A stretch of 64,000 nucleotides of DNA from Flavobacterium sp. 9. GTDB taxonomy: Bacteria; Bacteroidota; Bacteroidia; Flavobacteriales; Flavobacteriaceae. Location: contig NZ_PEEU01000001.1 of NCBI RefSeq assembly GCF_002754195.1, positions 2,418,001-2,482,000 on the forward strand, given 5' to 3'. The translations under genes were made by a program, and so were the position numbers. This document shows positions 1 through 64,000 of this stretch, piece after piece. The notes under the pieces are model-generated. The model was not told the origin of the DNA, did not search any database, and saw nothing but the letters and a program-made list of their open reading frames with translations. Numbering within the stretch: position 1 is the first letter of the stretch; every line of letters begins with the position of its first letter.

Positions 1-329
1 TCAAATACATGTTGAATATCCGCAATTGCTGTCGTTGAAGCGCTCTGAGGAAATTCTCCACTTATTCCGGCATTGTTAATCAGAATATCTAATTTTCCTT
101 TTTCGCTTTCTACTATATTTTTTGCAGCCAAAATTGTATCCGGATTTGTAACATCAATTTGAATCGCTTTAATATTTTCGAATCCGTTTGCGTTTAGTTC
201 TTTTACAACTGTGTTTCCTTTTTCAAGATCGCGCGTTCCTAAATAAACGAATAAACCTTTTTGCGAAAGTTGTTTTACCAATTCTAATCCTATGCTTCTA
301 TTTGCTCCTGTAATTAATACTGATTTCAT
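1..329 (-). CDS. SDR-family oxidoreductase, C-terminus cut by window edge
   Basis: N-terminal 109 or so residues of a short-chain dehydrogenase/reductase; the rest lies left of the window. The protein starts MKSVLITGANRSIGLEL, which holds the Rossmann dinucleotide-binding motif TGxxxxxG. A LDILINNAGISG stretch follows near residue 85-92, the NNAG motif of classical SDRs. The ATG at 327-329 is the only sensible start. The active-site YxxxK is outside the window, so activity cannot be judged. It lies just downstream of, and in the same direction as, a Crp/Fnr regulator. An operator-like palindrome sits between them, so it is probably a target of that regulator. The substrate is unknown. Confidence 0.9.
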   Translation of the reverse strand, partial: MKSVLITGANRSIGLELVKQLSQKGLFVYLGTRDLEKGNTVVKELNANGFENIKAIQIDVTNPDTILAAKNIVESEKGKLDILINNAGISGEFPQSASTTAIADIQHVF

Positions 330-384
330 TTTTTTTCTTTTTTAAATTATTTAAACAAAGGTCATTCGTTTAAAAACAAAATCA

Positions 385-400
385 TTTGCCATTTGGCAAA
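385..400. promoter_or_regulatory. Crp/Fnr-type operator upstream of the SDR gene
   Basis: Perfect palindrome TTTGCCA-TT-TGGCAAA, 56 bp upstream of the SDR start. A near-match to a -7 box on the minus strand (GACCTTTG, 355-362) lies between it and the gene, so bound protein would sit over the -33 region. Nearly the same site recurs at 1011-1026 in front of the regulator gene. The shape (two 7-bp half sites, 2-bp spacer) suits a Crp/Fnr dimer; binding is inferred. Confidence 0.6.
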
Positions 401-407
401 AAGCGAT

Positions 408-977
408 TTAACTGATATTTTTTCTGATTCGGCTCAAAGAAGATTGTGTAATTCCTAAATAAGACGCAACATAAGATAACGGAACTCGATTGATAACATT
501 AGGAAAGTTTTTTAGAAATGTCAAATATCGCGTGGTCGCATCTTCTGCAACCAAAGTGCTTATTCTTTCCATTTTTTGTCTCAATGTTTTCGAAATAACT
601 TTATGTACAATAGCGTCCCAGCCTACAATAGTATCTAAAAGTTCTTCCCAGTCTTTTTTAGAAAAAACCAATATTTTGCAATTTGTAATCGCCTGGACGT
701 AAACATTTGAACAAATATCATTTTCAAAACTTTCCAGATCTACCACCAGATTGTTTTCAACGGGGAAATATTTGGTAATTTCTTCGCCTTTATTATTGTA
801 ATAACAAACGCGCATAACGCCTTCCAGTACAAACCCAACTTGTTGTGCAACTTTGCCTGCTTCTGAAAAATACGAATCTTTTGGAAGTTCTAATACGCTT
901 GTTTTCTTAGAAATTAGCTCAATTTGCTGTTGGTTCAAATTCCCAAATTGCAATACATATTCTATAAATTCTTTCAT
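408..977 (-). CDS. Crp/Fnr family transcriptional regulator
   Basis: A 189-residue regulator. It has an N-terminal cyclic-nucleotide-binding-like beta barrel (about residues 20-110, with VGFVLEGVMRVCYYNNKGEE around the jelly-roll strands) and a short C-terminal helix-turn-helix. The C-terminus reads LSYVASYLGITQSSLSRIRK, the typical recognition helix of the small Bacteroidota Crp-like proteins. No Fnr-type cysteine cluster is visible, so an iron-sulphur sensor is unlikely. The effector is unknown. Palindromes TTTGNCATWTGGCAAA lie upstream of this gene (1011-1026) and between it and the SDR gene (385-400). This suggests that it regulates itself and the dehydrogenase. Confidence 0.93.
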   Translation of the reverse strand: MKEFIEYVLQFGNLNQQQIELISKKTSVLELPKDSYFSEAGKVAQQVGFVLEGVMRVCYYNNKGEEITKYFPVENNLVVDLESFENDICSNVYVQAITNCKILVFSKKDWEELLDTIVGWDAIVHKVISKTLRQKMERISTLVAEDATTRYLTFLKNFPNVINRVPLSYVASYLGITQSSLSRIRKNIS

Positions 978-1010
978 ACATGCAAGTTAGTGAAAGATAT
1001 TAGGAGAGAA

Positions 1011-1026
1011 TTTGTCATATGGCAAA
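1011..1026. promoter_or_regulatory. Crp/Fnr-type operator upstream of the regulator
   Basis: TTTGTCATATGGCAAA is a 16-bp palindrome with one mismatched pair, 34 bp upstream of the regulator start at 977. It matches the site at 385-400 in both half sites. A -7-like box (TATCTTTC on the minus strand, 992-999) lies between it and the gene. Probable autoregulatory site; inferred from symmetry and recurrence. Confidence 0.6.
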
Positions 1027-1040
1027 AAAGTCAATTAAGG

Positions 1041-1664
1041 CTAATATTTATTTTTTATAAATCTGTTATTGATTGCAATTAGTAACAATCCAACGATAAA
1101 AAACAGAATTATCATAACACTAACATTCATAAAAACTTTTGTGTAACCTAGATTTGTCACATTCAAAAAAGGATAAGGATACCAATTTACAATTGATCCG
1201 CGAATTAAAGAATAAACTAAATAAGCCAAAGGAAAAAGAGTCCAATAAAGACCATTTTTCCAATTTAATTTTTCCTTTGGAGCAAAAATCAACCAATACA
1301 AAATGTATAAAATTGGATTTAAAACATGAAGCATATTATCAACAATCCATTGCAGTCCGGTTACAATCCAAATACCTCGCAAAACAACATTATAGACTAC
1401 AGCAACAATAAATATATAAAGGGCTATTGCTGTTTGAACAGAATTACCAGAAAAAAATATTCCTGTTTTAGTTTGTGGTAAAAAGAATGAAAATGTAAGA
1501 CCTATTGCAATTAATAAATTAGACAAAATAGTAAAATAGCTAAAAAAATTAGCTACAGTTCCTTCTGTAATACAAAGCTGTAAAACAACAGCGAGCCATG
1601 CAGAAAAAGCTGTTATTAAAACAAAAAACGTTCTTGTGCTTTGGCTGTTTTCTATACTATTCAT
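1041..1664 (-). CDS. Pr6Pr family membrane protein
   Basis: A 207-residue integral membrane protein with about six hydrophobic helices: near residues 12-32, 38-60, 78-100, 108-125, 138-155 and 180-202. The order of helices and the segment WYPYPFLNVTNLGY before the last helix match the Pr6Pr (six-transmembrane) family found in many bacteria. No enzymatic motif is visible and the family has no established function that I know of. It is transcribed toward the Crp/Fnr gene. The ATG at 1664 gives a charged N-terminus followed directly by helix 1, so the start is sound. Confidence 0.8.
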   Translation of the reverse strand: MNSIENSQSTRTFFVLITAFSAWLAVVLQLCITEGTVANFFSYFTILSNLLIAIGLTFSFFLPQTKTGIFFSGNSVQTAIALYIFIVAVVYNVVLRGIWIVTGLQWIVDNMLHVLNPILYILYWLIFAPKEKLNWKNGLYWTLFPLAYLVYSLIRGSIVNWYPYPFLNVTNLGYTKVFMNVSVMIILFFIVGLLLIAINNRFIKNKY

Positions 1665-1679
1665 ATCTAAATTAATTCG

Positions 1680-1830
1680 TTTTTAAAGGTGTATTGTTTT
1701 TCACAAATCTATTGTTAACTAAAATACAAATTAAAATTATTGCTATTTCCTTTTCAACATTCTTTATTACTTGTCAAACTAAAAAACTTGAAATCTAGTT
1801 GTTTCCCAAAATTCAATACACCTTTAAAAA
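1680..1830. repeat. Inverted repeat, 17-bp perfect arms
   Basis: TTTTTAAAGGTGTATTG at 1680-1696 is the exact reverse complement of CAATACACCTTTAAAAA at 1814-1830. The arms are 117 bp apart. They fill the divergent intergenic region between the Pr6Pr gene and the PepSY-like gene and may hold promoters for both. The element has no coding capacity and looks like a small MITE or a paired operator; neither is proven. Confidence 0.6.
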
Positions 1831-1904
1831 TTTCTTAAATCCATTTGAATGCATTTTTGCTTATTGTAAATTAGCTTTTACGACAACCTCAAAATACGCA
1901 AACT

Positions 1905-2339
1905 ATGAAAACGAAAATCATTTTTGCCGCTTTATTACTGGGTTTTGTAATATCGGCTTCAGCTCAAAAGAAAATCGAAGTTTCTGAATTGCCAAAACCG
2001 GCACAGGAATTTCTAAAAAAATATTTTAGCCACACGACAATTGATATCGCCAAAAAAGATGCAGAGCATGGCGAAAAAGGATATGAAGTCATTCTTAAAG
2101 ATGGTACCGAAGTTGAATTCTGGAAAGATGGTTCTTATCGCGAAGTCGATGGCGATCATAAACCAATTCCAACCGAATTTATTCCTCAATCTATTAAAGA
2201 TTATGTCGCAAAAAATTATCCAAACGAAAAAATCACACACATCGATTACGGACATAAAGATGTTGATGTCGACTTAACCAACAAAATTGACCTCGAGTTT
2301 AACAAAGATGGAAAAATTTTAAAAGGCAAAAAAGATTAA
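1905..2339 (+). CDS. Secreted PepSY-like domain protein
   Basis: A 144-residue secreted protein. A signal peptide (MKTKIIFAALLLGFVISASA, cleavage before QKK) is followed by two PepSY-like/BLIP-like halves. Each half has the pattern LP..aqeflkkyF, then an acidic strand (YEVILKDGTEVEFWKDG, and VDVDLTNKIDLEFNKDGK). The putative PepSY-like family in Bacteroidota is small, periplasmic and of unknown function. It may bind metal or inhibit proteases, but nothing here decides that. It is a single gene followed by a strong terminator. Confidence 0.82.
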   Translation: MKTKIIFAALLLGFVISASAQKKIEVSELPKPAQEFLKKYFSHTTIDIAKKDAEHGEKGYEVILKDGTEVEFWKDGSYREVDGDHKPIPTEFIPQSIKDYVAKNYPNEKITHIDYGHKDVDVDLTNKIDLEFNKDGKILKGKKD

Positions 2340-2344
2340 AACTA

Positions 2345-2378
2345 AAAACTCCAAAGTCATCTGATTTTGGAGTTTTTT
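2345..2378. terminator. Bidirectional intrinsic terminator
   Basis: Stem AAAACTCCAAA / TTTGGAGTTTT (2345-2355 and 2366-2376) followed by a T run. It separates the PepSY-like gene (+) from the convergent DUF4256 gene (-), and its A run can serve the other strand. Confidence 0.85.
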
Positions 2379-2389
2379 ATGTTTTGTAT

Positions 2390-2953
2390 TTATATTCTTA
2401 ATGAACCGCGAAATCCTCTGGCAGCATAATAAGAATCTGCTCCGTTGTGATATACAAAAACGGTATCATAACGGAAATCTGAAAAAATGGCGCCGCCCAA
2501 TTTCCTGATATTTGCCGGAGTTTGAATCCAACTTGAAGTTTTGGCATCGAATTTACCCAATTGCTGAAGTTCGCGATATTGTTCTTCGGTCAGGATTTCG
2601 ATTCCCATTTCTTCCGCCAAATTAATAGCGCTATTTGCAGGTTTATTTTCTTTCCTTTTTTCTAAAGCTTCGTGATCGTAACAAATGCTTCGGCGTCCTT
2701 TTGGACTTTCTGCTGAACAATCATAAAAAATATATTCTCCAGTTTTAGCATCAAAACCTACAACATCTGGTTCTCCTTCGGTTCTTTCCATTTCATCAAG
2801 TGACCAAAGTTTATCTGGATTTGCTTTTAGCTTTGCTTCAACTTTTGACCATTCAAGACCTTTATGACGTTGCATATTTTTTTCGAAACGAGTTTCTAAG
2901 ACACTCAATAATTCTTCTTGCTGTTCTGCTGATAATTTATTTTGTTGACTCAT
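2390..2953 (-). CDS. DUF4256 domain-containing protein
   Basis: A 187-residue soluble protein that matches DUF4256 over its whole length. Hallmarks are LETRFEKNMQRHKGLEW near the N-terminus, MERTEGEPDVVGFD and YIFYDCSAESPKGRRSICYD in the middle, and FVYHNGADSYYAARGFRG at the C-terminus. The family is widespread and has no known activity; the conserved Cys, His and Arg residues hint at an enzyme. It lies 45 bp downstream of the YdeI-like gene in the same direction and is probably co-transcribed. Confidence 0.88.
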   Translation of the reverse strand: MSQQNKLSAEQQEELLSVLETRFEKNMQRHKGLEWSKVEAKLKANPDKLWSLDEMERTEGEPDVVGFDAKTGEYIFYDCSAESPKGRRSICYDHEALEKRKENKPANSAINLAEEMGIEILTEEQYRELQQLGKFDAKTSSWIQTPANIRKLGGAIFSDFRYDTVFVYHNGADSYYAARGFRGSLRI

Positions 2954-2998
2954 ATAATTCTGTTTTATGGAATCTTAAACCTGATTTTAATTCAAATT

Positions 2999-3577
2999 CT
3001 AATCTTTCAAACCTTTTCCGTTCAGAATATTTGCGATACTATTTTCTACTCTCGATTCTCTGGTTTTGGATTGTTTAGGTTGAGAAAAATATAATAAATA
3101 ACCTCTTTGTCTGCCTGGAGTTAAGTCATAAAAAGCTTGTCTTAAATCGAGCATTTCGTCCAATTTCTTCTGAAACTCTTCTACAACTTCAAAATCAGTT
3201 GTCTTTTTAAGCGCGACTTTTAAGCCTGCTTTTTCTATTTCGATAGCCTGATAAATGTAGGTTTTCAAAATAGCTTTCTGCTCAATTATTTCTTTAAGAT
3301 TAGTAAATCTAATTTGGCGTCCAGCTTGTACATTCTCACTTTGATGCACCAAAATATTGTCGGTATCTTTTAATAAAGCGCCTTTGAAAAATAAGAAGGC
3401 ACAATATTCTTTGAAGGTATGAATCAAAACAACATTGTTTTTACCTAAAGTATAACAAGGACTTCCCCATTTTAATTCTTCGTTCAACTGACAATCAAGC
3501 GCAATTGCACGCAATTCTTCTTGTTCTTTTTGCCATTTTTCGGCTTTATCAAAATAAAAATCAACTTCAGGATTCAT
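2999..3577 (-). CDS. YdeI/OmpD-associated (DUF1801-like) family protein
   Basis: A 192-residue cytoplasmic protein. The N-terminal half carries the DUF1801/YdeI fold (EELKWGSPCYTLGKNNVVLIHTFKEY cut to key parts: LKWGSPCYTL, CAFLFFKGALL). The C-terminal half holds the YdeI-type helical region (FYDLTPGRQRGYLLYFSQPK, ESRVENSIANILNGKG). E. coli YdeI-like proteins are linked loosely to stress responses, but the biochemical role is unknown. It is probably in one unit with the downstream DUF4256 gene. The start ATG at 3577 fits the family length. Confidence 0.85.
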   Translation of the reverse strand: MNPEVDFYFDKAEKWQKEQEELRAIALDCQLNEELKWGSPCYTLGKNNVVLIHTFKEYCAFLFFKGALLKDTDNILVHQSENVQAGRQIRFTNLKEIIEQKAILKTYIYQAIEIEKAGLKVALKKTTDFEVVEEFQKKLDEMLDLRQAFYDLTPGRQRGYLLYFSQPKQSKTRESRVENSIANILNGKGLKD

Positions 3578-3668
3578 AGTATTTTATACTTTAAGTTCTT
3601 ACTATGTATTAAAATTCATACGTTATGCTAAATTATAAAATCTTATGAAAGAGAAACTTAAATTTCAA

Positions 3669-4730
3669 TTAATAATATTCAATTTCATATTTAGTTATTT
3701 CTTCTTCATACTCATTATCATAATAACATTTTCTTGCTTCTAAAATTAGATTGCCATTATCATCATAAAACTTTTCATTAGTTTCTTCCGTATTATTTCG
3801 GTCTTCAATGTAGTAAACTAATTTTCCGTTATCGTTAAAACTAAACTTCTCGCTTATTTTATTGAAACCATTGTTCATTGTTTTTTCAATCATATTACCT
3901 TTTTCGTCAAAAGAATATGCAAAATCAAGTTCCCGTTTATCATCCCAATCGGTATGAATTTCAAATGACATATGTTTAATCACCATTTTTAAATCATTAT
4001 ACTCGTAATGATCTCCGCTGACAAGCGCTATTGTACGTGAAGAAGACTCTTTATCATACTCAAATTCTTCTTGAAGTATTTTATTTCCAAATTCATCATA
4101 TTCATAAATGGTTTCAGAATCCAAAAAATTCATAGCCAAAGGAATATCTATTGTTTTTCCGGAAATATCAACACGAAATGCTTTCATCATTTCGAAATAT
4201 TCTTCAAAATACTGCAATTCGTCAGGATCATAATTCGTAACATCTCGCTTTCTAAAATATAGTGCTCTAATAAGCTCTTTTTTTTCGTTAAACTTTAGAA
4301 TCTGCAAATATTCGAGAAGTCCATTACTATCATAACGTTTGGTATATTCATCATTACCAATCAAATTATAAAGAATTGTACTCTCAATTTTATCTTCTGA
4401 ATCTAATGCTGTTTCAGATACTAGTTTTTGGTTTTTATCATATTTATAAAAACATTTAGATACATAATTTCCAATTCCGTCGTATTCTTCTTCGATTTTT
4501 TCTTCTTTATTTAATTTTTTCAGGTTTCTACCAACAAGAATTCCATCTGCATTAAATGTTTCCTTTAAAATGCTTTTGTTTTCGTACTTAAAAATCAGGA
4601 TGGACTTTAAAGATCCGCTATAAAAATCATATTCTTCTTCTTTAATTAATTTTCCCTGAGCATCAAAATATCGAGCACCTTTAATTTTATCCTCTGCTAT
4701 CTTTTTACAAGATTTTATTTTTTCATTCAT
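3669..4730 (-). CDS. YD/RHS-like repeat protein, function unknown
   Basis: A 353-residue protein with no signal peptide or membrane segment. It is built from short degenerate repeats of the form YDxxGxLxxExxY (for example RYFDAQGKLIKEEEYDF, EYDEFGNKILQEEFEYD, FDEKGNMIEKTMNN, FYDDNGNLILEARKCYY). These resemble the YD repeats of RHS/WapA proteins or the bacterial MORN-like variants, but the protein lacks an RHS core or toxin tip. It is very rich in Glu, Lys and Asp. It lies 109 bp downstream of the endonuclease V gene in the same direction. The biological role cannot be read from the sequence; an orphan or immunity-like role is only a guess. Confidence 0.6.
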   Translation of the reverse strand: MNEKIKSCKKIAEDKIKGARYFDAQGKLIKEEEYDFYSGSLKSILIFKYENKSILKETFNADGILVGRNLKKLNKEEKIEEEYDGIGNYVSKCFYKYDKNQKLVSETALDSEDKIESTILYNLIGNDEYTKRYDSNGLLEYLQILKFNEKKELIRALYFRKRDVTNYDPDELQYFEEYFEMMKAFRVDISGKTIDIPLAMNFLDSETIYEYDEFGNKILQEEFEYDKESSSRTIALVSGDHYEYNDLKMVIKHMSFEIHTDWDDKRELDFAYSFDEKGNMIEKTMNNGFNKISEKFSFNDNGKLVYYIEDRNNTEETNEKFYDDNGNLILEARKCYYDNEYEEEITKYEIEYY

Positions 4731-4839
4731 ATTTGATGTTATTCTAAGTTTTAGTCTTTTTCTCAGGTAAATAATGATGCTTAAAATCCTTAAAGCATTA
4801 CGATAGTAAAGAATAGATCCATTGTCTTTTTATCTTAAT

Positions 4840-5343
4840 TTATATTTCCTTCGTTAATCGATCCATTTCTTTTAGCAAAGTTGGCATTCTAAATTCGCCC
4901 GCCATTTTTTCTACTTTCTCAAAAGCATCTTCCAGTTCAATACCAATTGCGGTAACATACAGCGGTTTTTTGCTTTCGCCTCTAAACCAGCTTTTTTTGT
5001 CTTTTTCGATTGAAGCAAAATTTGTTTTCGCCACACCAATAATCGCAACTTCTTTATTTAGTTTTTCATATAAATGTCCGCCTAAACCGTATTTCTTTTC
5101 ATCGTCCAGATAAACAAAACCATCAACTATAATGGCTTCAATATTTTTCAGATCAAATTTATCTAGAACACTAAGAATACAAGGCAATTCTCTTCGATAG
5201 AATTCTCCCGGAATATAATCTTCAACATTATCGATTATTTCTGTGTGAATTTTGAAGTTTTCACTTTGATTCCATTCTGTAAATTCAAGGCAAACGGTTT
5301 TTGCTTTTCCGTCGTAGTAATAAGTATCGAATGCTAATATCAT
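4840..5343 (-). CDS. Short endonuclease V-like nuclease
   Basis: A 167-residue protein with the ordered motifs of endonuclease V, which nicks nucleic acid next to deaminated bases such as inosine. D6 sits in AFDTYYYD (first metal-binding Asp), DYIPGEFYRRELP gives the conserved YxPGxxxxRE with E52, and IIVDGFVYLDDEKKYGLGGH gives the VDG Asp (D74) with the later glycine/histidine loop. IIGVAKTNF matches the IGVAK strand. It is shorter than typical bacterial Nfi (about 220 residues), and the usual HPR triad after VDG is replaced by an acidic stretch. Its ATG overlaps the stop of the upstream AlkB-like gene by 4 nt, so translation is probably coupled. Confidence 0.75.
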   Translation of the reverse strand: MILAFDTYYYDGKAKTVCLEFTEWNQSENFKIHTEIIDNVEDYIPGEFYRRELPCILSVLDKFDLKNIEAIIVDGFVYLDDEKKYGLGGHLYEKLNKEVAIIGVAKTNFASIEKDKKSWFRGESKKPLYVTAIGIELEDAFEKVEKMAGEFRMPTLLKEMDRLTKEI

Positions 5344-6119
5344 AATTTTGGCATAATAGTATCGCCTACACTAAGTGTGTACGATAGTTTTGGATAAGAA
5401 AAATTCATAACGCTGTTTTCTTGTCCTCTTAATTTAAAAAATTCTTTTTGTTGATCTTCATCTGCTAATGTCAATAATTCTCCGCTAGAAAAATAAGGCA
5501 AATTGTCCTTAAATTGTATAAAAGTTTTTGATTTTCGAAAAGTAATCCCAAGCCATTTATTATCTGATTCTGATCGTTTTGGATTCGGAAGTGATTCTAA
5601 AATAATCTTATGATGAAACTTTGCATTAGCTTCTAATGAAAAAATCACAACTGAATTATGTGTCAATGAAATTTCAAATTCTTCATTGGTGATTCTGTCT
5701 TTGAGTTTTAGTTTTCGGATATTTTTCTCGATTAGTTTCTCCGGATTTTCATAACAGCTAAAAAGTCCGATATAAGAATCTGCTTCTAAATCTAAACATT
5801 GATCTGAATGATATTTCATTGTCGTATAATTACAATCGTATCTTTCTATAAGCGCATTATTGAATTCTAATCGCGGCAAATCATCCGTTATATCATTTAT
5901 TGTTTCTACTAACTTATGATGAATCTCAGAAAAGTTTTGCGCCGGTATATTATACATTGTTGTTGTTCTCACTATTGGAACACCTTTGTCACTTACATCA
6001 ACCAAATGATTCCCGATTCTTCCTTTGGCAACATCTTCAAATTCTGCAGAAAGTAATAATTCATCGAATAAGTTCTTTTCTATCGGAAGTGTAATTTTAT
6101 AAAAATCTGACTTATTCAT
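5340..6119 (-). CDS. AlkB-like 2OG-Fe(II) dioxygenase-fold protein
   Basis: A 259-residue protein that I read as an AlkB-type 2-oxoglutarate/Fe(II) dioxygenase. Candidate iron ligands are H104 and D106 in KYHSDQCLDLEADSYIGLF, and H169 or H170 in NAKFHHKIIL. R195 in WLGITFRKSKTF is the expected 2OG-binding arginine. The spacing (HxD, about 64 residues to His, about 25 to Arg) and the strand THNSVVIFS before the distal His fit the double-stranded beta helix. The usual AlkB nucleotide-recognition lid is not obvious, so the substrate could be DNA, RNA or protein. It ends inside the endonuclease V start (ATGA overlap) and begins 23 bp after another dioxygenase-like gene. Confidence 0.65.
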   Translation of the reverse strand: MNKSDFYKITLPIEKNLFDELLLSAEFEDVAKGRIGNHLVDVSDKGVPIVRTTTMYNIPAQNFSEIHHKLVETINDITDDLPRLEFNNALIERYDCNYTTMKYHSDQCLDLEADSYIGLFSCYENPEKLIEKNIRKLKLKDRITNEEFEISLTHNSVVIFSLEANAKFHHKIILESLPNPKRSESDNKWLGITFRKSKTFIQFKDNLPYFSSGELLTLADEDQQKEFFKLRGQENSVMNFSYPKLSYTLSVGDTIMPKL

Positions 6120-6142
6120 AGTTTCTTTTATGGTGTTTCAAC

Positions 6143-7369
6143 TTAATATATTGGTTTTTCATAATCGCCTGAATTCATACTAAAGTGAATTTTTCCGTAT
6201 TCTACTTTCTTTTCCGTACTATTTTCTTCGTAATATGAATTTCTCAAATCGACCATCATTTCCGGAGTCATTTGTTCTAATTTAACCAACTCATTATTTT
6301 CTTTAATATACGTTTGACCTTTCATATATACAGCTTCCAGATTTGAACATCGGGCAACATAACCCATTCTAATCGGGATTTGATCGACATTCAAAACCGA
6401 TGGTTTAATTTCATGCGTGTATAATCTATTGGTAGAAAGCGGAATTAAAAAAGCCGAATTTGGATATAAGATAACCGTAAATTCTTTGTCTAAAGTATCG
6501 TCAATTACGGTGCTTTTTAACTTGAAATGAAGTCTCGTAAATCCGCTGCCTTTTTTATAACACCAATCGTATCGATCTTCTTTTGATGGCTTTAGTTTAT
6601 CAAAATTAGATTGATCATAAAAAGTACAAAAAGCAATAAGACCATCTTTTGGCATATCCTTCGTTTTATCAGAATGTGCTTTTATTTTAGATTTTACTTC
6701 TTTTGCATTTTCTTCCGTTTTCATTTTATTCTCGTAAATCTGAACCAAAACATGATTGAGTTTTGTTTCTTCTTCAAAAGTATATTTCACGGCATCGTTT
6801 AATGCATTTATTATAGTATGATCTGCATTACGAAAATTATCTGTTGGTCCGGTAAAATTACTGGAACATCTCAAAAGGCGAAAATTTAATCTTTCGTCTT
6901 CGGTTTCTTCTTTTGAAACTTCAGTTAAATAAATTCCTGTTCTTAATGCAGTAGATTCTTTATTCGATTCTGTTAAATGCTGAAAAATATGTTCCGATTT
7001 GATCGTATTAAAATAATTATCTTCGTCAAACATCTTTCTGAAATAAACTCCGGCATTGCTTACCAAAATAGGAACTTTACCCAATTCTATTAGATGAATA
7101 TTTTTTTCGTTTCGATTTTCATAATTTGTAGAAACTTCTTTGATTATGTATAAAGTATTATCATCATTCTGAAGTTGATTGATATCTCCACACACATAAA
7201 TCTTTTTGTCGTCAAGCGAAGTTGTAACTTCAGAAAGATTGTTTACCACAATTCCGCAAAAATTGTCGATTAGATATTGAAGTTCCGAAGTTATTTCTAC
7301 ATTTTGTTTTAAAACAATTAAAATATTTTTGTCTTTAGAAATTTTATTTTCAAAAGGAGATGATGTCAT
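6143..7369 (-). CDS. Putative 2OG-Fe(II) dioxygenase, uncharacterised
   Basis: A 408-residue protein without signal peptide. The C-terminal half shows a dioxygenase-like pattern: KIKAHSDKTKDMPKDGLIAF (H232-x-D234), then FTVILYPNSAFLIPLS as a strand, THEIKPS with H319, and IPIRMGYVARCS with R334 or R340 as the 2OG-arginine candidate. The N-terminal 130 residues look like a separate alpha/beta domain (ILIVLKQ, KIYVCGDIN, IHLIELGKVPILVSNAG). I do not recognise a named family with certainty. It is the first gene of a minus-strand run leading to the AlkB-like gene and endonuclease V. The substrate is unknown; the genomic company suggests nucleic acid. Confidence 0.55.
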   Translation of the reverse strand: MTSSPFENKISKDKNILIVLKQNVEITSELQYLIDNFCGIVVNNLSEVTTSLDDKKIYVCGDINQLQNDDNTLYIIKEVSTNYENRNEKNIHLIELGKVPILVSNAGVYFRKMFDEDNYFNTIKSEHIFQHLTESNKESTALRTGIYLTEVSKEETEDERLNFRLLRCSSNFTGPTDNFRNADHTIINALNDAVKYTFEEETKLNHVLVQIYENKMKTEENAKEVKSKIKAHSDKTKDMPKDGLIAFCTFYDQSNFDKLKPSKEDRYDWCYKKGSGFTRLHFKLKSTVIDDTLDKEFTVILYPNSAFLIPLSTNRLYTHEIKPSVLNVDQIPIRMGYVARCSNLEAVYMKGQTYIKENNELVKLEQMTPEMMVDLRNSYYEENSTEKKVEYGKIHFSMNSGDYEKPIY

Positions 7370-7511
7370 TTTTATTGGAATATTTGGATAAGCTTTAGGT
7401 CTTTTTTACTTTTTTCTGCAATCAAAATTTTCATGTTTTTATTGCTGAACAACTTTTTATAATGGCTAATATAGAACTAATTTTATTACATTTCTTTTAG
7501 AAAAACAAAAC

Positions 7512-8846
7512 TTAATCTTCAACCAAAGAAATCTCAAAAACAGTTTTTTCACCTTCATTTTTATGTGCAATATAACCGCCATGAGCTTCTATAATATTTT
7601 TAGAAAGTGTCAATCCAATTCCCGCACCTTCATTTCTGGTAGTGAAAAACGGCAGGAATATTTTGTTTTCGATTTCTTTTTCAATGCCATTTCCGTTATC
7701 AATAATCCTGATAAAAATGCGGTTTTCTTTGGCTTCCGCCGAAATTAAAATTTGTTTTTCTTCAATATTTTTCAAGGCATAAATGCAATTGGTAAGAAGA
7801 TTAATCAAAACTTGCTCGATTTGTTGTGAATCAACATTTATCCAGCGTTTAAAAGAAATTTCGTTTACAACCTCAATCTTATTTTCCTTAAATAAGGGAT
7901 TCATGATTTGTACACAATTGTCTATCAAATAATGTAATTCTATTTTTTCTTTTTTGGGAGAAGGAAGCATCGCCAACTTTCGATAACCTTCGACAAATTT
8001 TTGAAGATGATCGCTTCGTCTCAACATAGTTTCTACACTGGTTTTGACATCTTCTAAATCTTCAGCCGATAATGAATCTTGCTCGACCAAATCCTGCAAA
8101 TTCTGACATATTGAACGAATTGGCGTTATGGAATTTAAAAGTTCATGCGAAATGACTTTCATCAAATTTACCCACGCATCTTTTTCTTTTTTCTCTACAA
8201 CATTCTGAATCGAATCGAGCAAAACGATAAAATAATCTTTCTCGAATATCTCTGTTCTCGAAGCTTGCAAAACAAACGTTTGCATATTTTGTTCGTTTAT
8301 CCGAATTTCTACCGATGTTTTTACTTCCTGAAAACCGTCTTCTTCAATAATCTCGCATAACGAAGGCAATTGATTTTTGAGATATTTCCATTTTGAAACT
8401 TTAGGAACATTAAAATGAGAAGAGAAATAATCGTTCAGCAAAAAAATATCCCAATCATTATCCTGCTTTTGTAAAATAATAATTCCGGTTTCGATATTAT
8501 TTAAAATAGAACGGTAAATGATATCTTTTGAAACTTGCTCGTTTTGCTTATTTTTCAAAGTATCATATAAAAGGAACAAATCATTATAACTTTTATTGAA
8601 TTTATGCTTTGTAAAATCCGAAGTAAAATCATTTTGCAAAATCGAAGCAATGGTTTTATCATAAAGCAAAACGAAATTTCGAACATAAAAATACATTTCT
8701 CTACCTAATAGAAAAACTATAAAAAGACCAAATACTGCGGTAAAAAGTAAACCTTCTTTAAAAAAATAAATAGAGATTTCTATTCCTGCCACAATAAAAA
8801 TTAATCTCAAAAAAAGAAGTTTATAAGTCTGAAATGATTTAAACAT
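7512..8846 (-). CDS. Sensor histidine kinase (NtrB-like partner)
   Basis: About 444 residues. Two N-terminal membrane segments (about residues 10-45) are followed by a PAS-like sensory region (IIYRSILNNIETGIIIL onward). The HisKA dimerisation helix has the phospho-accepting His in VISHELLNSITPIRS. The HATPase_c domain has NLLTNCIYAL (N box), IIDNGNGIE (G1) and FFTTRNEGAGIGLTLS (F and G2 boxes). A longer reading from 8909 overlaps the upstream regulator by 62 bp; the ATG at 8844-8846, one base after the regulator stop, starts a natural TM-leading N-terminus (MFKSFQTYKLLFLRL) and is preferred. It should phosphorylate the adjacent NtrC-type regulator. Confidence 0.92.
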   Translation of the reverse strand: MFKSFQTYKLLFLRLIFIVAGIEISIYFFKEGLLFTAVFGLFIVFLLGREMYFYVRNFVLLYDKTIASILQNDFTSDFTKHKFNKSYNDLFLLYDTLKNKQNEQVSKDIIYRSILNNIETGIIILQKQDNDWDIFLLNDYFSSHFNVPKVSKWKYLKNQLPSLCEIIEEDGFQEVKTSVEIRINEQNMQTFVLQASRTEIFEKDYFIVLLDSIQNVVEKKEKDAWVNLMKVISHELLNSITPIRSICQNLQDLVEQDSLSAEDLEDVKTSVETMLRRSDHLQKFVEGYRKLAMLPSPKKEKIELHYLIDNCVQIMNPLFKENKIEVVNEISFKRWINVDSQQIEQVLINLLTNCIYALKNIEEKQILISAEAKENRIFIRIIDNGNGIEKEIENKIFLPFFTTRNEGAGIGLTLSKNIIEAHGGYIAHKNEGEKTVFEISLVED

Positions 8847-8847
8847 A

Positions 8848-10197
8848 TTAATTGATATTGATGTTATATTTCTCCAGACGACGATACAAAGAACCTCTTG
8901 ACAACCCAAGTTCTTCGGCAGTTTTACTGATATTATTATTGTTTTTTACTAATGCTTTTTCTACCGCCGCTTTCTCAACTGAAGAAAGTTGAACATCATC
9001 CGGATTTTCTTCATACGTTGTAATCGTTTCTAAATCTAAATCAGAAACCGTGATTTTATTATTTTCACAAAGAATAACAGCGCGTTCTATTTTATTTTCC
9101 ATTTCCCTGATGTTTCCATTCCAGGCATGTTTTTCTATTTGTTCCAATACTTTTTTATCAAAAGTAATTTCATCTCTTCCGTATTTTTCAATCATTTTAT
9201 CCAGAAGATATTCAGCTAACGGAATTTTATCTTCGTTACGTTCGCGCAACGGAGGCAAAATAATTTCCATCGTATTGATTCTATAATATAAATCTTCTCT
9301 AAAACTTTTATCGGCAACTTCAAGTTTCAGGTTTAAATTTGTTGCCGTAATAATTCGAACATTCAAAGGTCTTGGTTTGGTTTCGCCCAATCTTGTTACG
9401 GTTTTGGTTTGAATAACCTGCAAAAGTTTAGATTGCAAATGCAGCGGAACATTCCCGATTTCGTCTAAAAAAATAGTTCCGTTTTGAGCCATTTCAAATC
9501 GTCCCGGCGTATCTATTTTTGCATCTGTAAAAGCACCTTTGGCATAACCGAATAATTCACTTTCGAAAATATTCGAGTTTAAAGATCCTAAATCAACGGC
9601 AATAAAAGGATTGTTTTTTCTTTCGGATTGACTAAAAATATGATGCGCCAAAACAAATTTTCCGGTTCCGTTTTCTCCAAGGATTAAAACATTGGCATCG
9701 GTTTTTGCCACTTTATCAGCCAGAGAATATGCTTTTTTTATAATCTCAGAAGTTCCAATAAAAAAGTTGTCTTCGACTGCAACATTTTTAATCTTCTTTT
9801 GGTCTTTTCGGGATTTATCAACGGCTTGTTTTACAGATTCAAGCAGCTTTTTATTTTCCCAAGGTTTTAGAATATAATCAAAAGCACCATTTTTTAAACC
9901 TTCAACCGCAGTGTCTACTTTTCCAAAAGCAGTCATTAAAATCACAACGGTTTTTGGCGAAAGCGTTTTTATTTCTTTCAATAAATACAAACCTTCTCTT
10001 CCGTCTTCAAAACCTATTCGATAATTCATGTCGAGCAAAACGACATCAATTGTTTTTTTAGACAATAATTCGACAATATTTTTGGGATTATTTAGCGTAT
10101 AAATGTCTTCAAAATACTTTTTCAGGAACACTTTTGACGCAAAAAGTATGTCTTCCTGATCATCGATAATTAATATTGACGCATTTGTCTTTTTCAT
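8848..10197 (-). CDS. Sigma-54-dependent response regulator, NtrC family
   Basis: A 449-residue three-domain activator. The receiver domain has the acidic pocket D12/D13, phospho-acceptor D56 (VVLLDMNYR), and T89 and K111. The AAA+ domain has Walker A GENGTGKF (a Phe where Glu is usual), ESELFGYAKGAFTDA (the sigma-54 contact loop, GAFTDA rather than GAFTGA), Walker B GTIFLDEIGN and the REDLYYRIN / PPLRER motifs. The C-terminal Fis-type helix-turn-helix is NISKTAEELGLSRGSLYRRL. It is divergent from an ABC transporter operon. The intergenic region holds two overlapping inverted repeats and a -24/-12 promoter, which makes the operon its likely target. Confidence 0.95.
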   Translation of the reverse strand: MKKTNASILIIDDQEDILFASKVFLKKYFEDIYTLNNPKNIVELLSKKTIDVVLLDMNYRIGFEDGREGLYLLKEIKTLSPKTVVILMTAFGKVDTAVEGLKNGAFDYILKPWENKKLLESVKQAVDKSRKDQKKIKNVAVEDNFFIGTSEIIKKAYSLADKVAKTDANVLILGENGTGKFVLAHHIFSQSERKNNPFIAVDLGSLNSNIFESELFGYAKGAFTDAKIDTPGRFEMAQNGTIFLDEIGNVPLHLQSKLLQVIQTKTVTRLGETKPRPLNVRIITATNLNLKLEVADKSFREDLYYRINTMEIILPPLRERNEDKIPLAEYLLDKMIEKYGRDEITFDKKVLEQIEKHAWNGNIREMENKIERAVILCENNKITVSDLDLETITTYEENPDDVQLSSVEKAAVEKALVKNNNNISKTAEELGLSRGSLYRRLEKYNININ

Positions 10198-10209
10198 TTT
10201 TGTTCGGTT

Positions 10210-10237
10210 TTGGACGAAAGCTGTCCAATAATGGACA
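10210..10237. promoter_or_regulatory. Candidate enhancer (UAS) for the NtrC-type regulator
   Basis: Two overlapping perfect inverted repeats: TTGGAC-N7-GTCCAA (10210-10228) and TGTCCA-ATAA-TGGACA (10222-10237). They share the half site GTCCA. They lie about 60-90 bp upstream of the sigma-54 promoter at 10298, the usual enhancer distance, and right in front of the regulator gene, so autoregulation is possible too. Binding is inferred. Confidence 0.6.
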
Positions 10238-10297
10238 CTTTAGATTTCTATTAAAAAATAAAAATTTAAAAATAAGGTAGTTACGATCTTTAAATTT

Positions 10298-10316
10298 TTG
10301 GCACGAAAATCACATT
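10298..10316 (+). promoter_or_regulatory. Sigma-54 (-24/-12) promoter of the ABC transporter operon
   Basis: TTGGCACGAAAATCACATT. The -24 element TGGCACG is perfect. The -12 element reads TCACA against the consensus TTGCA, with the correct 10-nt gap between the GG and the AC that stands in for GC. It lies between the divergent NtrC-type regulator and the ABC ATPase start at 10479, giving a leader of about 155 nt. Confidence 0.65.
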
Positions 10317-10478
10317 AAGACTAACAAATCAGCAAATATGTGAAACATTATTGTTGGTAAAAGTAACAAAAATAGACATTTATCGATTATATTGTCAATT
10401 ATCTTAATCGGATGCGTTTCTGTTACTTCAACAATAAAATTATTGAGAAGAAAAATAACAATCTATAAAATAACAATC

Positions 10479-11192
10479 ATGATCACAATCAAAAAACTAT
10501 CAAAAATTTTCAGAACCGAAGAAGTAGAAACAAGTGCATTAAGCGAAATTTCATTAACGATTAATCAAGGCGATTTTATCTCAATTATGGGTCCATCCGG
10601 AAGTGGAAAATCGACTTTGCTAAATATCATAGGATTATTAGACAGCGCTTCTGGCGGAAGTTATGAATTACTAGGTCAGGAAATGATTGGTATTAAAGAA
10701 AAATTAAAATCGAAAGCGAGAAAAGAAAACATTGGATTCATTTTCCAAAATTTCAACTTGATTGATGAACTTTCTGTTTTTGACAATATCGAATTACCGT
10801 TGATTTACAATAATGTTCCATCATCCGAAAGAAAGAAAAAAGTAGAAGATATTGCAACTATTTTGGGTATTTCACATCGTTTGAAACATTATCCGCAACA
10901 ACTTTCAGGAGGTCAGCAACAACGTGTTGCCGTTGCGAGAGCTTTGATCAACGACCCAAAAATTATTCTTGCCGATGAACCTACGGGAAATCTTGACAGC
11001 AGAAACGGAAATGAAGTAATGGAATTATTGACGGACCTTCATGCAAGCGGCGCCACAATTTTGATGGTTACGCACTCTGATTATGATGCTTCATTTTCGC
11101 AAAAAACGATTTTAATGAAAGATGGAATTATACTTTCAGAAAAAGTAAATAATAGAAATGTCGATGTTTTTGCAGTTACTTTAAATAATTAA
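10479..11192 (+). CDS. ABC transporter ATP-binding protein (MacB/LolD type)
   Basis: A 237-residue nucleotide-binding subunit. Walker A is GPSGSGKST, the Q loop is FIFQNFNLIDELSV, the ABC signature is LSGGQQQRVAVARAL, Walker B is IILADEPTGNLD, and the switch His lies in MVTHSD. The LDSRNGNEVMELL segment after Walker B is typical of the LolD/MacB/FtsE clade that pairs with FtsX-fold permeases. An in-frame reading back to 10392 adds 29 residues with no family counterpart; the ATG at 10479 (MITIKKLSKIF) is the normal start. The gene is 4 bp from the first permease and belongs to the sigma-54-controlled operon. Confidence 0.95.
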   Translation: MITIKKLSKIFRTEEVETSALSEISLTINQGDFISIMGPSGSGKSTLLNIIGLLDSASGGSYELLGQEMIGIKEKLKSKARKENIGFIFQNFNLIDELSVFDNIELPLIYNNVPSSERKKKVEDIATILGISHRLKHYPQQLSGGQQQRVAVARALINDPKIILADEPTGNLDSRNGNEVMELLTDLHASGATILMVTHSDYDASFSQKTILMKDGIILSEKVNNRNVDVFAVTLNN

Positions 11193-11196
11193 GATC

Positions 11197-13608
11197 ATGC
11201 TAAAGAACTGGACAAACATATTTATTTACCACATCAAGAACAACAAGTTTTTTACAGCTTTGAATGTTTTGGGTTTGAGTATTGGAATCGCAGGATTAAT
11301 TTTTGCCATTTTGTATTGGAACGAAGAACATTCATACGATCAATGGAATCCCGAAAAAGATAAAATTTATTCGGTAATGAGTAATCTTGGAGGAGGAAAT
11401 ATCTGGGCTGTAACTTCAACAATTCCTGCACCTATTTTAAAATCTACCACTTCTTACTTAGATGAATATTGCTATTTTAGAAACAATTATTCTAAGGGAA
11501 CGATACAATATCATGGAAAAACAGAGTTAGTTGATAAGATTTTTACAGCGCAAAGTAGTTTCTTTTCTTTTTTCCCATTTGAATTTATTCGTGGGAACGC
11601 AAAAAATGCCATTCATGATCGCAATAGTATTGCGTTTTCTGAAGAAACTGCTGCACGTTTATTTAAGGACGAAAATCCGATGGGAAAACAAGTCAGATAT
11701 GCTGAACGTCTTTTCGTTGTTCGGGGTGTATATCGATTATCAGACAAATCTTCGGTACAGCCGTCTGCAGTTACAACAATAATAGAAGACGATTTAGAAA
11801 AATACAGAGAAAGCTGGGGTTTGAGTTACGGATTAATGCTTAAGCTAAAAAAACAAAGTGACACAACCGCAGTTATTAAGCAACTGGATCAAATCTTTCT
11901 TGAAAAAAACTACAAAAAACAGGCAAAGAAAGAAGGTTTATCTCTTGAAGACTTTATAAAAAGATATGGTGAACCTCTTAAAGCAGAATTATTACCCCTT
12001 AACAGGGCAAGACTGTATCAGGGAAATACTCCATTTCCTGAAGGAAATGCCAATCTGACTTTTTTACGAATATTGATGGCTTTATCTATACTTATTCTGT
12101 TATTATCAATTGCCAATTACATTAATCTCGCAACTGCCAATGCTGTAAAACGTGCTAAAGAAGTAGGCATAAGAAAAGTTATTGGTGCCTCAAAATTGCA
12201 AATCGTTATTCAATTTGTATTTGAAACCATATTAATTACTCTTTTTTCAGTATTGCTGGCATTGGTAATTGTAGAACTTTCACTGCCTTTTTATAACGCT
12301 TTATTAAACAAAAACCTCATTCTTATCGGAAATCAATTCTATCTCCAACTAGTATTGGTTTTCATTCTTGTTGTTTTTGTTTCCGGTGTTATTCCTGCCA
12401 TCTACATCTCAAATTTTGAAGTGCTGAAAGTTTTAAAAGGAAACTTTTCGAGAAGTAAAAGCGGTGTCTGGCTTCGTAATGGAATGTTGATTTTACAATT
12501 TTCTATTGCCACATTTTTTATAATTGGTTCTTTTATTGTATACCAGCAGGTAAATTTTATGACTGAAAAAGATTTAGGGTTTAAAGGAGCACAAGTCATA
12601 GATATTTCATTTATGTCTAAAAAAGGAAGAGGACAATTTGAAAGATATAAAGCGATTCAACAAGAACTTCAAAAAATTAATGGTGTTGAAGCTGTTTCTA
12701 CGGGATCATTCTCTATTGGAAGCAGCGATAATTCTTGGTCTGGCTTACATTACAAAAATCATCAGGAGGTTATAACTCAACAAATGGGTGTTGATTTTGG
12801 AATGCTGAATCTTTTGAAGATACAAGTGATAAAAGGACGTGATCTAACAGAAAAAATTTCCTCAGACACAATTTCAAATGTTTTATTAAATGAAACTGCA
12901 GCCAAAACATTAATGGAAAAAGATCCCATAAATAAGATAATCAATTGGCAAGATGGAAATTACAAAGTAGTGGGAATTGTAAAAGACTTTAATTATTTTG
13001 GGCTTGAAAATAAAATTTCCCCAATGATTTTCTTTCACATTAAATCACAATTATGGACTCAAAATGAGATCCGTACAATCGCTGTTAAAATTTCTCCAAA
13101 CAAAATATCTAAGACTATTGGTGATATTGGAAAGTTTTGGAAAACAAAGGTAGATGCCGAATATCCTTTTGAGTATAATTTTGTTGATAGAAACTATGCC
13201 AGAACGTATAAAAAATATCAGGACCAAAGTCAGTTATTTTCGCTCTTAAACGGAATTGTAATTCTGATTGCTGTTTTTGGATTATTTGCTTTAGCCTCCT
13301 TTTCTATGGAAAGAAGATTGAGAGAAATCGCGATCAGAAAAACATTAGGCGCTGAAACCAATATTTTGCTAAAAGATTTATCAAAACAATATGTATTCTT
13401 TTGTTTGATAGGTTTTGCAATAGGAATAATTCCTGCTTATTTATTATTAGAAAAATGGCTCGAAAATTTCGCTTTTAGAATTGATATTCCTGTACTTCCA
13501 TTTTTTGTCGCATTAATTGCGTTGATATTTTTGACCTTAACTATTGTTTTGGCAAAAGCATATCAGGTAACCAAAATTGATGTTTTGAAATATCTGAAAT
13601 ATGAATAA
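11197..13608 (+). CDS. FtsX/MacB-type ABC transporter permease
   Basis: An 803-residue permease with two FtsX modules. TM1 (residues 22-40, FTALNVLGLSIGIAGLIFA) is followed by a large MacB-type periplasmic domain (40-285). A first FtsX helix cluster spans about 290-410, with NYINLATANAVKRAKEVGIRK and the conserved IGASK. A second TM at about 430-450 leads into another periplasmic domain (450-670), and a last cluster (about 680-795) has IAIRKTLGAE. The fold belongs to ABC systems that move lipoproteins, peptides or drugs or act as mechanotransmitters, rather than classical importers. It is co-transcribed with the ATPase and a close paralogue downstream; the pair may form a heterodimer. Confidence 0.92.
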   Translation: MLKNWTNIFIYHIKNNKFFTALNVLGLSIGIAGLIFAILYWNEEHSYDQWNPEKDKIYSVMSNLGGGNIWAVTSTIPAPILKSTTSYLDEYCYFRNNYSKGTIQYHGKTELVDKIFTAQSSFFSFFPFEFIRGNAKNAIHDRNSIAFSEETAARLFKDENPMGKQVRYAERLFVVRGVYRLSDKSSVQPSAVTTIIEDDLEKYRESWGLSYGLMLKLKKQSDTTAVIKQLDQIFLEKNYKKQAKKEGLSLEDFIKRYGEPLKAELLPLNRARLYQGNTPFPEGNANLTFLRILMALSILILLLSIANYINLATANAVKRAKEVGIRKVIGASKLQIVIQFVFETILITLFSVLLALVIVELSLPFYNALLNKNLILIGNQFYLQLVLVFILVVFVSGVIPAIYISNFEVLKVLKGNFSRSKSGVWLRNGMLILQFSIATFFIIGSFIVYQQVNFMTEKDLGFKGAQVIDISFMSKKGRGQFERYKAIQQELQKINGVEAVSTGSFSIGSSDNSWSGLHYKNHQEVITQQMGVDFGMLNLLKIQVIKGRDLTEKISSDTISNVLLNETAAKTLMEKDPINKIINWQDGNYKVVGIVKDFNYFGLENKISPMIFFHIKSQLWTQNEIRTIAVKISPNKISKTIGDIGKFWKTKVDAEYPFEYNFVDRNYARTYKKYQDQSQLFSLLNGIVILIAVFGLFALASFSMERRLREIAIRKTLGAETNILLKDLSKQYVFFCLIGFAIGIIPAYLLLEKWLENFAFRIDIPVLPFFVALIALIFLTLTIVLAKAYQVTKIDVLKYLKYE

Positions 13609-13654
13609 ATAAAAAGATAGGTTTCTTTTTATTCTTAACTCCACAACTAAAACT

Positions 13655-16072
13655 ATGATTTTAAATTATATCAACATATTTATTTACCAACTCAAGCACA
13701 ATAAACTTTTTTCATTTCTCAATATTCTTGGTTTGTCCATAGGAATTGCCGGATTAGTTTTTGCCTTGCTTTATTGGAACGATGAACAAAGTTACAATGC
13801 CTGGAATCCTGAAAAAGAGAATGTTTATCAGGTTTTGGTTAAACTAAGCGATATGCCCGCCCTGTCAGATTGTGCCTTATTCCTGAAACCGGCTTTAGAC
13901 CAAGATCCAAATGTCAAATCTATACTATATGCTGATAGTTGGTATCAAAAGGATAAAATTATTTACAAAGGAAAAAAGGAGTTTGTAGATAAAATTATCA
14001 ATGTCGAACAAAATTTCTTTTCTTTTTTCCCTTTCAAAATTATTAAGGGCGATGCAATTTCAGCCATAAAAGATGATTCCAGCATTGCTATTTCAGATAT
14101 TACCGCTAAAAGGATTTTTGGAAATGAAAACCCAATTGGAAAACAAATAAAATGTTTTGATCAGCTGTTTTCTGTAAGGGCCGTGTACCATATTCCAGGA
14201 AATTCTTCGATTGCGCCAAATGTCATCATCAATAAAATGAAACAATATACAACTTCCGGGTTGACTGGTCCGTTTCTTTTAAAGTTATTATTAAAAGTAA
14301 AAGACCCGTCAAAAGTTGATCTAACAAGGCAGAAACTCGAAAGAATTTACAATCAAGATTTTATTGCTATAATTGCCAAAGAAGCAGGTTTTACAGTCGA
14401 AGTTATGACTAAAAAAGTAGGGCATTTTACAGTTATTCTTGAACCTTTATCAAAAGCCAGATTACATTCAATAATAGATGGTTATCCTGAAACACGAGGG
14501 AATTATCAGTTTTTAATAATCATGATGGGATTGTCTCTTTTGATTCTCGTTTTGTCGATTGTTAATTACATCAATCTTGCAACTGCTAATGCTGTAAAAC
14601 GTGCGAAAGAAGTTGGAGTACGTAAAATTTCGGGTGCATCAAAAGGCGATATTGTGAGGCAGTTTCTTTTTGAAACGGTTCTAACCACGACTTTTTCTAT
14701 TTTACTGGCGCTAGTAATTGTCGAGTTGACTTTACCATATTATAACAACTTTTTAAACAAGAACATTGTACTTCTTGCCAGTCAGTTTTACATACAATTG
14801 ATATTGATTTTTATCATTACAATTTTGACAGCAGGATTATTTCCGGCCATTTATATATCCAATTTCGAAACTTTTAAAGTTTTGAAAGGAAATTTCGAAA
14901 GAAGCAAAAACGGTATCTGGCTGCGCAACGGAATGCTTATTTTTCAGTTTGCCATTGCTGCCTTTTTTATTATTGGTTCAAATATCGTATACCAGCAAAT
15001 TAAATATTTACAGAATAAAGATCTGGGTTTTAAGGGCGATCAGGTAATTTCGGTTTCTTTAAATTTTCCGTCAGTTGATTACCAAGGAGAAAATGCAGCC
15101 CAAAATATTTACAACAAATACGACATCATAAAACAGCAGCTCAGTAAAATTAAAGGCGTCGAACAAGTCTCCACGGGCCTTATTACGTTTGATGGCTCAG
15201 ACAATTCTTTATCGGGGGTTTTGTACAATGATGAACTTTTTAAACAACGCGTTATCCCTTTAGATTTTGGCATGTTCGAAATGTTGAACATCAAAATAAT
15301 TAAGGGAAGAAATTTTGATAGAAAACTGGCATCAGACACCATAAATTCTGTGATCATAAACGAAAGCGCATTAAAATTAATGAATCTTAAAGATCCTATT
15401 GGCAAGGAACTCGTAATTCGAGAGCATAAATTAAAAATAATTGGTATTGTGCAGGATTTCAACTTACTAAGTCCTGAATTAAAAGTGCCGCCAATAGCTT
15501 TTTACAATATCAAAATGTTTGGTATGACACAAAACATGAACAAAGTTTATGCAAAACTAAATCGGGATGATCTGGAAAATACTATTGCCAATATCGAAAA
15601 ATTCTGGTCGAAAGTCGATACTGAATATCCGTTTAAATATGATTTTGTAGATAAAGAATATGCGAGAACTTATGAAGCTTACACAAAACAAAAAAACTTA
15701 TTTTCAGTGCTTAATATCGTTGTTATTTTAATTGCTCTTTTTGGATTATTTGCGCTTGCATCTTATTCCATACAAAAACGCATGAAAGAAATTGCAATTA
15801 GAAAAACTCTCGGAGCAGAAACAAATACTTTATTAAAAGAATTATCAAAACAATATATCTTGTATTGCATAATAGGATTTTTAATAGCATTGTTTCCCGT
15901 GTATTACTTATTAAATAAATGGCTTGAAAATTTTGCTTTCAGAATTGATATAACTCTGCCACCATTTATTTTAGGTTTTGCAACTCTGTTAATTCTAACA
16001 TTAATAATTGTTCTTTCGAGAGCATACGCAGCAACAAAAACAGATATTTTGAAATATTTAAAATACGAATAG
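13655..16072 (+). CDS. FtsX/MacB-type ABC transporter permease, tandem paralogue
   Basis: An 805-residue paralogue of the upstream permease with the same two-module layout and clear similarity along its length. Shared blocks include NILGLSIGIAGLVFALLYWN, NYINLATANAVKRAKEVGVRK, GIWLRNGMLIFQFAIAAFFI and IAIRKTLGAETNTLLKEL. The tandem pair probably arose by duplication and could supply both halves of one transporter or two alternative permeases for one ATPase. It is 46 bp downstream of the first copy with no terminator between, and a strong terminator follows. The substrate is unknown. Periplasmic domains differ more than the membrane parts, as expected when substrate or partner recognition diverges. 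Confidence 0.92.
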   Translation: MILNYINIFIYQLKHNKLFSFLNILGLSIGIAGLVFALLYWNDEQSYNAWNPEKENVYQVLVKLSDMPALSDCALFLKPALDQDPNVKSILYADSWYQKDKIIYKGKKEFVDKIINVEQNFFSFFPFKIIKGDAISAIKDDSSIAISDITAKRIFGNENPIGKQIKCFDQLFSVRAVYHIPGNSSIAPNVIINKMKQYTTSGLTGPFLLKLLLKVKDPSKVDLTRQKLERIYNQDFIAIIAKEAGFTVEVMTKKVGHFTVILEPLSKARLHSIIDGYPETRGNYQFLIIMMGLSLLILVLSIVNYINLATANAVKRAKEVGVRKISGASKGDIVRQFLFETVLTTTFSILLALVIVELTLPYYNNFLNKNIVLLASQFYIQLILIFIITILTAGLFPAIYISNFETFKVLKGNFERSKNGIWLRNGMLIFQFAIAAFFIIGSNIVYQQIKYLQNKDLGFKGDQVISVSLNFPSVDYQGENAAQNIYNKYDIIKQQLSKIKGVEQVSTGLITFDGSDNSLSGVLYNDELFKQRVIPLDFGMFEMLNIKIIKGRNFDRKLASDTINSVIINESALKLMNLKDPIGKELVIREHKLKIIGIVQDFNLLSPELKVPPIAFYNIKMFGMTQNMNKVYAKLNRDDLENTIANIEKFWSKVDTEYPFKYDFVDKEYARTYEAYTKQKNLFSVLNIVVILIALFGLFALASYSIQKRMKEIAIRKTLGAETNTLLKELSKQYILYCIIGFLIALFPVYYLLNKWLENFAFRIDITLPPFILGFATLLILTLIIVLSRAYAATKTDILKYLKYE

Positions 16073-16119
16073 AAAAATATAATACCAGCCTTTTAAATAA
16101 ATTGTTAATGTTAGTCACG

Positions 16120-16150
16120 AAAAACTCCTTAATTACTTAAGGAGTTTTTT
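16120..16150. terminator. Intrinsic terminator after the ABC transporter operon
   Basis: Stem AAAAACTCCTTAA / TTAAGGAGTTTTT with a 4-nt loop and a T run, 48 bp after the second permease. The A run on the left lets it also serve the converging LpxA-like gene. Confidence 0.88.
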
Positions 16151-16176
16151 AGTTTTGATACCTTTCAAAAAATTGA

Positions 16177-17019
16177 TTATAAAACAGATCCTTTCACAAT
16201 ACCTCTTTTTGAATTTCCTATAAAATCTAAGATTAAATCGCATTCAACAGATTGCTCAAATTGATTTTCAATCAGATTTAAAGCAAATGCAATATTTCTT
16301 TTCTCTTGAAAAATAATCCGATAAATATTTTTTAACTCTTCAATTTTATCAATTGAAAAACCGTTCCTTTTTAGTCCAACAATATTCAACCCAACGTAAG
16401 AAAGTGGTTCTCGAGCTGCCATAATAAAAGGCGGAACATCCTTAACAATTCGACTAATTCCACTTATCATACTATGTCTTCCAATAATCGAAAATTGATG
16501 TATTGCAGATAAACCACTAATATTTGCATGATCTTGTACAGTTACTTCGCCAGCCATTCCCACACTAAAGCCAACAATACAGTGATCACCAATAAAACAA
16601 TCATGACCAATATGTGCGTTTGACATTATTAAATTATGATTGCCAATTACTGTTTTGCCTTTAGATGCCGTTCCTCTATTTATAGTTACAAACTCACGAA
16701 TGTTATTATAATTCCCTATTTCTAGCAAAGTATATTCTCCGTTAAATTTCAAATCCTGCGGAATTCCCCCCAAAACAGCCCCTGAATGTATTTGACAATT
16801 ATTACCAATTCTACAACCGTCTAAAATCGTAACATTATTTCCAATCCAGGTATTATCACCAATTACAACATCATTCTCAATTGTTGTAAAACTTCCGATA
16901 TAAACATTCTTTCCAATATTTGCATTCCGTCCAATTACACTATTTCTCAAATTCACTAACTTTAAAATTAAGAGCAAATATGAAAAAAAATAAAAACCTT
17001 TTATTTGACCTAATGTCAA
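16177..17019 (-). CDS. LpxA-like acyltransferase (left-handed beta helix)
   Basis: A hexapeptide-repeat acyltransferase resembling UDP-GlcNAc acyltransferase LpxA, which adds the first acyl chain in lipid A synthesis. Repeats run from about residue 28 to 190 (VIGRNANIGKNVYIG, VVIGDNTWIGNNVTI). GGIPQDLKF and NNIREFVTINRGT match LpxA. AHIGHDC supplies the catalytic-type His (H139), and HQFSIIGRHSM and IVKDVPPFIMAAREPLSYVG lead into the C-terminal helices. No ATG is available: the TTG at 17019 gives 280 residues and overlaps the upstream Crp/Fnr stop (TTGA). A GTG at 16956 would remove a hydrophobic 21-residue leader that LpxA normally lacks. It is probably a paralogue of the main lpxA rather than the housekeeping copy. 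Confidence 0.82.
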   Translation of the reverse strand: MTLGQIKGFYFFSYLLLILKLVNLRNSVIGRNANIGKNVYIGSFTTIENDVVIGDNTWIGNNVTILDGCRIGNNCQIHSGAVLGGIPQDLKFNGEYTLLEIGNYNNIREFVTINRGTASKGKTVIGNHNLIMSNAHIGHDCFIGDHCIVGFSVGMAGEVTVQDHANISGLSAIHQFSIIGRHSMISGISRIVKDVPPFIMAAREPLSYVGLNIVGLKRNGFSIDKIEELKNIYRIIFQEKRNIAFALNLIENQFEQSVECDLILDFIGNSKRGIVKGSVL

Positions 17020-17579
17020 TTAATTGAAGCTCTAATTCTGCTTAAAGTTTCCTGACTTACACCAATTAATGATGCAATGTGCTTTAATTTTGCTTTTAAA
17101 ATAATCTGAGGAAAAAAATCAAGCAAATACGAATACTTTTCATGAGCATTCATTGTTCGAAATAAATGATGAAACTCATTAATTTTAGAAAGATAAACTC
17201 TTAATAGTTTAATATGGAATTTAGCGAATAGAGGATATTCTAATAAAATTTGTTCAGCGTCGTATGTTAACGAATATACAGTTGTTTCCTCACATGTTTG
17301 AAAACTCTCAAATGAAGGCTTTTGCTCAAAAAAACTACTCATAGAAGTCACAAACTGATTATCTGTATAAATCCACTTCGTTACTTCAATCCCATCTTCC
17401 AGACAAAACCTTCTAACAGCACCGGACTTTATAAAATAAACTTTATTGCAGATTTTTCCTTCTTGAATGATCAATTCATTTTTCTTGAGTTTTTCTATAA
17501 CAAAGTATTTACGGATTGCTTTTTCCGTTTCAAAATCTATTACTTTAAAACTATTAATCACATCAATTAATTCTGTCAT
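17016..17579 (-). CDS. Crp/Fnr family transcriptional regulator
   Basis: A 187-residue regulator of the same small class as the one at 408-977. The cyclic-nucleotide-like domain spans about residues 20-110 (KNELIIQEGKICNKVYFIKS, GAVRRFCLEDGIEVTKW). The C-terminal helix-turn-helix ends LKHIASLIGVSQETLSRIRA. The stop overlaps the possible TTG start of the LpxA-like gene, so the two are likely one transcript. An envelope-linked role is conceivable but rests only on this pairing. No matching palindrome was seen upstream. Confidence 0.92.
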   Translation of the reverse strand: MTELIDVINSFKVIDFETEKAIRKYFVIEKLKKNELIIQEGKICNKVYFIKSGAVRRFCLEDGIEVTKWIYTDNQFVTSMSSFFEQKPSFESFQTCEETTVYSLTYDAEQILLEYPLFAKFHIKLLRVYLSKINEFHHLFRTMNAHEKYSYLLDFFPQIILKAKLKHIASLIGVSQETLSRIRASIN

Positions 17580-17805
17580 ACTTCAAATTATTATTCAACC
17601 AAATTTATCAATATAATTTAGATCCGAATTTTAAAATACTGATACAAATCGACCAAAAAGCAAAACTGTGAAAAATAACCGATTTAAGGTGTTTTTAAAT
17701 TACTTAAATGCAGAAGCATTAAAATTAAAAAACAAGACTTAAAAGAATTTAAAAATCGCTAAATAACATAAAAATGTAAATACAGACGAAGTTTGTAATA
17801 TTTAT

Positions 17806-17914
17806 GGCGTTCCCCTCCGGGTCGGGCTATCCGCTAAATCTTTTGTGATAGCGGTTTTGTAGAAAATAAGAAGTGCAGGTTATCACAAAAGGATATCGCT
17901 TCTATCCCTAACGC
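17806..17914. repeat. REP-like intergenic palindrome, copy 1
   Basis: An imperfect palindrome of about 108 bp. Outer ends are GCGTT / AACGC and the inner stem is ATCTTTTGTGATA / TATCACAAAAGGAT. It contains the family words GGGTCGGGCT, ATCCGCT and CGCTTCTATCCCT. Diverged copies occur at 24036-24117 (opposite orientation) and 37504-37620. The rest of the gap from 17580 to 17980 is AT-rich with no gene seen. Confidence 0.75.
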
Positions 17915-17982
17915 ACTCTGAGGTAATAAGAAATTTATTTTTCAACAGAAAAAAAGAGCAGAATTAAAAAATGTTATAAACC

Positions 17983-18014
17983 AAAAAATCCTCATCAAGT
18001 AAATGATGAGGATT
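17983..18014 (-). terminator. Terminator of the rRNA operon
   Basis: An 11-bp perfect stem, AATCCTCATCA (17987-17997) and TGATGAGGATT (18004-18014), with a 6-nt loop. On the minus strand it is followed by six T, immediately downstream of 5S rRNA. Confidence 0.9.
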
Positions 18015-18023
18015 CTTAAAAGA

Positions 18024-18131
18024 AAGGCGACGACATACTCTCCCACATAACTGCAGTACCATCTGCGCAGGCGGGCTTAACTACTCTGTTCGGGATGGGA
18101 AGAGGTGAGCCCCGCCGCAATAACCACCTTA
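18024..18131 (-). rRNA. rrf: 5S ribosomal RNA
   Basis: About 108 nt. The minus strand starts AAGGTGGTTATTGCGGCGGG and contains the typical CCATCCCGAACAGAGTAG (5S loop B/C) and GGTACTGCAGTTATGTGGGA regions. Ends pair (AAGGTGG / CGCCTTT-type stem) and set approximate borders. Confidence 0.92.
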
Positions 18132-18160
18132 AGGTCGTTAGTTGCTTTAGGCAACTTTTT

Positions 18161-18202
18161 AATTGTTAATTGTCAATTATAAATTGTTAATTATCAATTA
18201 AA
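18161..18202. repeat. 7-bp periodic AATTNNN array, six units
   Basis: Six consecutive heptads: AATTGTT, AATTGTC, AATTATA, AATTGTT, AATTATC, AATTAAA, in the 23S-5S spacer. Every unit keeps AATT with exactly 7-bp spacing. Related arrays flank the tRNA genes and lie upstream of several protein genes in this window. Confidence 0.7.
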
Positions 18203-18282
18203 GAATATCTTAACATACTGAGATAAAGAAACATAAAAGTATTTAGAAAGTTTCTCCCCGCACCTTGCAGTGCGGGAAAAGG

Positions 18283-21167
<2,885 letters not shown>

Positions 21168-21302
21168 ACCAATCATAAAATTAATTATGACCGTTTTTTT
21201 TTGCTTTTTACAATAAATTGTAAAAAACGCTTTCTACTTTTTATTATTTTCTTATCTCAATATGTCAATGAACTTTTATTTACTATCTTCACAGTAAATC
21301 AG

Positions 21303-21376
21303 TGGAGAATAACGGAGTCGAACCGTTGACCTCCTGCGTGCAAGGCAGGCGCTCTAGCCAGCTGAGCTAATCCCCC
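21303..21376 (-). tRNA. tRNA-Ala (anticodon TGC)
   Basis: 74 nt. Acceptor stem GGGGGAT / ATTCTCC, D arm TAGCTCAGCTGGCTAGAGC, anticodon loop CTTGCAC with TGC, T loop GGTTCGACTCC. CCA is not encoded. It sits between 23S and tRNA-Ile. Confidence 0.97.
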
Positions 21377-21381
21377 TTTTT

Positions 21382-21420
21382 AATTAAAAATTAAAAATCG
21401 TGAATTAAAAATTATGAACT
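21382..21420. repeat. 7-bp periodic array beside tRNA-Ala
   Basis: Heptads AATTAAA, AATTAAA, AATCGTG, AATTAAA, AATTATG in register, in the Ala-Ile spacer. Confidence 0.65.
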
Positions 21421-21496
21421 TTTGATCCTAAATCTTTCAACTTCTAAAATTTCCTTTTTCTAAGCATACAGTCTTTTTAATTTATTTGCTTCTTAT

Positions 21497-21531
21497 AATT
21501 TACAATTCATAATTTATAATTAACAATTTAA
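21497..21531. repeat. 7-bp periodic array beside tRNA-Ile
   Basis: Heptads AATTTAC, AATTCAT, AATTTAT, AATTAAC, AATTTAA in strict register, ending 4 bp from the 3' end of tRNA-Ile. Confidence 0.68.
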
Positions 21532-21535
21532 AAAG

Positions 21536-21609
21536 TAGTCCCGGGCAGACTCGAACTGCCGACCCCTACATTATCAGTGTAGTACTCTAACCAGCTGAGC
21601 TACGAGACT
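21536..21609 (-). tRNA. tRNA-Ile (anticodon GAT)
   Basis: 74 nt. Acceptor stem AGTCTCG / CGGGACT, D arm TAGCTCAGCTGGTTAGAGT, anticodon loop CTGATAA with GAT, T loop AGTTCGAGTCT. Located between tRNA-Ala and 16S as in most bacterial rRNA operons. Confidence 0.97.
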
Positions 21610-21732
21610 CTGTTTTACTTAAAATTTATTATTTGAACTAACAGCAAGAGTAATTGAATCTGGTGATTCAGAACCTTCTAAATAAACATCTTTTTTCCTC
21701 AACGTGTGTTTCCACTAACATTTGAGGCTCTA

Positions 21733-23246
<1,514 letters not shown>

Positions 23247-23412
23247 TATATTTTAATATTATATTGCGATGATATCTATCGGTTCTTTTCAAATCTCTCG
23301 ATTCTATTACTCTTATTCTTTTGTTTTAACATCTCTGTTAAAACGGCTGTCAATTCAATATGTCTACGAACGTGTATTTCTTTTTCTTTTCGCTTGTCTC
23401 TCAAAGCGGGTG

Positions 23413-23443
23413 CAAAAGTAGAAAACTTATTTCTAACTGGCAA
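23413..23443 (-). promoter_or_regulatory. rRNA promoter P1
   Basis: Minus strand -7 box TACTTTTG (23413-23420) and -33 TTG (23441-23443) with a 20-nt spacer, matching the Bacteroidota TTG / TAnnTTTG consensus. It is followed by GCACCCGC, shared with P2 and P3. It lies about 165 bp upstream of 16S. Confidence 0.8.
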
Positions 23444-23536
23444 ATGTTTTTTGAAGTTTTTTTTAAGAAAATTTTCGTCTCTTTTAACTTCTTTATTTAC
23501 CAATCTTTCAATGAACTTTCCGTGTTTTGCGGGGTG

Positions 23537-23567
23537 CAAATGTAATATCCCTTTTCGAATCTCACAA
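23537..23567 (-). promoter_or_regulatory. rRNA promoter P2
   Basis: Minus strand -7 box TACATTTG (23537-23544), -33 TTG (23565-23567), 20-nt spacer, then GCACCCCGC. Same arrangement as P1 and P3. Confidence 0.8.
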
Positions 23568-23657
23568 GCTTTTTTTAATCTTTTTTGAAAATAAATTTTC
23601 AATTTCAATTCCTTTGCTTGTCAGTATTTCGAAGAGCGTCTATCGCTGTTGCGGGTG

Positions 23658-23687
23658 CAAAATTACACTCTTTATTCACTTCTGCAA
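23658..23687 (-). promoter_or_regulatory. rRNA promoter P3
   Basis: Minus strand -7 box TAATTTTG (23658-23665), -33 TTG (23685-23687), 19-nt spacer, then GCACCCGC. Farthest from 16S, about 410 bp upstream. I see no gene between here and the permease terminator at 24201, only the REP-like copy at 24036. Confidence 0.78.
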
Positions 23688-24035
23688 GCCTTTTTATTAT
23701 ATAATTTCAATGTTTTTCGAAACTTTTTCTTAACACTCTGATAACACCAACTTTAACTTTTTATCTTTTTTATCGTTTATAAGATTTTACTTATTTGCTT
23801 TAAGGTTCTTATAACGCAATCAGCAGTAACAACGCCTTTTTTATTGGCTTCGCAGATTTTTACCCGCTTCTTTGACAACTTTTCAATAGTCCTTAAAAAT
23901 TGATTTATTGAAATTTTAACTGTTTTATGGTATTCTATCACTAAAACACCCAAATACTATATTGGGTTTAAATCTACAAAGCCATAAAGTTTCATTCCCT
24001 ACTTATATATAGACAATCTTCTTTTGAAAACTAAA

Positions 24036-24117
24036 GCCATAGCCCCGATAGCAGCGAAAATCCTTTTGCGCCGGGGTTCGGCACAAAAGATTGAAGTGAA
24101 TAGCGGGAAATAGCTCC
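24036..24117. repeat. REP-like intergenic palindrome, copy 2 (inverted)
   Basis: Central stem CTTTTGCGCC (24063-24072) / GGCACAAAAG (24080-24089), with GATAGCAGCGAAAATCC on the left and AGTGAATAGCGGGAAATAGC on the right. Its reverse complement lines up with copy 1 (ATCTTTTGTG, CAAAAGGAT, CGCT-CTATC words). Confidence 0.65.
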
Positions 24118-24200
24118 ATATTAAAACCAAATTTCAAAACGGTTTCTCAAAACTACCTATATATAATAGTATGATTTTACTCTTATATATAAATACAAAA

Positions 24201-24230
24201 CAAAAAACCCGCAAGTTGAACTTGCGGGTT
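24201..24230 (-). terminator. Terminator after the LolC/E-like permease
   Basis: Stem AACCCGCAAGTT / AACTTGCGGGTT (24206-24230) followed on the minus strand by a T run, 20 bp past the stop codon of the permease. Confidence 0.88.
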
Positions 24231-24249
24231 ATATAATATACATTCAAAA

Positions 24250-25485
24250 TTACTCAAATCGAATTGCTTTGACCGGCGAAATCTTTGTTATAATATAGGA
24301 AGGAATTAATAATACCAAAAAGCAAACTGTAACCGTTAACACATTTAATAAAACAATGTAAGTCCAATTTAAATAAACTGGCGCCTGGTTGACATAGTAG
24401 TTTTCAGGATTAAGGGCAATTACACCAAACTGCTGTTGGATTAACAAAAGCAATATACCTATTAAGTTACCCCAAAACAATCCGCGCATGATTAGATAAA
24501 AGGCGTTATACAAAAATATTTTTCGAACTGTCCAATTATTCGCTCCCATTGCTTTTAAAATCCCAATCATTTGTGTGCGTTCTAAAATAAGAACTAACAA
24601 AGCTACTACCATATTTATGGTCGCCACTAAAATCATCACAGCTAAAATAACTATTATATTAAAATCGAATAATTGGAGCCAGTCAAAAATGTAACTATAC
24701 TTCTCAATTATTGTTTTGGTATCTAAGCTTGATGGTGTTTGATCATAAATTTGACTCCCAACTTGCTTAATACTTCCGAAGTCATTTACAAAAACTTCAA
24801 ATGCACCAACCTGATCAGGACTCCATTTATTGATTCTTTGAATATGACGAATGTCTCCTATTACATATGTAGCGTCAAAATCCTGAAATCCCGAATTAAA
24901 AATACCAGCAATTTTGAATCGGCGGATATTTGGTAGTTTTCCTTGTTCTTCTTTTACGAAAAAGGTATTGAAATTATCTCCAACTTTTAAATTCAACCTG
25001 TTTGCAAGAAATCTCGAAATTAAAACTTCTTCATTCAGATCTTTTGAGAAATTAGGTAATTTCCCTTCGACAAGATATTCTTTTATATTACTCCAATCGT
25101 AATCTTCTCCGACACCTTTGAAAATAATTCCTTCAAAAGCACTTTCGGTTCTGATGATTCCGGCCTTACTTGCGATTGCCTGAATATGTTTTACCTCGGG
25201 AACTGATTTGAAATTGGGATAGAAATCCTGTTTTTTGGAAATTGGCACTAAAGTTACTTCCGAATTATTATTGTCATAATTGGAAATAATTACCTGCCCA
25301 TTGAAAGCAGAAACTTTATCACGTATTTTTTGCTGCAGTCCAATTCCGGTAGCAACTGAAACCAGCATCATAATAATACCAATAGCAATCGCCGAAATAG
25401 CAATTTTAATAATAGGCGATGAAATACTGCTTTTATAATCTTTTGCAGTAATTAGTCTTTTGGCTATGAAATATTCTAAATTCAA
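24250..25485 (-). CDS. ABC transporter permease, LolC/LolE-like
   Basis: A 411-residue FtsX-fold inner-membrane protein of the type that releases lipoproteins to the Lol pathway. TM1 is at about residues 25-47 (IIKIAISAIAIGIIMMLVSV). A periplasmic domain (50-270) is followed by three C-terminal TM segments (about 275-400) that include ILKAMGANNWTVRKIFLY, the FtsX coupling-helix region, and a conserved end (SPVKAIRFE). One module with four TM segments and length near 400 fit LolC/E rather than MacB. No ATPase is adjacent, which is usual in Bacteroidota where lolD lies elsewhere. It is a single gene with its own terminator. Confidence 0.88.
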   Translation of the reverse strand: MNLEYFIAKRLITAKDYKSSISSPIIKIAISAIAIGIIMMLVSVATGIGLQQKIRDKVSAFNGQVIISNYDNNNSEVTLVPISKKQDFYPNFKSVPEVKHIQAIASKAGIIRTESAFEGIIFKGVGEDYDWSNIKEYLVEGKLPNFSKDLNEEVLISRFLANRLNLKVGDNFNTFFVKEEQGKLPNIRRFKIAGIFNSGFQDFDATYVIGDIRHIQRINKWSPDQVGAFEVFVNDFGSIKQVGSQIYDQTPSSLDTKTIIEKYSYIFDWLQLFDFNIIVILAVMILVATINMVVALLVLILERTQMIGILKAMGANNWTVRKIFLYNAFYLIMRGLFWGNLIGILLLLIQQQFGVIALNPENYYVNQAPVYLNWTYIVLLNVLTVTVCFLVLLIPSYIITKISPVKAIRFE

Positions 25486-25600
25486 ATTTTCAGTTGTCTT
25501 TTGTTAATCATGATAACATTACTCAGTCTTTGGAATCAAAATTACATTTAAAAAAACAAAAATGATTTGCTTCTAAAAACAATTACAAAAACTTTAATCC

Positions 25601-26095
25601 TTATAAAGGAAGTTTCTTTTTCATTTCTTCTACTATATTATAAGCTGCCGGACAAATAGCAACATTTTTAAGCGTGAGATCTGTTATTTGATGAAATTTT
25701 TTTCGGTCTGTATGCGGGAATTCGCGACATGCTTTTGGACGAACATCATAAATCATGCAATAATTCTCATTATCCAGAAAAGTACACGGAACACTTTTTA
25801 AAACATAATCCTTGTCTTCATCGATTCGAAGATATTGCTCGATGAATTGTTGCGGCTTTTGTCTGAAAGATTTTGAAATTCTTTCGATATCTGCCAAAGT
25901 AAATAATGGCCCGGTTGTTTTGCAACAATTGGCACATTGTAAACAATCCGTTTTTTTAAATTCAGCATCATGCAAATCCTGCATGACATAATCCAAATTC
26001 TTAGGTTGTTTCTTTTTCAGCTTATCAAAATACTTTTTGTTTTCGATATGCTTATCTTTGGCTAACTTATTTAAGTTATTTAAAATTTGTTTCAA
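25601..26095 (-). CDS. YkgJ family cysteine cluster protein
   Basis: A 164-residue protein with the zinc/iron-chelating cysteine cluster of the YkgJ family: CLQCANCCKTTGPLF (CxxCxxCC), VPCTFL, YCMIYDVRPKACREFP and a last Cys in ICPAAY. The pattern binds a metal or Fe-S cluster; the biological role is unknown. The N-terminal 40 residues are Lys-rich and helical. It is divergent from the methyltransferase gene, with a 7-bp periodic palindrome in the gap and overlapping its start. Confidence 0.9.
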   Translation of the reverse strand: MKQILNNLNKLAKDKHIENKKYFDKLKKKQPKNLDYVMQDLHDAEFKKTDCLQCANCCKTTGPLFTLADIERISKSFRQKPQQFIEQYLRIDEDKDYVLKSVPCTFLDNENYCMIYDVRPKACREFPHTDRKKFHQITDLTLKNVAICPAAYNIVEEMKKKLPL

Positions 26096-26164
26096 GTTTA
26101 AAATTTAAAGTTGATCTGCAAAATTAAACAACTTTAAACTTGAAACCTTAAACTTTGAACTAAA
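26090..26164. repeat. Palindromic 7-bp periodic array between divergent genes
   Basis: Left heptads TTTCAAG, TTTAAAA, TTTAAAG (26090-26110). Right heptads AACTTTA, AACTTGA, AACCTTA, AACTTTG, AACTAAA (26130-26164). The arms are inverted (CAAGTTTAAA against TTTAAACTTG), and the array runs to within 6 bp of the methyltransferase ATG and into the first codons of the YkgJ gene. Confidence 0.65.
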
Positions 26165-26169
26165 ATACG

Positions 26170-26877
26170 ATGAAAGATCTATTTGGGAAGGCGATGTTCG
26201 ACTTTCACACCAATAATTCGCCGGAAAACATAATTACAGAAACTTCAATTTCTGAAGAGGATGAAATGAGCGTTGATTATTTGTTTCGTTCTTATAACGA
26301 AATGCCAAAACTGGAGCAAAAAGCATTGCAATTGGCCACCGGAAAAACGTTAGATGTTGGTTGCGGAGCCGGAAGTCATAGTTTGTCATTACAAAATGAT
26401 CGTAATTTAGATGTAACTGCAATCGATATTTCTGAAAAAGCAATCGAAACATGCAAACTCCGTGGTGTAAAAAATACGAAAGTTCAAAATATACTTGACT
26501 TTGAAGGAGAAAAATTTGATACCATTATCTTATTGATGAATGGAACTGGAATTTTTGGTAAACTAGAAAATTGCAATAAATATTTAACCAAGCTAAAATC
26601 CCTTTTAAATCCGGGAGGACAAATTTTACTGGACAGCTCTGACATCATCTATATGTTTGACGAAGATGAAGACGGCGGAAAATGGATTCCGTCTAATAAT
26701 GATTATTATGGGGAACTTGTTTTTAATATTTCTTATAAAGGCGAAAAAGAAGAACCTTTTGATTGGCTTTATTTAGACTATAATACATTGCAAAATGCTG
26801 CAATCGCAAACGGACTTAAATGCGAACTTATTTTAGAAGGCGAACATTATGATTATTTAGCCAAACTTTCTATTTAA
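26170..26877 (+). CDS. Class I SAM-dependent methyltransferase
   Basis: A 235-residue Rossmann-fold methyltransferase. Motif I is TLDVGCGAGSHSLSL (about residues 59-73), and the acidic end of strand 2 is VTAIDISEKAIETC. FDTIILLMNGTGIFGKL is motif IV/post-II, and LLNPGGQILLDSSDIIY is the strand before the C-terminal sheet. No substrate-specific domain is present, so the substrate cannot be named. It is 17 bp upstream of the YfiT-like gene in the same direction, so the two are probably co-transcribed. Confidence 0.88.
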   Translation: MKDLFGKAMFDFHTNNSPENIITETSISEEDEMSVDYLFRSYNEMPKLEQKALQLATGKTLDVGCGAGSHSLSLQNDRNLDVTAIDISEKAIETCKLRGVKNTKVQNILDFEGEKFDTIILLMNGTGIFGKLENCNKYLTKLKSLLNPGGQILLDSSDIIYMFDEDEDGGKWIPSNNDYYGELVFNISYKGEKEEPFDWLYLDYNTLQNAAIANGLKCELILEGEHYDYLAKLSI

Positions 26878-26894
26878 AATTAAACATTGAAATC

Positions 26895-27440
26895 ATGGAA
26901 GAATTAGATTTAGAAAAATTAAAATATCCTATAGGGAAATTTCAAGCTCCGCAAGAGTATTCTCCTGAATATATTGCTGATAAAATTGCAGAAATCGAGT
27001 CTTTTCCAGAAAAATTAAAAAAAGAAACGATTCATTTAACTGATGAGCAACTTGACACACCATATCGTCCCGGCGGATGGACTGTTCGACAAGTGATTCA
27101 TCATTGTGCAGAAAGTCATATGAATTGTTATATAAGACTAAAATGGGCTTTGACCGAAAATAATCCAGTGATAAAAGCGTATGATGAAGTATTGTGGTCT
27201 GAATTAAATGATAATTTAAATATGCCAATTCAACCCACTTTAACATTATTAGAAGGTCTACATTTTAGACTTGGCTACATAATGAAAAATTTATCAGAAT
27301 CGGATTTAGAAAAATCATTTATTCATCCCGAAAACAATTCGGAATATCGAATAAAACAAATCATTGGAAGTTATGCCTGGCACGGAAATCATCATCTGGC
27401 ACATATTACGACTTTAAAAAAATATAAAAACTGGAAATAA
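26895..27440 (+). CDS. YfiT-like DinB family (bacillithiol transferase type)
   Basis: A 181-residue four-helix-bundle protein of the DinB superfamily, YfiT branch. It has LKYPIGKFQAPQEYSPE at the N-terminus, then PYRPGGWTVRQVIHHCAESH and a C-terminal YAWHGNHHLAHITTL. The three conserved histidines of the metal site are in HHCAESH and WHGNHHLAH. Relatives act as metal-dependent thiol transferases, in some bacteria with bacillithiol; whether this organism makes bacillithiol cannot be told here. It is followed by a terminator. Confidence 0.85.
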   Translation: MEELDLEKLKYPIGKFQAPQEYSPEYIADKIAEIESFPEKLKKETIHLTDEQLDTPYRPGGWTVRQVIHHCAESHMNCYIRLKWALTENNPVIKAYDEVLWSELNDNLNMPIQPTLTLLEGLHFRLGYIMKNLSESDLEKSFIHPENNSEYRIKQIIGSYAWHGNHHLAHITTLKKYKNWK

Positions 27441-27486
27441 ACATAAATTGTTCCTTTTTTATACAGTGTATAATCTTTACCTAAAT

Positions 27487-27517
27487 AAAAAATCTCTTCA
27501 ATTGAAGAGATTTTTTT
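27487..27517. terminator. Bidirectional terminator between YfiT-like gene and queE
   Basis: Perfect palindrome AAATCTCTTCAATTGAAGAGATTT with A and T runs on either side, between convergent genes. Confidence 0.88.
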
Positions 27518-27524
27518 ATAGTCC

Positions 27525-28157
27525 TTAAGGAATATTTAAATATTTATGTGTTTGAAGCGAAACTCTCCACTTTGGATTATTCATTACATAATCAACAATC
27601 AGCGGCGTCATCTCTTCTTTTTTACTCCATTCCGGCTGAAGGAATAAAATTGCTTTATCATTTACAAGTTCTGCTTGTTCTTCTGCAAAAATAAAATCGT
27701 GTTTATTGTAAATTATCACTTTCAACTCATGCGCATTATCATAAACTGTTTGAGTTGGTAATTTATTTTTTTTAGGAGAAAGACAAATCCAATCCCAAGT
27801 TCCGGTTAACGGATAAGCTCCTGAGGTTTCTATATGAACTTTTAAATTTTTATTCTTTAATTGTTGCGTTAAGAATGTCATATCCCAAGTTAATGGTTCT
27901 CCACCTGTAATTACAACAGTATCTGCCGCACTTGAAGCATTTTTTACAATTAAATCAACACTTGTTGGCGGATGTAATTCAGCATTCCAACTTTCCTTCA
28001 CATCACACCAGTGACAACCAACATCACAACCTCCAATTCGTATAAAGTACGCAGCAGTTCCTGTATGAAAACCTTCTCCCTGAATCGTGTAAAACTCTTC
28101 CATCAAAGGTAACATCGCTCCTTTATTAACCTCTAATTGTATTTCTTTTGATAACAT
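27525..28157 (-). CDS. queE: 7-carboxy-7-deazaguanine synthase
   Basis: A 210-residue radical-SAM enzyme that converts CPH4 to 7-carboxy-7-deazaguanine in preQ0/queuosine synthesis. The cluster motif is CDVGCHWCD (CxxxCxxC) with the upstream MEEFYTIQGEGFHTGTAAYF, typical for QueE. VVITGGEPL is the SAM-binding GGE motif, and HIETSGAYPL and WICLSPKKNK follow family order. It is a monocistronic gene with its own promoter (28175-28202). The pathway end enzyme queA is elsewhere in this window (52995-54044). Confidence 0.95.
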   Translation of the reverse strand: MLSKEIQLEVNKGAMLPLMEEFYTIQGEGFHTGTAAYFIRIGGCDVGCHWCDVKESWNAELHPPTSVDLIVKNASSAADTVVITGGEPLTWDMTFLTQQLKNKNLKVHIETSGAYPLTGTWDWICLSPKKNKLPTQTVYDNAHELKVIIYNKHDFIFAEEQAELVNDKAILFLQPEWSKKEEMTPLIVDYVMNNPKWRVSLQTHKYLNIP

Positions 28158-28174
28158 TATTTTATTTTAAAGTG

Positions 28175-28202
28175 CAAAGATAGTCAATTAAATACGGAAC
28201 AA
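28175..28202 (-). promoter_or_regulatory. Promoter of queE
   Basis: Minus strand -7 TATCTTTG (28175-28182), -33 TTG (28200-28202), 17-nt spacer. The leader is only about 15 nt, so a preQ1 riboswitch in front of queE is ruled out for this promoter. Confidence 0.75.
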
Positions 28203-28203
28203 A

Positions 28204-28238
28204 AAAAACCGATAGCTCAGAGCTATCGGTTTTTTTTA
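28204..28238 (-). terminator. Terminator of the exbB-tonB-TPR operon
   Basis: Stem ACCGATAGCT / AGCTATCGGT (28208-28230) with T runs on both sides, 20 bp past the TPR gene stop. Confidence 0.9.
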
Positions 28239-28256
28239 TAATTAAAAAGTCTTTAA

Positions 28257-29924
28257 CTATTTTAAAGCTTTTATAGATTGTGTTGCGTAAGCATTAGTCG
28301 GATCTAAAACTAAAGTTTTGTTGAAATACTCAACAGCTTTAGCTTTGTCTGTATTAGCATAACTTGCTGCAATACTATTGTAAGATTCTACGATTTTTTT
28401 AACAGTTGCAGGTTTTGCAAGTTCTTCAGCTCCTTTAGCAGATGTTCTATTGATATACTCTTGGTAGTTTTTAATGATTAAATCATCTTTCTCTAACAAG
28501 TTATTGATTCTTCCTTTGTATAAATAAGCTTCATCGTATGTTGGTGAAGCAACTAAAACTCTGTCGAATGCAGCATCAGCTTTCGCTAAAGCAGCAGCAT
28601 CAATAGCAGTTTTCTCTTTATTTGCATTTGCATAGTAAAGTGAAATACCGTAGTATACATTATCATTTAGATAATTTTTAGATTCTGTATTATTTGCACT
28701 TAACTCATATAAAGCCGCAGCTTGATTGTATTGTTTTTTAGTAAACAATTCTTTTCCAAAATCTCCAAGATCTTCAACAGCTAAAGGTTCCATAGCAACC
28801 GCTTTTTTAATATCAGCTAAACCAGCATCAAAAGCAGCAGCATCAACTACACCGTCAGCAGCAGTTCCTTTTTTAATTTTAGCAAATCCTAAATAAAGAT
28901 AATCTTTAGCAATTACTTTATTTGTTGGAACTTTTACGTAATCTTCTAATGATTTAATAGCAATATCAACGTTTCCGTTTTCATAAGCCGAATATCCTAA
29001 ATATCTAAAAATTCTAGGATTAACTTTATCCAACTCAATCATTTTGTTAGCTTCAGCTTCAAGAGCTTTGTAGTCTTTTACCAAAATCAAGAAATCTGCG
29101 TGACGCATTCTTGAATCAATAGAACGATCAGTAAGACTTAAATATTTCTCATAGTTAGAGATTGCTTTTTGATAGTTTACTTGTTGAGTAGATGGTTTAT
29201 TTCTAGCCCATTTGTAATATGTTTCAGCTAATTCTCTGTAAACTGGTCCGTAATTTGCGTCTATAGCGATAACTTCATTAAATGCTTTAATAGCTTCTTC
29301 ATAAGATTTTGCACCTTTTAAAAGAACACCTAATTGCATTTTTGCTCTCAAAAGTGTTGGATCTGCAGTAAATGCATCACGATAAGATTTGTAAGCATCA
29401 TTTTGATTGTTTGCTCCATGATAAGCATCTCCAATAGCCAAAAGTGCAGTAGCATTTTGAGGCTCAATTAACAAAGCTCTTTTCAAAACAGCGACAGCAT
29501 TTGTGTAATCAGGATTTGTAGAATTCATGTAAGCTCTACCAATGTAAATAAACTCATTTACATCTTTACGCTTCATATCTTTTGCCGCCAAATCAAAATT
29601 AGCTTTAGCTGCAGCTGCATTTTTAGCATCAAGATCTAATTGTCCTAATCCAATATAATTTAAGTTTTTCTTATCAGCAGCTTCCAATCCATTTAAGTAA
29701 TAAATTTTAGCTGAATCAACAATAGCTTGATTCAAGTAAATATTACCTAAAACAAAATTAGCTTCTCCATCAGAAGGTTTTGCTTTGATGATTGATTTTA
29801 ATAATGACTTTGCTTTATCAAATTGCTCAGCATCGATTGCTTTCTTAGCTTGGTTGATATCTTGCGCTTTTGCTACAGAAGCTGAAGCAACTAAGGCAAG
29901 ACTAAAAATTTTAAATTTATTCAT
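28257..29924 (-). CDS. Secreted TPR-repeat protein
   Basis: A 555-residue periplasmic protein. Signal peptide MNKFKIFSLALVASASVAKA is followed by at least ten tetratricopeptide-like repeats across residues 25-550 (for example AKPSDGEANFVLGNIYLNQA, EPQNATALLAIGDAYHGANN, VDIAIKSLEDYVKV, AVEYFNKTLVLDPTNAYATQ). It is last in the TonB operon and was probably co-transcribed with the PstS-like gene 16 bp upstream. TPR proteins often scaffold envelope complexes, so a structural link to the TonB machinery is plausible but inferred. It is rich in Ala and Lys, as usual for such proteins. Confidence 0.88.
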   Translation of the reverse strand: MNKFKIFSLALVASASVAKAQDINQAKKAIDAEQFDKAKSLLKSIIKAKPSDGEANFVLGNIYLNQAIVDSAKIYYLNGLEAADKKNLNYIGLGQLDLDAKNAAAAKANFDLAAKDMKRKDVNEFIYIGRAYMNSTNPDYTNAVAVLKRALLIEPQNATALLAIGDAYHGANNQNDAYKSYRDAFTADPTLLRAKMQLGVLLKGAKSYEEAIKAFNEVIAIDANYGPVYRELAETYYKWARNKPSTQQVNYQKAISNYEKYLSLTDRSIDSRMRHADFLILVKDYKALEAEANKMIELDKVNPRIFRYLGYSAYENGNVDIAIKSLEDYVKVPTNKVIAKDYLYLGFAKIKKGTAADGVVDAAAFDAGLADIKKAVAMEPLAVEDLGDFGKELFTKKQYNQAAALYELSANNTESKNYLNDNVYYGISLYYANANKEKTAIDAAALAKADAAFDRVLVASPTYDEAYLYKGRINNLLEKDDLIIKNYQEYINRTSAKGAEELAKPATVKKIVESYNSIAASYANTDKAKAVEYFNKTLVLDPTNAYATQSIKALK

Positions 29925-29940
29925 CTTTATTGTAATTAAT

Positions 29941-30870
29941 TTATTCTTTTTCGTTTTCGTTTATAATTTGACTTCTAATCTTAAGTTTTCTACCTGGTGT
30001 TCTAACTGGCATTAATCCAGATTTCAAAATAATTCGTTGACCAATATCTCCGGCAATGAATGAAGCAAACCCCATTCCTAAACCTGAATAACCCTGACAA
30101 TTGATAATAAACAAATCACGTGCCAAAGGATATTTTCCCAATATAAGATCACTTTGGCTAGGATCATAATACTTATCATCTTTTAAGCCTTTAACACTTA
30201 AAATATTTATTTTTTTTATCGGCTCTATCATACTTGGAGAAGGCTGTGATAACCAATTCACACCTACTATCCCAATCATGCCATCATTCTCAGAAACGAA
30301 TTTAATAACTTCATCGTTAGTTTTAAAAGAAAAAACACCTGTTGCAGGAATATTTTTAACTTTAGCTAATTCTTTCATATAACGCACAGTACTTGAATTT
30401 GGATTATCAAATACCAAACCTTTAATTCTCGGATCAGCTTTACCCTGCATAAAATCAATTACACTTTTCAACGCAATTAATGTATCATTATTGCTCTTGT
30501 TTGAAATTAAAGCAATCGCATCAGTTGCAAACTTAGTTACTCTAGGATTTATCTTGCTTTTTTCAAATCTGGCTTTTTCTTCTGTTGTTAAATCTCTTGT
30601 TGTTACAGCTACTTTTGCTTTCTGATTTAACAAGTCATTTATAAGTTCTGCTTCTGACTTAGGTGTTACCGAAATATGAGCTCCATAATAAGTTCCTTCA
30701 AAAACAGCAATTTGATCATCTACAATTGGTTTTACAGTTTCATCAACTGTAATATCCATTTTTCCTTTTAAGATCGTTTCTTTATCAGAATCATTCTTGC
30801 TTTTTTGGTTACACATGGCAAACAAAAAGACAAAAACAACCAAACCAAAAACTTTACTATATTTTAACAT
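29941..30870 (-). CDS. PstS-like substrate-binding lipoprotein
   Basis: A 309-residue protein with lipoprotein signal (VVFVFLFAMC, lipid on Cys20). The fold matches phosphate-type solute-binding proteins: ISVTPKSEAELINDLLNQK, AKVAVTTRDLT (the PstS-like first lobe) and VVFDNP-like strands such as KGLVFDNPNSSTVRYM, with LARDLFIINCQGYSGLGMGF near the C-terminus. It lies 2 bp downstream of the small membrane gene, in the tonB operon. No pst permease or ATPase genes are near, so it may sense or present a ligand to a TonB-dependent system rather than feed an ABC importer. That is inference. Confidence 0.82.
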   Translation of the reverse strand: MLKYSKVFGLVVFVFLFAMCNQKSKNDSDKETILKGKMDITVDETVKPIVDDQIAVFEGTYYGAHISVTPKSEAELINDLLNQKAKVAVTTRDLTTEEKARFEKSKINPRVTKFATDAIALISNKSNNDTLIALKSVIDFMQGKADPRIKGLVFDNPNSSTVRYMKELAKVKNIPATGVFSFKTNDEVIKFVSENDGMIGIVGVNWLSQPSPSMIEPIKKINILSVKGLKDDKYYDPSQSDLILGKYPLARDLFIINCQGYSGLGMGFASFIAGDIGQRIILKSGLMPVRTPGRKLKIRSQIINENEKE

Positions 30871-30872
30871 AA

Positions 30873-31103
30873 TTACTCTGTGTTTGAATTAATTAATCTC
30901 AAAAAGCGTATTGCTGAATAAACGATTAGCAAACCACCAAAAGCATATCTGTATTTTGGTTCCATATCCAATGGGAGCTTTTCCCAAAACATAATCATTA
31001 AACCCAGCACAAGATATATTAAAAAAAACAGTATTCCTAAAACAAGAAGAAATCGCTCTTTGAGCGATTTCTTCTGAATATTATTAAGCATATCTTTTAA
31101 CAT
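30873..31103 (-). CDS. Small two-helix membrane protein of the tonB operon
   Basis: A 76-residue hydrophobic protein with two TM segments (about residues 18-38 and 50-67; FLLVLGILFFLIYLVLGLMI and YAFGGLLIVYSAIRFLRL). The start overlaps the tonB stop (TAATG), so it is translationally coupled. It is conserved in position between tonB and the PstS-like gene in this operon type. No family name is known to me; it may be an accessory to the Exb/Ton complex. Confidence 0.75.
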   Translation of the reverse strand: MLKDMLNNIQKKSLKERFLLVLGILFFLIYLVLGLMIMFWEKLPLDMEPKYRYAFGGLLIVYSAIRFLRLINSNTE

Positions 31104-31900
31104 TATTCTGCAGATTGAATAGTAATAGGAAGAGAGTAAAGAACCCTAACTTTTTTACCATTTTGCTCGCCGGGAGTCCATTTTGGACATTTTTTAAGAA
31201 CACGAATTGCTTCTGCTCCTGTACCGTAACCGATATCCCTTAAAACTTTAATGTCGGTTAATGAACCGTCTTTTTCAACTACAAACGTAACGTAAACTTT
31301 ACCTTTTAAACCTTCTTCTTCCGGAGTCTTGTAATTGTTTCCTACGAATTTGTAGAATTTCTCAATTCCTCCAGGGAAGTCTGGTTTTACTTCGATACCA
31401 GCTGTGTTATATACTTGGTTATCTTCTTCTACTACTGCAGCAGTTCCAGTACCTACTGGCTCATCAACAGTTAAAACTGCATCCGGATCTCCTTTGATAG
31501 TTTCAGAACCAACTTTTTTGTCTTTAAGCTCCTCAATTTTCGGAGGATCTTCAGTAACCTCTTCAGCCTTAGCAACCACTGGTTTTGTAAACTTCACCTG
31601 ATCCACTTTTGGCGGTGGTGGTGGTGGTGGCGGTTGGTTAGGTTTCACTTCCTCTTTTTTAGGAGGTAGTTTTACTGTAGCGATCTTAACATTGTTATTC
31701 ACATCATCTTCACTAGAATCTGGTAAAAAGCTTGCAATAAGAGGAGCTGCTACAGCAAAGCTAAAAATGATCGAACCAATAATAAGAGCTCTAACAGTAG
31801 TCTTATTATTCGATTTTCTTAACTCATATGCACCATATATCTTATTACGTCCTTCGAATACGATATCAAGCCACTGATTTTTTATAATATCTAATTTCAT
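31103..31900 (-). CDS. tonB: Energy transducer TonB
   Basis: A 265-residue TonB. A short cytoplasmic N-terminus precedes one TM segment (about residues 38-58, ALIIGSIIFSFAVAAPLIA). A proline/lysine-rich periplasmic linker (about 75-125) includes a run of eight Pro encoded by CCN triplets. The C-terminal TonB domain (about 170-262) has FPGGIEKFYKFVGNNYKTPE, LKGKVYVTFVVEKDGSLTDI and RVLKKCPKWTPGEQNGKKVR. It carries the proton-motive energy from ExbB-ExbD to outer-membrane receptors. It sits downstream of exbB and two exbD genes. Confidence 0.95.
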   Translation of the reverse strand: MKLDIIKNQWLDIVFEGRNKIYGAYELRKSNNKTTVRALIIGSIIFSFAVAAPLIASFLPDSSEDDVNNNVKIATVKLPPKKEEVKPNQPPPPPPPPKVDQVKFTKPVVAKAEEVTEDPPKIEELKDKKVGSETIKGDPDAVLTVDEPVGTGTAAVVEEDNQVYNTAGIEVKPDFPGGIEKFYKFVGNNYKTPEEEGLKGKVYVTFVVEKDGSLTDIKVLRDIGYGTGAEAIRVLKKCPKWTPGEQNGKKVRVLYSLPITIQSAE

Positions 31901-31937
31901 TTTTCTTGATTATTAGGATGTTAAAACAAGACAACTC

Positions 31938-32495
31938 TTATTTTTTCTCTATCAATTTATTTTCCTCTGGCGTAAACTCAGGAACAATAGCATAAGTTTC
32001 TACTCCAGTAATAGCCATCTCATCCAAGATATCAACCAAATTACGATAATTCGATTTTTTAGTTGGTTTGATAATAACTATGATCCCATTTTTAGGTTTC
32101 CCTTTCGCAGCAGAATATTCTAAAACTGATTTTTTTCTTTTAAGTAGTTCTCTACGAATACCATCTTTACCATATGTAATATCTTTAGGTCCAGCAATAG
32201 GAGTCGCTAATAATCCCATATAATAAGTCAGTTTATTATTTTCTCCTAATATTACAGTCATCGTACGATTTTCATCTACTTTAGTATCTACTGTCTTAGT
32301 CGAATCCGGATCTTTATCCGGCAATGACAAATCCATCGATTGAGGTTTTGACAACGATGTGGTTAACATAAAGAATGTGATCAATAAGAATGCCAAATCC
32401 ACCATAGCCGTTAAATCGACTTTCGAATTTTGCTTTTTACTTCTTACTTTGCCACCTTTTCCGCCACCACCGTCGCCGGTATTTAATTCAGCCAT
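31938..32495 (-). CDS. exbD: ExbD/TolR family protein, second copy
   Basis: A 185-residue ExbD-type subunit. A Gly/Lys-rich cytoplasmic N-terminus precedes a TM helix with the proton-conducting Asp (KVDLTAMVDLAFLLITFFML, the D in MVD). The periplasmic domain runs from about residue 60 to 180. It lies between the first exbD and tonB, 19 bp downstream of the former. Two non-identical ExbD subunits per operon are usual in Bacteroidota and probably give mixed hexamer or trimer assemblies. Confidence 0.92.
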   Translation of the reverse strand: MAELNTGDGGGGKGGKVRSKKQNSKVDLTAMVDLAFLLITFFMLTTSLSKPQSMDLSLPDKDPDSTKTVDTKVDENRTMTVILGENNKLTYYMGLLATPIAGPKDITYGKDGIRRELLKRKKSVLEYSAAKGKPKNGIIVIIKPTKKSNYRNLVDILDEMAITGVETYAIVPEFTPEENKLIEKK

Positions 32496-32514
32496 TTTAG
32501 TGTATCTTTTTTAA

Positions 32515-33141
32515 TTAAAAGTCTTTTCCTCTCGTACCTGTAACTAAGTTAAAGGAATTGATTTTCTGATCTTGTAAAATATCCATAATCTTTTTGATTT
32601 GTGGATATTGTTCTTTAGCATCTCCTTTAATTGCAATTTGCAATTCTTTATCATCAATGTCAATTGCAGCTCTTCTTGAAACTAACAACCATTCTTTTAA
32701 TTGATTATCTAAAGAATCGATTGGAATTCCACTTTGATCCGCTTTAACTCTGTCAGACGCTTTCATAGCAATGATGCTTTTCAATTCTCCTACAGGAACA
32801 CCGAAGTCATCCATTAAAGCAAATTTAGTTTTATCATCTTCTGAAAAAGTCACGCCAAATTTTGCACCCATTCCTTCAAGAGTTCTTTTACGAATCTCTC
32901 TTCCTTTGATGTCAAAAAACACTTTGCTTTTCCCGTCTTTGTCTTTTCCTACTGTGATAATTGCCAAATCTGTATCAGGCAATTTAAACTCAGCAACAGA
33001 AGCAGGCATATCTACAGGAAGTGCTTCAGGCACCTTAGCAGTAGCGGTCAAAATAAAGAACGTAAGCAAAAGGAACGCAACATCACACATGGCAGTCATA
33101 TCTGTCGATGTTGACTTTTTTTTCATTTTTATTTTAGCCAT
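32515..33141 (-). CDS. exbD: ExbD/TolR family protein, first copy
   Basis: A 208-residue ExbD-type subunit with a TM helix holding STDMTAMCDVAFLLLTFFIL (the conserved Asp in MCD). The periplasmic domain is longer than in the second copy (about residues 45-205). It probably pairs with ExbB to power TonB. It follows exbB after 56 bp in the same operon. Confidence 0.92.
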   Translation of the reverse strand: MAKIKMKKKSTSTDMTAMCDVAFLLLTFFILTATAKVPEALPVDMPASVAEFKLPDTDLAIITVGKDKDGKSKVFFDIKGREIRKRTLEGMGAKFGVTFSEDDKTKFALMDDFGVPVGELKSIIAMKASDRVKADQSGIPIDSLDNQLKEWLLVSRRAAIDIDDKELQIAIKGDAKEQYPQIKKIMDILQDQKINSFNLVTGTRGKDF

Positions 33142-33197
33142 TCTCTTTTATTTTTATTTTGATATAATTAATTGTAATTATTAATATCAAAAATTAA

Positions 33198-34022
33198 TTA
33201 TTGTTTCAAACTTCCTCTGAATCTTCTGTAAGTATTCACGATTGTAGTACCAGCCTCATCGATAGAGTAAGTTAAATCATCAATCTTAGCAGTAAAGAAG
33301 TTGTAAGAAACGATAGCTAAGATAGAAGTAGAGATACCTGTTGCAGTGTTGATAAGTGCCTCAGAGATACCTGTTGCAAGAGCAGCTTGGTCAGGAGTTC
33401 CAGCAGAAGCTAACGCACCAAACGCTTTAATCATACCTGATACAGTTCCTAATAATCCTCCTAAAGTTCCTAATGATACTAAAGTAGAGATAATAGTCAT
33501 ATTTTTTTCTAACATTGGCATTTCTAATGAAGTTGCCTCTTCGATTTCTTTGTGGATTACTTCTGAAGCTTCTTCACTGTTGAAACCTTCTTTTTTAACA
33601 TCTTGATATTTAATCAAAGCAGATTTAATTGCGTTTGCAACTGAACCTTGTTGTTTGTCACATGAAGCGATAGCAGCCTCGATGTTTCCTTCTTTAATAC
33701 TTCCTTGTACATTTTTCATGAATGCATCTAAGTTAGATTTACCAGCAGCTTTACCGATAACGATAAATCTTTCAATAGAAAAAACAACAACCATTAAAAA
33801 CATACCTAATAATACTGGTACGATGAAACCTCCTTTATATACTTGACCTAATGTATTGATCGGATGACCAGTTTCTGGATTACCTCCCTCGAAGTTAGAC
33901 GCATCTCCCATGATTACTTTCCAAATAAACACCCCAACTAAAATACACGCAACAATAATGATTCCAGTAATCATTCCTCCTCCATTTGAAGTGCTTTCTT
34001 TTTTAACTTTAACGTTTGCCAT
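33198..34022 (-). CDS. exbB: ExbB/TolQ/MotA family proton channel protein
   Basis: A 274-residue membrane protein with a TM near residues 18-40, then TMs at about 65-85, 170-195 and 220-245. The conserved block LVSLGTLGGLLGTVSGMIKA is the MotA/TolQ/ExbB channel signature. Family proteins form the pentamer around ExbD. First gene of the operon exbB-exbD-exbD-tonB-orf76-pstS-like-TPR. A -7-like box lies 65 bp upstream. Confidence 0.95.
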   Translation of the reverse strand: MANVKVKKESTSNGGGMITGIIIVACILVGVFIWKVIMGDASNFEGGNPETGHPINTLGQVYKGGFIVPVLLGMFLMVVVFSIERFIVIGKAAGKSNLDAFMKNVQGSIKEGNIEAAIASCDKQQGSVANAIKSALIKYQDVKKEGFNSEEASEVIHKEIEEATSLEMPMLEKNMTIISTLVSLGTLGGLLGTVSGMIKAFGALASAGTPDQAALATGISEALINTATGISTSILAIVSYNFFTAKIDDLTYSIDEAGTTIVNTYRRFRGSLKQ

Positions 34023-34085
34023 TTTTTTTAATTTTAATAGTTTTAAATAATTTTATTTTTTAGTTATATTTAACTTGTAGAGGAG

Positions 34086-34093
34086 CAAATTTA
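34086..34093 (-). promoter_or_regulatory. Candidate -7 box for the exbB operon
   Basis: Minus strand TAAATTTG (34086-34093) fits TAnnTTTG and lies 64 bp before the exbB start; no clear -33 TTG at proper spacing was found. The rest of the divergent gap (34094-34401) is AT-rich and I see no gene or strong structure in it. Confidence 0.45.
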
Positions 34094-34401
34094 TACGTTT
34101 AGTTTAAATAAAAAAACTTTTTTTAATTTAATTGAACGAAATTTAACGTCAATTTAAAAAATATCTCATTAAATTGCTCACTTCATTTTTTAGATAAGAC
34201 AAAAAAAAGGACGATTAATGGGAAAATTACAACGTTTTAGTAAATATTCAAACATTCTTTTGATATCTTCTTAAAAAGTTGCGAAATAATTTTTTGTATT
34301 ATTTTCAAACTAAAAAAGCTTTTTCTTACTAAAAAAAACAATCTAAAAATGTTAAAAAACAGAGCAATACTCTTATAATCATCTAAATTACAAATAAAAA
34401 C

Positions 34402-35919
34402 ATGAATAAAAAAGAGAATTTCATTGAAGATATAAACACAGGTTATTTATCAAAAGGTGATAGTATTATTTTAGGAGGCGCCATTTTAGACGGAGAACCT
34501 ATTGCCGAGGCACACGTCAAAATTCCTCTAAAAACCTTAAACCGCCACGGATTAATCGCTGGCGCAACCGGAACTGGGAAAACAAAAACAATACAAGTTT
34601 TTTCTGAGCAATTATCAAATGCAGGAATCCCGGTTTTAATGATGGACATAAAAGGTGATTTTAGCGGAATCGCAAAAGAAGGAAAAGAGGAAGGCTTTAT
34701 TACTGAACGACATGCAAAAATAAACATACCTTATAATGTAGCTTCTTTTCCGGTTGAACTAATGTCTTTATCAAAACAAAACGGAGTTCGTTTGCGCGCG
34801 ACTGTTTCTGAATTTGGACCTGTTTTATTTTCCCGAATTTTAGATTTAAATGATACTCAGGCCGGAGTTGTTTCTGTTATATTCAAATATTGCGATGACA
34901 ACCAAATGCCTTTATTAGATTTAAAAGACATTAAAAAAGTCATTAATTATATTACTGAAGAAGGTAAAGATGAAATCGCTGCGAGTTATGGTAAAATCTC
35001 AACTGCAACGACCGGAACTATTTTAAGAAAAATAATTGAACTCGAACAACAAGGCGGAGATTTGTTTTTTGGAGAAACCTCTTTTGAAACTGATGATTTA
35101 ATGCGTATTGACGAAAACGGAAAAGGATACGTAAATATCATTCGCTTGACGGATATTCAGGATAAACCAAAGTTATTCTCGACTTTTATGTTGAGTTTAT
35201 TGGCTGAAATCTATCAAAAAATGCCAGAAAAAGGAGATGCAGAACAACCCGAATTAGTCATTTTTATTGATGAAGCGCATTTAATTTTTAATGAAGCCAG
35301 CAAAGCGCTGTTAGAACAAATTGAAACCATTGTAAAACTGATTCGTTCTAAAGGCGTTGGTATTTATTTTGTAACCCAAAATCCAATGGATGTTCCAAGT
35401 GGCGTTTTGGCACAATTAGGATTAAAAATTCAACACGCACTTAGAGCTTTTACGGCAAATGACAGACAGGCGATAAAGAAAACCGCTGATAATTATCCGA
35501 CTTCTCAATATTATAAAACAGATGAATTGTTGACCAATTTAGGAATTGGAGAAGCTCTCGTTACCGCTTTGAACGAAAAAGGTATTCCAACGCCACTTGT
35601 AGCAACGATGATGCGTGCGCCACAAAGCCGAATGGATATTTTGACCGCTGACGAAATTGAAGATATAAACAACAAGTCGAAACTCGTAAAAAAATACGTT
35701 GAAGAAATAGATCGCGAAAGCGCCTATGAAATTCTAAACAAAAAAATTGCCGATGCAGTTCAAGCAAGTGCTGAGCAAGAAGAACAAGCTCCAACAAAAT
35801 CATCAAAGGCAGAACCGAGCACAGCAAGTGTTGTTGGAAAATCTGTATTGAAAGTTGTAACGAGCGCTACCTTTATAAGAGGTGTTTTTGGAGTTTTGAC
35901 AAAAATATTCAAGAAATAA
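34402..35919 (+). CDS. HerA-like ATPase, DUF853 family
   Basis: A 505-residue P-loop ATPase of the HerA/FtsK-like superfamily, DUF853 type (E. coli YjgR relatives). Walker A is GATGTGKTKT at about residues 54-63; Walker B is LVIFIDEAHLIF. VKLIRSKGVGIYFVTQNP and DVPSGVLAQLGLKIQHALRAFT are the arginine-finger and sensor regions typical of the family. The C-terminus is low complexity (Gln/Glu/Lys/Ser), ending in a hydrophobic patch. No NurA nuclease partner is adjacent, unlike archaeal HerA. Cytoplasmic; role in DNA metabolism is presumed from the family only. Confidence 0.92.
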   Translation: MNKKENFIEDINTGYLSKGDSIILGGAILDGEPIAEAHVKIPLKTLNRHGLIAGATGTGKTKTIQVFSEQLSNAGIPVLMMDIKGDFSGIAKEGKEEGFITERHAKINIPYNVASFPVELMSLSKQNGVRLRATVSEFGPVLFSRILDLNDTQAGVVSVIFKYCDDNQMPLLDLKDIKKVINYITEEGKDEIAASYGKISTATTGTILRKIIELEQQGGDLFFGETSFETDDLMRIDENGKGYVNIIRLTDIQDKPKLFSTFMLSLLAEIYQKMPEKGDAEQPELVIFIDEAHLIFNEASKALLEQIETIVKLIRSKGVGIYFVTQNPMDVPSGVLAQLGLKIQHALRAFTANDRQAIKKTADNYPTSQYYKTDELLTNLGIGEALVTALNEKGIPTPLVATMMRAPQSRMDILTADEIEDINNKSKLVKKYVEEIDRESAYEILNKKIADAVQASAEQEEQAPTKSSKAEPSTASVVGKSVLKVVTSATFIRGVFGVLTKIFKK

Positions 35920-35926
35920 AAAAACT

Positions 35927-36068
35927 AAACCATATAAGTTATATAAGTCCATTTAATTTATATGTTGAATTACATCACGTATTAAATATCAAACCCGACA
36001 GGTTTTAAAAACTTGTCGGGTTTATTATGTGTAAAGCATTAAATGAACTTATATAACTTATATGGTTT
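35927..36068. repeat. MITE-like inverted repeat wrapped around a terminator, copy 1
   Basis: 31-bp outer arms, 35927-35957 and 36038-36068, inverted with one mismatch; they begin AAACCATATAAG and end in CTTATATGGTTT. The centre holds the terminator at 35991-36023. The same outer arms recur at 54212-54376 around a different terminator. Confidence 0.78.
35991..36023 (+). terminator. Terminator after the HerA-like gene
   Basis: Stem AAACCCGACAGGTTTT / AAAACTTGTCGGGTTT, about 75 bp after the stop. Almost the same stem ends the queA transcript at 52938-52973. Confidence 0.85.
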
Positions 36069-36074
36069 AAGAAA

Positions 36075-37421
36075 TTATGCGTTTTGCAACAATTCCAGAA
36101 TCTTATTTTCGATTTCGGGAGTATTCCAAATATTTTCGATATTATCAGTTCGTAAAACTTGCTCCATAATTTCGTTTTGGAAATCTCCAATTGCCAAAGC
36201 TTCTGTATATGGCCGATCACTAAAAGTCACACGACTATAAAGTGGAATCCATTTATCAGGATGTTTATCAGAGAATGCTTTTTCGATTTTCTTTTGTAAC
36301 AAGAATTTCTCATCGGCGGTTTTTGTACTCATTTCCATGAAATTTCGATACGAAAGTTCCGCAATAGCATCAGCATTTGGTTTACGTGAAATTTCATATT
36401 CAGAGAAGATCTTCTTCCAATCGTTTCCGTATTTCTCAATCATTTCATTTAAAACCGTGATATCTTCAAAACCAGCATTCATTCCTTGTCCATAAAACGG
36501 AACAATAGCGTGACAAGCATCTCCAATTAAAGCGATTTTATTTTCATATGTCCACGGAAAACATTTCATGGTTACTAAAGTACTCGTAGGATTCTTAAAG
36601 AAATCTTCTGCTAACTTCGGAATTACCTCAATCGAATCTGGGAAGTTTTTCGTAAAAAAATCTTCAACCATTTTACGATCTGTTAAAGACGCAAACGAGT
36701 TTTGCCCTTCAAAAGGCATGAATAAAGTACAAGTAAAACTTCCATCTAAATTAGGAAGCGCAATTAACATATATTCGCCACGAGGCCAAATATGAAATGA
36801 ATTTTTATCTAATTTGTGCGTAGCGTCTGCATTTGCCGGAATATTCAATTCTTTATATCCCATATTCAAAAATTCCTGCGAATAATTAAACATGCTTTGG
36901 CGTTGCATTCTGTGTCTGATTCTCGAAAAAGCACCATCGGCACCAAAAACCATATCATATTTTTTCTCCTCCCACTCACCTCTTTCGGTTTCGCCAATAT
37001 GCAAAGTTGCATCACTTAGCGTTACATCCCATATTTTTTGGTCAAACAAAAATTCCGCTCCGGCTTCTTCAGCAAGATCAATCATTTTCCGATTCAGAGT
37101 TCCCCTAGAAATCGAATAAATGGACTCGCCTTCTTGTCCGTAATTCTGAAAATTCAGTTTATCAACCAAATGAATCGCACGTTTATCCATTGGAATTGCA
37201 ATTTCGCGAACCGAATCGCCAACACCAACAGCATCAAGAGCTTTCCAACCACGATTGGACATAGCCAGATTAATAGAACGACCCGAAAAATTAATTTTGC
37301 GAATATCAGGGCTTCGATCATAAACATGAACGGTGTGACCTGCTTTTTTAAGATAAATTGCCAATAGCGATCCTACTAATCCAGAACCAACAACCGCAAT
37401 TTTTAGTGAAGTTTGCATCAA
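36075..37421 (-). CDS. kmo: Kynurenine 3-monooxygenase
   Basis: A 448-residue flavoprotein that hydroxylates L-kynurenine to 3-hydroxykynurenine. The FAD-binding GxGxxG is VVGSGLVGSLLA, and a conserved RSINLAMSNRGW segment follows. FGADGAFSRIR is the DG motif region, and IALIGDACHAIVPFYGQG is the GD motif that binds the FAD ribityl. GMNAGFEDITVL and the C-terminal aromatic membrane-binding end (residues 380-448) match KMO rather than other class A monooxygenases. The next pathway enzyme, kynureninase, is at 51421-52695 on the same strand but 14 kb away. Confidence 0.95.
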   Translation of the reverse strand: MMQTSLKIAVVGSGLVGSLLAIYLKKAGHTVHVYDRSPDIRKINFSGRSINLAMSNRGWKALDAVGVGDSVREIAIPMDKRAIHLVDKLNFQNYGQEGESIYSISRGTLNRKMIDLAEEAGAEFLFDQKIWDVTLSDATLHIGETERGEWEEKKYDMVFGADGAFSRIRHRMQRQSMFNYSQEFLNMGYKELNIPANADATHKLDKNSFHIWPRGEYMLIALPNLDGSFTCTLFMPFEGQNSFASLTDRKMVEDFFTKNFPDSIEVIPKLAEDFFKNPTSTLVTMKCFPWTYENKIALIGDACHAIVPFYGQGMNAGFEDITVLNEMIEKYGNDWKKIFSEYEISRKPNADAIAELSYRNFMEMSTKTADEKFLLQKKIEKAFSDKHPDKWIPLYSRVTFSDRPYTEALAIGDFQNEIMEQVLRTDNIENIWNTPEIENKILELLQNA

Positions 37422-37503
37422 GAAAAATCTAAATATAAGATCGTAAAAATAAGTAATAATTATACAAGAGCTTAAAAATAAAGGAAATATTTATGATTAA
37501 TCT

Positions 37504-37620
37504 GGGCATGACCCGCAGAAAAAGCGGGTCGGGCTTTCGGCTATATTCCAGATTAATAAAAACTACGGCTAAAAAGCCTTGTTTTTCTAAATCGGGAGAT
37601 ACCGCCTCTATCCCTCATGC
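37504..37620. repeat. REP-like intergenic palindrome, copy 3
   Basis: Outer ends GGGCATG / CATGC. It shares GGGTCGGGCT, the CGCxTCTATCCCT word and the general plan with the copies at 17806 and 24036, but the inner stem has diverged. Confidence 0.62.
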
Positions 37621-37702
37621 AACTCTAGGTTTCTTAACAAATTTTGGTTTTTATTGATTTATTAGAAATCCGAAAAAGACTACTTTCGCTGAAGATCTAA
37701 TC

Positions 37703-37818
37703 TCGCAAAGTCGCAGAGACGCAAAGTTTTTTTGTTTCACGCAGATTCTACAGATTTTATTTAAATCGTTCTAATCTTTAGCTTTATACAAACTTTGCGT
37801 CTCTGCGACTTTGCGCGA
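37703..37818. repeat. Long inverted repeat of CGCAAAG units
   Basis: 27-bp arms at 37703-37729 and 37790-37818, starting TCGCAAAGTCGCAGAGACGC and mirrored by AAACTTTGCGTCTCTGCGAC, with one extra base on the right arm. Together with the REP-like copy this fills the gap between kmo and the acetyltransferase (37422-37872), which contains no gene. Confidence 0.8.
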
Positions 37819-37872
37819 AAATCATCTGCAACATCAAAAAAACTTAATTAAACGACATTATACTTAAACACA

Positions 37873-38466
37873 ATGAAAAGCGAACTATTACAATCTGATA
37901 TCATTCTCGAAAACGAACGAGTATTATTACTTCCATTCGAAAATGAAAGAAACATCGAACTCAAAGAAATTATTTTTGACGACGAAATCTGGAAATACAT
38001 GGGAATGTATGTAAGAAATGATTCTGATTTCGAGAATTACATCAAAAATACTTTAAAACAAAAAGCCGAAGGAATATGTTATCCATTTTTAATAATTGAC
38101 AAAACAACGAACAAAGTTGCCGGAAGCACGCGTTACGGTTATCTAAATCACGCAAGCCAAAAATGTGAAATCGGCTGGACTTGGTACGGAAAAGACTTCC
38201 AGGGAACGGGTTTAAATAAAGCTTGTAAATACGAATTACTAAATTTTGGTTTTGAAAACATTCAATTCAAGAGAATACAATTCAGCGCAGATCTTGAAAA
38301 TGAAAAATCACAACGAGCAATCGAAAAGCTAGGCGCTGTAAAAGAAGGAATCTTTAGAAATAACTATGTCGATTCTGAAGGAAAAAGTAAAGATGATGTT
38401 TATTATAGTGTGATTTTAGAAGAATGGGAGAATACTAAACGAGATTATTTTTCTGAATTTATTTGA
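37873..38466 (+). CDS. GNAT family N-acetyltransferase, RimJ/RimL type
   Basis: A 197-residue acetyltransferase. The N-terminus LENERVLLLPFENERNIELK is typical of RimJ/RimL/SpeG-like members. IDKTTNKVAGSTRYGYL is beta4. EIGWTWYGKDFQGTGLNKAC contains the acetyl-CoA pyrophosphate loop (motif A), and IQFSADLENEKSQRAIEKLG is motif B. The acceptor may be a ribosomal protein N-terminus or a small molecule; the family does not decide. It is followed closely by a small membrane protein gene. Confidence 0.9.
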   Translation: MKSELLQSDIILENERVLLLPFENERNIELKEIIFDDEIWKYMGMYVRNDSDFENYIKNTLKQKAEGICYPFLIIDKTTNKVAGSTRYGYLNHASQKCEIGWTWYGKDFQGTGLNKACKYELLNFGFENIQFKRIQFSADLENEKSQRAIEKLGAVKEGIFRNNYVDSEGKSKDDVYYSVILEEWENTKRDYFSEFI

Positions 38467-38524
38467 AAATTTATATTTTAGCTAAAAACCCTATCAATAA
38501 TTTCTCAAAAGCAAGTTTTATAAT

Positions 38525-38968
38525 ATGGAAACAATAAGCTTAACTGCTTCTTTAATGGGATTTTCATTTATATGGTATATTACCTTTGTCTATCCTCCAG
38601 CGCATAGAATTTTACGAGATAAAAAAACTTATAATTTATTTTTATATTTTTCAATCCTAACTCCAATATTAGCACTAATTGCATATAATGATAATATGCT
38701 ACAAAACAGAAAAGAAACTTCTTTCTTGTCTATGTATCTTTTGATATTCCTCATAATGTATAAATACTTCGATAATTATATTTTAAAACAAAATAATCGA
38801 AATCTATATTTCAAAAAGAAATATAATTCAGTTTGGGTCGATGAAGAATCAAATGAAGTTACCTCAATTGAAGAATGGTTTCAATTTTCATTAACCATTT
38901 TACCGTTGCTTTTTTGTTACATTTTAAAATACATTATACTTGATGTAATAATAAAAAACTACTTTTAA
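38525..38968 (+). CDS. Small membrane protein, function unknown
   Basis: A 147-residue protein with about four TM segments (residues 5-25, 40-58, 68-85 and 118-145). It has a hydrophilic central loop with NRNLYFKKKYNSVWVDEESN. Family not recognised. It lies between the acetyltransferase and the AraC-type regulator in one direction with short gaps (58 and 34 bp), so it may share a transcript with either. Confidence 0.7.
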   Translation: METISLTASLMGFSFIWYITFVYPPAHRILRDKKTYNLFLYFSILTPILALIAYNDNMLQNRKETSFLSMYLLIFLIMYKYFDNYILKQNNRNLYFKKKYNSVWVDEESNEVTSIEEWFQFSLTILPLLFCYILKYIILDVIIKNYF

Positions 38969-39002
38969 CAAATCAATCGAAAATCCAGCATAATACACAA
39001 AT

Positions 39003-39809
39003 ATGAACCTATATTCAGAATATTATGTCAGCAAAAATTGCGAACGGTTTGTCAATAAAATTTGGTGTCTTGATAATAGCATCGGCGAAAGCCAGATTGA
39101 GAACAAACTTGTTTTACCAAATGGATGTTTTAATCTAGCAATTGTAAGCGGAAATACGATAGAAGTTCATACCAGCAAAAACAAATACACGATGAACGAA
39201 GGGTTTTACTTTTGTTCGCAAATGACCAATAAGGTTTTGGTTAATATTCAGCCTAAAACTAAGGTTACAATAATTCAGCTTCATGCCTGGACACTTTCGA
39301 TGTTTCCAAATTATGATTTGACCAATTTTTCAGATTCTATTCTAAAAATTGATCAAACGGAATTGCCTTTTGCAATCAAAATTGATTCGGGATTAAATAG
39401 TGATATTTTAGAATTACTAAATATACTCAATACTTATTTTGAAGAATTAAACTTTTCTAATCCAGCTAAAAATGCAATCGAAAAGATCTGTGAAATTATA
39501 AAACTTCATAAGGAAGAAATCACAGTTTCCGAAATTGGAAAAAGTTTAAAGGTTTCACAACGATTATTACAGATTAAATTTAAAACGGCAACCGGACTTA
39601 CGATTAAAAATTACATTCAGATTCTGAAATTCAGAAAATCAGTCGATCAAATGGTAAACTCCAATCTGGACAAACTCAGCTTGACGGATGTAGCGCTTTA
39701 TAATAAATATTTTGATCAGTCACACTTTATAAAAAAGTTTAAAGATGTGACCAAAACAACTCCAAAAATGTTCAATTCAAATTTGTACTTTCTTTCAAAA
39801 AAAAGATAG
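39003..39809 (+). CDS. AraC family transcriptional regulator
   Basis: A 268-residue regulator. An N-terminal effector or oligomerisation domain (1-150, DUF6597-like; KLVLPNGCFNLAIVSG) is followed by a C-terminal AraC DNA-binding domain (about 160-262) with two helix-turn-helix units, EITVSEIGKSLKVSQRLLQI and LSLTDVALYNKYFDQSHFIK, and the closing FKDVTKTTPKMF. It lies 79 bp upstream of the secreted DUF4440-hydrolase gene, and probably controls it or the group that follows. Confidence 0.9.
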   Translation: MNLYSEYYVSKNCERFVNKIWCLDNSIGESQIENKLVLPNGCFNLAIVSGNTIEVHTSKNKYTMNEGFYFCSQMTNKVLVNIQPKTKVTIIQLHAWTLSMFPNYDLTNFSDSILKIDQTELPFAIKIDSGLNSDILELLNILNTYFEELNFSNPAKNAIEKICEIIKLHKEEITVSEIGKSLKVSQRLLQIKFKTATGLTIKNYIQILKFRKSVDQMVNSNLDKLSLTDVALYNKYFDQSHFIKKFKDVTKTTPKMFNSNLYFLSKKR

Positions 39810-39888
39810 GATTTCGCATTTGTACAATTTTGTGAATTCCGATTAAACTAATATTGCAAAATCATTAATCAATCAAATCAATCACAAA

Positions 39889-41397
39889 ATGAATATTAAC
39901 AAATCCATTTTCCAGTTAAAAGCAATCTTAGTTGGAATACTGCTTTTCCAATTCCAAATTGGCTTTTCACAAGAACAAAAAAACTCAGAAATATACAAAA
40001 CCATAATGTCAAGAGACAGCCTTCTGTTTAATGTTGGCTTTAATACTTGCGACGTTTCACAGTTTGAAAACTTACTAAGCAACAATTTCGAATTTTATCA
40101 CGACAAAGATAGTATCCAGGATAAAGCCTTATTTCTAAAAAACATTAGAAAAGGTTTATGTAGTTCAACCAAAACATATCAAGCTAGAAGAGATTTAGTA
40201 CCAGGTAGTACCGAAATTTATCCATTGTCCAAAAATGGTGTTCTGTACGGTGCTCTAAAAGTAGGAATTCATCAATTTTTTGAAACTACACCAGAAGGAA
40301 AAGATAAATTTGGAAGCACAGCAAGATTTACCCATGTCTGGATTTTAGAAAATGGAATCTGGAAACTAAGAAGATCTTTTAGCTACGATCATCAAAGTGC
40401 TAACACTGCAGGAACTAAATCGGATATTTTTGATAATGATCAGGAAATTGAAAAATGGCTGACTCAAAACAATATTCCAACATTAGGAATTGGTGTTATC
40501 AACAACGGAAAACTACAAGAAGTAAAGGTATTTGGTGAACTTAAAAAAGGAGTTTCGGCACCTTATAACACGATTTGGAACGTTGCTTCCCTGACAAAAC
40601 CAGTAACTGCAATTGTAGCACTAAAATTGGTAAGTTCAGGAAAATGGGATCTTGACGAACCGCTTTATAAATATTGGACTGATCCGGATATTGCAAATGA
40701 TCCAAATACGAAACTTCTAACAACAAGAATTATTTTAAGCCATCAAACTGGTTTCCCTAACTGGAGATTTATGAACGAATCCGGCAAACTGGATTTTAAA
40801 TTTAAACCCGGAACAAAATACCAATATTCAGGCGAAGGATTAGAATATTTAAGAAAAGCACTTGAAAAGAAATTCCACAAAACATTGGATCAATTAGCGG
40901 ATGAGTTAATTTTTCAACCTCTAAAAATGAATGATACTAAGTTTTTATGGAAAGACATAACTGATGTTTCAAGATATGCTATTGGATATGATAACAAAGG
41001 AAATGCCTATGAACCTACTAAAAACAAAACAGTAAATGCTGCCGATGATTTATTGACAACAATTGGAGATTACGGAACGTTTTTATGCAGCATAATGAAT
41101 AGCGATGGATTGAGTAAAAAAGTTTTTGACGATATGACATCGCATCAGGTTGACACGAAGAAAAACAAATACTTTGGATTAGGTTTTGAGATCTACGATT
41201 TAGGAAACAATGATTATGCGCTCTCTCACGGCGGCGCGGACAAAGGCGTTCAAACCATATTTTTATTACTTCCGAAAACAAAACAAGGAGTGGTAATTTT
41301 TACTAATGTTGACGATGGTTATAAGCTTTATGAAAAAATAGTTACTCATTATTTAGGTGAAAACGGTCAAAAAATAATTGACATCGAAACGAAATAA
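39889..41397 (+). CDS. DUF4440 / serine hydrolase (beta-lactamase-like) fusion
   Basis: A 502-residue secreted protein. Signal peptide (1-27, ending FSQEQ) is followed by an NTF2-like DUF4440 domain (about 35-168; MSRDSLLFNVGFNTCD, FTHVWILENGIWKLRRSF). The C-terminal half is a class C beta-lactamase/DD-peptidase fold (about 185-500). The SxxK nucleophile motif is S234-LTK237 in WNVASLTKPVTA, the YxN position reads YSG (residues 313-315) in YQYSGEGLEYL, and the KTG-like box is HGGADKG. It probably acts in the periplasm on peptide or ester bonds; it need not confer drug resistance. Its N-terminal domain is repeated as the separate gene downstream. Confidence 0.85.
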   Translation: MNINKSIFQLKAILVGILLFQFQIGFSQEQKNSEIYKTIMSRDSLLFNVGFNTCDVSQFENLLSNNFEFYHDKDSIQDKALFLKNIRKGLCSSTKTYQARRDLVPGSTEIYPLSKNGVLYGALKVGIHQFFETTPEGKDKFGSTARFTHVWILENGIWKLRRSFSYDHQSANTAGTKSDIFDNDQEIEKWLTQNNIPTLGIGVINNGKLQEVKVFGELKKGVSAPYNTIWNVASLTKPVTAIVALKLVSSGKWDLDEPLYKYWTDPDIANDPNTKLLTTRIILSHQTGFPNWRFMNESGKLDFKFKPGTKYQYSGEGLEYLRKALEKKFHKTLDQLADELIFQPLKMNDTKFLWKDITDVSRYAIGYDNKGNAYEPTKNKTVNAADDLLTTIGDYGTFLCSIMNSDGLSKKVFDDMTSHQVDTKKNKYFGLGFEIYDLGNNDYALSHGGADKGVQTIFLLLPKTKQGVVIFTNVDDGYKLYEKIVTHYLGENGQKIIDIETK

Positions 41398-41436
41398 GCA
41401 TGAGTCAAAAAATAAGGCATTAACAAAATTCAAATT

Positions 41437-41913
41437 ATGAAACTCATGATAAAACTATTTATCCTTATCCTAATATTCTTAACACAGGTCGCTTTTGCTC
41501 AAACGAATAAAGATGTTCTAAAAATGGCTGCTCTAAGAACCGAAATTATCAAAATGGATAGTTTACTTTTTTCAGTTGCCTTCAATCAATGTGACACGAC
41601 ACTTTTCAAAAAAATAATTGCTGACGACATCGAATTCTACGATGACCGATCCGGATTAAATGCCTCTAAAGCAAATGAGATAAAATCTTTAATCTCAAAA
41701 TGTGTAATGTCTAAAAAATTGATCCGAAAACTAAATTCGACTACAATTGATAAATTGGGTGATTTTGGTGCTGTACAATTAGGCGAGCATACTTTCTATT
41801 TTGATGGTAAACCAGAAGGAACCGCAAAGTTTATTCATATCTGGGAACGAAAAGATAATGATTGGAAATTAAAACGAATTGTAAGTTACGAGCACAGACC
41901 TATTAAAAAATAA
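41437..41913 (+). CDS. Secreted DUF4440 (NTF2-like) protein
   Basis: A 158-residue secreted protein: signal peptide to about residue 21 (QVAFAQ), then one DUF4440/SnoaL-like domain (MDSLLFSVAFNQCDTTLFKK, AKFIHIWERKDNDWKLKRIV). It is a clear paralogue of the N-terminal domain of the preceding fusion (for example MDSLLFSVAFNQCD against RDSLLFNVGFNTCD). It follows after 39 bp. The domain typically forms a small ligand-binding cone; no catalytic residues can be assigned. Confidence 0.85.
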   Translation: MKLMIKLFILILIFLTQVAFAQTNKDVLKMAALRTEIIKMDSLLFSVAFNQCDTTLFKKIIADDIEFYDDRSGLNASKANEIKSLISKCVMSKKLIRKLNSTTIDKLGDFGAVQLGEHTFYFDGKPEGTAKFIHIWERKDNDWKLKRIVSYEHRPIKK

Positions 41914-42148
41914 TTTTTAGAATCTGTTCTGATAATATTGTAATTAAGGAATTTGAAAAAAAATTGATTAAATGTGAAACCAAATGATTTTTTTGTCGTC
42001 TATTAAGATTATAGCATAGTTCAAAGCATTGCTTTAATTTGTAATTTCGTTTAAGAAATTAAATTACAGACGTTTAAAAAGTTTCGATCATCAAATCAAA
42101 AAATCAAATAACACTTTAATTAACCTTAATTACTAATCATCAATCAAA

Positions 42149-43606
42149 ATGAAAAATTCAATCAAACTACTTGCAGTTTGCCTTTTTGTGCAACTGTTCT
42201 CTCTTACTGTTTCTGCGCAGGACAAAGCAAAACAAATTGACCAATTATTAACCAAATACAATGAATACGGGCAATTTAACGGATCTGCATTAATTGCTGA
42301 AAACGGAAAAATTATTCTAAAAAAAGGATATGGTTTAGCCAATATGGAATGGGATATTCCGAATCAGCCCAGCACCAAATTTAGATTAGGTTCAATAAGT
42401 AAACAATTTACAGCTTTGCTAATCGTTAAATTGGCAGAAGAAGGCAAACTAAAACTTGACGTGCCAATTACCACTTATTTACCTGATTATCCAAAAGAAA
42501 CTGGTGACAAAATAACGATTCATAATTTATTGACGCATACATCCGGAATTCCAAATTATACTTCGGCTCCAAATTTCCTTAGAGATAAAAGCCGTAATCC
42601 TTACACTCCGGAAGATTTTATAAAAACGTTCAATAAATTGCCTCTTGAATTTACTCCGGGCGAAAAATTCAGATACAGCAATTCAGGTTACTTTTTATTG
42701 GGGTATATCATCGAAAAAGTTTCGGGTAAAACATACGAGCAATATTTACAGGAAATCATTCTTACTCCGCTAAAAATGGCTAATACAGGTTATGATCATT
42801 TTGAAGTAATTATAAAAAACAGAGCTGCAGGTTATGAAAAAAACGGAAAAAACATTGGTAATGCTTCATTTATCGACATGAGTATTCCGTATGCTGCTGG
42901 TTCTTTATATTCTACTGTGGAGGATTTATATCTTTGGGATCAGGCTCTTTATACCAATAAATTACTTTCGGCAAAATCAATGGATTTATTATTCAAACCT
43001 TACATCACAACAGGCGGAGATGATTTTTATGGTTATGGATGGTTTACAAGCGAAGAAACCGTTGGAAAGAAAACAGATAAAGTAAAAGTGATAGAACATG
43101 GTGGAGGAATCAATGGTTTTAATACCGTTATTTCACGTATGCCGGCAGATAAAAACTTAGTTGTTTTATTGAATAATACTGGTGGAACTGTTTTAAGCGA
43201 AATGAATAATAGTATCAGAGCGATTCTATACAATCAATCTTTTGATGTGCCTAAAAAATCAATGGCATTTGAACTTTTAGATGTTTACACTGAAAAAGGT
43301 GCCACAGTTGGAACAAATACTTATAAGAAACTTAAAAGCGATCCAACTTACGGAATCAAAGAAAACGACATAAACCAAGTAGGATATCAATTATTGCAAT
43401 CCGGAAAAAAGAAAGAAGCTATCGAAGTTTTTAAAATCAATGTAGAAACTTTTCCAAAATCAGGAAATGCTTATGATAGTTTAGGCGAAGCTTATCTTGC
43501 TGATGGCGATAAAACGTTAGCCATTGTAAATTATAAAAAATCAGTTGAGCTTGATCCAACAAACGAAAACGGAAAAAAAGTTCTTGACGAAATTTCTAAA
43601 AAATAA
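42149..43606 (+). CDS. Secreted serine hydrolase with C-terminal TPR
   Basis: A 485-residue protein. Signal peptide MKNSIKLLAVCLFVQLFSLTVSAQ is followed by a class C beta-lactamase/esterase-type domain (about 28-350). SxxK is S82-IS-K85 in LGSISKQFTAL, the YxN element is YSN in FRYSNSGYFLL, and HGGGINGF is the third box. A C-terminal extension (about 400-485) carries TPR-like helices (KKKEAIEVFKINVETFPKSG, GDKTLAIVNYKKSVELDPTN). The TPR tail may bind partners in the envelope. It is the third member of the hydrolase/DUF4440 group, 235 bp after the previous gene. Confidence 0.9.
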   Translation: MKNSIKLLAVCLFVQLFSLTVSAQDKAKQIDQLLTKYNEYGQFNGSALIAENGKIILKKGYGLANMEWDIPNQPSTKFRLGSISKQFTALLIVKLAEEGKLKLDVPITTYLPDYPKETGDKITIHNLLTHTSGIPNYTSAPNFLRDKSRNPYTPEDFIKTFNKLPLEFTPGEKFRYSNSGYFLLGYIIEKVSGKTYEQYLQEIILTPLKMANTGYDHFEVIIKNRAAGYEKNGKNIGNASFIDMSIPYAAGSLYSTVEDLYLWDQALYTNKLLSAKSMDLLFKPYITTGGDDFYGYGWFTSEETVGKKTDKVKVIEHGGGINGFNTVISRMPADKNLVVLLNNTGGTVLSEMNNSIRAILYNQSFDVPKKSMAFELLDVYTEKGATVGTNTYKKLKSDPTYGIKENDINQVGYQLLQSGKKKEAIEVFKINVETFPKSGNAYDSLGEAYLADGDKTLAIVNYKKSVELDPTNENGKKVLDEISKK

Positions 43607-43650
43607 TACTTCTAAGTTTTAACATTCAGAAACAGTAATCCTAATCTTAC

Positions 43651-43697
43651 CAACTCCGAAAGTTCTGGTTTATGACCAAAACTTTCGGAGTTTTTTG
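43651..43697 (+). terminator. Terminator after the TPR serine hydrolase
   Basis: Stem AACTCCGAAAGTT / AACTTTCGGAGTT with a 14-nt loop and a T run, 45 bp after the stop. Confidence 0.85.
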
Positions 43698-43812
43698 TTT
43701 GAAATTGCATTTTCCGATTCCATATTTACTATAAAAAAACTACTTTAGCGCTGCCCAAACAAATCTAATTTTTATAGCTGAAAAAGCTGTATTTGATACC
43801 AAATTATAACCT

Positions 43813-44262
43813 ATGAAAAAATTAAAGAAGCAAACTCTTTTAGTGTTATTAGTATGCATGTTTATTCCGGTTGTTGCTATTTCTCAGACTTCTGCGCCAA
43901 AAGTAGCAATGCCAACACAACAAAATAAAATTATAATTGACAAAATTGTTGAAGCAGCACATTACAAAAATTACGTTATCGATTTTTGCTTAGCTACCAT
44001 AAACGAAGCCGCTACTGCAGAAAAATGGAACGATCAAAAAACACTTGAAACTACAGAAAGCATCAATTACAAAAACTTCAGAGATGCCGTTTATAATATG
44101 TTTGCATTTTATAATGAAATAGATCTGGAAACTTTATTAAAAGCGTATCAAAACGACACAGCATTTCAAACTACAAATGCAATGACAACAAATGATGCAC
44201 TTGCCTATAATCTTGAAATATTTGCAAATGATATTGTTCGCGGAAGATATATTTCTAAGTAA
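43813..44262 (+). CDS. Secreted protein of unknown function
   Basis: A 149-residue protein with a signal peptide (1-27, KQTLLVLLVCMFIPVVAISQ) and a mostly helical mature part of about 120 residues (NFRDAVYNMFAFYNEIDLET). No domain recognised. It stands alone after a terminator and converges with the penicillin acylase gene. Confidence 0.7.
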   Translation: MKKLKKQTLLVLLVCMFIPVVAISQTSAPKVAMPTQQNKIIIDKIVEAAHYKNYVIDFCLATINEAATAEKWNDQKTLETTESINYKNFRDAVYNMFAFYNEIDLETLLKAYQNDTAFQTTNAMTTNDALAYNLEIFANDIVRGRYISK

Positions 44263-44283
44263 AGGTTCTGAGGTTCTCCAAAT

Positions 44284-44312
44284 CTTTGTCAAAGTTTTAA
44301 ACTTTGACAAAG
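44284..44312. repeat. 29-bp inverted repeat, copy 1
   Basis: Palindrome CTTTGTCAAAG-TTTTAAA-CTTTGACAAAG. The same sequence is at 48506-48536. It can form a stem near the convergent gene ends. Next to it, 44317-44360 holds GAAAACC-TGAAACC-TGAAACT heptads. Confidence 0.7.
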
Positions 44313-44369
44313 ATCACACAAGATGAAAACCTGAAACCTGAAACTTCAAAAAACCTGAAACAAAAAACT

Positions 44370-46760
44370 CTACTCTCCTTTCGGTTTCAGAATTAATTTT
44401 GTCGAAGTTTTTATAATTTCCTCTTTATTCAATTTCATTTTTCTAAATTTTCCGGCATTGTACATTTCTGCCTGATCATCATAATGTTTACTAAACGGAT
44501 TTCCTGATTGTCCGGTTGGCAAAATACTCCAGCTATTTTCAATATCTGAGAAATCGACAATTCTTCTGGTCGAAGGTCCACCTTTTACATGATATTTCCC
44601 TTCTTTATTAAATCCAAAGAACTGATTATTTATCACTTCATTTGAACCCGGAGCTGCAAAAGGTCCAACATTAAAAAGTTTACGTAATGCAGCCACTTTT
44701 CCTAACGGATGTTCGTGTTCTACAGTATGAGCTTTTCCCCAGTTCCAATCATTAATTTGATTGCCAAATTGTTTCTCAAGCGCAGCAATAGCTTCGTGAA
44801 ATGATTTCGAAACAATATCACTTCTATTTTCTTTTACGTTTTTAGTTTTAATATTATCCCACCAAACGGAGTTTTCATTTTCAATTTGTCTGGCAATAAT
44901 TTGTTTTCCTAAAGAAGTATCCAGAAATAAATTAAAATTATCCTCGCCCATTTCGTCTTCAAAAGTATTTTTCAAATACAAATAAACCCATTTATTGTAA
45001 ATCGTTGGCGCAACATCTTCTAGATTATTTGTTCCTTTCCATGATTTCAAAACATTGATAGCTTCTTTTTCTTTTGCTGAAGCAGAATTACTATTTACAT
45101 TCGAAATCAAACTCTGAACCACGCCCGGCGCAATTGGAGAAGTATTATCAAAAATCATTTTACTAATTGTTTCTTTATCCCAATCAGATTTTGCATCCAT
45201 TAAACCCGAAATTCTCTTTGCACGATCTTCCGGCAAATAATATCCCGGATATAAAAAACCATCTATCGCTTCCGGCTGATTATTTGCCGAATAAACATAA
45301 CCCCATTTTGGATTTTCGGAAGACGGATTCTTAGAAAAATCAAGATATTCCTTAATATCATCTTTGCCGCTTGCACCATCTAAAATAAGAAACGTGTTAA
45401 CACCTTTGTCATGTTTATAAAGTTTTCCTGTCGCCCACCAAGCAACATTTCCTTTCGCATCGCCATACATTACATTCAATCCCGGTGCAGCAACCAATTG
45501 CACTGCTTTTCTAAAATCATCTTTACTTTTAGCGTGTGAAAGTCCATAAACTGCATCAAGAATCTGAATTGGTTGTTGTGTATAAGTCCAAGACATCGCA
45601 ATTGGATTTTTTTTATCTAAACGTTCTAACAAATCATTCATAATTGGTCCGTGTCGGCTTGATTTAACCGTCAAAACTACATCCGAAGTATCTTTTACTT
45701 TTATTGTCTTTTTTATAGATTCATACGCTGCAAAACCAGTTGGAGTCTCATATTGATTTGTATCTCCCGCCTTATTCTTTTCTTCATAAAAATCAATATC
45801 ATCATTTTCGAACATTGTCAATCCATAAGCATAATTACGATTATGAGCCAATAACGGATAAGGAGTTCCAGCCAAATAACAACCATACAATTCAAAATCA
45901 GGCGTTACCAAATGTGCTTCGTACCAAGTTGCCGGTTGCGAAAATCCAATATGCGGATCGTTTGCAAAAATCACCTTTCCGCTTTTGGTTTTATGAGGTC
46001 CTGCAACCCAACTATTACTTCCCACAAATGGAGGAATTGGAGAATTGTCCAATAGCGCTGCGACAGATTTTGAAATCGAAGTATATTCTTCAATATTCTC
46101 TTTTGAGATTTTAATTTTCGTAGTATTAAATTCACCGTTAATTCCTAAATCTTTCAAATATTCAGCTCCGTATTTATTTCGAACAAAAGTCAATAATGGA
46201 TCTGTTTTTTGAGCCATTGCAAAACTAAAAGACATATATCCAAAAATATTATAAACGTCTTTTATCGTGAATTTTTCCTTTTTCACGCCAACCACAGTAA
46301 ACTCAACCGGTGTTGGTCCTTCGTCTAAATATTGATTAATTCCATCCAGATAAGCCATTGTCATTTTATAACTCTGACTGTTTTTATCTAACTTGGCAAT
46401 GGCTTTCACCGAAGCTTCTTCTATACCAATTCCGGAGAAAAACTTATCATTTTTAAGCGCAACAGATCCAAAGATTTCAGACAATTTTCCAGGCGCAATT
46501 CTTCGAAGTAATTCCATTTGCCATAATCTTTCCTGCGCATGAACATAACCCAAAGCTGTCATGGCATCCTTTTCAGAATCGGCATAAATATGAGGAACAC
46601 CAAAATCATCAAAATAAACAGTGGTTTCTTTCTGGAGATTTTTCAATTGAACTTCTCCTTCATATTTAGGTTTCAAATGAAAAATATAGGCACATAAACC
46701 TATTCCGAGAACAACAATCAATACGAATAAAACCAGCAGAATTTTTTTAATTTTTCTCAT
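44370..46760 (-). CDS. Penicillin acylase family Ntn hydrolase
   Basis: A 796-residue Ntn-hydrolase precursor. An N-terminal TM or signal anchor (about 6-28) is followed by the A chain (about 40-245). The autocatalytic junction IPPFVGSNSWVAG makes Ser248 the nucleophile and new N-terminus of the B chain. Downstream FANDPHIGF and LTMFENDDIDFYEE are family motifs, and the Asn oxyanion residue expected later is within the B chain. Family enzymes split amides of penicillins or N-acyl-homoserine lactones; the natural substrate here is unknown. Periplasmic or membrane-tethered. It is divergent from the AsmA-like gene. Confidence 0.92.
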   Translation of the reverse strand: MRKIKKILLVLFVLIVVLGIGLCAYIFHLKPKYEGEVQLKNLQKETTVYFDDFGVPHIYADSEKDAMTALGYVHAQERLWQMELLRRIAPGKLSEIFGSVALKNDKFFSGIGIEEASVKAIAKLDKNSQSYKMTMAYLDGINQYLDEGPTPVEFTVVGVKKEKFTIKDVYNIFGYMSFSFAMAQKTDPLLTFVRNKYGAEYLKDLGINGEFNTTKIKISKENIEEYTSISKSVAALLDNSPIPPFVGSNSWVAGPHKTKSGKVIFANDPHIGFSQPATWYEAHLVTPDFELYGCYLAGTPYPLLAHNRNYAYGLTMFENDDIDFYEEKNKAGDTNQYETPTGFAAYESIKKTIKVKDTSDVVLTVKSSRHGPIMNDLLERLDKKNPIAMSWTYTQQPIQILDAVYGLSHAKSKDDFRKAVQLVAAPGLNVMYGDAKGNVAWWATGKLYKHDKGVNTFLILDGASGKDDIKEYLDFSKNPSSENPKWGYVYSANNQPEAIDGFLYPGYYLPEDRAKRISGLMDAKSDWDKETISKMIFDNTSPIAPGVVQSLISNVNSNSASAKEKEAINVLKSWKGTNNLEDVAPTIYNKWVYLYLKNTFEDEMGEDNFNLFLDTSLGKQIIARQIENENSVWWDNIKTKNVKENRSDIVSKSFHEAIAALEKQFGNQINDWNWGKAHTVEHEHPLGKVAALRKLFNVGPFAAPGSNEVINNQFFGFNKEGKYHVKGGPSTRRIVDFSDIENSWSILPTGQSGNPFSKHYDDQAEMYNAGKFRKMKLNKEEIIKTSTKLILKPKGE

Positions 46761-46877
46761 ATTTATAAAAAAGTATAATAATAAATGATTCCGTAATGAT
46801 GTAACTTAAAGCTAAAATCCTGTAAGAAACATCGCTTTTAAAAGTCTAAATTTATGTATTTAAAATCAATACTATAA

Positions 46878-48440
46878 ATGTCTGTCTATAAAAAAATAGC
46901 AATCTGCATAATTTCTCTGTTTCTTTTTGTGATTTTAGTCAATATTGGTCTTAATTATTGGATAAAAAAACAATTACCAATTATTATAGACCAGAAAAAT
47001 AAAACGGCTTATCATATTAATTACGAAAAAATCGAAGTCTCGCTTTGGTCCAGAAATATTTATGCCCAAACTTTATTGGTTCATCCAAAAAATCAATTGG
47101 AAAACAGTAAAACAAAAACCGGAATCTTTTCGAAAATCGAATCCATTACAATCAAACATTTTAATATTTGGGATTTAGCTTTTCGTGATATCATTCAGGC
47201 CGAAAGTATCACGATTAATAAAGCCAGAGTAATCTTGTACAAAAAAGATGAAAAACTTATAAATAATCGTAAAAGTATTAAAACCGAAATAATCGAACCT
47301 TTCCGAAAAATAATTGCTGTTTCGAATATTTATTTAAATGAAGGAAGTGTCGATGTAGTTTCGCTAAAAAACGACAAACCAATTCTGAGCATCAAAAATA
47401 TTATTTTGAAATTGGAAGGTATTTTAATTTCTGATGTTACACTAAAACAGAAAATTCCAATGCATTTTGAAAAATATGTTTTGATTTGCGATAGTTTATA
47501 TTATAAACCAAATGCATTTTATCATTTGAATATTGGTAAAATCAGCACGGAAAATAACTTTTTAAGAATTCGAAATTTCTCTTATTTGCCTGAATTTAAT
47601 CGTAAGGAATTTGTTCAGAAACTAGATAAAGAAAAAGACATTTACACGATAAAATTGGATTCCGCCGATATTGAAAAAATGGATTGGGGATTTAAAAATG
47701 AGCGTTTCTTTTTTAAAGCAAATTCAATTGTTGCCAATCATGTTGACGCTAATATCTATCGAAACAAAATCCCAAAAGATGATTTGAGTAAAAAATATCT
47801 TTACAATGCTTTATTGCGAAAAATTAAATTTCCTCTTCAAATCGATACCATACAAATTCTTAAATCAAAACTGGTTTACGAAGAAGAAATTGATTTCTCA
47901 AAAGGTCCGGGAATTTTGAATTTCGATCATTTCAACATGCAGGTTACCAATCTCAAAAGCGGTTTTGGTTTGACAAAAACACCAGATGTTAAGATAAAAG
48001 TGAATTGTCAATTTATGAAAACATCGCCTTTAAATGTCAATTGGAGTTTTAATGTATTGAATCAAAAAGATAGTTTTCACATTCAGGGAACGATCTCCAA
48101 TTTTAATGTTGTGGCAATGGAACGATTTACAAAACCATACATAAACACTTCTTTTACAGGAAAATTCAATAAATATCATTTTAATTTTTATGGAAATGAT
48201 AACAGCGCCAAAGGAAATGCAACACTTGATTATGAAGATTTAAAAGTAAAATTATTCAAAAAGAAAGATCGTGAAAAAGAGGCAAAATTAAAAACTGCTG
48301 TTGCTAATTTATTGCTGAAAAATGATTCCGGCGACAAAAGCAAAAAAGCAGATGTCGAACTGGATCGTATTCCTGAGAAATCATTTTACAACTTTTTATG
48401 GAGAAGTATCGCGGAATCTTTAAAGAAAATTTTGATTTGA
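46878..48440 (+). CDS. AsmA/DUF748-like membrane-anchored protein
   Basis: A 520-residue protein. One N-terminal TM (about residues 5-25, KIAICIISLFLFVILVNIGL) is followed by a long beta-rich periplasmic region (HINYEKIEVSLWSRNIYAQT). The end, FYNFLWRSIAESLKKIL, is common in AsmA-like proteins. AsmA-type proteins are thought to be bridge-like envelope or lipid-transfer factors. The class is assigned by layout and the terminal motif, not by a clear domain match, so this is moderate. Start chosen at the first ATG after the divergent promoter gap. Confidence 0.65.
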   Translation: MSVYKKIAICIISLFLFVILVNIGLNYWIKKQLPIIIDQKNKTAYHINYEKIEVSLWSRNIYAQTLLVHPKNQLENSKTKTGIFSKIESITIKHFNIWDLAFRDIIQAESITINKARVILYKKDEKLINNRKSIKTEIIEPFRKIIAVSNIYLNEGSVDVVSLKNDKPILSIKNIILKLEGILISDVTLKQKIPMHFEKYVLICDSLYYKPNAFYHLNIGKISTENNFLRIRNFSYLPEFNRKEFVQKLDKEKDIYTIKLDSADIEKMDWGFKNERFFFKANSIVANHVDANIYRNKIPKDDLSKKYLYNALLRKIKFPLQIDTIQILKSKLVYEEEIDFSKGPGILNFDHFNMQVTNLKSGFGLTKTPDVKIKVNCQFMKTSPLNVNWSFNVLNQKDSFHIQGTISNFNVVAMERFTKPYINTSFTGKFNKYHFNFYGNDNSAKGNATLDYEDLKVKLFKKKDREKEAKLKTAVANLLLKNDSGDKSKKADVELDRIPEKSFYNFLWRSIAESLKKILI

Positions 48441-48505
48441 TTTTCTTGAAGATGTATCAATAATCTTTGTCATTTTGAAGAATGAGATTATCAAGATTAC
48501 GCAAA

Positions 48506-48536
48506 CCTTTGTCAAAGTTTTAAACTTTGACAAAGG
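48506..48536. repeat. 29-bp inverted repeat, copy 2
   Basis: Same palindrome as at 44284-44312 (CTTTGTCAAAG... CTTTGACAAAG), extended here by one pair. Nothing else is seen in the 265-bp gap before the 603-residue gene. Confidence 0.7.
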
Positions 48537-48706
48537 TAACTACACGACATCTCACATATAATAGGATTTTACAGAAGTGCAGTTATTCAAAAATAATTCG
48601 TGAATTCGTTGCAAAAAATCTCTCTAACATTTTACAAACCTGACAATTATCAGGTTTTAAGTAATTTCTTTTTCTAACATTTGTTTCTATTTTAATTTTA
48701 AAACAA

Positions 48707-50518
48707 ATGACAAAAAAGCCTTTACACACTTTTCATATTCCTGTAATGGGACTCGCATATACAATTGACAGCCCAATTAGAGTGGCGCAATACGGTATTT
48801 CATCTGTTGTTTCTATTGCAGACGATGATTTGATTGAAAAGATGCGTAATTTTTATAGTACGAAATTCAATTTTCCGTACGAAGAAATCAGCCAAAAAAT
48901 TCAGGATTACAGAGCACAAAGAATTACTTCTTATCTTAATTTAGTAGACAAAATTGTAAAACAAAAATTCGACAATTTTAAAGCGGAATTAATCGAAAGT
49001 AAAACTGCCGTAGAAAATTATATTGCGATGTTGCCTAATACATCAGACATCAAAAAAGGGTTTCAGAATTTATTGGATGATGGAATTTCTTTTAAAGAAA
49101 ACATTCAGAACTATATTGAATCCCATCTTTCGCCAGGTTTAATTGATGTAAATATCATGACAAAACTGGATAAAGATAATTTCGATAAAGACGAACAACT
49201 TCCAATTGAGTTTAATGATTCACATGCTGCTTTAAGAGGTTTTGCAAATAGCAATCTGGAATCTTCAGTGGTACTTTCTGCGGGAATGAATCCGAGATTA
49301 TATAGCTATTTCGAAAATTTCTCAGATTTCTTTCCAAATCCAAATAATGAACTTAAGAAGAAAATCATTTTAAAAGTAAGTGATTTTAGATCTGCAATGA
49401 TTCAGGGAAATTTCTTAGCCAAAAAAGGACTTTGGGTTTCAGAATATCGCATTGAATCCGGACTAAATTGTGGCGGACATGCTTTTGCTACAGACGGACT
49501 TTTATTAGGTCCGATTCTGGAAGAATTTAAGCAAAAAAAGGATCAACTTATTTCATCCGCACATGAATTGATGACAAAAGTATTACAGCAAAAACAAGCT
49601 TACGCGCCTGAGAATCCTTTACCGCTAAAAATTACTGTTCAGGGCGGCGTAGGAACTTCTGAAGAGCATGAGTTTTTATTAGAAAATTACAAAGTAGATT
49701 CTGTTGGTTGGGGATCTCCATTTTTATTGGTTCCGGAAGCAACTTCTGTAGATAAAGCGACTCGTGAATTATTGATGAACGCTAAGGAAGAAGATTTATA
49801 TTTGAGTCACATTTCTCCTTTGGGAGTTCCGTTTAATACTTTAAGAGGAACTACAAATGAAATTGTAAAACAAAAAAGGATTGAGCAAAATAAAGCAGGA
49901 AGTTCTTGTCCTAAAAAATTCCTTGCTTTAAGTAAAGAATACGATCCACAAGGAATTTGTACAGCTTCTAAAAAATTTCAGGATCTTAAACTGGACGAAT
50001 TAGAAATCATAAAAAACACGCTTTCTCATGAAGCTTTTGAAAAGGCAAAATTTGATATTACCGAAAAATCATGTTTATGTGTAGGTTTAGCCAATGCTGC
50101 CTATTTAGAAAACGACATCAAGATAAAAGGTCAAGCACAAGGTGTTGTTATCTGTCCAGGACCAAATATGGCTTATTTTGACCACGAAGTTTCTTTGTCT
50201 GATATGTTGGGTCATATTTATGGAAATAAATCGATTCTGAGAACTGAAAACAGACCAAATGTTTTTGTGAAAGAATTAAAAATGTACATTGATTACTTCA
50301 GAAATGAAATTGATTCTATTTCGGGAGAAATCACTAATGCGCAACTAAAAAAATGGAATACTTTTAAAGCGAATATTCTGGAAGGAATTGAATATTATCA
50401 AACGTTACTTTCTCCTGCGATTTATTTTAAAGAAGATTTAAATAAGATAAAAAGAGATTTTGAATTTTATAAATCAGAATTAACTAAAATTGATATTCCA
50501 ATTTTAAAAGTAGCATAA
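48707..50518 (+). CDS. Conserved cysteine-containing TIM-barrel-like protein, uncharacterised
   Basis: A 603-residue cytoplasmic protein with no signal peptide. The N-terminus (FHIPVMGLAYTIDSPIRVAQ) and the central VQGGVGTSEEH plus DSVGWGSPFLLVPE resemble the barrel strands of FMN-dependent enzymes such as nitronate monooxygenase, but I cannot assign a family. Six cysteines stand out: C255 in GLNCGGHAFATDG, C401 in SSCPKKF, C418 in QGICTASKKF, C456 and C458 in SCLCVGLANAAY, and C483 in VVICPGPN. Their setting could make an Fe-S site or a disulphide/thiol catalyst. A long helical stretch covers residues 60-140. It is a single gene between two palindromes. Confidence 0.55.
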   Translation: MTKKPLHTFHIPVMGLAYTIDSPIRVAQYGISSVVSIADDDLIEKMRNFYSTKFNFPYEEISQKIQDYRAQRITSYLNLVDKIVKQKFDNFKAELIESKTAVENYIAMLPNTSDIKKGFQNLLDDGISFKENIQNYIESHLSPGLIDVNIMTKLDKDNFDKDEQLPIEFNDSHAALRGFANSNLESSVVLSAGMNPRLYSYFENFSDFFPNPNNELKKKIILKVSDFRSAMIQGNFLAKKGLWVSEYRIESGLNCGGHAFATDGLLLGPILEEFKQKKDQLISSAHELMTKVLQQKQAYAPENPLPLKITVQGGVGTSEEHEFLLENYKVDSVGWGSPFLLVPEATSVDKATRELLMNAKEEDLYLSHISPLGVPFNTLRGTTNEIVKQKRIEQNKAGSSCPKKFLALSKEYDPQGICTASKKFQDLKLDELEIIKNTLSHEAFEKAKFDITEKSCLCVGLANAAYLENDIKIKGQAQGVVICPGPNMAYFDHEVSLSDMLGHIYGNKSILRTENRPNVFVKELKMYIDYFRNEIDSISGEITNAQLKKWNTFKANILEGIEYYQTLLSPAIYFKEDLNKIKRDFEFYKSELTKIDIPILKVA

Positions 50519-50521
50519 AAC

Positions 50522-50559
50522 AAAAATCCCGATTCAAGATTCTGAATCGGGATTTTTTT
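50522..50559. terminator. Bidirectional terminator
   Basis: Stem AATCCCGATTCA / TGAATCGGGATT (50525-50536 and 50543-50554) with A and T runs, between the converging 603-residue gene and glycine-zipper gene. Confidence 0.9.
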
Positions 50560-50577
50560 ATTTTGAACTTATAAGAT

Positions 50578-51012
50578 CTATTCTTTTTTCTTTTTACTTC
50601 CGTCAATAATTGCTCCGGTTCCGGTACCAACCGCAGCTCCGGCCAAACCACCAATTATAGCTCCTTCACCTTTTTTCTTACTGATCACGGCTCCGGTAAC
50701 AGCTCCAACACCTGCACCAATTACGGCTCCTTTAGCTGTATTACTCCAACCTTTCTTTTTGGTCGTAGTTGTTGTTGCAGTTCCATCAGCTTGTTGGTGT
50801 ACTACTACTACTTTTTGAGATTCAACTTTTCTTTCCTCTCTTAAATTGGCCATTTCTGTTCGCATTGAATCAATAACTTTTTGTCGGTTTATTTCAACTT
50901 TCATTGAATCAATACTAGCTTGTTTTGCTTTATTGATATCTTCTTTCCCTTGTCCTTGGTTTTGACAAGAAACGATTGATAAAGCGGCGAATAATATATA
51001 TATGGCTTTCAT
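50578..51012 (-). CDS. Glycine-zipper lipoprotein-like protein
   Basis: A 144-residue protein with a probable lipoprotein signal (MKAIYILFAALSIVSC, lipid on Cys16). A charged helical region (20-75, IDSMRTEMANLREERK, Met/Glu/Lys-rich) is followed by a glycine-zipper domain (about 90-135; GAVIGAGVGAVTGAVI and GAIIGGLAGAAVGTGTGAII) and a Lys tail. Glycine zippers insert in or pack against membranes, as in SlyB/YMGG-like proteins. It probably sits at the inner face of the outer membrane; function unknown. Confidence 0.8.
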   Translation of the reverse strand: MKAIYILFAALSIVSCQNQGQGKEDINKAKQASIDSMKVEINRQKVIDSMRTEMANLREERKVESQKVVVVHQQADGTATTTTTKKKGWSNTAKGAVIGAGVGAVTGAVISKKKGEGAIIGGLAGAAVGTGTGAIIDGSKKKKE

Positions 51013-51208
51013 GATTGTAGTTTTTAAATTATTACACTACAAAGTAAAGAAGATCCTTTTTGTTGAAGTTACATGATTTTGTTTAATGGTTACAGAATTT
51101 GAAGATTGCAACGTATTTGGGACGCGGATAAAACGGATTGCTAACGCAAGACGTGGATTTAAAACGGATTTTTTATTTTCGGAGGTTTTTCTTTTGTATT
51201 TATAAAAA

Positions 51209-51408
51209 ATCTCGCAAAGACGCAAAGTCGCAAAGTTTTTTTCTCATTTTATGTCATTTCGAGGAACGAGAAATCTCCACGAGAAGCTCGCCAAAGATTG
51301 GATTCTTTTTACGGAGTTTCTCGTGGAGATTTCTCGTTCCTCGAAATGACAAACAGTACTTAAGCACTGCCTTAAAAAAACTTTGCGACTTAGCGTCTTT
51401 GCGAGATT
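51209..51408. repeat. Nested double palindrome of CGCAAAG type
   Basis: Outer 34-35-bp arms: 51209-51242 (AATCTCGCAAAGACGCAAAG and on) and 51374-51408, inverted with one mismatch. Inner perfect 33-bp arms: 51253-51285 (GTCATTTCGAGGAACGAGAA and on) and 51318-51350. The whole 200-bp element fills the gap between the glycine-zipper gene and kynU. It contains no gene. Confidence 0.85.
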
Positions 51409-51420
51409 AATATGCTTCTA

Positions 51421-52695
51421 TTAACCTAAAATTCCTCTTTTAAGAATTTGTCCAAAATCAAACATATCTTCATAAGAACAATAAAGAGGAACTGGCGCAA
51501 GGCGAATTACATTTGGTTCACGCCAATCTGTAATTACACCATTTTTCATGAGATAGTCGAATAAACTTCTTCCTTCTCCATGTAAAAAAACAGACAATTG
51601 AGAAGCTCTTTCTGTTGGATTTGAAGGTGTAATGATTTCGAAATTACCTTTTACTTCTTTATCAATTTCGTGCAATATGAATTCTAAATATGAGGTAATA
51701 TGATCTCTTTTTTTAATCAAGGCATCCATTCCAACTTCTGCAAACATTTCTACAGATGCTAAATAAGGCGCTAAAGAAAGTACGGGTAAATTACTAATCT
51801 GCCAGCCATCAGCTCCGTGAACAGGATCAAAATTAGGTTCCATTTTAAAACGGCGCTCTTTATTATGTCCCCACCAACCTGCAAATCTTGGTAAGTCAGG
51901 ATTATTATGATGTTTTTCATGAACGAAACAACCAGAAGCATTTCCTGGTCCTGAGTTCATATATTTATAACTGCACCAAGCAGCAAAATCTACATTCCAA
52001 TCATGAAGTTCAAGTTTGATGTTTCCGGCAGCGTGTGCCAAATCCCAACCTACTTTTGCTCCGGCTTTTTGTCCTGCTTCGGTAATTGTTTTAATATCGA
52101 AAACTTGTCCGGTATAATAATTTACTCCTCCAATTAAAACTAAAGCCAGTTCATCACCAACTTCTTCAATTTTTGCAAGAACATCTTCAAGGCGAATGTT
52201 ATGTTCTCCTTCGCGACGTTTAATTTCTACAATTGCATCTTCTGTTTTATAACCGTGAAAATGAACCTGACTCTGAAACATATATTGATCTGAAGGAAAT
52301 GCTTTTTCTTCGCAGATAATTTTATAACGTTTCCCTTTTGGCTGATAAAAAGAAACCATTAATAAGTGAAGATTTACGGTCAAAGTATTCATTACCGTAA
52401 CTTCAGATGGCAAAGCACCAACTATTTTACTCAATGGTTCTGCAAATCTTTCCTGATAATCCCACCATGGTTTATTCGCATAAAAATGCCCTTCGACTGC
52501 AAGATCTGCCCAATCGTTCATTACTTCATCGATGTAAGCTTTGGTACGTTTTGGCTGTAATCCAAGTGAATTTCCTGTAAAATAAATAACTCGTTTGTCA
52601 TTTACTTTTGGAAAAATAAATTGATCCTGATAATGATTTAGTGTGTCTTGCGAATCAAACTCTCGTGCAAATTCGCGTGTATTTTGAAAAGTCAT
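51421..52695 (-). CDS. kynU: Kynureninase
   Basis: A 424-residue PLP enzyme that splits 3-hydroxykynurenine (or kynurenine) to 3-hydroxyanthranilate or anthranilate and alanine. N-terminal FTGNSLGLQPKRTKAYIDEV matches KynU. VMNTLTVNLHLLMVSFYQP is in the substrate region. VGWDLAHAAGNIKLELHDW holds the PLP-binding Asp, and AWCSYKYMNSGPGNASG has the Schiff-base Lys in SYKYMNSGPG. With kmo at 36075 it gives part of the tryptophan-to-NAD (or quinolinate) route. Start at 52695 gives the normal length. Confidence 0.95.
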   Translation of the reverse strand: MTFQNTREFAREFDSQDTLNHYQDQFIFPKVNDKRVIYFTGNSLGLQPKRTKAYIDEVMNDWADLAVEGHFYANKPWWDYQERFAEPLSKIVGALPSEVTVMNTLTVNLHLLMVSFYQPKGKRYKIICEEKAFPSDQYMFQSQVHFHGYKTEDAIVEIKRREGEHNIRLEDVLAKIEEVGDELALVLIGGVNYYTGQVFDIKTITEAGQKAGAKVGWDLAHAAGNIKLELHDWNVDFAAWCSYKYMNSGPGNASGCFVHEKHHNNPDLPRFAGWWGHNKERRFKMEPNFDPVHGADGWQISNLPVLSLAPYLASVEMFAEVGMDALIKKRDHITSYLEFILHEIDKEVKGNFEIITPSNPTERASQLSVFLHGEGRSLFDYLMKNGVITDWREPNVIRLAPVPLYCSYEDMFDFGQILKRGILG

Positions 52696-52728
52696 CTTTT
52701 TTGTTTTGAAGCGTAAAAATAGGAAAAT

Positions 52729-52925
52729 GTTTCAAGTTTCAGGTTTCAAGTTTCAAGTTTAACGTTGATATACTTTGTGTGATTTACCGCAAAGCACGCA
52801 AAGTCTTCTTTTGCTTAGTATTTAAACATATAAAGTTCGCAAAGGTTGAAGTAAAAAAATTGTAGACTTTGCGGCTAATATTTCACAACGAACTTGAAAC
52901 CTGAAACTTGAAACTTGAAACAAAA
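52729..52925. repeat. Inverted pair of 7-bp periodic TTTCAAG arrays
   Basis: Left array (52729-52760): TTTCAAG, TTTCAGG, TTTCAAG, TTTCAAG, TTTAACG. Right array (52888-52921): TTGAAAC, CTGAAAC, TTGAAAC, TTGAAAC, the inverse of the left. An inner short stem CCGCAAAG...AGACTTTGCGG lies between. Together these fill the kynU-queA gap (52696-52994). Confidence 0.7.
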
Positions 52926-52937
52926 CTATTAAAAAAC

Positions 52938-52973
52938 AAAAAACCCGACAGGTTTTAAAAAACTTGTCGGGTC
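52938..52973 (-). terminator. Terminator of queA
   Basis: Stem ACCCGACAGGTTTT / AAAACTTGTCGGGT (52943-52956, 52958-52972 with short loop), followed by a T run on the minus strand. Confidence 0.85.
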
Positions 52974-52994
52974 TCTTTATAAGATAAATTCTAA

Positions 52995-54044
52995 TTAAAG
53001 AATCAACATTGCATCTCCGTAAGAATAGAATTTATATCCTTCTTTGATTGCTTCTTCGTATGCTCTTTTCATTAAATCATGTCCACAGAAAGCAGAAATC
53101 ATCATTAATAATGTTGATTTTGGTGTGTGGAAATTTGTAATCATACAGTTTGCAATACTGAAATCATGAGGAGGGAAAATAAATTTATTTGTCCATCCTT
53201 CATAAGGATTTAAAGTATTTTGAGAAGAAACAGAACTTTCAATTGCACGCATTGAAGTTGTTCCAACAGCACAAATACGTTTTCTGCTTGCTTTTGCAGC
53301 ATTTACAATATCACATGCTTCCTGATTAATAATCAATTCCTCAGAATCCATTTTGTGTTTAGATAAATCTTCAACCTCAACTGGATTAAAAGTTCCTAAA
53401 CCAACGTGTAATGTTACTTCAGCAAAATTAACTCCTTTGATTTCTAATTTTTTCAAAAGGTGTTTTGAGAAGTGTAAACCAGCAGTTGGTGCAGCTACAG
53501 CTCCTTCTTCTTTTGCATAAATAGTTTGGTATCTTTCAGCATCTTCTGCAGTTACTTCTCTATTGATGTATTTAGGAATTGGAGTTTCTCCAAGTTCTGT
53601 CAATTTATTTCTGAATTCTTCGTAAGAACCGTCATATAAAAAACGTAAAGTTCTACCACGAGAAGTAGTATTGTCAATTACCTCAGCAACTAATGAATCG
53701 TCGTCACCAAAATAAAGTTTGTTTCCAATACGGATTTTTCTAGCCGGATCAACTAAAACGTCCCAAAGACGTTGCTCTGAATTTAATTCTCTTAATAAGA
53801 AAACTTCAATTCTTGCTCCTGTTTTTTCTTTGTTTCCGTACAAACGTGCAGGAAAAACTTTAGTATTGTTAAGAATCAAAACGTCTCCGTCATCAAAATA
53901 ATTGATAACATCTTTAAACATTTTATGTTCTATAGTTTGTTTTTGACGATCGATTACCATTAAACGAGATTCGTCTCTATTTTCTGCCGGGAATTCCGCT
54001 AAAAGTTCTTTCGGTAAATTAAACTGAAAATGTGATAATTTCAT
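52995..54044 (-). CDS. queA: tRNA preQ1(34) S-adenosylmethionine ribosyltransferase-isomerase
   Basis: A 349-residue enzyme that transfers and rearranges the ribosyl group of SAM to make epoxyqueuosine in tRNA. The N-terminus [20 protein letters not shown], then [51 protein letters not shown] and [19 protein letters not shown] are QueA signatures. Length fits. It has its own promoter (54110-54141) and terminator. Together with queE it shows queuosine synthesis. Confidence 0.96.
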
Positions 54045-54109
54045 TTGAGAAAGTTATGAGTTATAGATTTCAATCAGGATTATTTGAATACCTGATTTTT
54101 AATCGTGTG

Positions 54110-54141
54110 CAAATATACGACTGTGAGATAGGCGTTGTCAA
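54110..54141 (-). promoter_or_regulatory. Promoter of queA
   Basis: Minus strand -7 TATATTTG (54110-54117), -33 TTG (54139-54141), 21-nt spacer, about 65 bp before the start codon. Confidence 0.75.
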
Positions 54142-54211
54142 GTGTTTTGATGTTTATTTTCAAAAGTCGTTGATTTAGTGGTGTTTTGACAACATAAAAA
54201 AATTAGGATTT

Positions 54212-54376
54212 CACCATATTAGTTATATAAGTTCATTTAATTTGGATTCATCAAAAAAATGTATGTGTTTTTATTTGGCTAAAGCCAAACAGTTTGCACA
54301 TAAAAAAACCTCCAGTTAAAACTGGAGGCTATTCAAATTATGCTTATTTAAATGAACTTATATCACTTACATGGTT
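54212..54376. repeat. MITE-like inverted repeat wrapped around a terminator, copy 2
   Basis: Outer arms CACCATATTAGTTATATAAG (54212 on) and ATATCACTTACATGGTTT (ending about 54376) are inverted and resemble those at 35927-36068, but with more mismatches. The centre holds the aroA terminator at 54302-54328. The rest of the gap (54045-54375) has the queA promoter and no gene. Confidence 0.68.
54302..54328 (-). terminator. Terminator of aroA
   Basis: Stem CCTCCAGTT / AACTGGAGG (54309-54317, 54320-54328) with a T run on the minus strand, 48 bp past the aroA stop. Confidence 0.86.
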
Positions 54377-55602
54377 TAAAACAATTCTGAAACTTGGAAG
54401 TTTAAAACTTTTAAATCGTTCCAGAAATCAGGATATGATTTAGAAACTACTTCAGCATTTTCGATAATAATTGGCACTTTTAAAGCTAAAGGTGCAAATG
54501 CCATTGCCATACGGTGATCGTTGTAAGTGGCAATTTTTACATTATGATTGATATTTTCTGATGCTGTTAAAGTCAAACTATCATTAGTAACCGAAATATT
54601 TGCTCCCAATTTTGTCAGCTCAATTCTAAGTGCTTCCAGTCGATCTGTTTCTTTGATTTTTAAAGTATGAAGACCAGTTAAATGACAACCAATTCCTAAA
54701 CCTAAACAAGTTACCACAATGGTTTGTGCAATATCTGGTGTATTATTTAACTCAAATTTTACAGTTTCGAATTTAAAATTTTCTTGTTTTACCAAAGTCA
54801 TTTTATTGTCTTGGAAAGTAGTCTTCACTCCTAATTTCTCATAAAGTGAAACTAATTCTGAATCTCCCTGTAAACTGTTTTCCTTGTAGCTGCTTAAAGT
54901 GATTGAAGCTGTATCTGCCAAAGCCACCAAACTAAAGAAGTAAGATGCTGAACTCCAATCTGATTCTACTACCATTTCTTTGGTTGCAACTTCAGATTTT
55001 GGAAAAACTTTAATCACATTTCCTTCAAAACTGGTTTGAATATTTAAATCGTTTAGCAAAGCCAAAGTCATTTTAATATATGGAATCGAAGTAATTTCTC
55101 CTTCTAATGTTAATTCTAAACCGTTCTCTAATTTTGAAGCCACAAGTAAAAGTGCCGAAATATATTGGCTGCTTACATTTGCTGCCAAAGTAACTTTTGA
55201 AGCGGTTACTTTTTTTCCTTTAATTCTAATTGGCGGATAACCTTCTTCTTTTTCATAAGAAATCTCAACTCCCAATTGTCCTAAAGCTTCCACTAAAATT
55301 TTTATCGGGCGTTCCTGCATTCTGCTAGAACCTGTCATCACTACTTCGCGACCTTCATTAACCGCGAAATAAGCTGTCAAAAATCGCATTGCCGTTCCTG
55401 CGTGATGAATATCTACAATTTCGTCATTTCCAATTAAGGCTTTTTGCATTACTTCGCTATCATCAGAATTTGAAGTATTTGCCAATGTAATATTTGAAAA
55501 TAATGCTTTTAGCAACAATAAACGATTTGTTTCGCTTTTTGATCCTGTTACTGCAATTTGTCCTTGTAAATTATGTTGAGTTGTCTGGAGTAGTAAATTC
55601 AT
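54376..55602 (-). CDS. aroA: 3-phosphoshikimate 1-carboxyvinyltransferase (EPSP synthase)
   Basis: A 408-residue enzyme of the shikimate pathway that joins PEP to shikimate-3-phosphate. GSKSETNRLLLL is the N-terminal phosphate loop, DIHHAGTAMRFLTAYF carries the GT..R motif, SSRMQERPIKILVEAL follows, KETDRLEALRIELTKLGA is the KETDR region and TYNDHRMAMAFAPLAL is the C-terminal signature. It is slightly short against the E. coli protein (427), common in Bacteroidota. The gap before the mazG-like gene (133 bp) holds two 7-bp periodic arrays. Confidence 0.96.
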   Translation of the reverse strand: MNLLLQTTQHNLQGQIAVTGSKSETNRLLLLKALFSNITLANTSNSDDSEVMQKALIGNDEIVDIHHAGTAMRFLTAYFAVNEGREVVMTGSSRMQERPIKILVEALGQLGVEISYEKEEGYPPIRIKGKKVTASKVTLAANVSSQYISALLLVASKLENGLELTLEGEITSIPYIKMTLALLNDLNIQTSFEGNVIKVFPKSEVATKEMVVESDWSSASYFFSLVALADTASITLSSYKENSLQGDSELVSLYEKLGVKTTFQDNKMTLVKQENFKFETVKFELNNTPDIAQTIVVTCLGLGIGCHLTGLHTLKIKETDRLEALRIELTKLGANISVTNDSLTLTASENINHNVKIATYNDHRMAMAFAPLALKVPIIIENAEVVSKSYPDFWNDLKVLNFQVSELF

Positions 55603-55608
55603 TTTTTA

Positions 55609-55712
55609 AATTGTAAATTGTATATTATGAATTAGGAATGATTAGAAACGTAATTCGCCACGCAATTTACCACTCCACACTCATAATTCAAAATTCAAAA
55701 CTCATAATTCAA
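55609..55712. repeat. Two 7-bp periodic arrays upstream of aroA
   Basis: Array 1 (55609-55640): AATTGTA, AATTGTA, TATTATG, AATTAGG. Array 2 (55678-55712): AATTCAA, AATTCAA, AACTCAT, AATTCAA. They are in the mazG-aroA gap and keep the same 7-bp register within each array. Confidence 0.6.
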
Positions 55713-55735
55713 AGCTTATGAGTGATATTTCACAA

Positions 55736-56062
55736 TTATTTTAATTTATCGTTGTTTTTATGACGGTCTTTATCTCTAACCGATTTTAAATCCATTTTTT
55801 TATCAAAAGCAGCTTGTAAATCAATTCCTGTTTGGTTGGCAAGACATAATACTACAAAAACAACATCAGCCAATTCTTCTCCTAAATCTTTATTTTTATC
55901 ACTTTCTTTCTCAGATTGTTCGCCATATCTGCGTGCAATAATTCTGGCAACTTCGCCAACTTCTTCTGTAAGTTGTGCCATATTGGTCAATTCGTTAAAA
56001 TAGCGAACTCCGTGTTCTTTTATCCAGATATCAACATCAAGTTGTGCATTTTTCAAATCCAT
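55736..56062 (-). CDS. MazG-like nucleotide pyrophosphohydrolase
   Basis: A 108-residue single-domain MazG-type all-alpha NTP pyrophosphatase. The metal-binding ExxE...ExxD motif is EEVGEVARIIAR plus GEELADVVFVV. Members hydrolyse NTP or dNTP to NMP and PPi and can act on modified nucleotides. It begins 2 bp after the stop of the first DUF3857 gene (56065), so it is the last gene of that tight operon. Confidence 0.9.
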   Translation of the reverse strand: MDLKNAQLDVDIWIKEHGVRYFNELTNMAQLTEEVGEVARIIARRYGEQSEKESDKNKDLGEELADVVFVVLCLANQTGIDLQAAFDKKMDLKSVRDKDRHKNNDKLK

Positions 56063-56064
56063 GA

Positions 56065-58059
56065 TTAAATTTTTTTAAGAATAATTTTTTCGTTCTGACT
56101 TGCAATCATTTTCTGAAAGAGATCCTTTAATCCCTGATATGCGTCAGCTGCAAAAATACTACTGTTAATTTCTTTTGTACTCAAAATTTGAATTTTATTT
56201 CCATCACTTGAAATGTTTAATGAGAATACTATTTCTTTATCTCCTAAGGTAACACGAACAGCAGATGGTAATGACTCTACCATATAACCTTCGGGAATTT
56301 CTAAATTTATAGTAAATCTTTCCATTGTAAGATATCCAAAATAAATAGCCATTTGTCTGTTTTCCTGTTTAAAAGGATTCTTAGTTCTGGTAAAAAACAA
56401 TAACGGATTTATAAAAATTTTATCTTTAATTATATCCGATTGATTCTCTGACGTAAAAGAAAAAGTCTCTAAAACCGGACCCGATAAATTTGTCTTTTTA
56501 TTCTCAATGGTATAATTTGAAATTTTTAAATCGCCTAATTCTTCTTCAAATTTTTCAAGATAACTTTCTTCGTTCTTGTCTGCATTTCGAACTCTAAAAT
56601 CATAAGCCTCATAATCTGTTCTTTGAATTCTGACTTTCCCTTCCATTTTTCCCTTGGCATCCATCTTAACCATCAAACTGGATATTTCGCGAGATTGAGT
56701 AACGGGATCCAAATTAATTTCTTGGGAAGTACCATCTTTCTTGATTAATCGCCCTTTCCAATTTAAAACATTTAATGGCAAAATATTAGGCGCAGTAAAT
56801 TTATGAGTTGCGTCCAGAAGTATTTGCTTTCCGTCGATTTCGGCAGCGGCAATTACATAATTAAATCCGGTACGCGTTGGATAAACCGGAACTCCGTTTT
56901 CGATTGTACTAACCAAAACAGGATTTGCGTCTATACCGGCAATTTTAAGCATGTCAATCAGGATGAAATTAATTTCAGCTACATTTCCAGTCTGATCTTT
57001 ATAAGCTTTTACAACACCTTTATCAGTATAACATCCTCTGGTTTCGTCCCAATTCATTTTATTTTGAACAAACTTAAAGATGATATCTAATCTTTCGCTT
57101 GGCGCTTCAACATTTGCTAATAATCGCTTTACATCTTCCATCAAAAAACTTCTTTCATTAAGTTCTTTTCCGAAATTTTCATCTTTAAAAATTGTTGTTG
57201 CTACGCCTTCCCAGGTAACTGTATAATCTTTATCCGGTTGATCGACATATCTAATTCTTTCTAATTCATGCTGAATCGATCCTCTGTAATTAATGGGATT
57301 ATTTACATAAGGTTCTTCTGTAAGCGCCGGAATATCTTTTCCTGAATAGATCGAATTAATTTGTCTGTAAGAAAGTCTGGCAGTTTGATTGTGTTCGTTT
57401 TCAAAACTTTGACCTGCATTAATCAATTTGGAATCAGTAACTATTGGAAGTCTGCCAATCAAAATTGGTTTATAAATATACATTTCCGGAATTTCAGTTT
57501 TATACTCGAAATAATTTAACGGAACGTCATACTGAATTTGAAAATCCGGAAGCTTAACAATGTTTTCGGATCTATGAACATATTTGTATTCTATTATTGA
57601 GCCTTCTTTTACATTTGGCAACGTTATTATTTTTTCGCTCCAGTATTTATTTATATTTTTTGTAAAACTACCTTGATTGTCAAGTTTCGTTTTTACAATT
57701 TTTCCGTTTTCCAAATTATAAGTCACCGCATCTGAAAAGTCAACTCTGTCTTCGTTTAAACTTTCATATCCAATATAGAAACTGGCTTTTTGATTTGCCC
57801 AATATAGTCCCTCTTTTTTATAAATTTTGATCTTAAATTCATAAACATTGTTTACATAGAATCCTCTGTCTTTATTATAAGTCAAAAATGTTTTTCCTTT
57901 TTTGAATAAAATTGCTGCGGGAGCTGTAGTATCTTTTGGATGTACTTTTTCCTGTAATTCAGCAATAGTAACTTTCCCTAATTCCTGATTTTGCGCATTT
58001 ATTTTAGAAACACTTAAAATTGAAAATAAAAAAACGATTACTATACTTTGAAATTTCAT
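56065..58059 (-). CDS. DUF3857 protein with degenerate transglutaminase domain (copy 1)
   Basis: A 664-residue secreted protein: signal peptide to about residue 22, DUF3857 (about 50-240), transglutaminase-like region (about 300-420), DUF2569/C-terminal beta domain. In the catalytic segment the usual GDCKD-type Cys is replaced (QTGNVAEINFIL, V360) and the His position is Tyr (FNYVIAAAE, Y401); only the Asp (D416, ILLDATHK) remains. So it is probably a binding domain, not an enzyme. It is 1 bp from its paralogue upstream and 2 bp from the MazG-like gene. Duplicates of this kind are common near cell-surface functions. Confidence 0.85.
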   Translation of the reverse strand: MKFQSIVIVFLFSILSVSKINAQNQELGKVTIAELQEKVHPKDTTAPAAILFKKGKTFLTYNKDRGFYVNNVYEFKIKIYKKEGLYWANQKASFYIGYESLNEDRVDFSDAVTYNLENGKIVKTKLDNQGSFTKNINKYWSEKIITLPNVKEGSIIEYKYVHRSENIVKLPDFQIQYDVPLNYFEYKTEIPEMYIYKPILIGRLPIVTDSKLINAGQSFENEHNQTARLSYRQINSIYSGKDIPALTEEPYVNNPINYRGSIQHELERIRYVDQPDKDYTVTWEGVATTIFKDENFGKELNERSFLMEDVKRLLANVEAPSERLDIIFKFVQNKMNWDETRGCYTDKGVVKAYKDQTGNVAEINFILIDMLKIAGIDANPVLVSTIENGVPVYPTRTGFNYVIAAAEIDGKQILLDATHKFTAPNILPLNVLNWKGRLIKKDGTSQEINLDPVTQSREISSLMVKMDAKGKMEGKVRIQRTDYEAYDFRVRNADKNEESYLEKFEEELGDLKISNYTIENKKTNLSGPVLETFSFTSENQSDIIKDKIFINPLLFFTRTKNPFKQENRQMAIYFGYLTMERFTINLEIPEGYMVESLPSAVRVTLGDKEIVFSLNISSDGNKIQILSTKEINSSIFAADAYQGLKDLFQKMIASQNEKIILKKI

Positions 58060-58060
58060 T

Positions 58061-60076
58061 TTATATTCTCTTTAAAACTATTTTCTCTGTTTCTTTGGCA
58101 ATCATTACTTTGTAATATTCTTTTAGCATTTCATATTTTTCAGCAGAAACCACAGCATCATTTATTTGATGTGCGATACTCAACTGTAATGAAGTACCAC
58201 TGGCCGCAATATTAAATTTAAAAGTTCCTAAATTATCTTCCATATTAAGAATTGCCGGTGCAGGCAAAGTTTCAACAGCAAATCCTTCTGGAATTTGAAT
58301 TGTAATATTGTATTTATCTAAAAACGGGTAACTAAAATCTACCGGATATTCGCGAACTTCTTGTTTAAATGGATTTTTATCATTGGTAAAAAACAACATC
58401 GGGCTTACATAGATTTTCCCTCCAATTACCTCACACAAATTATTTCCTGTAAATGAATATGTTTCTATTGTTGGCAACAAAATGTCTTTTTCGTTTGTTC
58501 TGACATATTCGCTAATCTCAATTTTATTATTTAAATTTTCAAGTTTCTCCAGATATTCTTCTTCTTTTACACTACTCATATTATCTCTGGTAATCATCGC
58601 ATTATAATCTGTACTTTGTCTTCTGGTTTTTCCGGTAACTTTACCGTCAGCATCAATACTATAATTCATAAAAACATTGTCGCTAGATGGTTTTCTTGGC
58701 ATTAAATCAATTTCTTGAGATGTACCATCTTTTCTAATCAATCTTCCAGACCAGTTTAAAACTCTTAAAGGCAAGACATTTGGAGTAGAAAATTTCTCAC
58801 TTGCATCAATTAAAATATTTCCTTGCTCTGTTTCAACTGCTGCAATTACATAATTAAAAGCATTTCTATTTGGGAACAACGCGATTCCGTTTGAACGCGT
58901 ACTTACTAAAACCGGATTTGCTGTTAAACCGGAATAACGTAACATAGCTGTAAGCATTAAATTGATATCTGCTATATTTCCTGTTTTTTCCTTATATGCT
59001 TTTTTAACTCCACTGTCACAACTATAGCCCATGTAACCATTCCATTTTACATTGGATTGTACATAACTTAAAATTGTTTGTATTTTTTCTTCAGGAGTAT
59101 TTTTTCCTGCCAGAAGCGTTTTTAGATTATCTTCAAAATATCCTGTTTTATTCAATTCAGGTCCGAAATCATCATAATCGTATATCGTTTTAACTACCGA
59201 ATTCCAATCTGTTGAATATTCTTTCATTGTTGAATTAGGATATTTTATCATAGACAATTCATGTGCAACACTTGAAAGATAATTATCAATATTATTTACA
59301 AAAGATTCCTCTTTCATAGCCGGAAAATCTACTGCTTTAAATGTCGTCTGAGTTTCTACATAATCAAGCTTATCTGTTGAAAAAGTAGTTGATGTAACAC
59401 GGCCTTCAGAAGCTCTTTCTTTATTGGTTATAACTATTGACTTAGGATTTTTTTGCGTAAAACTTTTAGGAAAAATATACCCTTTTTGTCTTAAATTAAA
59501 AACATAATATTCAGGTATAAAAGTCGAAAATTCAGAGTAATTTACTGGAATAGAGGTTTGAAAATCCCAATCTCTGATTATTCTGTCACTTGGACATTTA
59601 ATTGTATATCTAAACTCAATTACAGATCCTTCTTTAACATTAGGCATTGTAATCTTTTTTTGTCCTCTGTATTTATTTAAAACTTCATCAAAAGTACCAT
59701 CACTTTTAAGTTTTGTTTTTTCGATCTTACCATTTACTAAATTATAGGTAACCGCATCTGTAAAAAACACTCGTTCCTTAAAACTACTTTGGTTATAATA
59801 CCAAACTGCTTGAGTCGCCCAATCGTAACCCTCTTTTTTGTAAATTTTAATTCTGGTTTCAACATCTGTGAAGGTAACAAATCCCTCATTTTGATCGTAT
59901 TCAATTCTTACTTCTCCTTTTTTATACAATATTGCGGCAACTGCAGACGAATCTTTAGGATGCACTTTTTGTTCCAGTTCTGCGATGGAAACTTTTCCTA
60001 ATTTAAATTCTTGTGCTGTTACTTTTGAGATAAACAACAAAAGAACTGAAAGACTAAAAAGTTTAATAAATTTCAT
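58061..60076 (-). CDS. DUF3857 protein with degenerate transglutaminase domain (copy 2)
   Basis: A 671-residue close paralogue of copy 1: signal peptide (MKFIKLFSLSVLLLFISKVTAQ), DUF3857, transglutaminase-like fold, C-terminal beta domain. The catalytic segment reads KTGNIADINLML (Ile for Cys) and FNYVIAAVE (Tyr for His), with D in LIDASEKF. The same loss in both copies suggests it predates the duplication. It is 15 bp after copy 3. Confidence 0.85.
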   Translation of the reverse strand: MKFIKLFSLSVLLLFISKVTAQEFKLGKVSIAELEQKVHPKDSSAVAAILYKKGEVRIEYDQNEGFVTFTDVETRIKIYKKEGYDWATQAVWYYNQSSFKERVFFTDAVTYNLVNGKIEKTKLKSDGTFDEVLNKYRGQKKITMPNVKEGSVIEFRYTIKCPSDRIIRDWDFQTSIPVNYSEFSTFIPEYYVFNLRQKGYIFPKSFTQKNPKSIVITNKERASEGRVTSTTFSTDKLDYVETQTTFKAVDFPAMKEESFVNNIDNYLSSVAHELSMIKYPNSTMKEYSTDWNSVVKTIYDYDDFGPELNKTGYFEDNLKTLLAGKNTPEEKIQTILSYVQSNVKWNGYMGYSCDSGVKKAYKEKTGNIADINLMLTAMLRYSGLTANPVLVSTRSNGIALFPNRNAFNYVIAAVETEQGNILIDASEKFSTPNVLPLRVLNWSGRLIRKDGTSQEIDLMPRKPSSDNVFMNYSIDADGKVTGKTRRQSTDYNAMITRDNMSSVKEEEYLEKLENLNNKIEISEYVRTNEKDILLPTIETYSFTGNNLCEVIGGKIYVSPMLFFTNDKNPFKQEVREYPVDFSYPFLDKYNITIQIPEGFAVETLPAPAILNMEDNLGTFKFNIAASGTSLQLSIAHQINDAVVSAEKYEMLKEYYKVMIAKETEKIVLKRI

Positions 60077-60091
60077 TTGATTAGTTCTTGA

Positions 60092-61999
60092 TTAATTCTT
60101 GGTTAATATAATTTTGGCATTATCGTTTTTTGACACTTGTTCCATAAAAAGGCGATATTCATCGTATTCTTTGTTTGAATATTTTCCCTTATTTAAAAAC
60201 ATAGAGCGTTTGTAGGTCAGTTTGTTATTCTCTTTTTTAATGATTTCAGTTTTGTATTCTCCAAATTTGCCTTTTAATTCAAAATTTGCAGGCAAAAATT
60301 CAATGGAAAAACCTGTTGGCAGATTAACTTCGATTTCGTCAGTATCTAAATAACCACGTTGAATTTGAAATGGATTCTTTCTATTTCGGATTCTTTTTAC
60401 ATTACCCGAACTTTGATTAAAGGCATCAATTGCAAAAATCATTTTATTAGCTGAAATCGTCGCGTAGCTTATTGCACTAATCTGAACATCTTCGGTAAAA
60501 CGAATATTTTCTTTGTCGTTTTTAAAAGTTATTTTCCCCAATTTCAAATTATTGATGTTATCCCAATATTTCTTATAATGAGCTTCTTTTTCTGTTGGTT
60601 GCAAAGTTTCTATTTGAGATTTAGAACTATATTGTGAACCTTCTGAAGTAACAGATATTGATCCGGAGAAGTTTCCGTTTTCATCAATAGCATAAAAACC
60701 TTTATCTTTTTGTGTATTGCCCGGATCAGCATAAATTGTAGTTCGAACAATTACACCTCCTTCTGGTTTAACTACCAAAACATCTCTATCATCCGTAAAA
60801 GTACCTTGATACCCAAATGGATCATCCTGACTTGTACATTCAAGAAATGTATAATGATTTCCATTTGGAATTGCCAATATCATGTGATTTCCCTGCATCG
60901 AAACAAAATCAGATTGAATATCTGATTTGTAGCGATCTCCATATAAAATAGTATTATACGAAGGAACATCGACTGTCTGCAAAAGTGCTTTTGTGTAATT
61001 TGACAATGCTTTACAATCTCCATATCCTAATCGATCGACATCAGAAGCAAGCATGGGTTTCCAGCCTCCAATACCAATCGCAATATTTACATATCTTGAT
61101 TTTTTCTGAACATAGTCATAAATAATTTTCGCTTTCTTTATTGGATCTTTTTCATCACCAACCAATGCTTTTATTTTAGCTACTGTTTCTTCGGGCAAAA
61201 CTGTTGTTCCTGCAAGAATTTTTTCGCTGTACCATTTACCAAATGCTTCCCATGTTGTAGCAGTTCCGTCTACACCTTCTAAGTGAAAATGCTCCAATCC
61301 CATCATAACTTTAGGAAAAAGATCTTCTGTCGAAGGACTGTAATCCTCTGCTTTTCTAGCTAAAATATTTACTGAAACATAACTAAGTTTTGTATCGCTA
61401 TCTACAGTTTTTTTTATGTTAAAATCAGAAAATTGAAATTCTTTCTTTTTAAATCCCAAATTATTTGGATAAGAAACATTTAAAATGGATTTCTCTATAC
61501 TTACATTATAACCGCTTAAAAAATACCATTTTGGAATAAAAGCAGTGTTTGAAGTTTCGACTTCGCTGGAATATGCAATCGTAAATGGATACGAAATTGG
61601 AGTATAATCTAAATAAATTACTCTACTGTCTGAAAAAAGAGTGCTTCCGCTTACTGCGCTTCGATCTTTAAAATCTTTTCTTCTAATCTTTTTAATTTCA
61701 TTACCAAGTTCGTCATAAACAACTGCTTCGATGCTTTTTATGCTGGTTGTTTTATCATAGTGTTGATAAGCATTGATATCGCCAAGGCCTTTCTCATTTA
61801 AAACCGTTACGACTGTCTGTGTTTTCAAAGTCATACTGCGCTGAGAAGCAATGATAATATCCATTTGATCCAAACGAACTATGGCATTGGCATTTTCTTT
61901 AAGACTATCGGAAATTTTTGAAACGGGATATTCACCTTTTTGGGCAGAAGAAATAAGCGTAATAAAGAAGAAAAGTAACGCAAAAACGGGAGCTTTCAT
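60092..61999 (-). CDS. DUF3857 / transglutaminase-like protein with intact Cys (copy 3)
   Basis: A 635-residue secreted protein: signal peptide to about residue 19 (FITLISSAQ), DUF3857 (about 45-230), transglutaminase-like domain (280-390), C-terminal beta domain. Here the Cys is present (DRLGYGDCKALSNY, C329) and the His too (GNHMILAIP, H372); the acidic residue is Glu (E387, LECTS), as often in Bacteroidota. This is the probable active member of the trio. It is the first gene of the set, upstream of copies 2 and 1. A -7 box is at 62017-62024. Confidence 0.88.
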   Translation of the reverse strand: MKAPVFALLFFFITLISSAQKGEYPVSKISDSLKENANAIVRLDQMDIIIASQRSMTLKTQTVVTVLNEKGLGDINAYQHYDKTTSIKSIEAVVYDELGNEIKKIRRKDFKDRSAVSGSTLFSDSRVIYLDYTPISYPFTIAYSSEVETSNTAFIPKWYFLSGYNVSIEKSILNVSYPNNLGFKKKEFQFSDFNIKKTVDSDTKLSYVSVNILARKAEDYSPSTEDLFPKVMMGLEHFHLEGVDGTATTWEAFGKWYSEKILAGTTVLPEETVAKIKALVGDEKDPIKKAKIIYDYVQKKSRYVNIAIGIGGWKPMLASDVDRLGYGDCKALSNYTKALLQTVDVPSYNTILYGDRYKSDIQSDFVSMQGNHMILAIPNGNHYTFLECTSQDDPFGYQGTFTDDRDVLVVKPEGGVIVRTTIYADPGNTQKDKGFYAIDENGNFSGSISVTSEGSQYSSKSQIETLQPTEKEAHYKKYWDNINNLKLGKITFKNDKENIRFTEDVQISAISYATISANKMIFAIDAFNQSSGNVKRIRNRKNPFQIQRGYLDTDEIEVNLPTGFSIEFLPANFELKGKFGEYKTEIIKKENNKLTYKRSMFLNKGKYSNKEYDEYRLFMEQVSKNDNAKIILTKN

Positions 62000-62016
62000 T
62001 TAGTAAGTAATTTCGC

Positions 62017-62024
62017 CAAATATA
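62017..62024 (-). promoter_or_regulatory. Candidate -7 box for the DUF3857-mazG operon
   Basis: Minus strand TATATTTG, 18 bp before the copy 3 start. No exact TTG at the proper -33 distance was found, so this is weaker than the queA and rsgA promoters. Confidence 0.5.
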
Positions 62025-62086
62025 TATTATTTTTAGAAACCCTTAACACTCGTCTAATTTTTTTTTAATCTTTCTTTAATTATTTT

Positions 62087-62539
62087 TTAATCCCTATTTT
62101 TACTATCCATTAAAATCGTTACAGGCCCATCATTTAAGAGATTAACCTTCATATCAGCACCAAAGATTCCGGTTTGTACTTTTTTATTAAAATCTTTTTC
62201 TAATGATTTTACAAAGTTCTCGTACATAGGAATTGCAAATTCAGGTTTTGCTGCTTTTATGTAAGAAGGACGATTACCTTTTTTTGTAGAAGCATGAAGT
62301 GTAAACTGGCTTACAACTATAATATCGCCATCGATATCTTGAACTGAGCAGTTCATGACATCATTTTCATCACCAAAAATTCTCATTTTTATAATTTTTC
62401 CAACAAGCCAATCAATATCTTCCTGAGTGTCGGCTTCTTCAATTCCAACTAATACCAACAATCCTTTTTGAATGTCTGCTATTTTATTATTTTCAACTGT
62501 TACTGATGCTTCTGAAACTCTTTGAACAACAATTCTCAT
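62087..62539 (-). CDS. dtd: D-aminoacyl-tRNA deacylase
   Basis: A 150-residue proofreading enzyme that removes D-amino acids from tRNA. MRIVVQRVSEASVTV at the N-terminus, the active-site SQFTLHA (residues 77-83) and the cross-subunit NLLNDGPVTILMDSK (GPVT in place of the common GPVT/GMVT) are all present. Length is normal. It lies 87 bp upstream of the DUF3857 group and 156 bp downstream of rsgA, and may use the rsgA transcript only by read-through, since a terminator separates them. Confidence 0.96.
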   Translation of the reverse strand: MRIVVQRVSEASVTVENNKIADIQKGLLVLVGIEEADTQEDIDWLVGKIIKMRIFGDENDVMNCSVQDIDGDIIVVSQFTLHASTKKGNRPSYIKAAKPEFAIPMYENFVKSLEKDFNKKVQTGIFGADMKVNLLNDGPVTILMDSKNRD

Positions 62540-62560
62540 ATTACCTAAATTTCAATTATA

Positions 62561-62587
62561 AAAAAAAAGATGCACTACTGTGCATCT
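62561..62587 (-). terminator. Terminator after rsgA
   Basis: Stem AGATGCAC / GTGCATCT (62568-62575, 62580-62587) and an eight-T run on the minus strand, between rsgA and dtd. Confidence 0.85.
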
Positions 62588-62695
62588 CTACAATAATACT
62601 ATTTTTTATTGGTGTTTAAAAAAATTGATACTGTTTATTTTGATAGTAAAATGATCTCTATAAAGTGTAAAACACTGTATTTAAGATGTAAACGA

Positions 62696-63673
62696 CTATT
62701 TCCTCAGTTCGTCACTTGCTTTTCGATCTTCATCATAAGAATCCGTACGATAATTTTCATCATCACCTTCCAGAATCTTCAAGTAACTATTATAGCGTGA
62801 CCAGGCAATCTCATCTCTTTCTAAAGCTGCCTTAATAGCACAATGAGGTTCTTCTTTATGCAGGCAATTATTGAATTTACATTGATCTTTTAACTTGAAA
62901 AATTCAGGAAAATAACCACTGATTTCTTCTTTCTCCATATCCACGATTCCAAAACCTTTAATTCCCGGAGTATCGATAATTTTTGCATTAAAAGACAAAT
63001 CATACATTTCGGCAAAAGTCGTTGTATGTTGCCCTTGTTTACTGGCTTCAGAAATGTTTTTGGTTTTAAGATGTAAAGTAGGTTCCATGGCATTTACCAA
63101 AGTTGATTTCCCTACACCTGAATGTCCTGAAAACATACTTACTTTACCAATCATCATTTCTTTTAATTCTTCAACTCCTTTCATTTCAGTCGAAGAAACG
63201 CGAAGACATTTATAACCTATTTGCTGATAAACATATTGCATATACAATTGGTCTTCAAGAGTAGGTTCATCAAAAGTATCTATTTTATTAAAAACCAAAA
63301 TCGTTTCAATATTATAAGCTTCGGCAGTTACTAAAAAACGATCAATAAAGTTGAATGTAGTTGGTGGATTATTAATTGTGATCAATAAAAAAACGCGATC
63401 AATATTCGATGCAATAATATGCATTTGATGCGATAAGTTAACCGATTTACGAACGATGTAATTCTTTCTTTCGTGAATATTAAAAATGGTTCCCGTTACA
63501 GCATCTGAAGTTTCTTCGAGTTCATAATCCACAATATCACCTACAGCAATAGGATTAGTACTTTTAATACCTTTCATCCTAAACTTCCCTTTCATACGGC
63601 ATTCTATAAAATCACCTTTTTCAGATTTTACCGTGTACCAACTTCCTGTAGATTTATATACGAGTCCAGTCAT
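62696..63673 (-). CDS. rsgA: Ribosome small subunit-dependent GTPase A
   Basis: A 325-residue circularly permuted GTPase for late 30S assembly. An N-terminal OB domain (1-70, YKSTGSWYTVKSEKGDF) is followed by the G4 motif NKID (about 128), G1 GHSGVGKSTLVNA (about 183), and G3 DTPGIKGFG (about 235). The C-terminal zinc site uses CKFNNCLHKEEPHCAIK (CX4-5C, His and Cys). The order G4-G1-G3 proves the permutation. It has its own promoter (63727-63760). Confidence 0.96.
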   Translation of the reverse strand: MTGLVYKSTGSWYTVKSEKGDFIECRMKGKFRMKGIKSTNPIAVGDIVDYELEETSDAVTGTIFNIHERKNYIVRKSVNLSHQMHIIASNIDRVFLLITINNPPTTFNFIDRFLVTAEAYNIETILVFNKIDTFDEPTLEDQLYMQYVYQQIGYKCLRVSSTEMKGVEELKEMMIGKVSMFSGHSGVGKSTLVNAMEPTLHLKTKNISEASKQGQHTTTFAEMYDLSFNAKIIDTPGIKGFGIVDMEKEEISGYFPEFFKLKDQCKFNNCLHKEEPHCAIKAALERDEIAWSRYNSYLKILEGDDENYRTDSYDEDRKASDELRK

Positions 63674-63726
63674 TCTTTAATTTTAGATTTCTGCTTCAGA
63701 GTTTAGATTCGGCTCTGAAATCTTTG

Positions 63727-63760
63727 CAAAGATAAATGAATAATTTTAAACATAGCCCAA
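63727..63760 (-). promoter_or_regulatory. Promoter of rsgA
   Basis: Minus strand -7 TATCTTTG (63727-63734), -33 TTG (63758-63760), 23-nt spacer, about 54 bp before the start codon. Confidence 0.7.
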
Positions 63761-63826
63761 GGATTCAACCTTGGAAAATAGATTGAGACAAAACATTACG
63801 CTATCCAAGGTTGAAATCTTAGGCTA
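63753..63826. repeat. Imperfect inverted repeat upstream of rsgA
   Basis: Arms TAGCCCAAGGATTCAACCTT (63753 on) and AAGGTTGAAATCTTAGGCTA (ending 63826), inverted with about three mismatches. It overlaps the -33 of the rsgA promoter. The rest of 63674-63981 has a terminator and no gene. Confidence 0.6.
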
Positions 63827-63840
63827 CATAATTTAAAAAC

Positions 63841-63880
63841 AAAAATCCCCACCATTTCTTTCAAAATGATGGGGATTTTA
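63841..63880 (-). terminator. Terminator for a gene right of the window
   Basis: Stem ATCCCCACCATTT / AAATGATGGGGAT with one mismatch and T runs on both sides, about 100 bp from a likely minus-strand stop codon at 63982. Confidence 0.75.
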
Positions 63881-63981
63881 AAAAAACAATCTATTTTTAA
63901 AATTATGAAATAAGAAAACTTTAGAACAGAATTTATTAAAAACTCAAATTAACTTATATCACATTTATACTTTAAAGAAAA

Positions 63982-64000
63982 TTATGCGTTGAAAATTTTC
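63982..64000 (-). CDS. Possible C-terminal end of the next gene
   Basis: Reading the minus strand from the right edge gives K-I-F-N-A then TAA (63982-63984), followed by a terminator at the expected distance. Six codons are too few to name the product; by gene order in flavobacteria an aromatic amino-acid synthesis gene would fit, but that is recall, not evidence. Confidence 0.3.

Follow-up and report, generated by a model that had tools for sequence, protein, structure and literature searches.

A fixed pair of AlkB-like genes with a short endonuclease V as frequent, non-obligatory genetic partner in Flavobacterium and other Bacteroidota

In the stretch of Flavobacterium sp. 9 DNA analysed here (64,000 nucleotides, referred to as the window), two adjacent genes, A and B, encode AlkB paralogues and occur as a fixed pair, which is the firm finding of this study, and gene C, encoding a short endonuclease V (EndoV), represents a frequent but non-obligatory genetic partner of this pair. 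No description of such a gene set was found in the literature searched, largely without subscription papers, and this agrees with the original prediction, in which no named system with this layout was recognized.

Organization of the locus

As originally proposed, three tightly packed genes, one junction with a small gap and the other with an overlapping stop and start codon, were confirmed as open reading frames at 4840-7369 (Table 1). All three are under purifying selection, with dN/dS values of 0.04-0.14 in nine gene comparisons to G673, G511, and G620. A promoter scan at the locus gave a result no better than that of shuffled sequences.

Table 1. Features of the AB-C locus and its upstream context in the window.
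Feature	Position	Strand	Size	Description
Gene A	6143..7369	-	408 aa	AlkB-fold prediction; N-terminal addition (approximately residues 1-97) and C-terminal tail
A/B spacer	6120..6142	-	23 bp	Gap
Gene B	5340..6119	-	259 aa	Paralogue of A in the AlkB family
B/C overlap	5340..5343	-	4 nt	ATGA, shared by the B stop and the C start codon
Gene C	4840..5343	-	167 aa	Short member of the endonuclease V family (PF04493)
Sensor histidine kinase (HK)	7512..8909	-		Pfam; context, outside the cassette; near C without AB in L065, L069, and L072
NtrC-type response regulator	8848..10197	-		Pfam; context

A and B are AlkB-like paralogues

Judged by sequence and predicted fold, B is an AlkB-family protein, scoring 42 bits against PF13532 (Pfam cutoff 31.2). 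A remains under the same cutoff with 19.1 bits and is thus named AlkB-like due to its predicted fold and its paralogy to B, not as a Pfam member. In structure predictions, both proteins adopt an AlkB-type fold with human ALKBH2 as the best structural match, in agreement with the 2OG-Fe(II) dioxygenase-type fold initially suspected. In case of A, the HxD loop (residues 231-234) is modelled with a pLDDT below 50.

The predicted HxD...H...R patterns are retained. In A, the putative iron ligands H232, D234, and H319 as well as both candidate arginines, R334 and R340, are invariant in 55 aligned sequences. In B, the putative iron ligands H104, D106, and H170 together with R195 are invariant in 63 aligned sequences, but H169, named as an alternative to H170, is not conserved. 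These alignments were drawn from the named loci and the best 120 of 2592 A matches and of 731 B matches, respectively, all at least 52% identical; loss of the HxD/H/R residues in orthologues, which was considered to speak against the original prediction, was not seen among them. Searches of PDB sequences with B and with the A profile gave no match, and the B profile retrieved one unrelated chain (E 0.11).

A and B share a common C-terminal tail, which extends in both proteins past the match to ALKBH2, A being additionally enlarged at its N-terminus. Compared to the AlkB family (human ALKBH2/ALKBH3, FTO, and E. coli AlkB), the likeness of A and B consists of the predicted fold and the HxD...H...R residues, and for B also of the PF13532 match; unlike the known members, A and B are two paralogues that are always encoded together. 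The window genome holds four other, stronger AlkB-family matches.

Some AlkB relatives are thought to act on substrates other than nucleic-acid bases. That A and B use a protein, a free nucleotide, or a small molecule appears quite unlikely to us. Such a substrate would fit a likeness to nucleic-acid enzymes at the level of the fold only, with 11-18% identity to solved AlkB-type structures, and the presence of ALKBH7 among the structure matches of A, but two DNA enzymes, ALKBH2 and ALKBH3, rank best among the matches, B exceeds the Pfam cutoff, and the pair is genetically linked to a nuclease. The substrate of A and B is presumably nucleic acid.

A is rare and strictly paired with B

Gene A was identified in 3 of 395 sampled genomes of the Bacteroidota; for the genus and the order of the window, the samples gave 12 of 299 and 6 of 276, respectively. 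As these samples overlap, they comprise 17 distinct A-carrying genomes, in all of which A adjoins B. The same was observed for 17 of 18 named AB loci, the contig of L012 beginning too near B to tell; in L017, A is partial and situated at a contig end. A pattern scan using B, rather than random sampling, supplied the named loci, many of which belong to metagenome-assembled genomes. L001, L002, and L003 appear identical to G620, G511, and G550, respectively, with which they agree in contig numbers and coordinates, and L005 and L009 as well as L007 and L008 are near relatives. Broken copies of A occur in L008:4746-5976 (frame break) and G872:C1:2633215-2634443 (stops), each adjacent to a full-length B reading frame.

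Furthermore, the pair is present in two Actinomycetota, Embleya and Nonomuraea, with identities of 45-47% for A and 45-46% for B, the matched stretches of A and B being 34 and 20 nt apart, respectively. Since the pairing is strict and the tail is common to both proteins, we infer that the two associate as a heteromer.

Both actinomycetotal pairs (L075:8001-9975 and L076:8001-9769) were found in the plasmid collection, on replicons of very large size. The incomplete gene table of this collection lists no gene for these regions.

C is a short, divergent endonuclease V family protein

By its sequence, C is a short and divergent member of the EndoV family. It matches PF04493 with 36.6 bits (Pfam cutoff 23.4) and is the only EndoV found in the window genome, but falls far below the cutoffs of the NCBIfam equivalogs of deoxyribonuclease V (nfi), with 30 bits versus 230 (NF008629) and 24.4 bits versus 300 (NF041102). 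In PDB sequence searches, EndoVs were found weakly, with a best E of 0.017 for the sequence and 0.00026 for the profile.

The D/E/D carboxylates of EndoV have a catalytic role. The EndoV motif residues D6, E52, and D74 pointed out in the original prediction are invariant among the aligned relatives of C and correspond to those of canonical EndoV. Likewise, Y43, K106, R152, and D161 are kept together with the three carboxylates in all nine aligned sequences, in accordance with the canonical EndoV of L051. Y43 and P45, the tyrosine and proline of the wedge, are invariant in 16 relatives, with S replacing P45 in one sequence of the separate nine-sequence alignment. Compared to the PYIP wedge of EndoV described in PMC4650699, the first P is represented by D or another residue, and the I is variable.

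In relation to the canonical EndoV of L051, C starts approximately 40 residues later and lacks both an internal loop and the HPR motif, so that the shortness and the absence of HPR noticed initially were borne out by the alignment. The idea of a truncated or decaying EndoV was ruled out, since the relatives are of similar length (166-173 aa among the best 120 listed) and dN/dS is low.

C accompanies AB frequently, but is not specific to it

The search for C was positive for 20 of 395 genomes of the phylum, 59 of 299 of the genus (two of them, G398 and G646, with fragments), and 48 of 276 of the order. Each sampled genome with A also contains C (3/3, 12/12, and 6/6 for phylum, genus, and order, respectively; 17/17 distinct genomes). 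Direct adjacency to AB was observed in 9 of these 17, in the order A-B-C in G000, G493, G673, G511, G620, G481, G448, and G202, and in the order C-A-B in G550. In G492, G469, G650, G617, G312, G840, G849, and G872, C is located elsewhere in the genome. The conserved co-occurrence of three genes that was originally envisaged holds for the A-B pairing and for the presence of C in all 17 genomes, but not as an obligatory arrangement, since C is adjacent in only about half of them and common without AB: within the genus, A is missing from 47 of the 59 genomes with C. C is therefore not specific to AB; it is a frequent, but not an obligatory partner.

For the genomes of the named loci, the same protein search identified C in 15 of 18. 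In the genome of L012, a canonical EndoV occurs in place of C, and the genomes of L014 and L017 yielded no EndoV. C adjoins AB in 8 of the 18 loci (L001, L002, L003, L006, L007, L008, L010, and L015). No match to C was obtained in the 17-kb loci that contain the AB pairs of Embleya and Nonomuraea, and a search of one Embleya replicon for EndoV gave nothing over the cutoff.

Co-occurrence of AB and C gave Fisher p values of 1.3e-9 (genus), 1.1e-4 (phylum), and 2.1e-5 (order), which ignore relatedness. For the genus, this association is confounded to a large extent, as 10 of 14 genomes of at least 4.7 Mb carry C, and inside large-genome Flavobacterium it is weak. At this rate of C, the probability that 12 of 12 genomes contain it would be about 1-2% (hand calculation).

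These numbers bear on a possible, if doubtful, alternative, in which the dioxygenase pair AB is self-contained and C serves independently as a housekeeping nuclease for inosine, the genes being neighbours only as repair genes of larger Bacteroidota genomes. The frequency of C without AB, its unlinked position in 8 of the 17 sampled genomes with A, and its presence in most large genomes of the genus agree with such independence. Less easily reconciled with it is the situation outside Flavobacterium, where 12 of the 15 named genomes with AB contain C versus 8 of 371 phylum-sample genomes of other genera, one of these 8 (G312) itself carrying A. The gene neighbourhoods also point in both directions.

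Microsynteny of AB and C

With up to four genes read per side, C is the commonest neighbour of AB, lying within four genes in 12 of 30 loci. The next-commonest family follows in 5 of 30 loci, and two scanned members of it match FAD_binding_3. These counts rule out that AB travels with a fixed set of neighbours.

The contexts in which C adjoins AB are in several cases unrelated, and two gene orders occur. The arrangement of HK and NtrC-type regulator genes, AB, and C is common to the window, L001, and L002, and other flanks surround AB and C in G448, G202, G481, L003/G550, L006, L007, L010, and L015. C follows B in 13 loci (L001 and L002 being counted once with G620 and G511), and the exact ATGA overlap was observed in 8 of them. 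It would also be present in G202 if translation of C begins five codons upstream, at an in-frame ATG; in G481 an upstream ATG results in an overlap of 8 nt, and gaps of 25-44 nt separate B and C in L007, L008, and L010. Recurrence of this adjacency and of the ATGA overlap argues against the independence of C considered above.

In favor of independence, the HK-NtrC flank is kept beside C without AB in G445, G486, and G603, either directly or with one gene intervening. The HK-C junction of G445 fits both an insertion of AB beside a resident C and a loss of AB, and the repeated ATGA overlaps in distant loci would fit a loss of AB from an ancestral ABC arrangement. In a quick tree of C, AB-linked and AB-less members are intermixed, with 8 changes of which at least 5 are forced by starred branches. 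Constant inheritance of ABC as a single unit is thus not supported. The genome of L007 contains a second, distant C in addition to the AB-adjacent copy.

Possible function of AB and C

AlkB reverses base methylation by oxidation with iron and 2-oxoglutarate, as stated in PMC2800194 and PMC6943663, and AlkB enzymes are usually viewed as single-protein repair (PMC3265494). The cut made by EndoV lies 3' of inosine, and with manganese the E. coli enzyme acts on other lesions as well (PMC4650699). According to PMC10779285, an archaeal alkyltransferase-EndoV fusion, AGTendoV of Ferroplasma acidarmanus, acts on lesions caused by alkylation and on some products of deamination. It likewise couples direct reversal of alkylation genetically to EndoV, but is a fusion protein with an alkyltransferase, whereas A and B are separate dioxygenase-like genes.

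By analogy with this fusion, AB would provide direct reversal and C an excision arm. Specifically, A and B, encoded side by side, would form a two-subunit Fe(II)/2-oxoglutarate dioxygenase oxidizing altered bases in DNA or RNA, and C, adjacent or elsewhere in the genome, would act as excision back-up, incising at bases which AB cannot restore or at deaminated bases. This is the reading we tentatively prefer, although we hold it just short of probable. It is favored by the predicted folds and motifs, the paralogy of A and B via the tail, their strict pairing, the co-occurrence of C and its rank as commonest neighbour, the B-C overlap in unrelated contexts, and the alkyltransferase-EndoV fusion as a precedent. 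Counted against it are the occurrence of C without AB, apart from AB, and in large genomes of the genus anyway, the two AB genomes that yielded no EndoV, the 17-kb actinomycetotal loci without C, the stronger AlkB-family matches elsewhere in the window genome, the sub-cutoff score of A, and its poorly modelled HxD loop.

A dedicated oxidise-then-cut pathway, in which an A-B heterodimer converts a specific modified DNA or RNA base to a product to which the short EndoV is tuned for incision, one subunit perhaps reading and the other oxidizing, seems unlikely. If true, it would constitute an excision route unlike single-enzyme AlkB reversal. The side-by-side paralogues in Bacteroidota and Actinomycetota suggest a heteromeric AlkB. 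As they are recurrently coupled to a short EndoV, oxidative reversal would be connected to inosine-type incision in bacteria in a way open to testing, and EndoV might have a task other than spontaneous deamination.

Defence was considered due to the patchy distribution of A. A cassette for defence or counter-modification against phage nucleic acid would also agree with the varied contexts and the broken A copies in L008 and G872, but is the least probable of the alternatives and was set aside. PADLOC models searched against A, B, C, and seven neighbours from other loci gave no family at E 0.01, none of 28 pattern stretches in viral contigs was confirmed as a relative of A, phage records contained no match to A, and the scanned flanking genes look ordinary. 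Hence, among the roles in repair, editing, or defence originally suggested, repair is the likeliest, and nothing in the PADLOC search and the viral and phage searches with A points to defence. The AB-C cassette likely serves repair, and we infer catalysis, the nucleic-acid substrate, the A-B complex, and the division of labour within it. As a whole, the original interpretation is partly supported, and the observation behind it is confirmed.

Further genes in the vicinity

Downstream of C, the window encodes a 353-aa YD/RHS-repeat-like protein (3669-4730). In G486 (L072), a relative of it is instead situated between HK and C, so that C has variable junctions. Genes with DUF4256 and DUF1801/OmdA (YdeI-type) domains, located at 2390-3577 in the window, occur near C in several genomes, irrespective of whether AB is present or absent. 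In the related Crocinitomix loci, one gene family is found downstream of AB (L009:2117-2548 and L005:6671-7021), and its L009 copy matches cREC_REC (PF20274, cyclic-phosphate processing receiver) with 84.5 bits.
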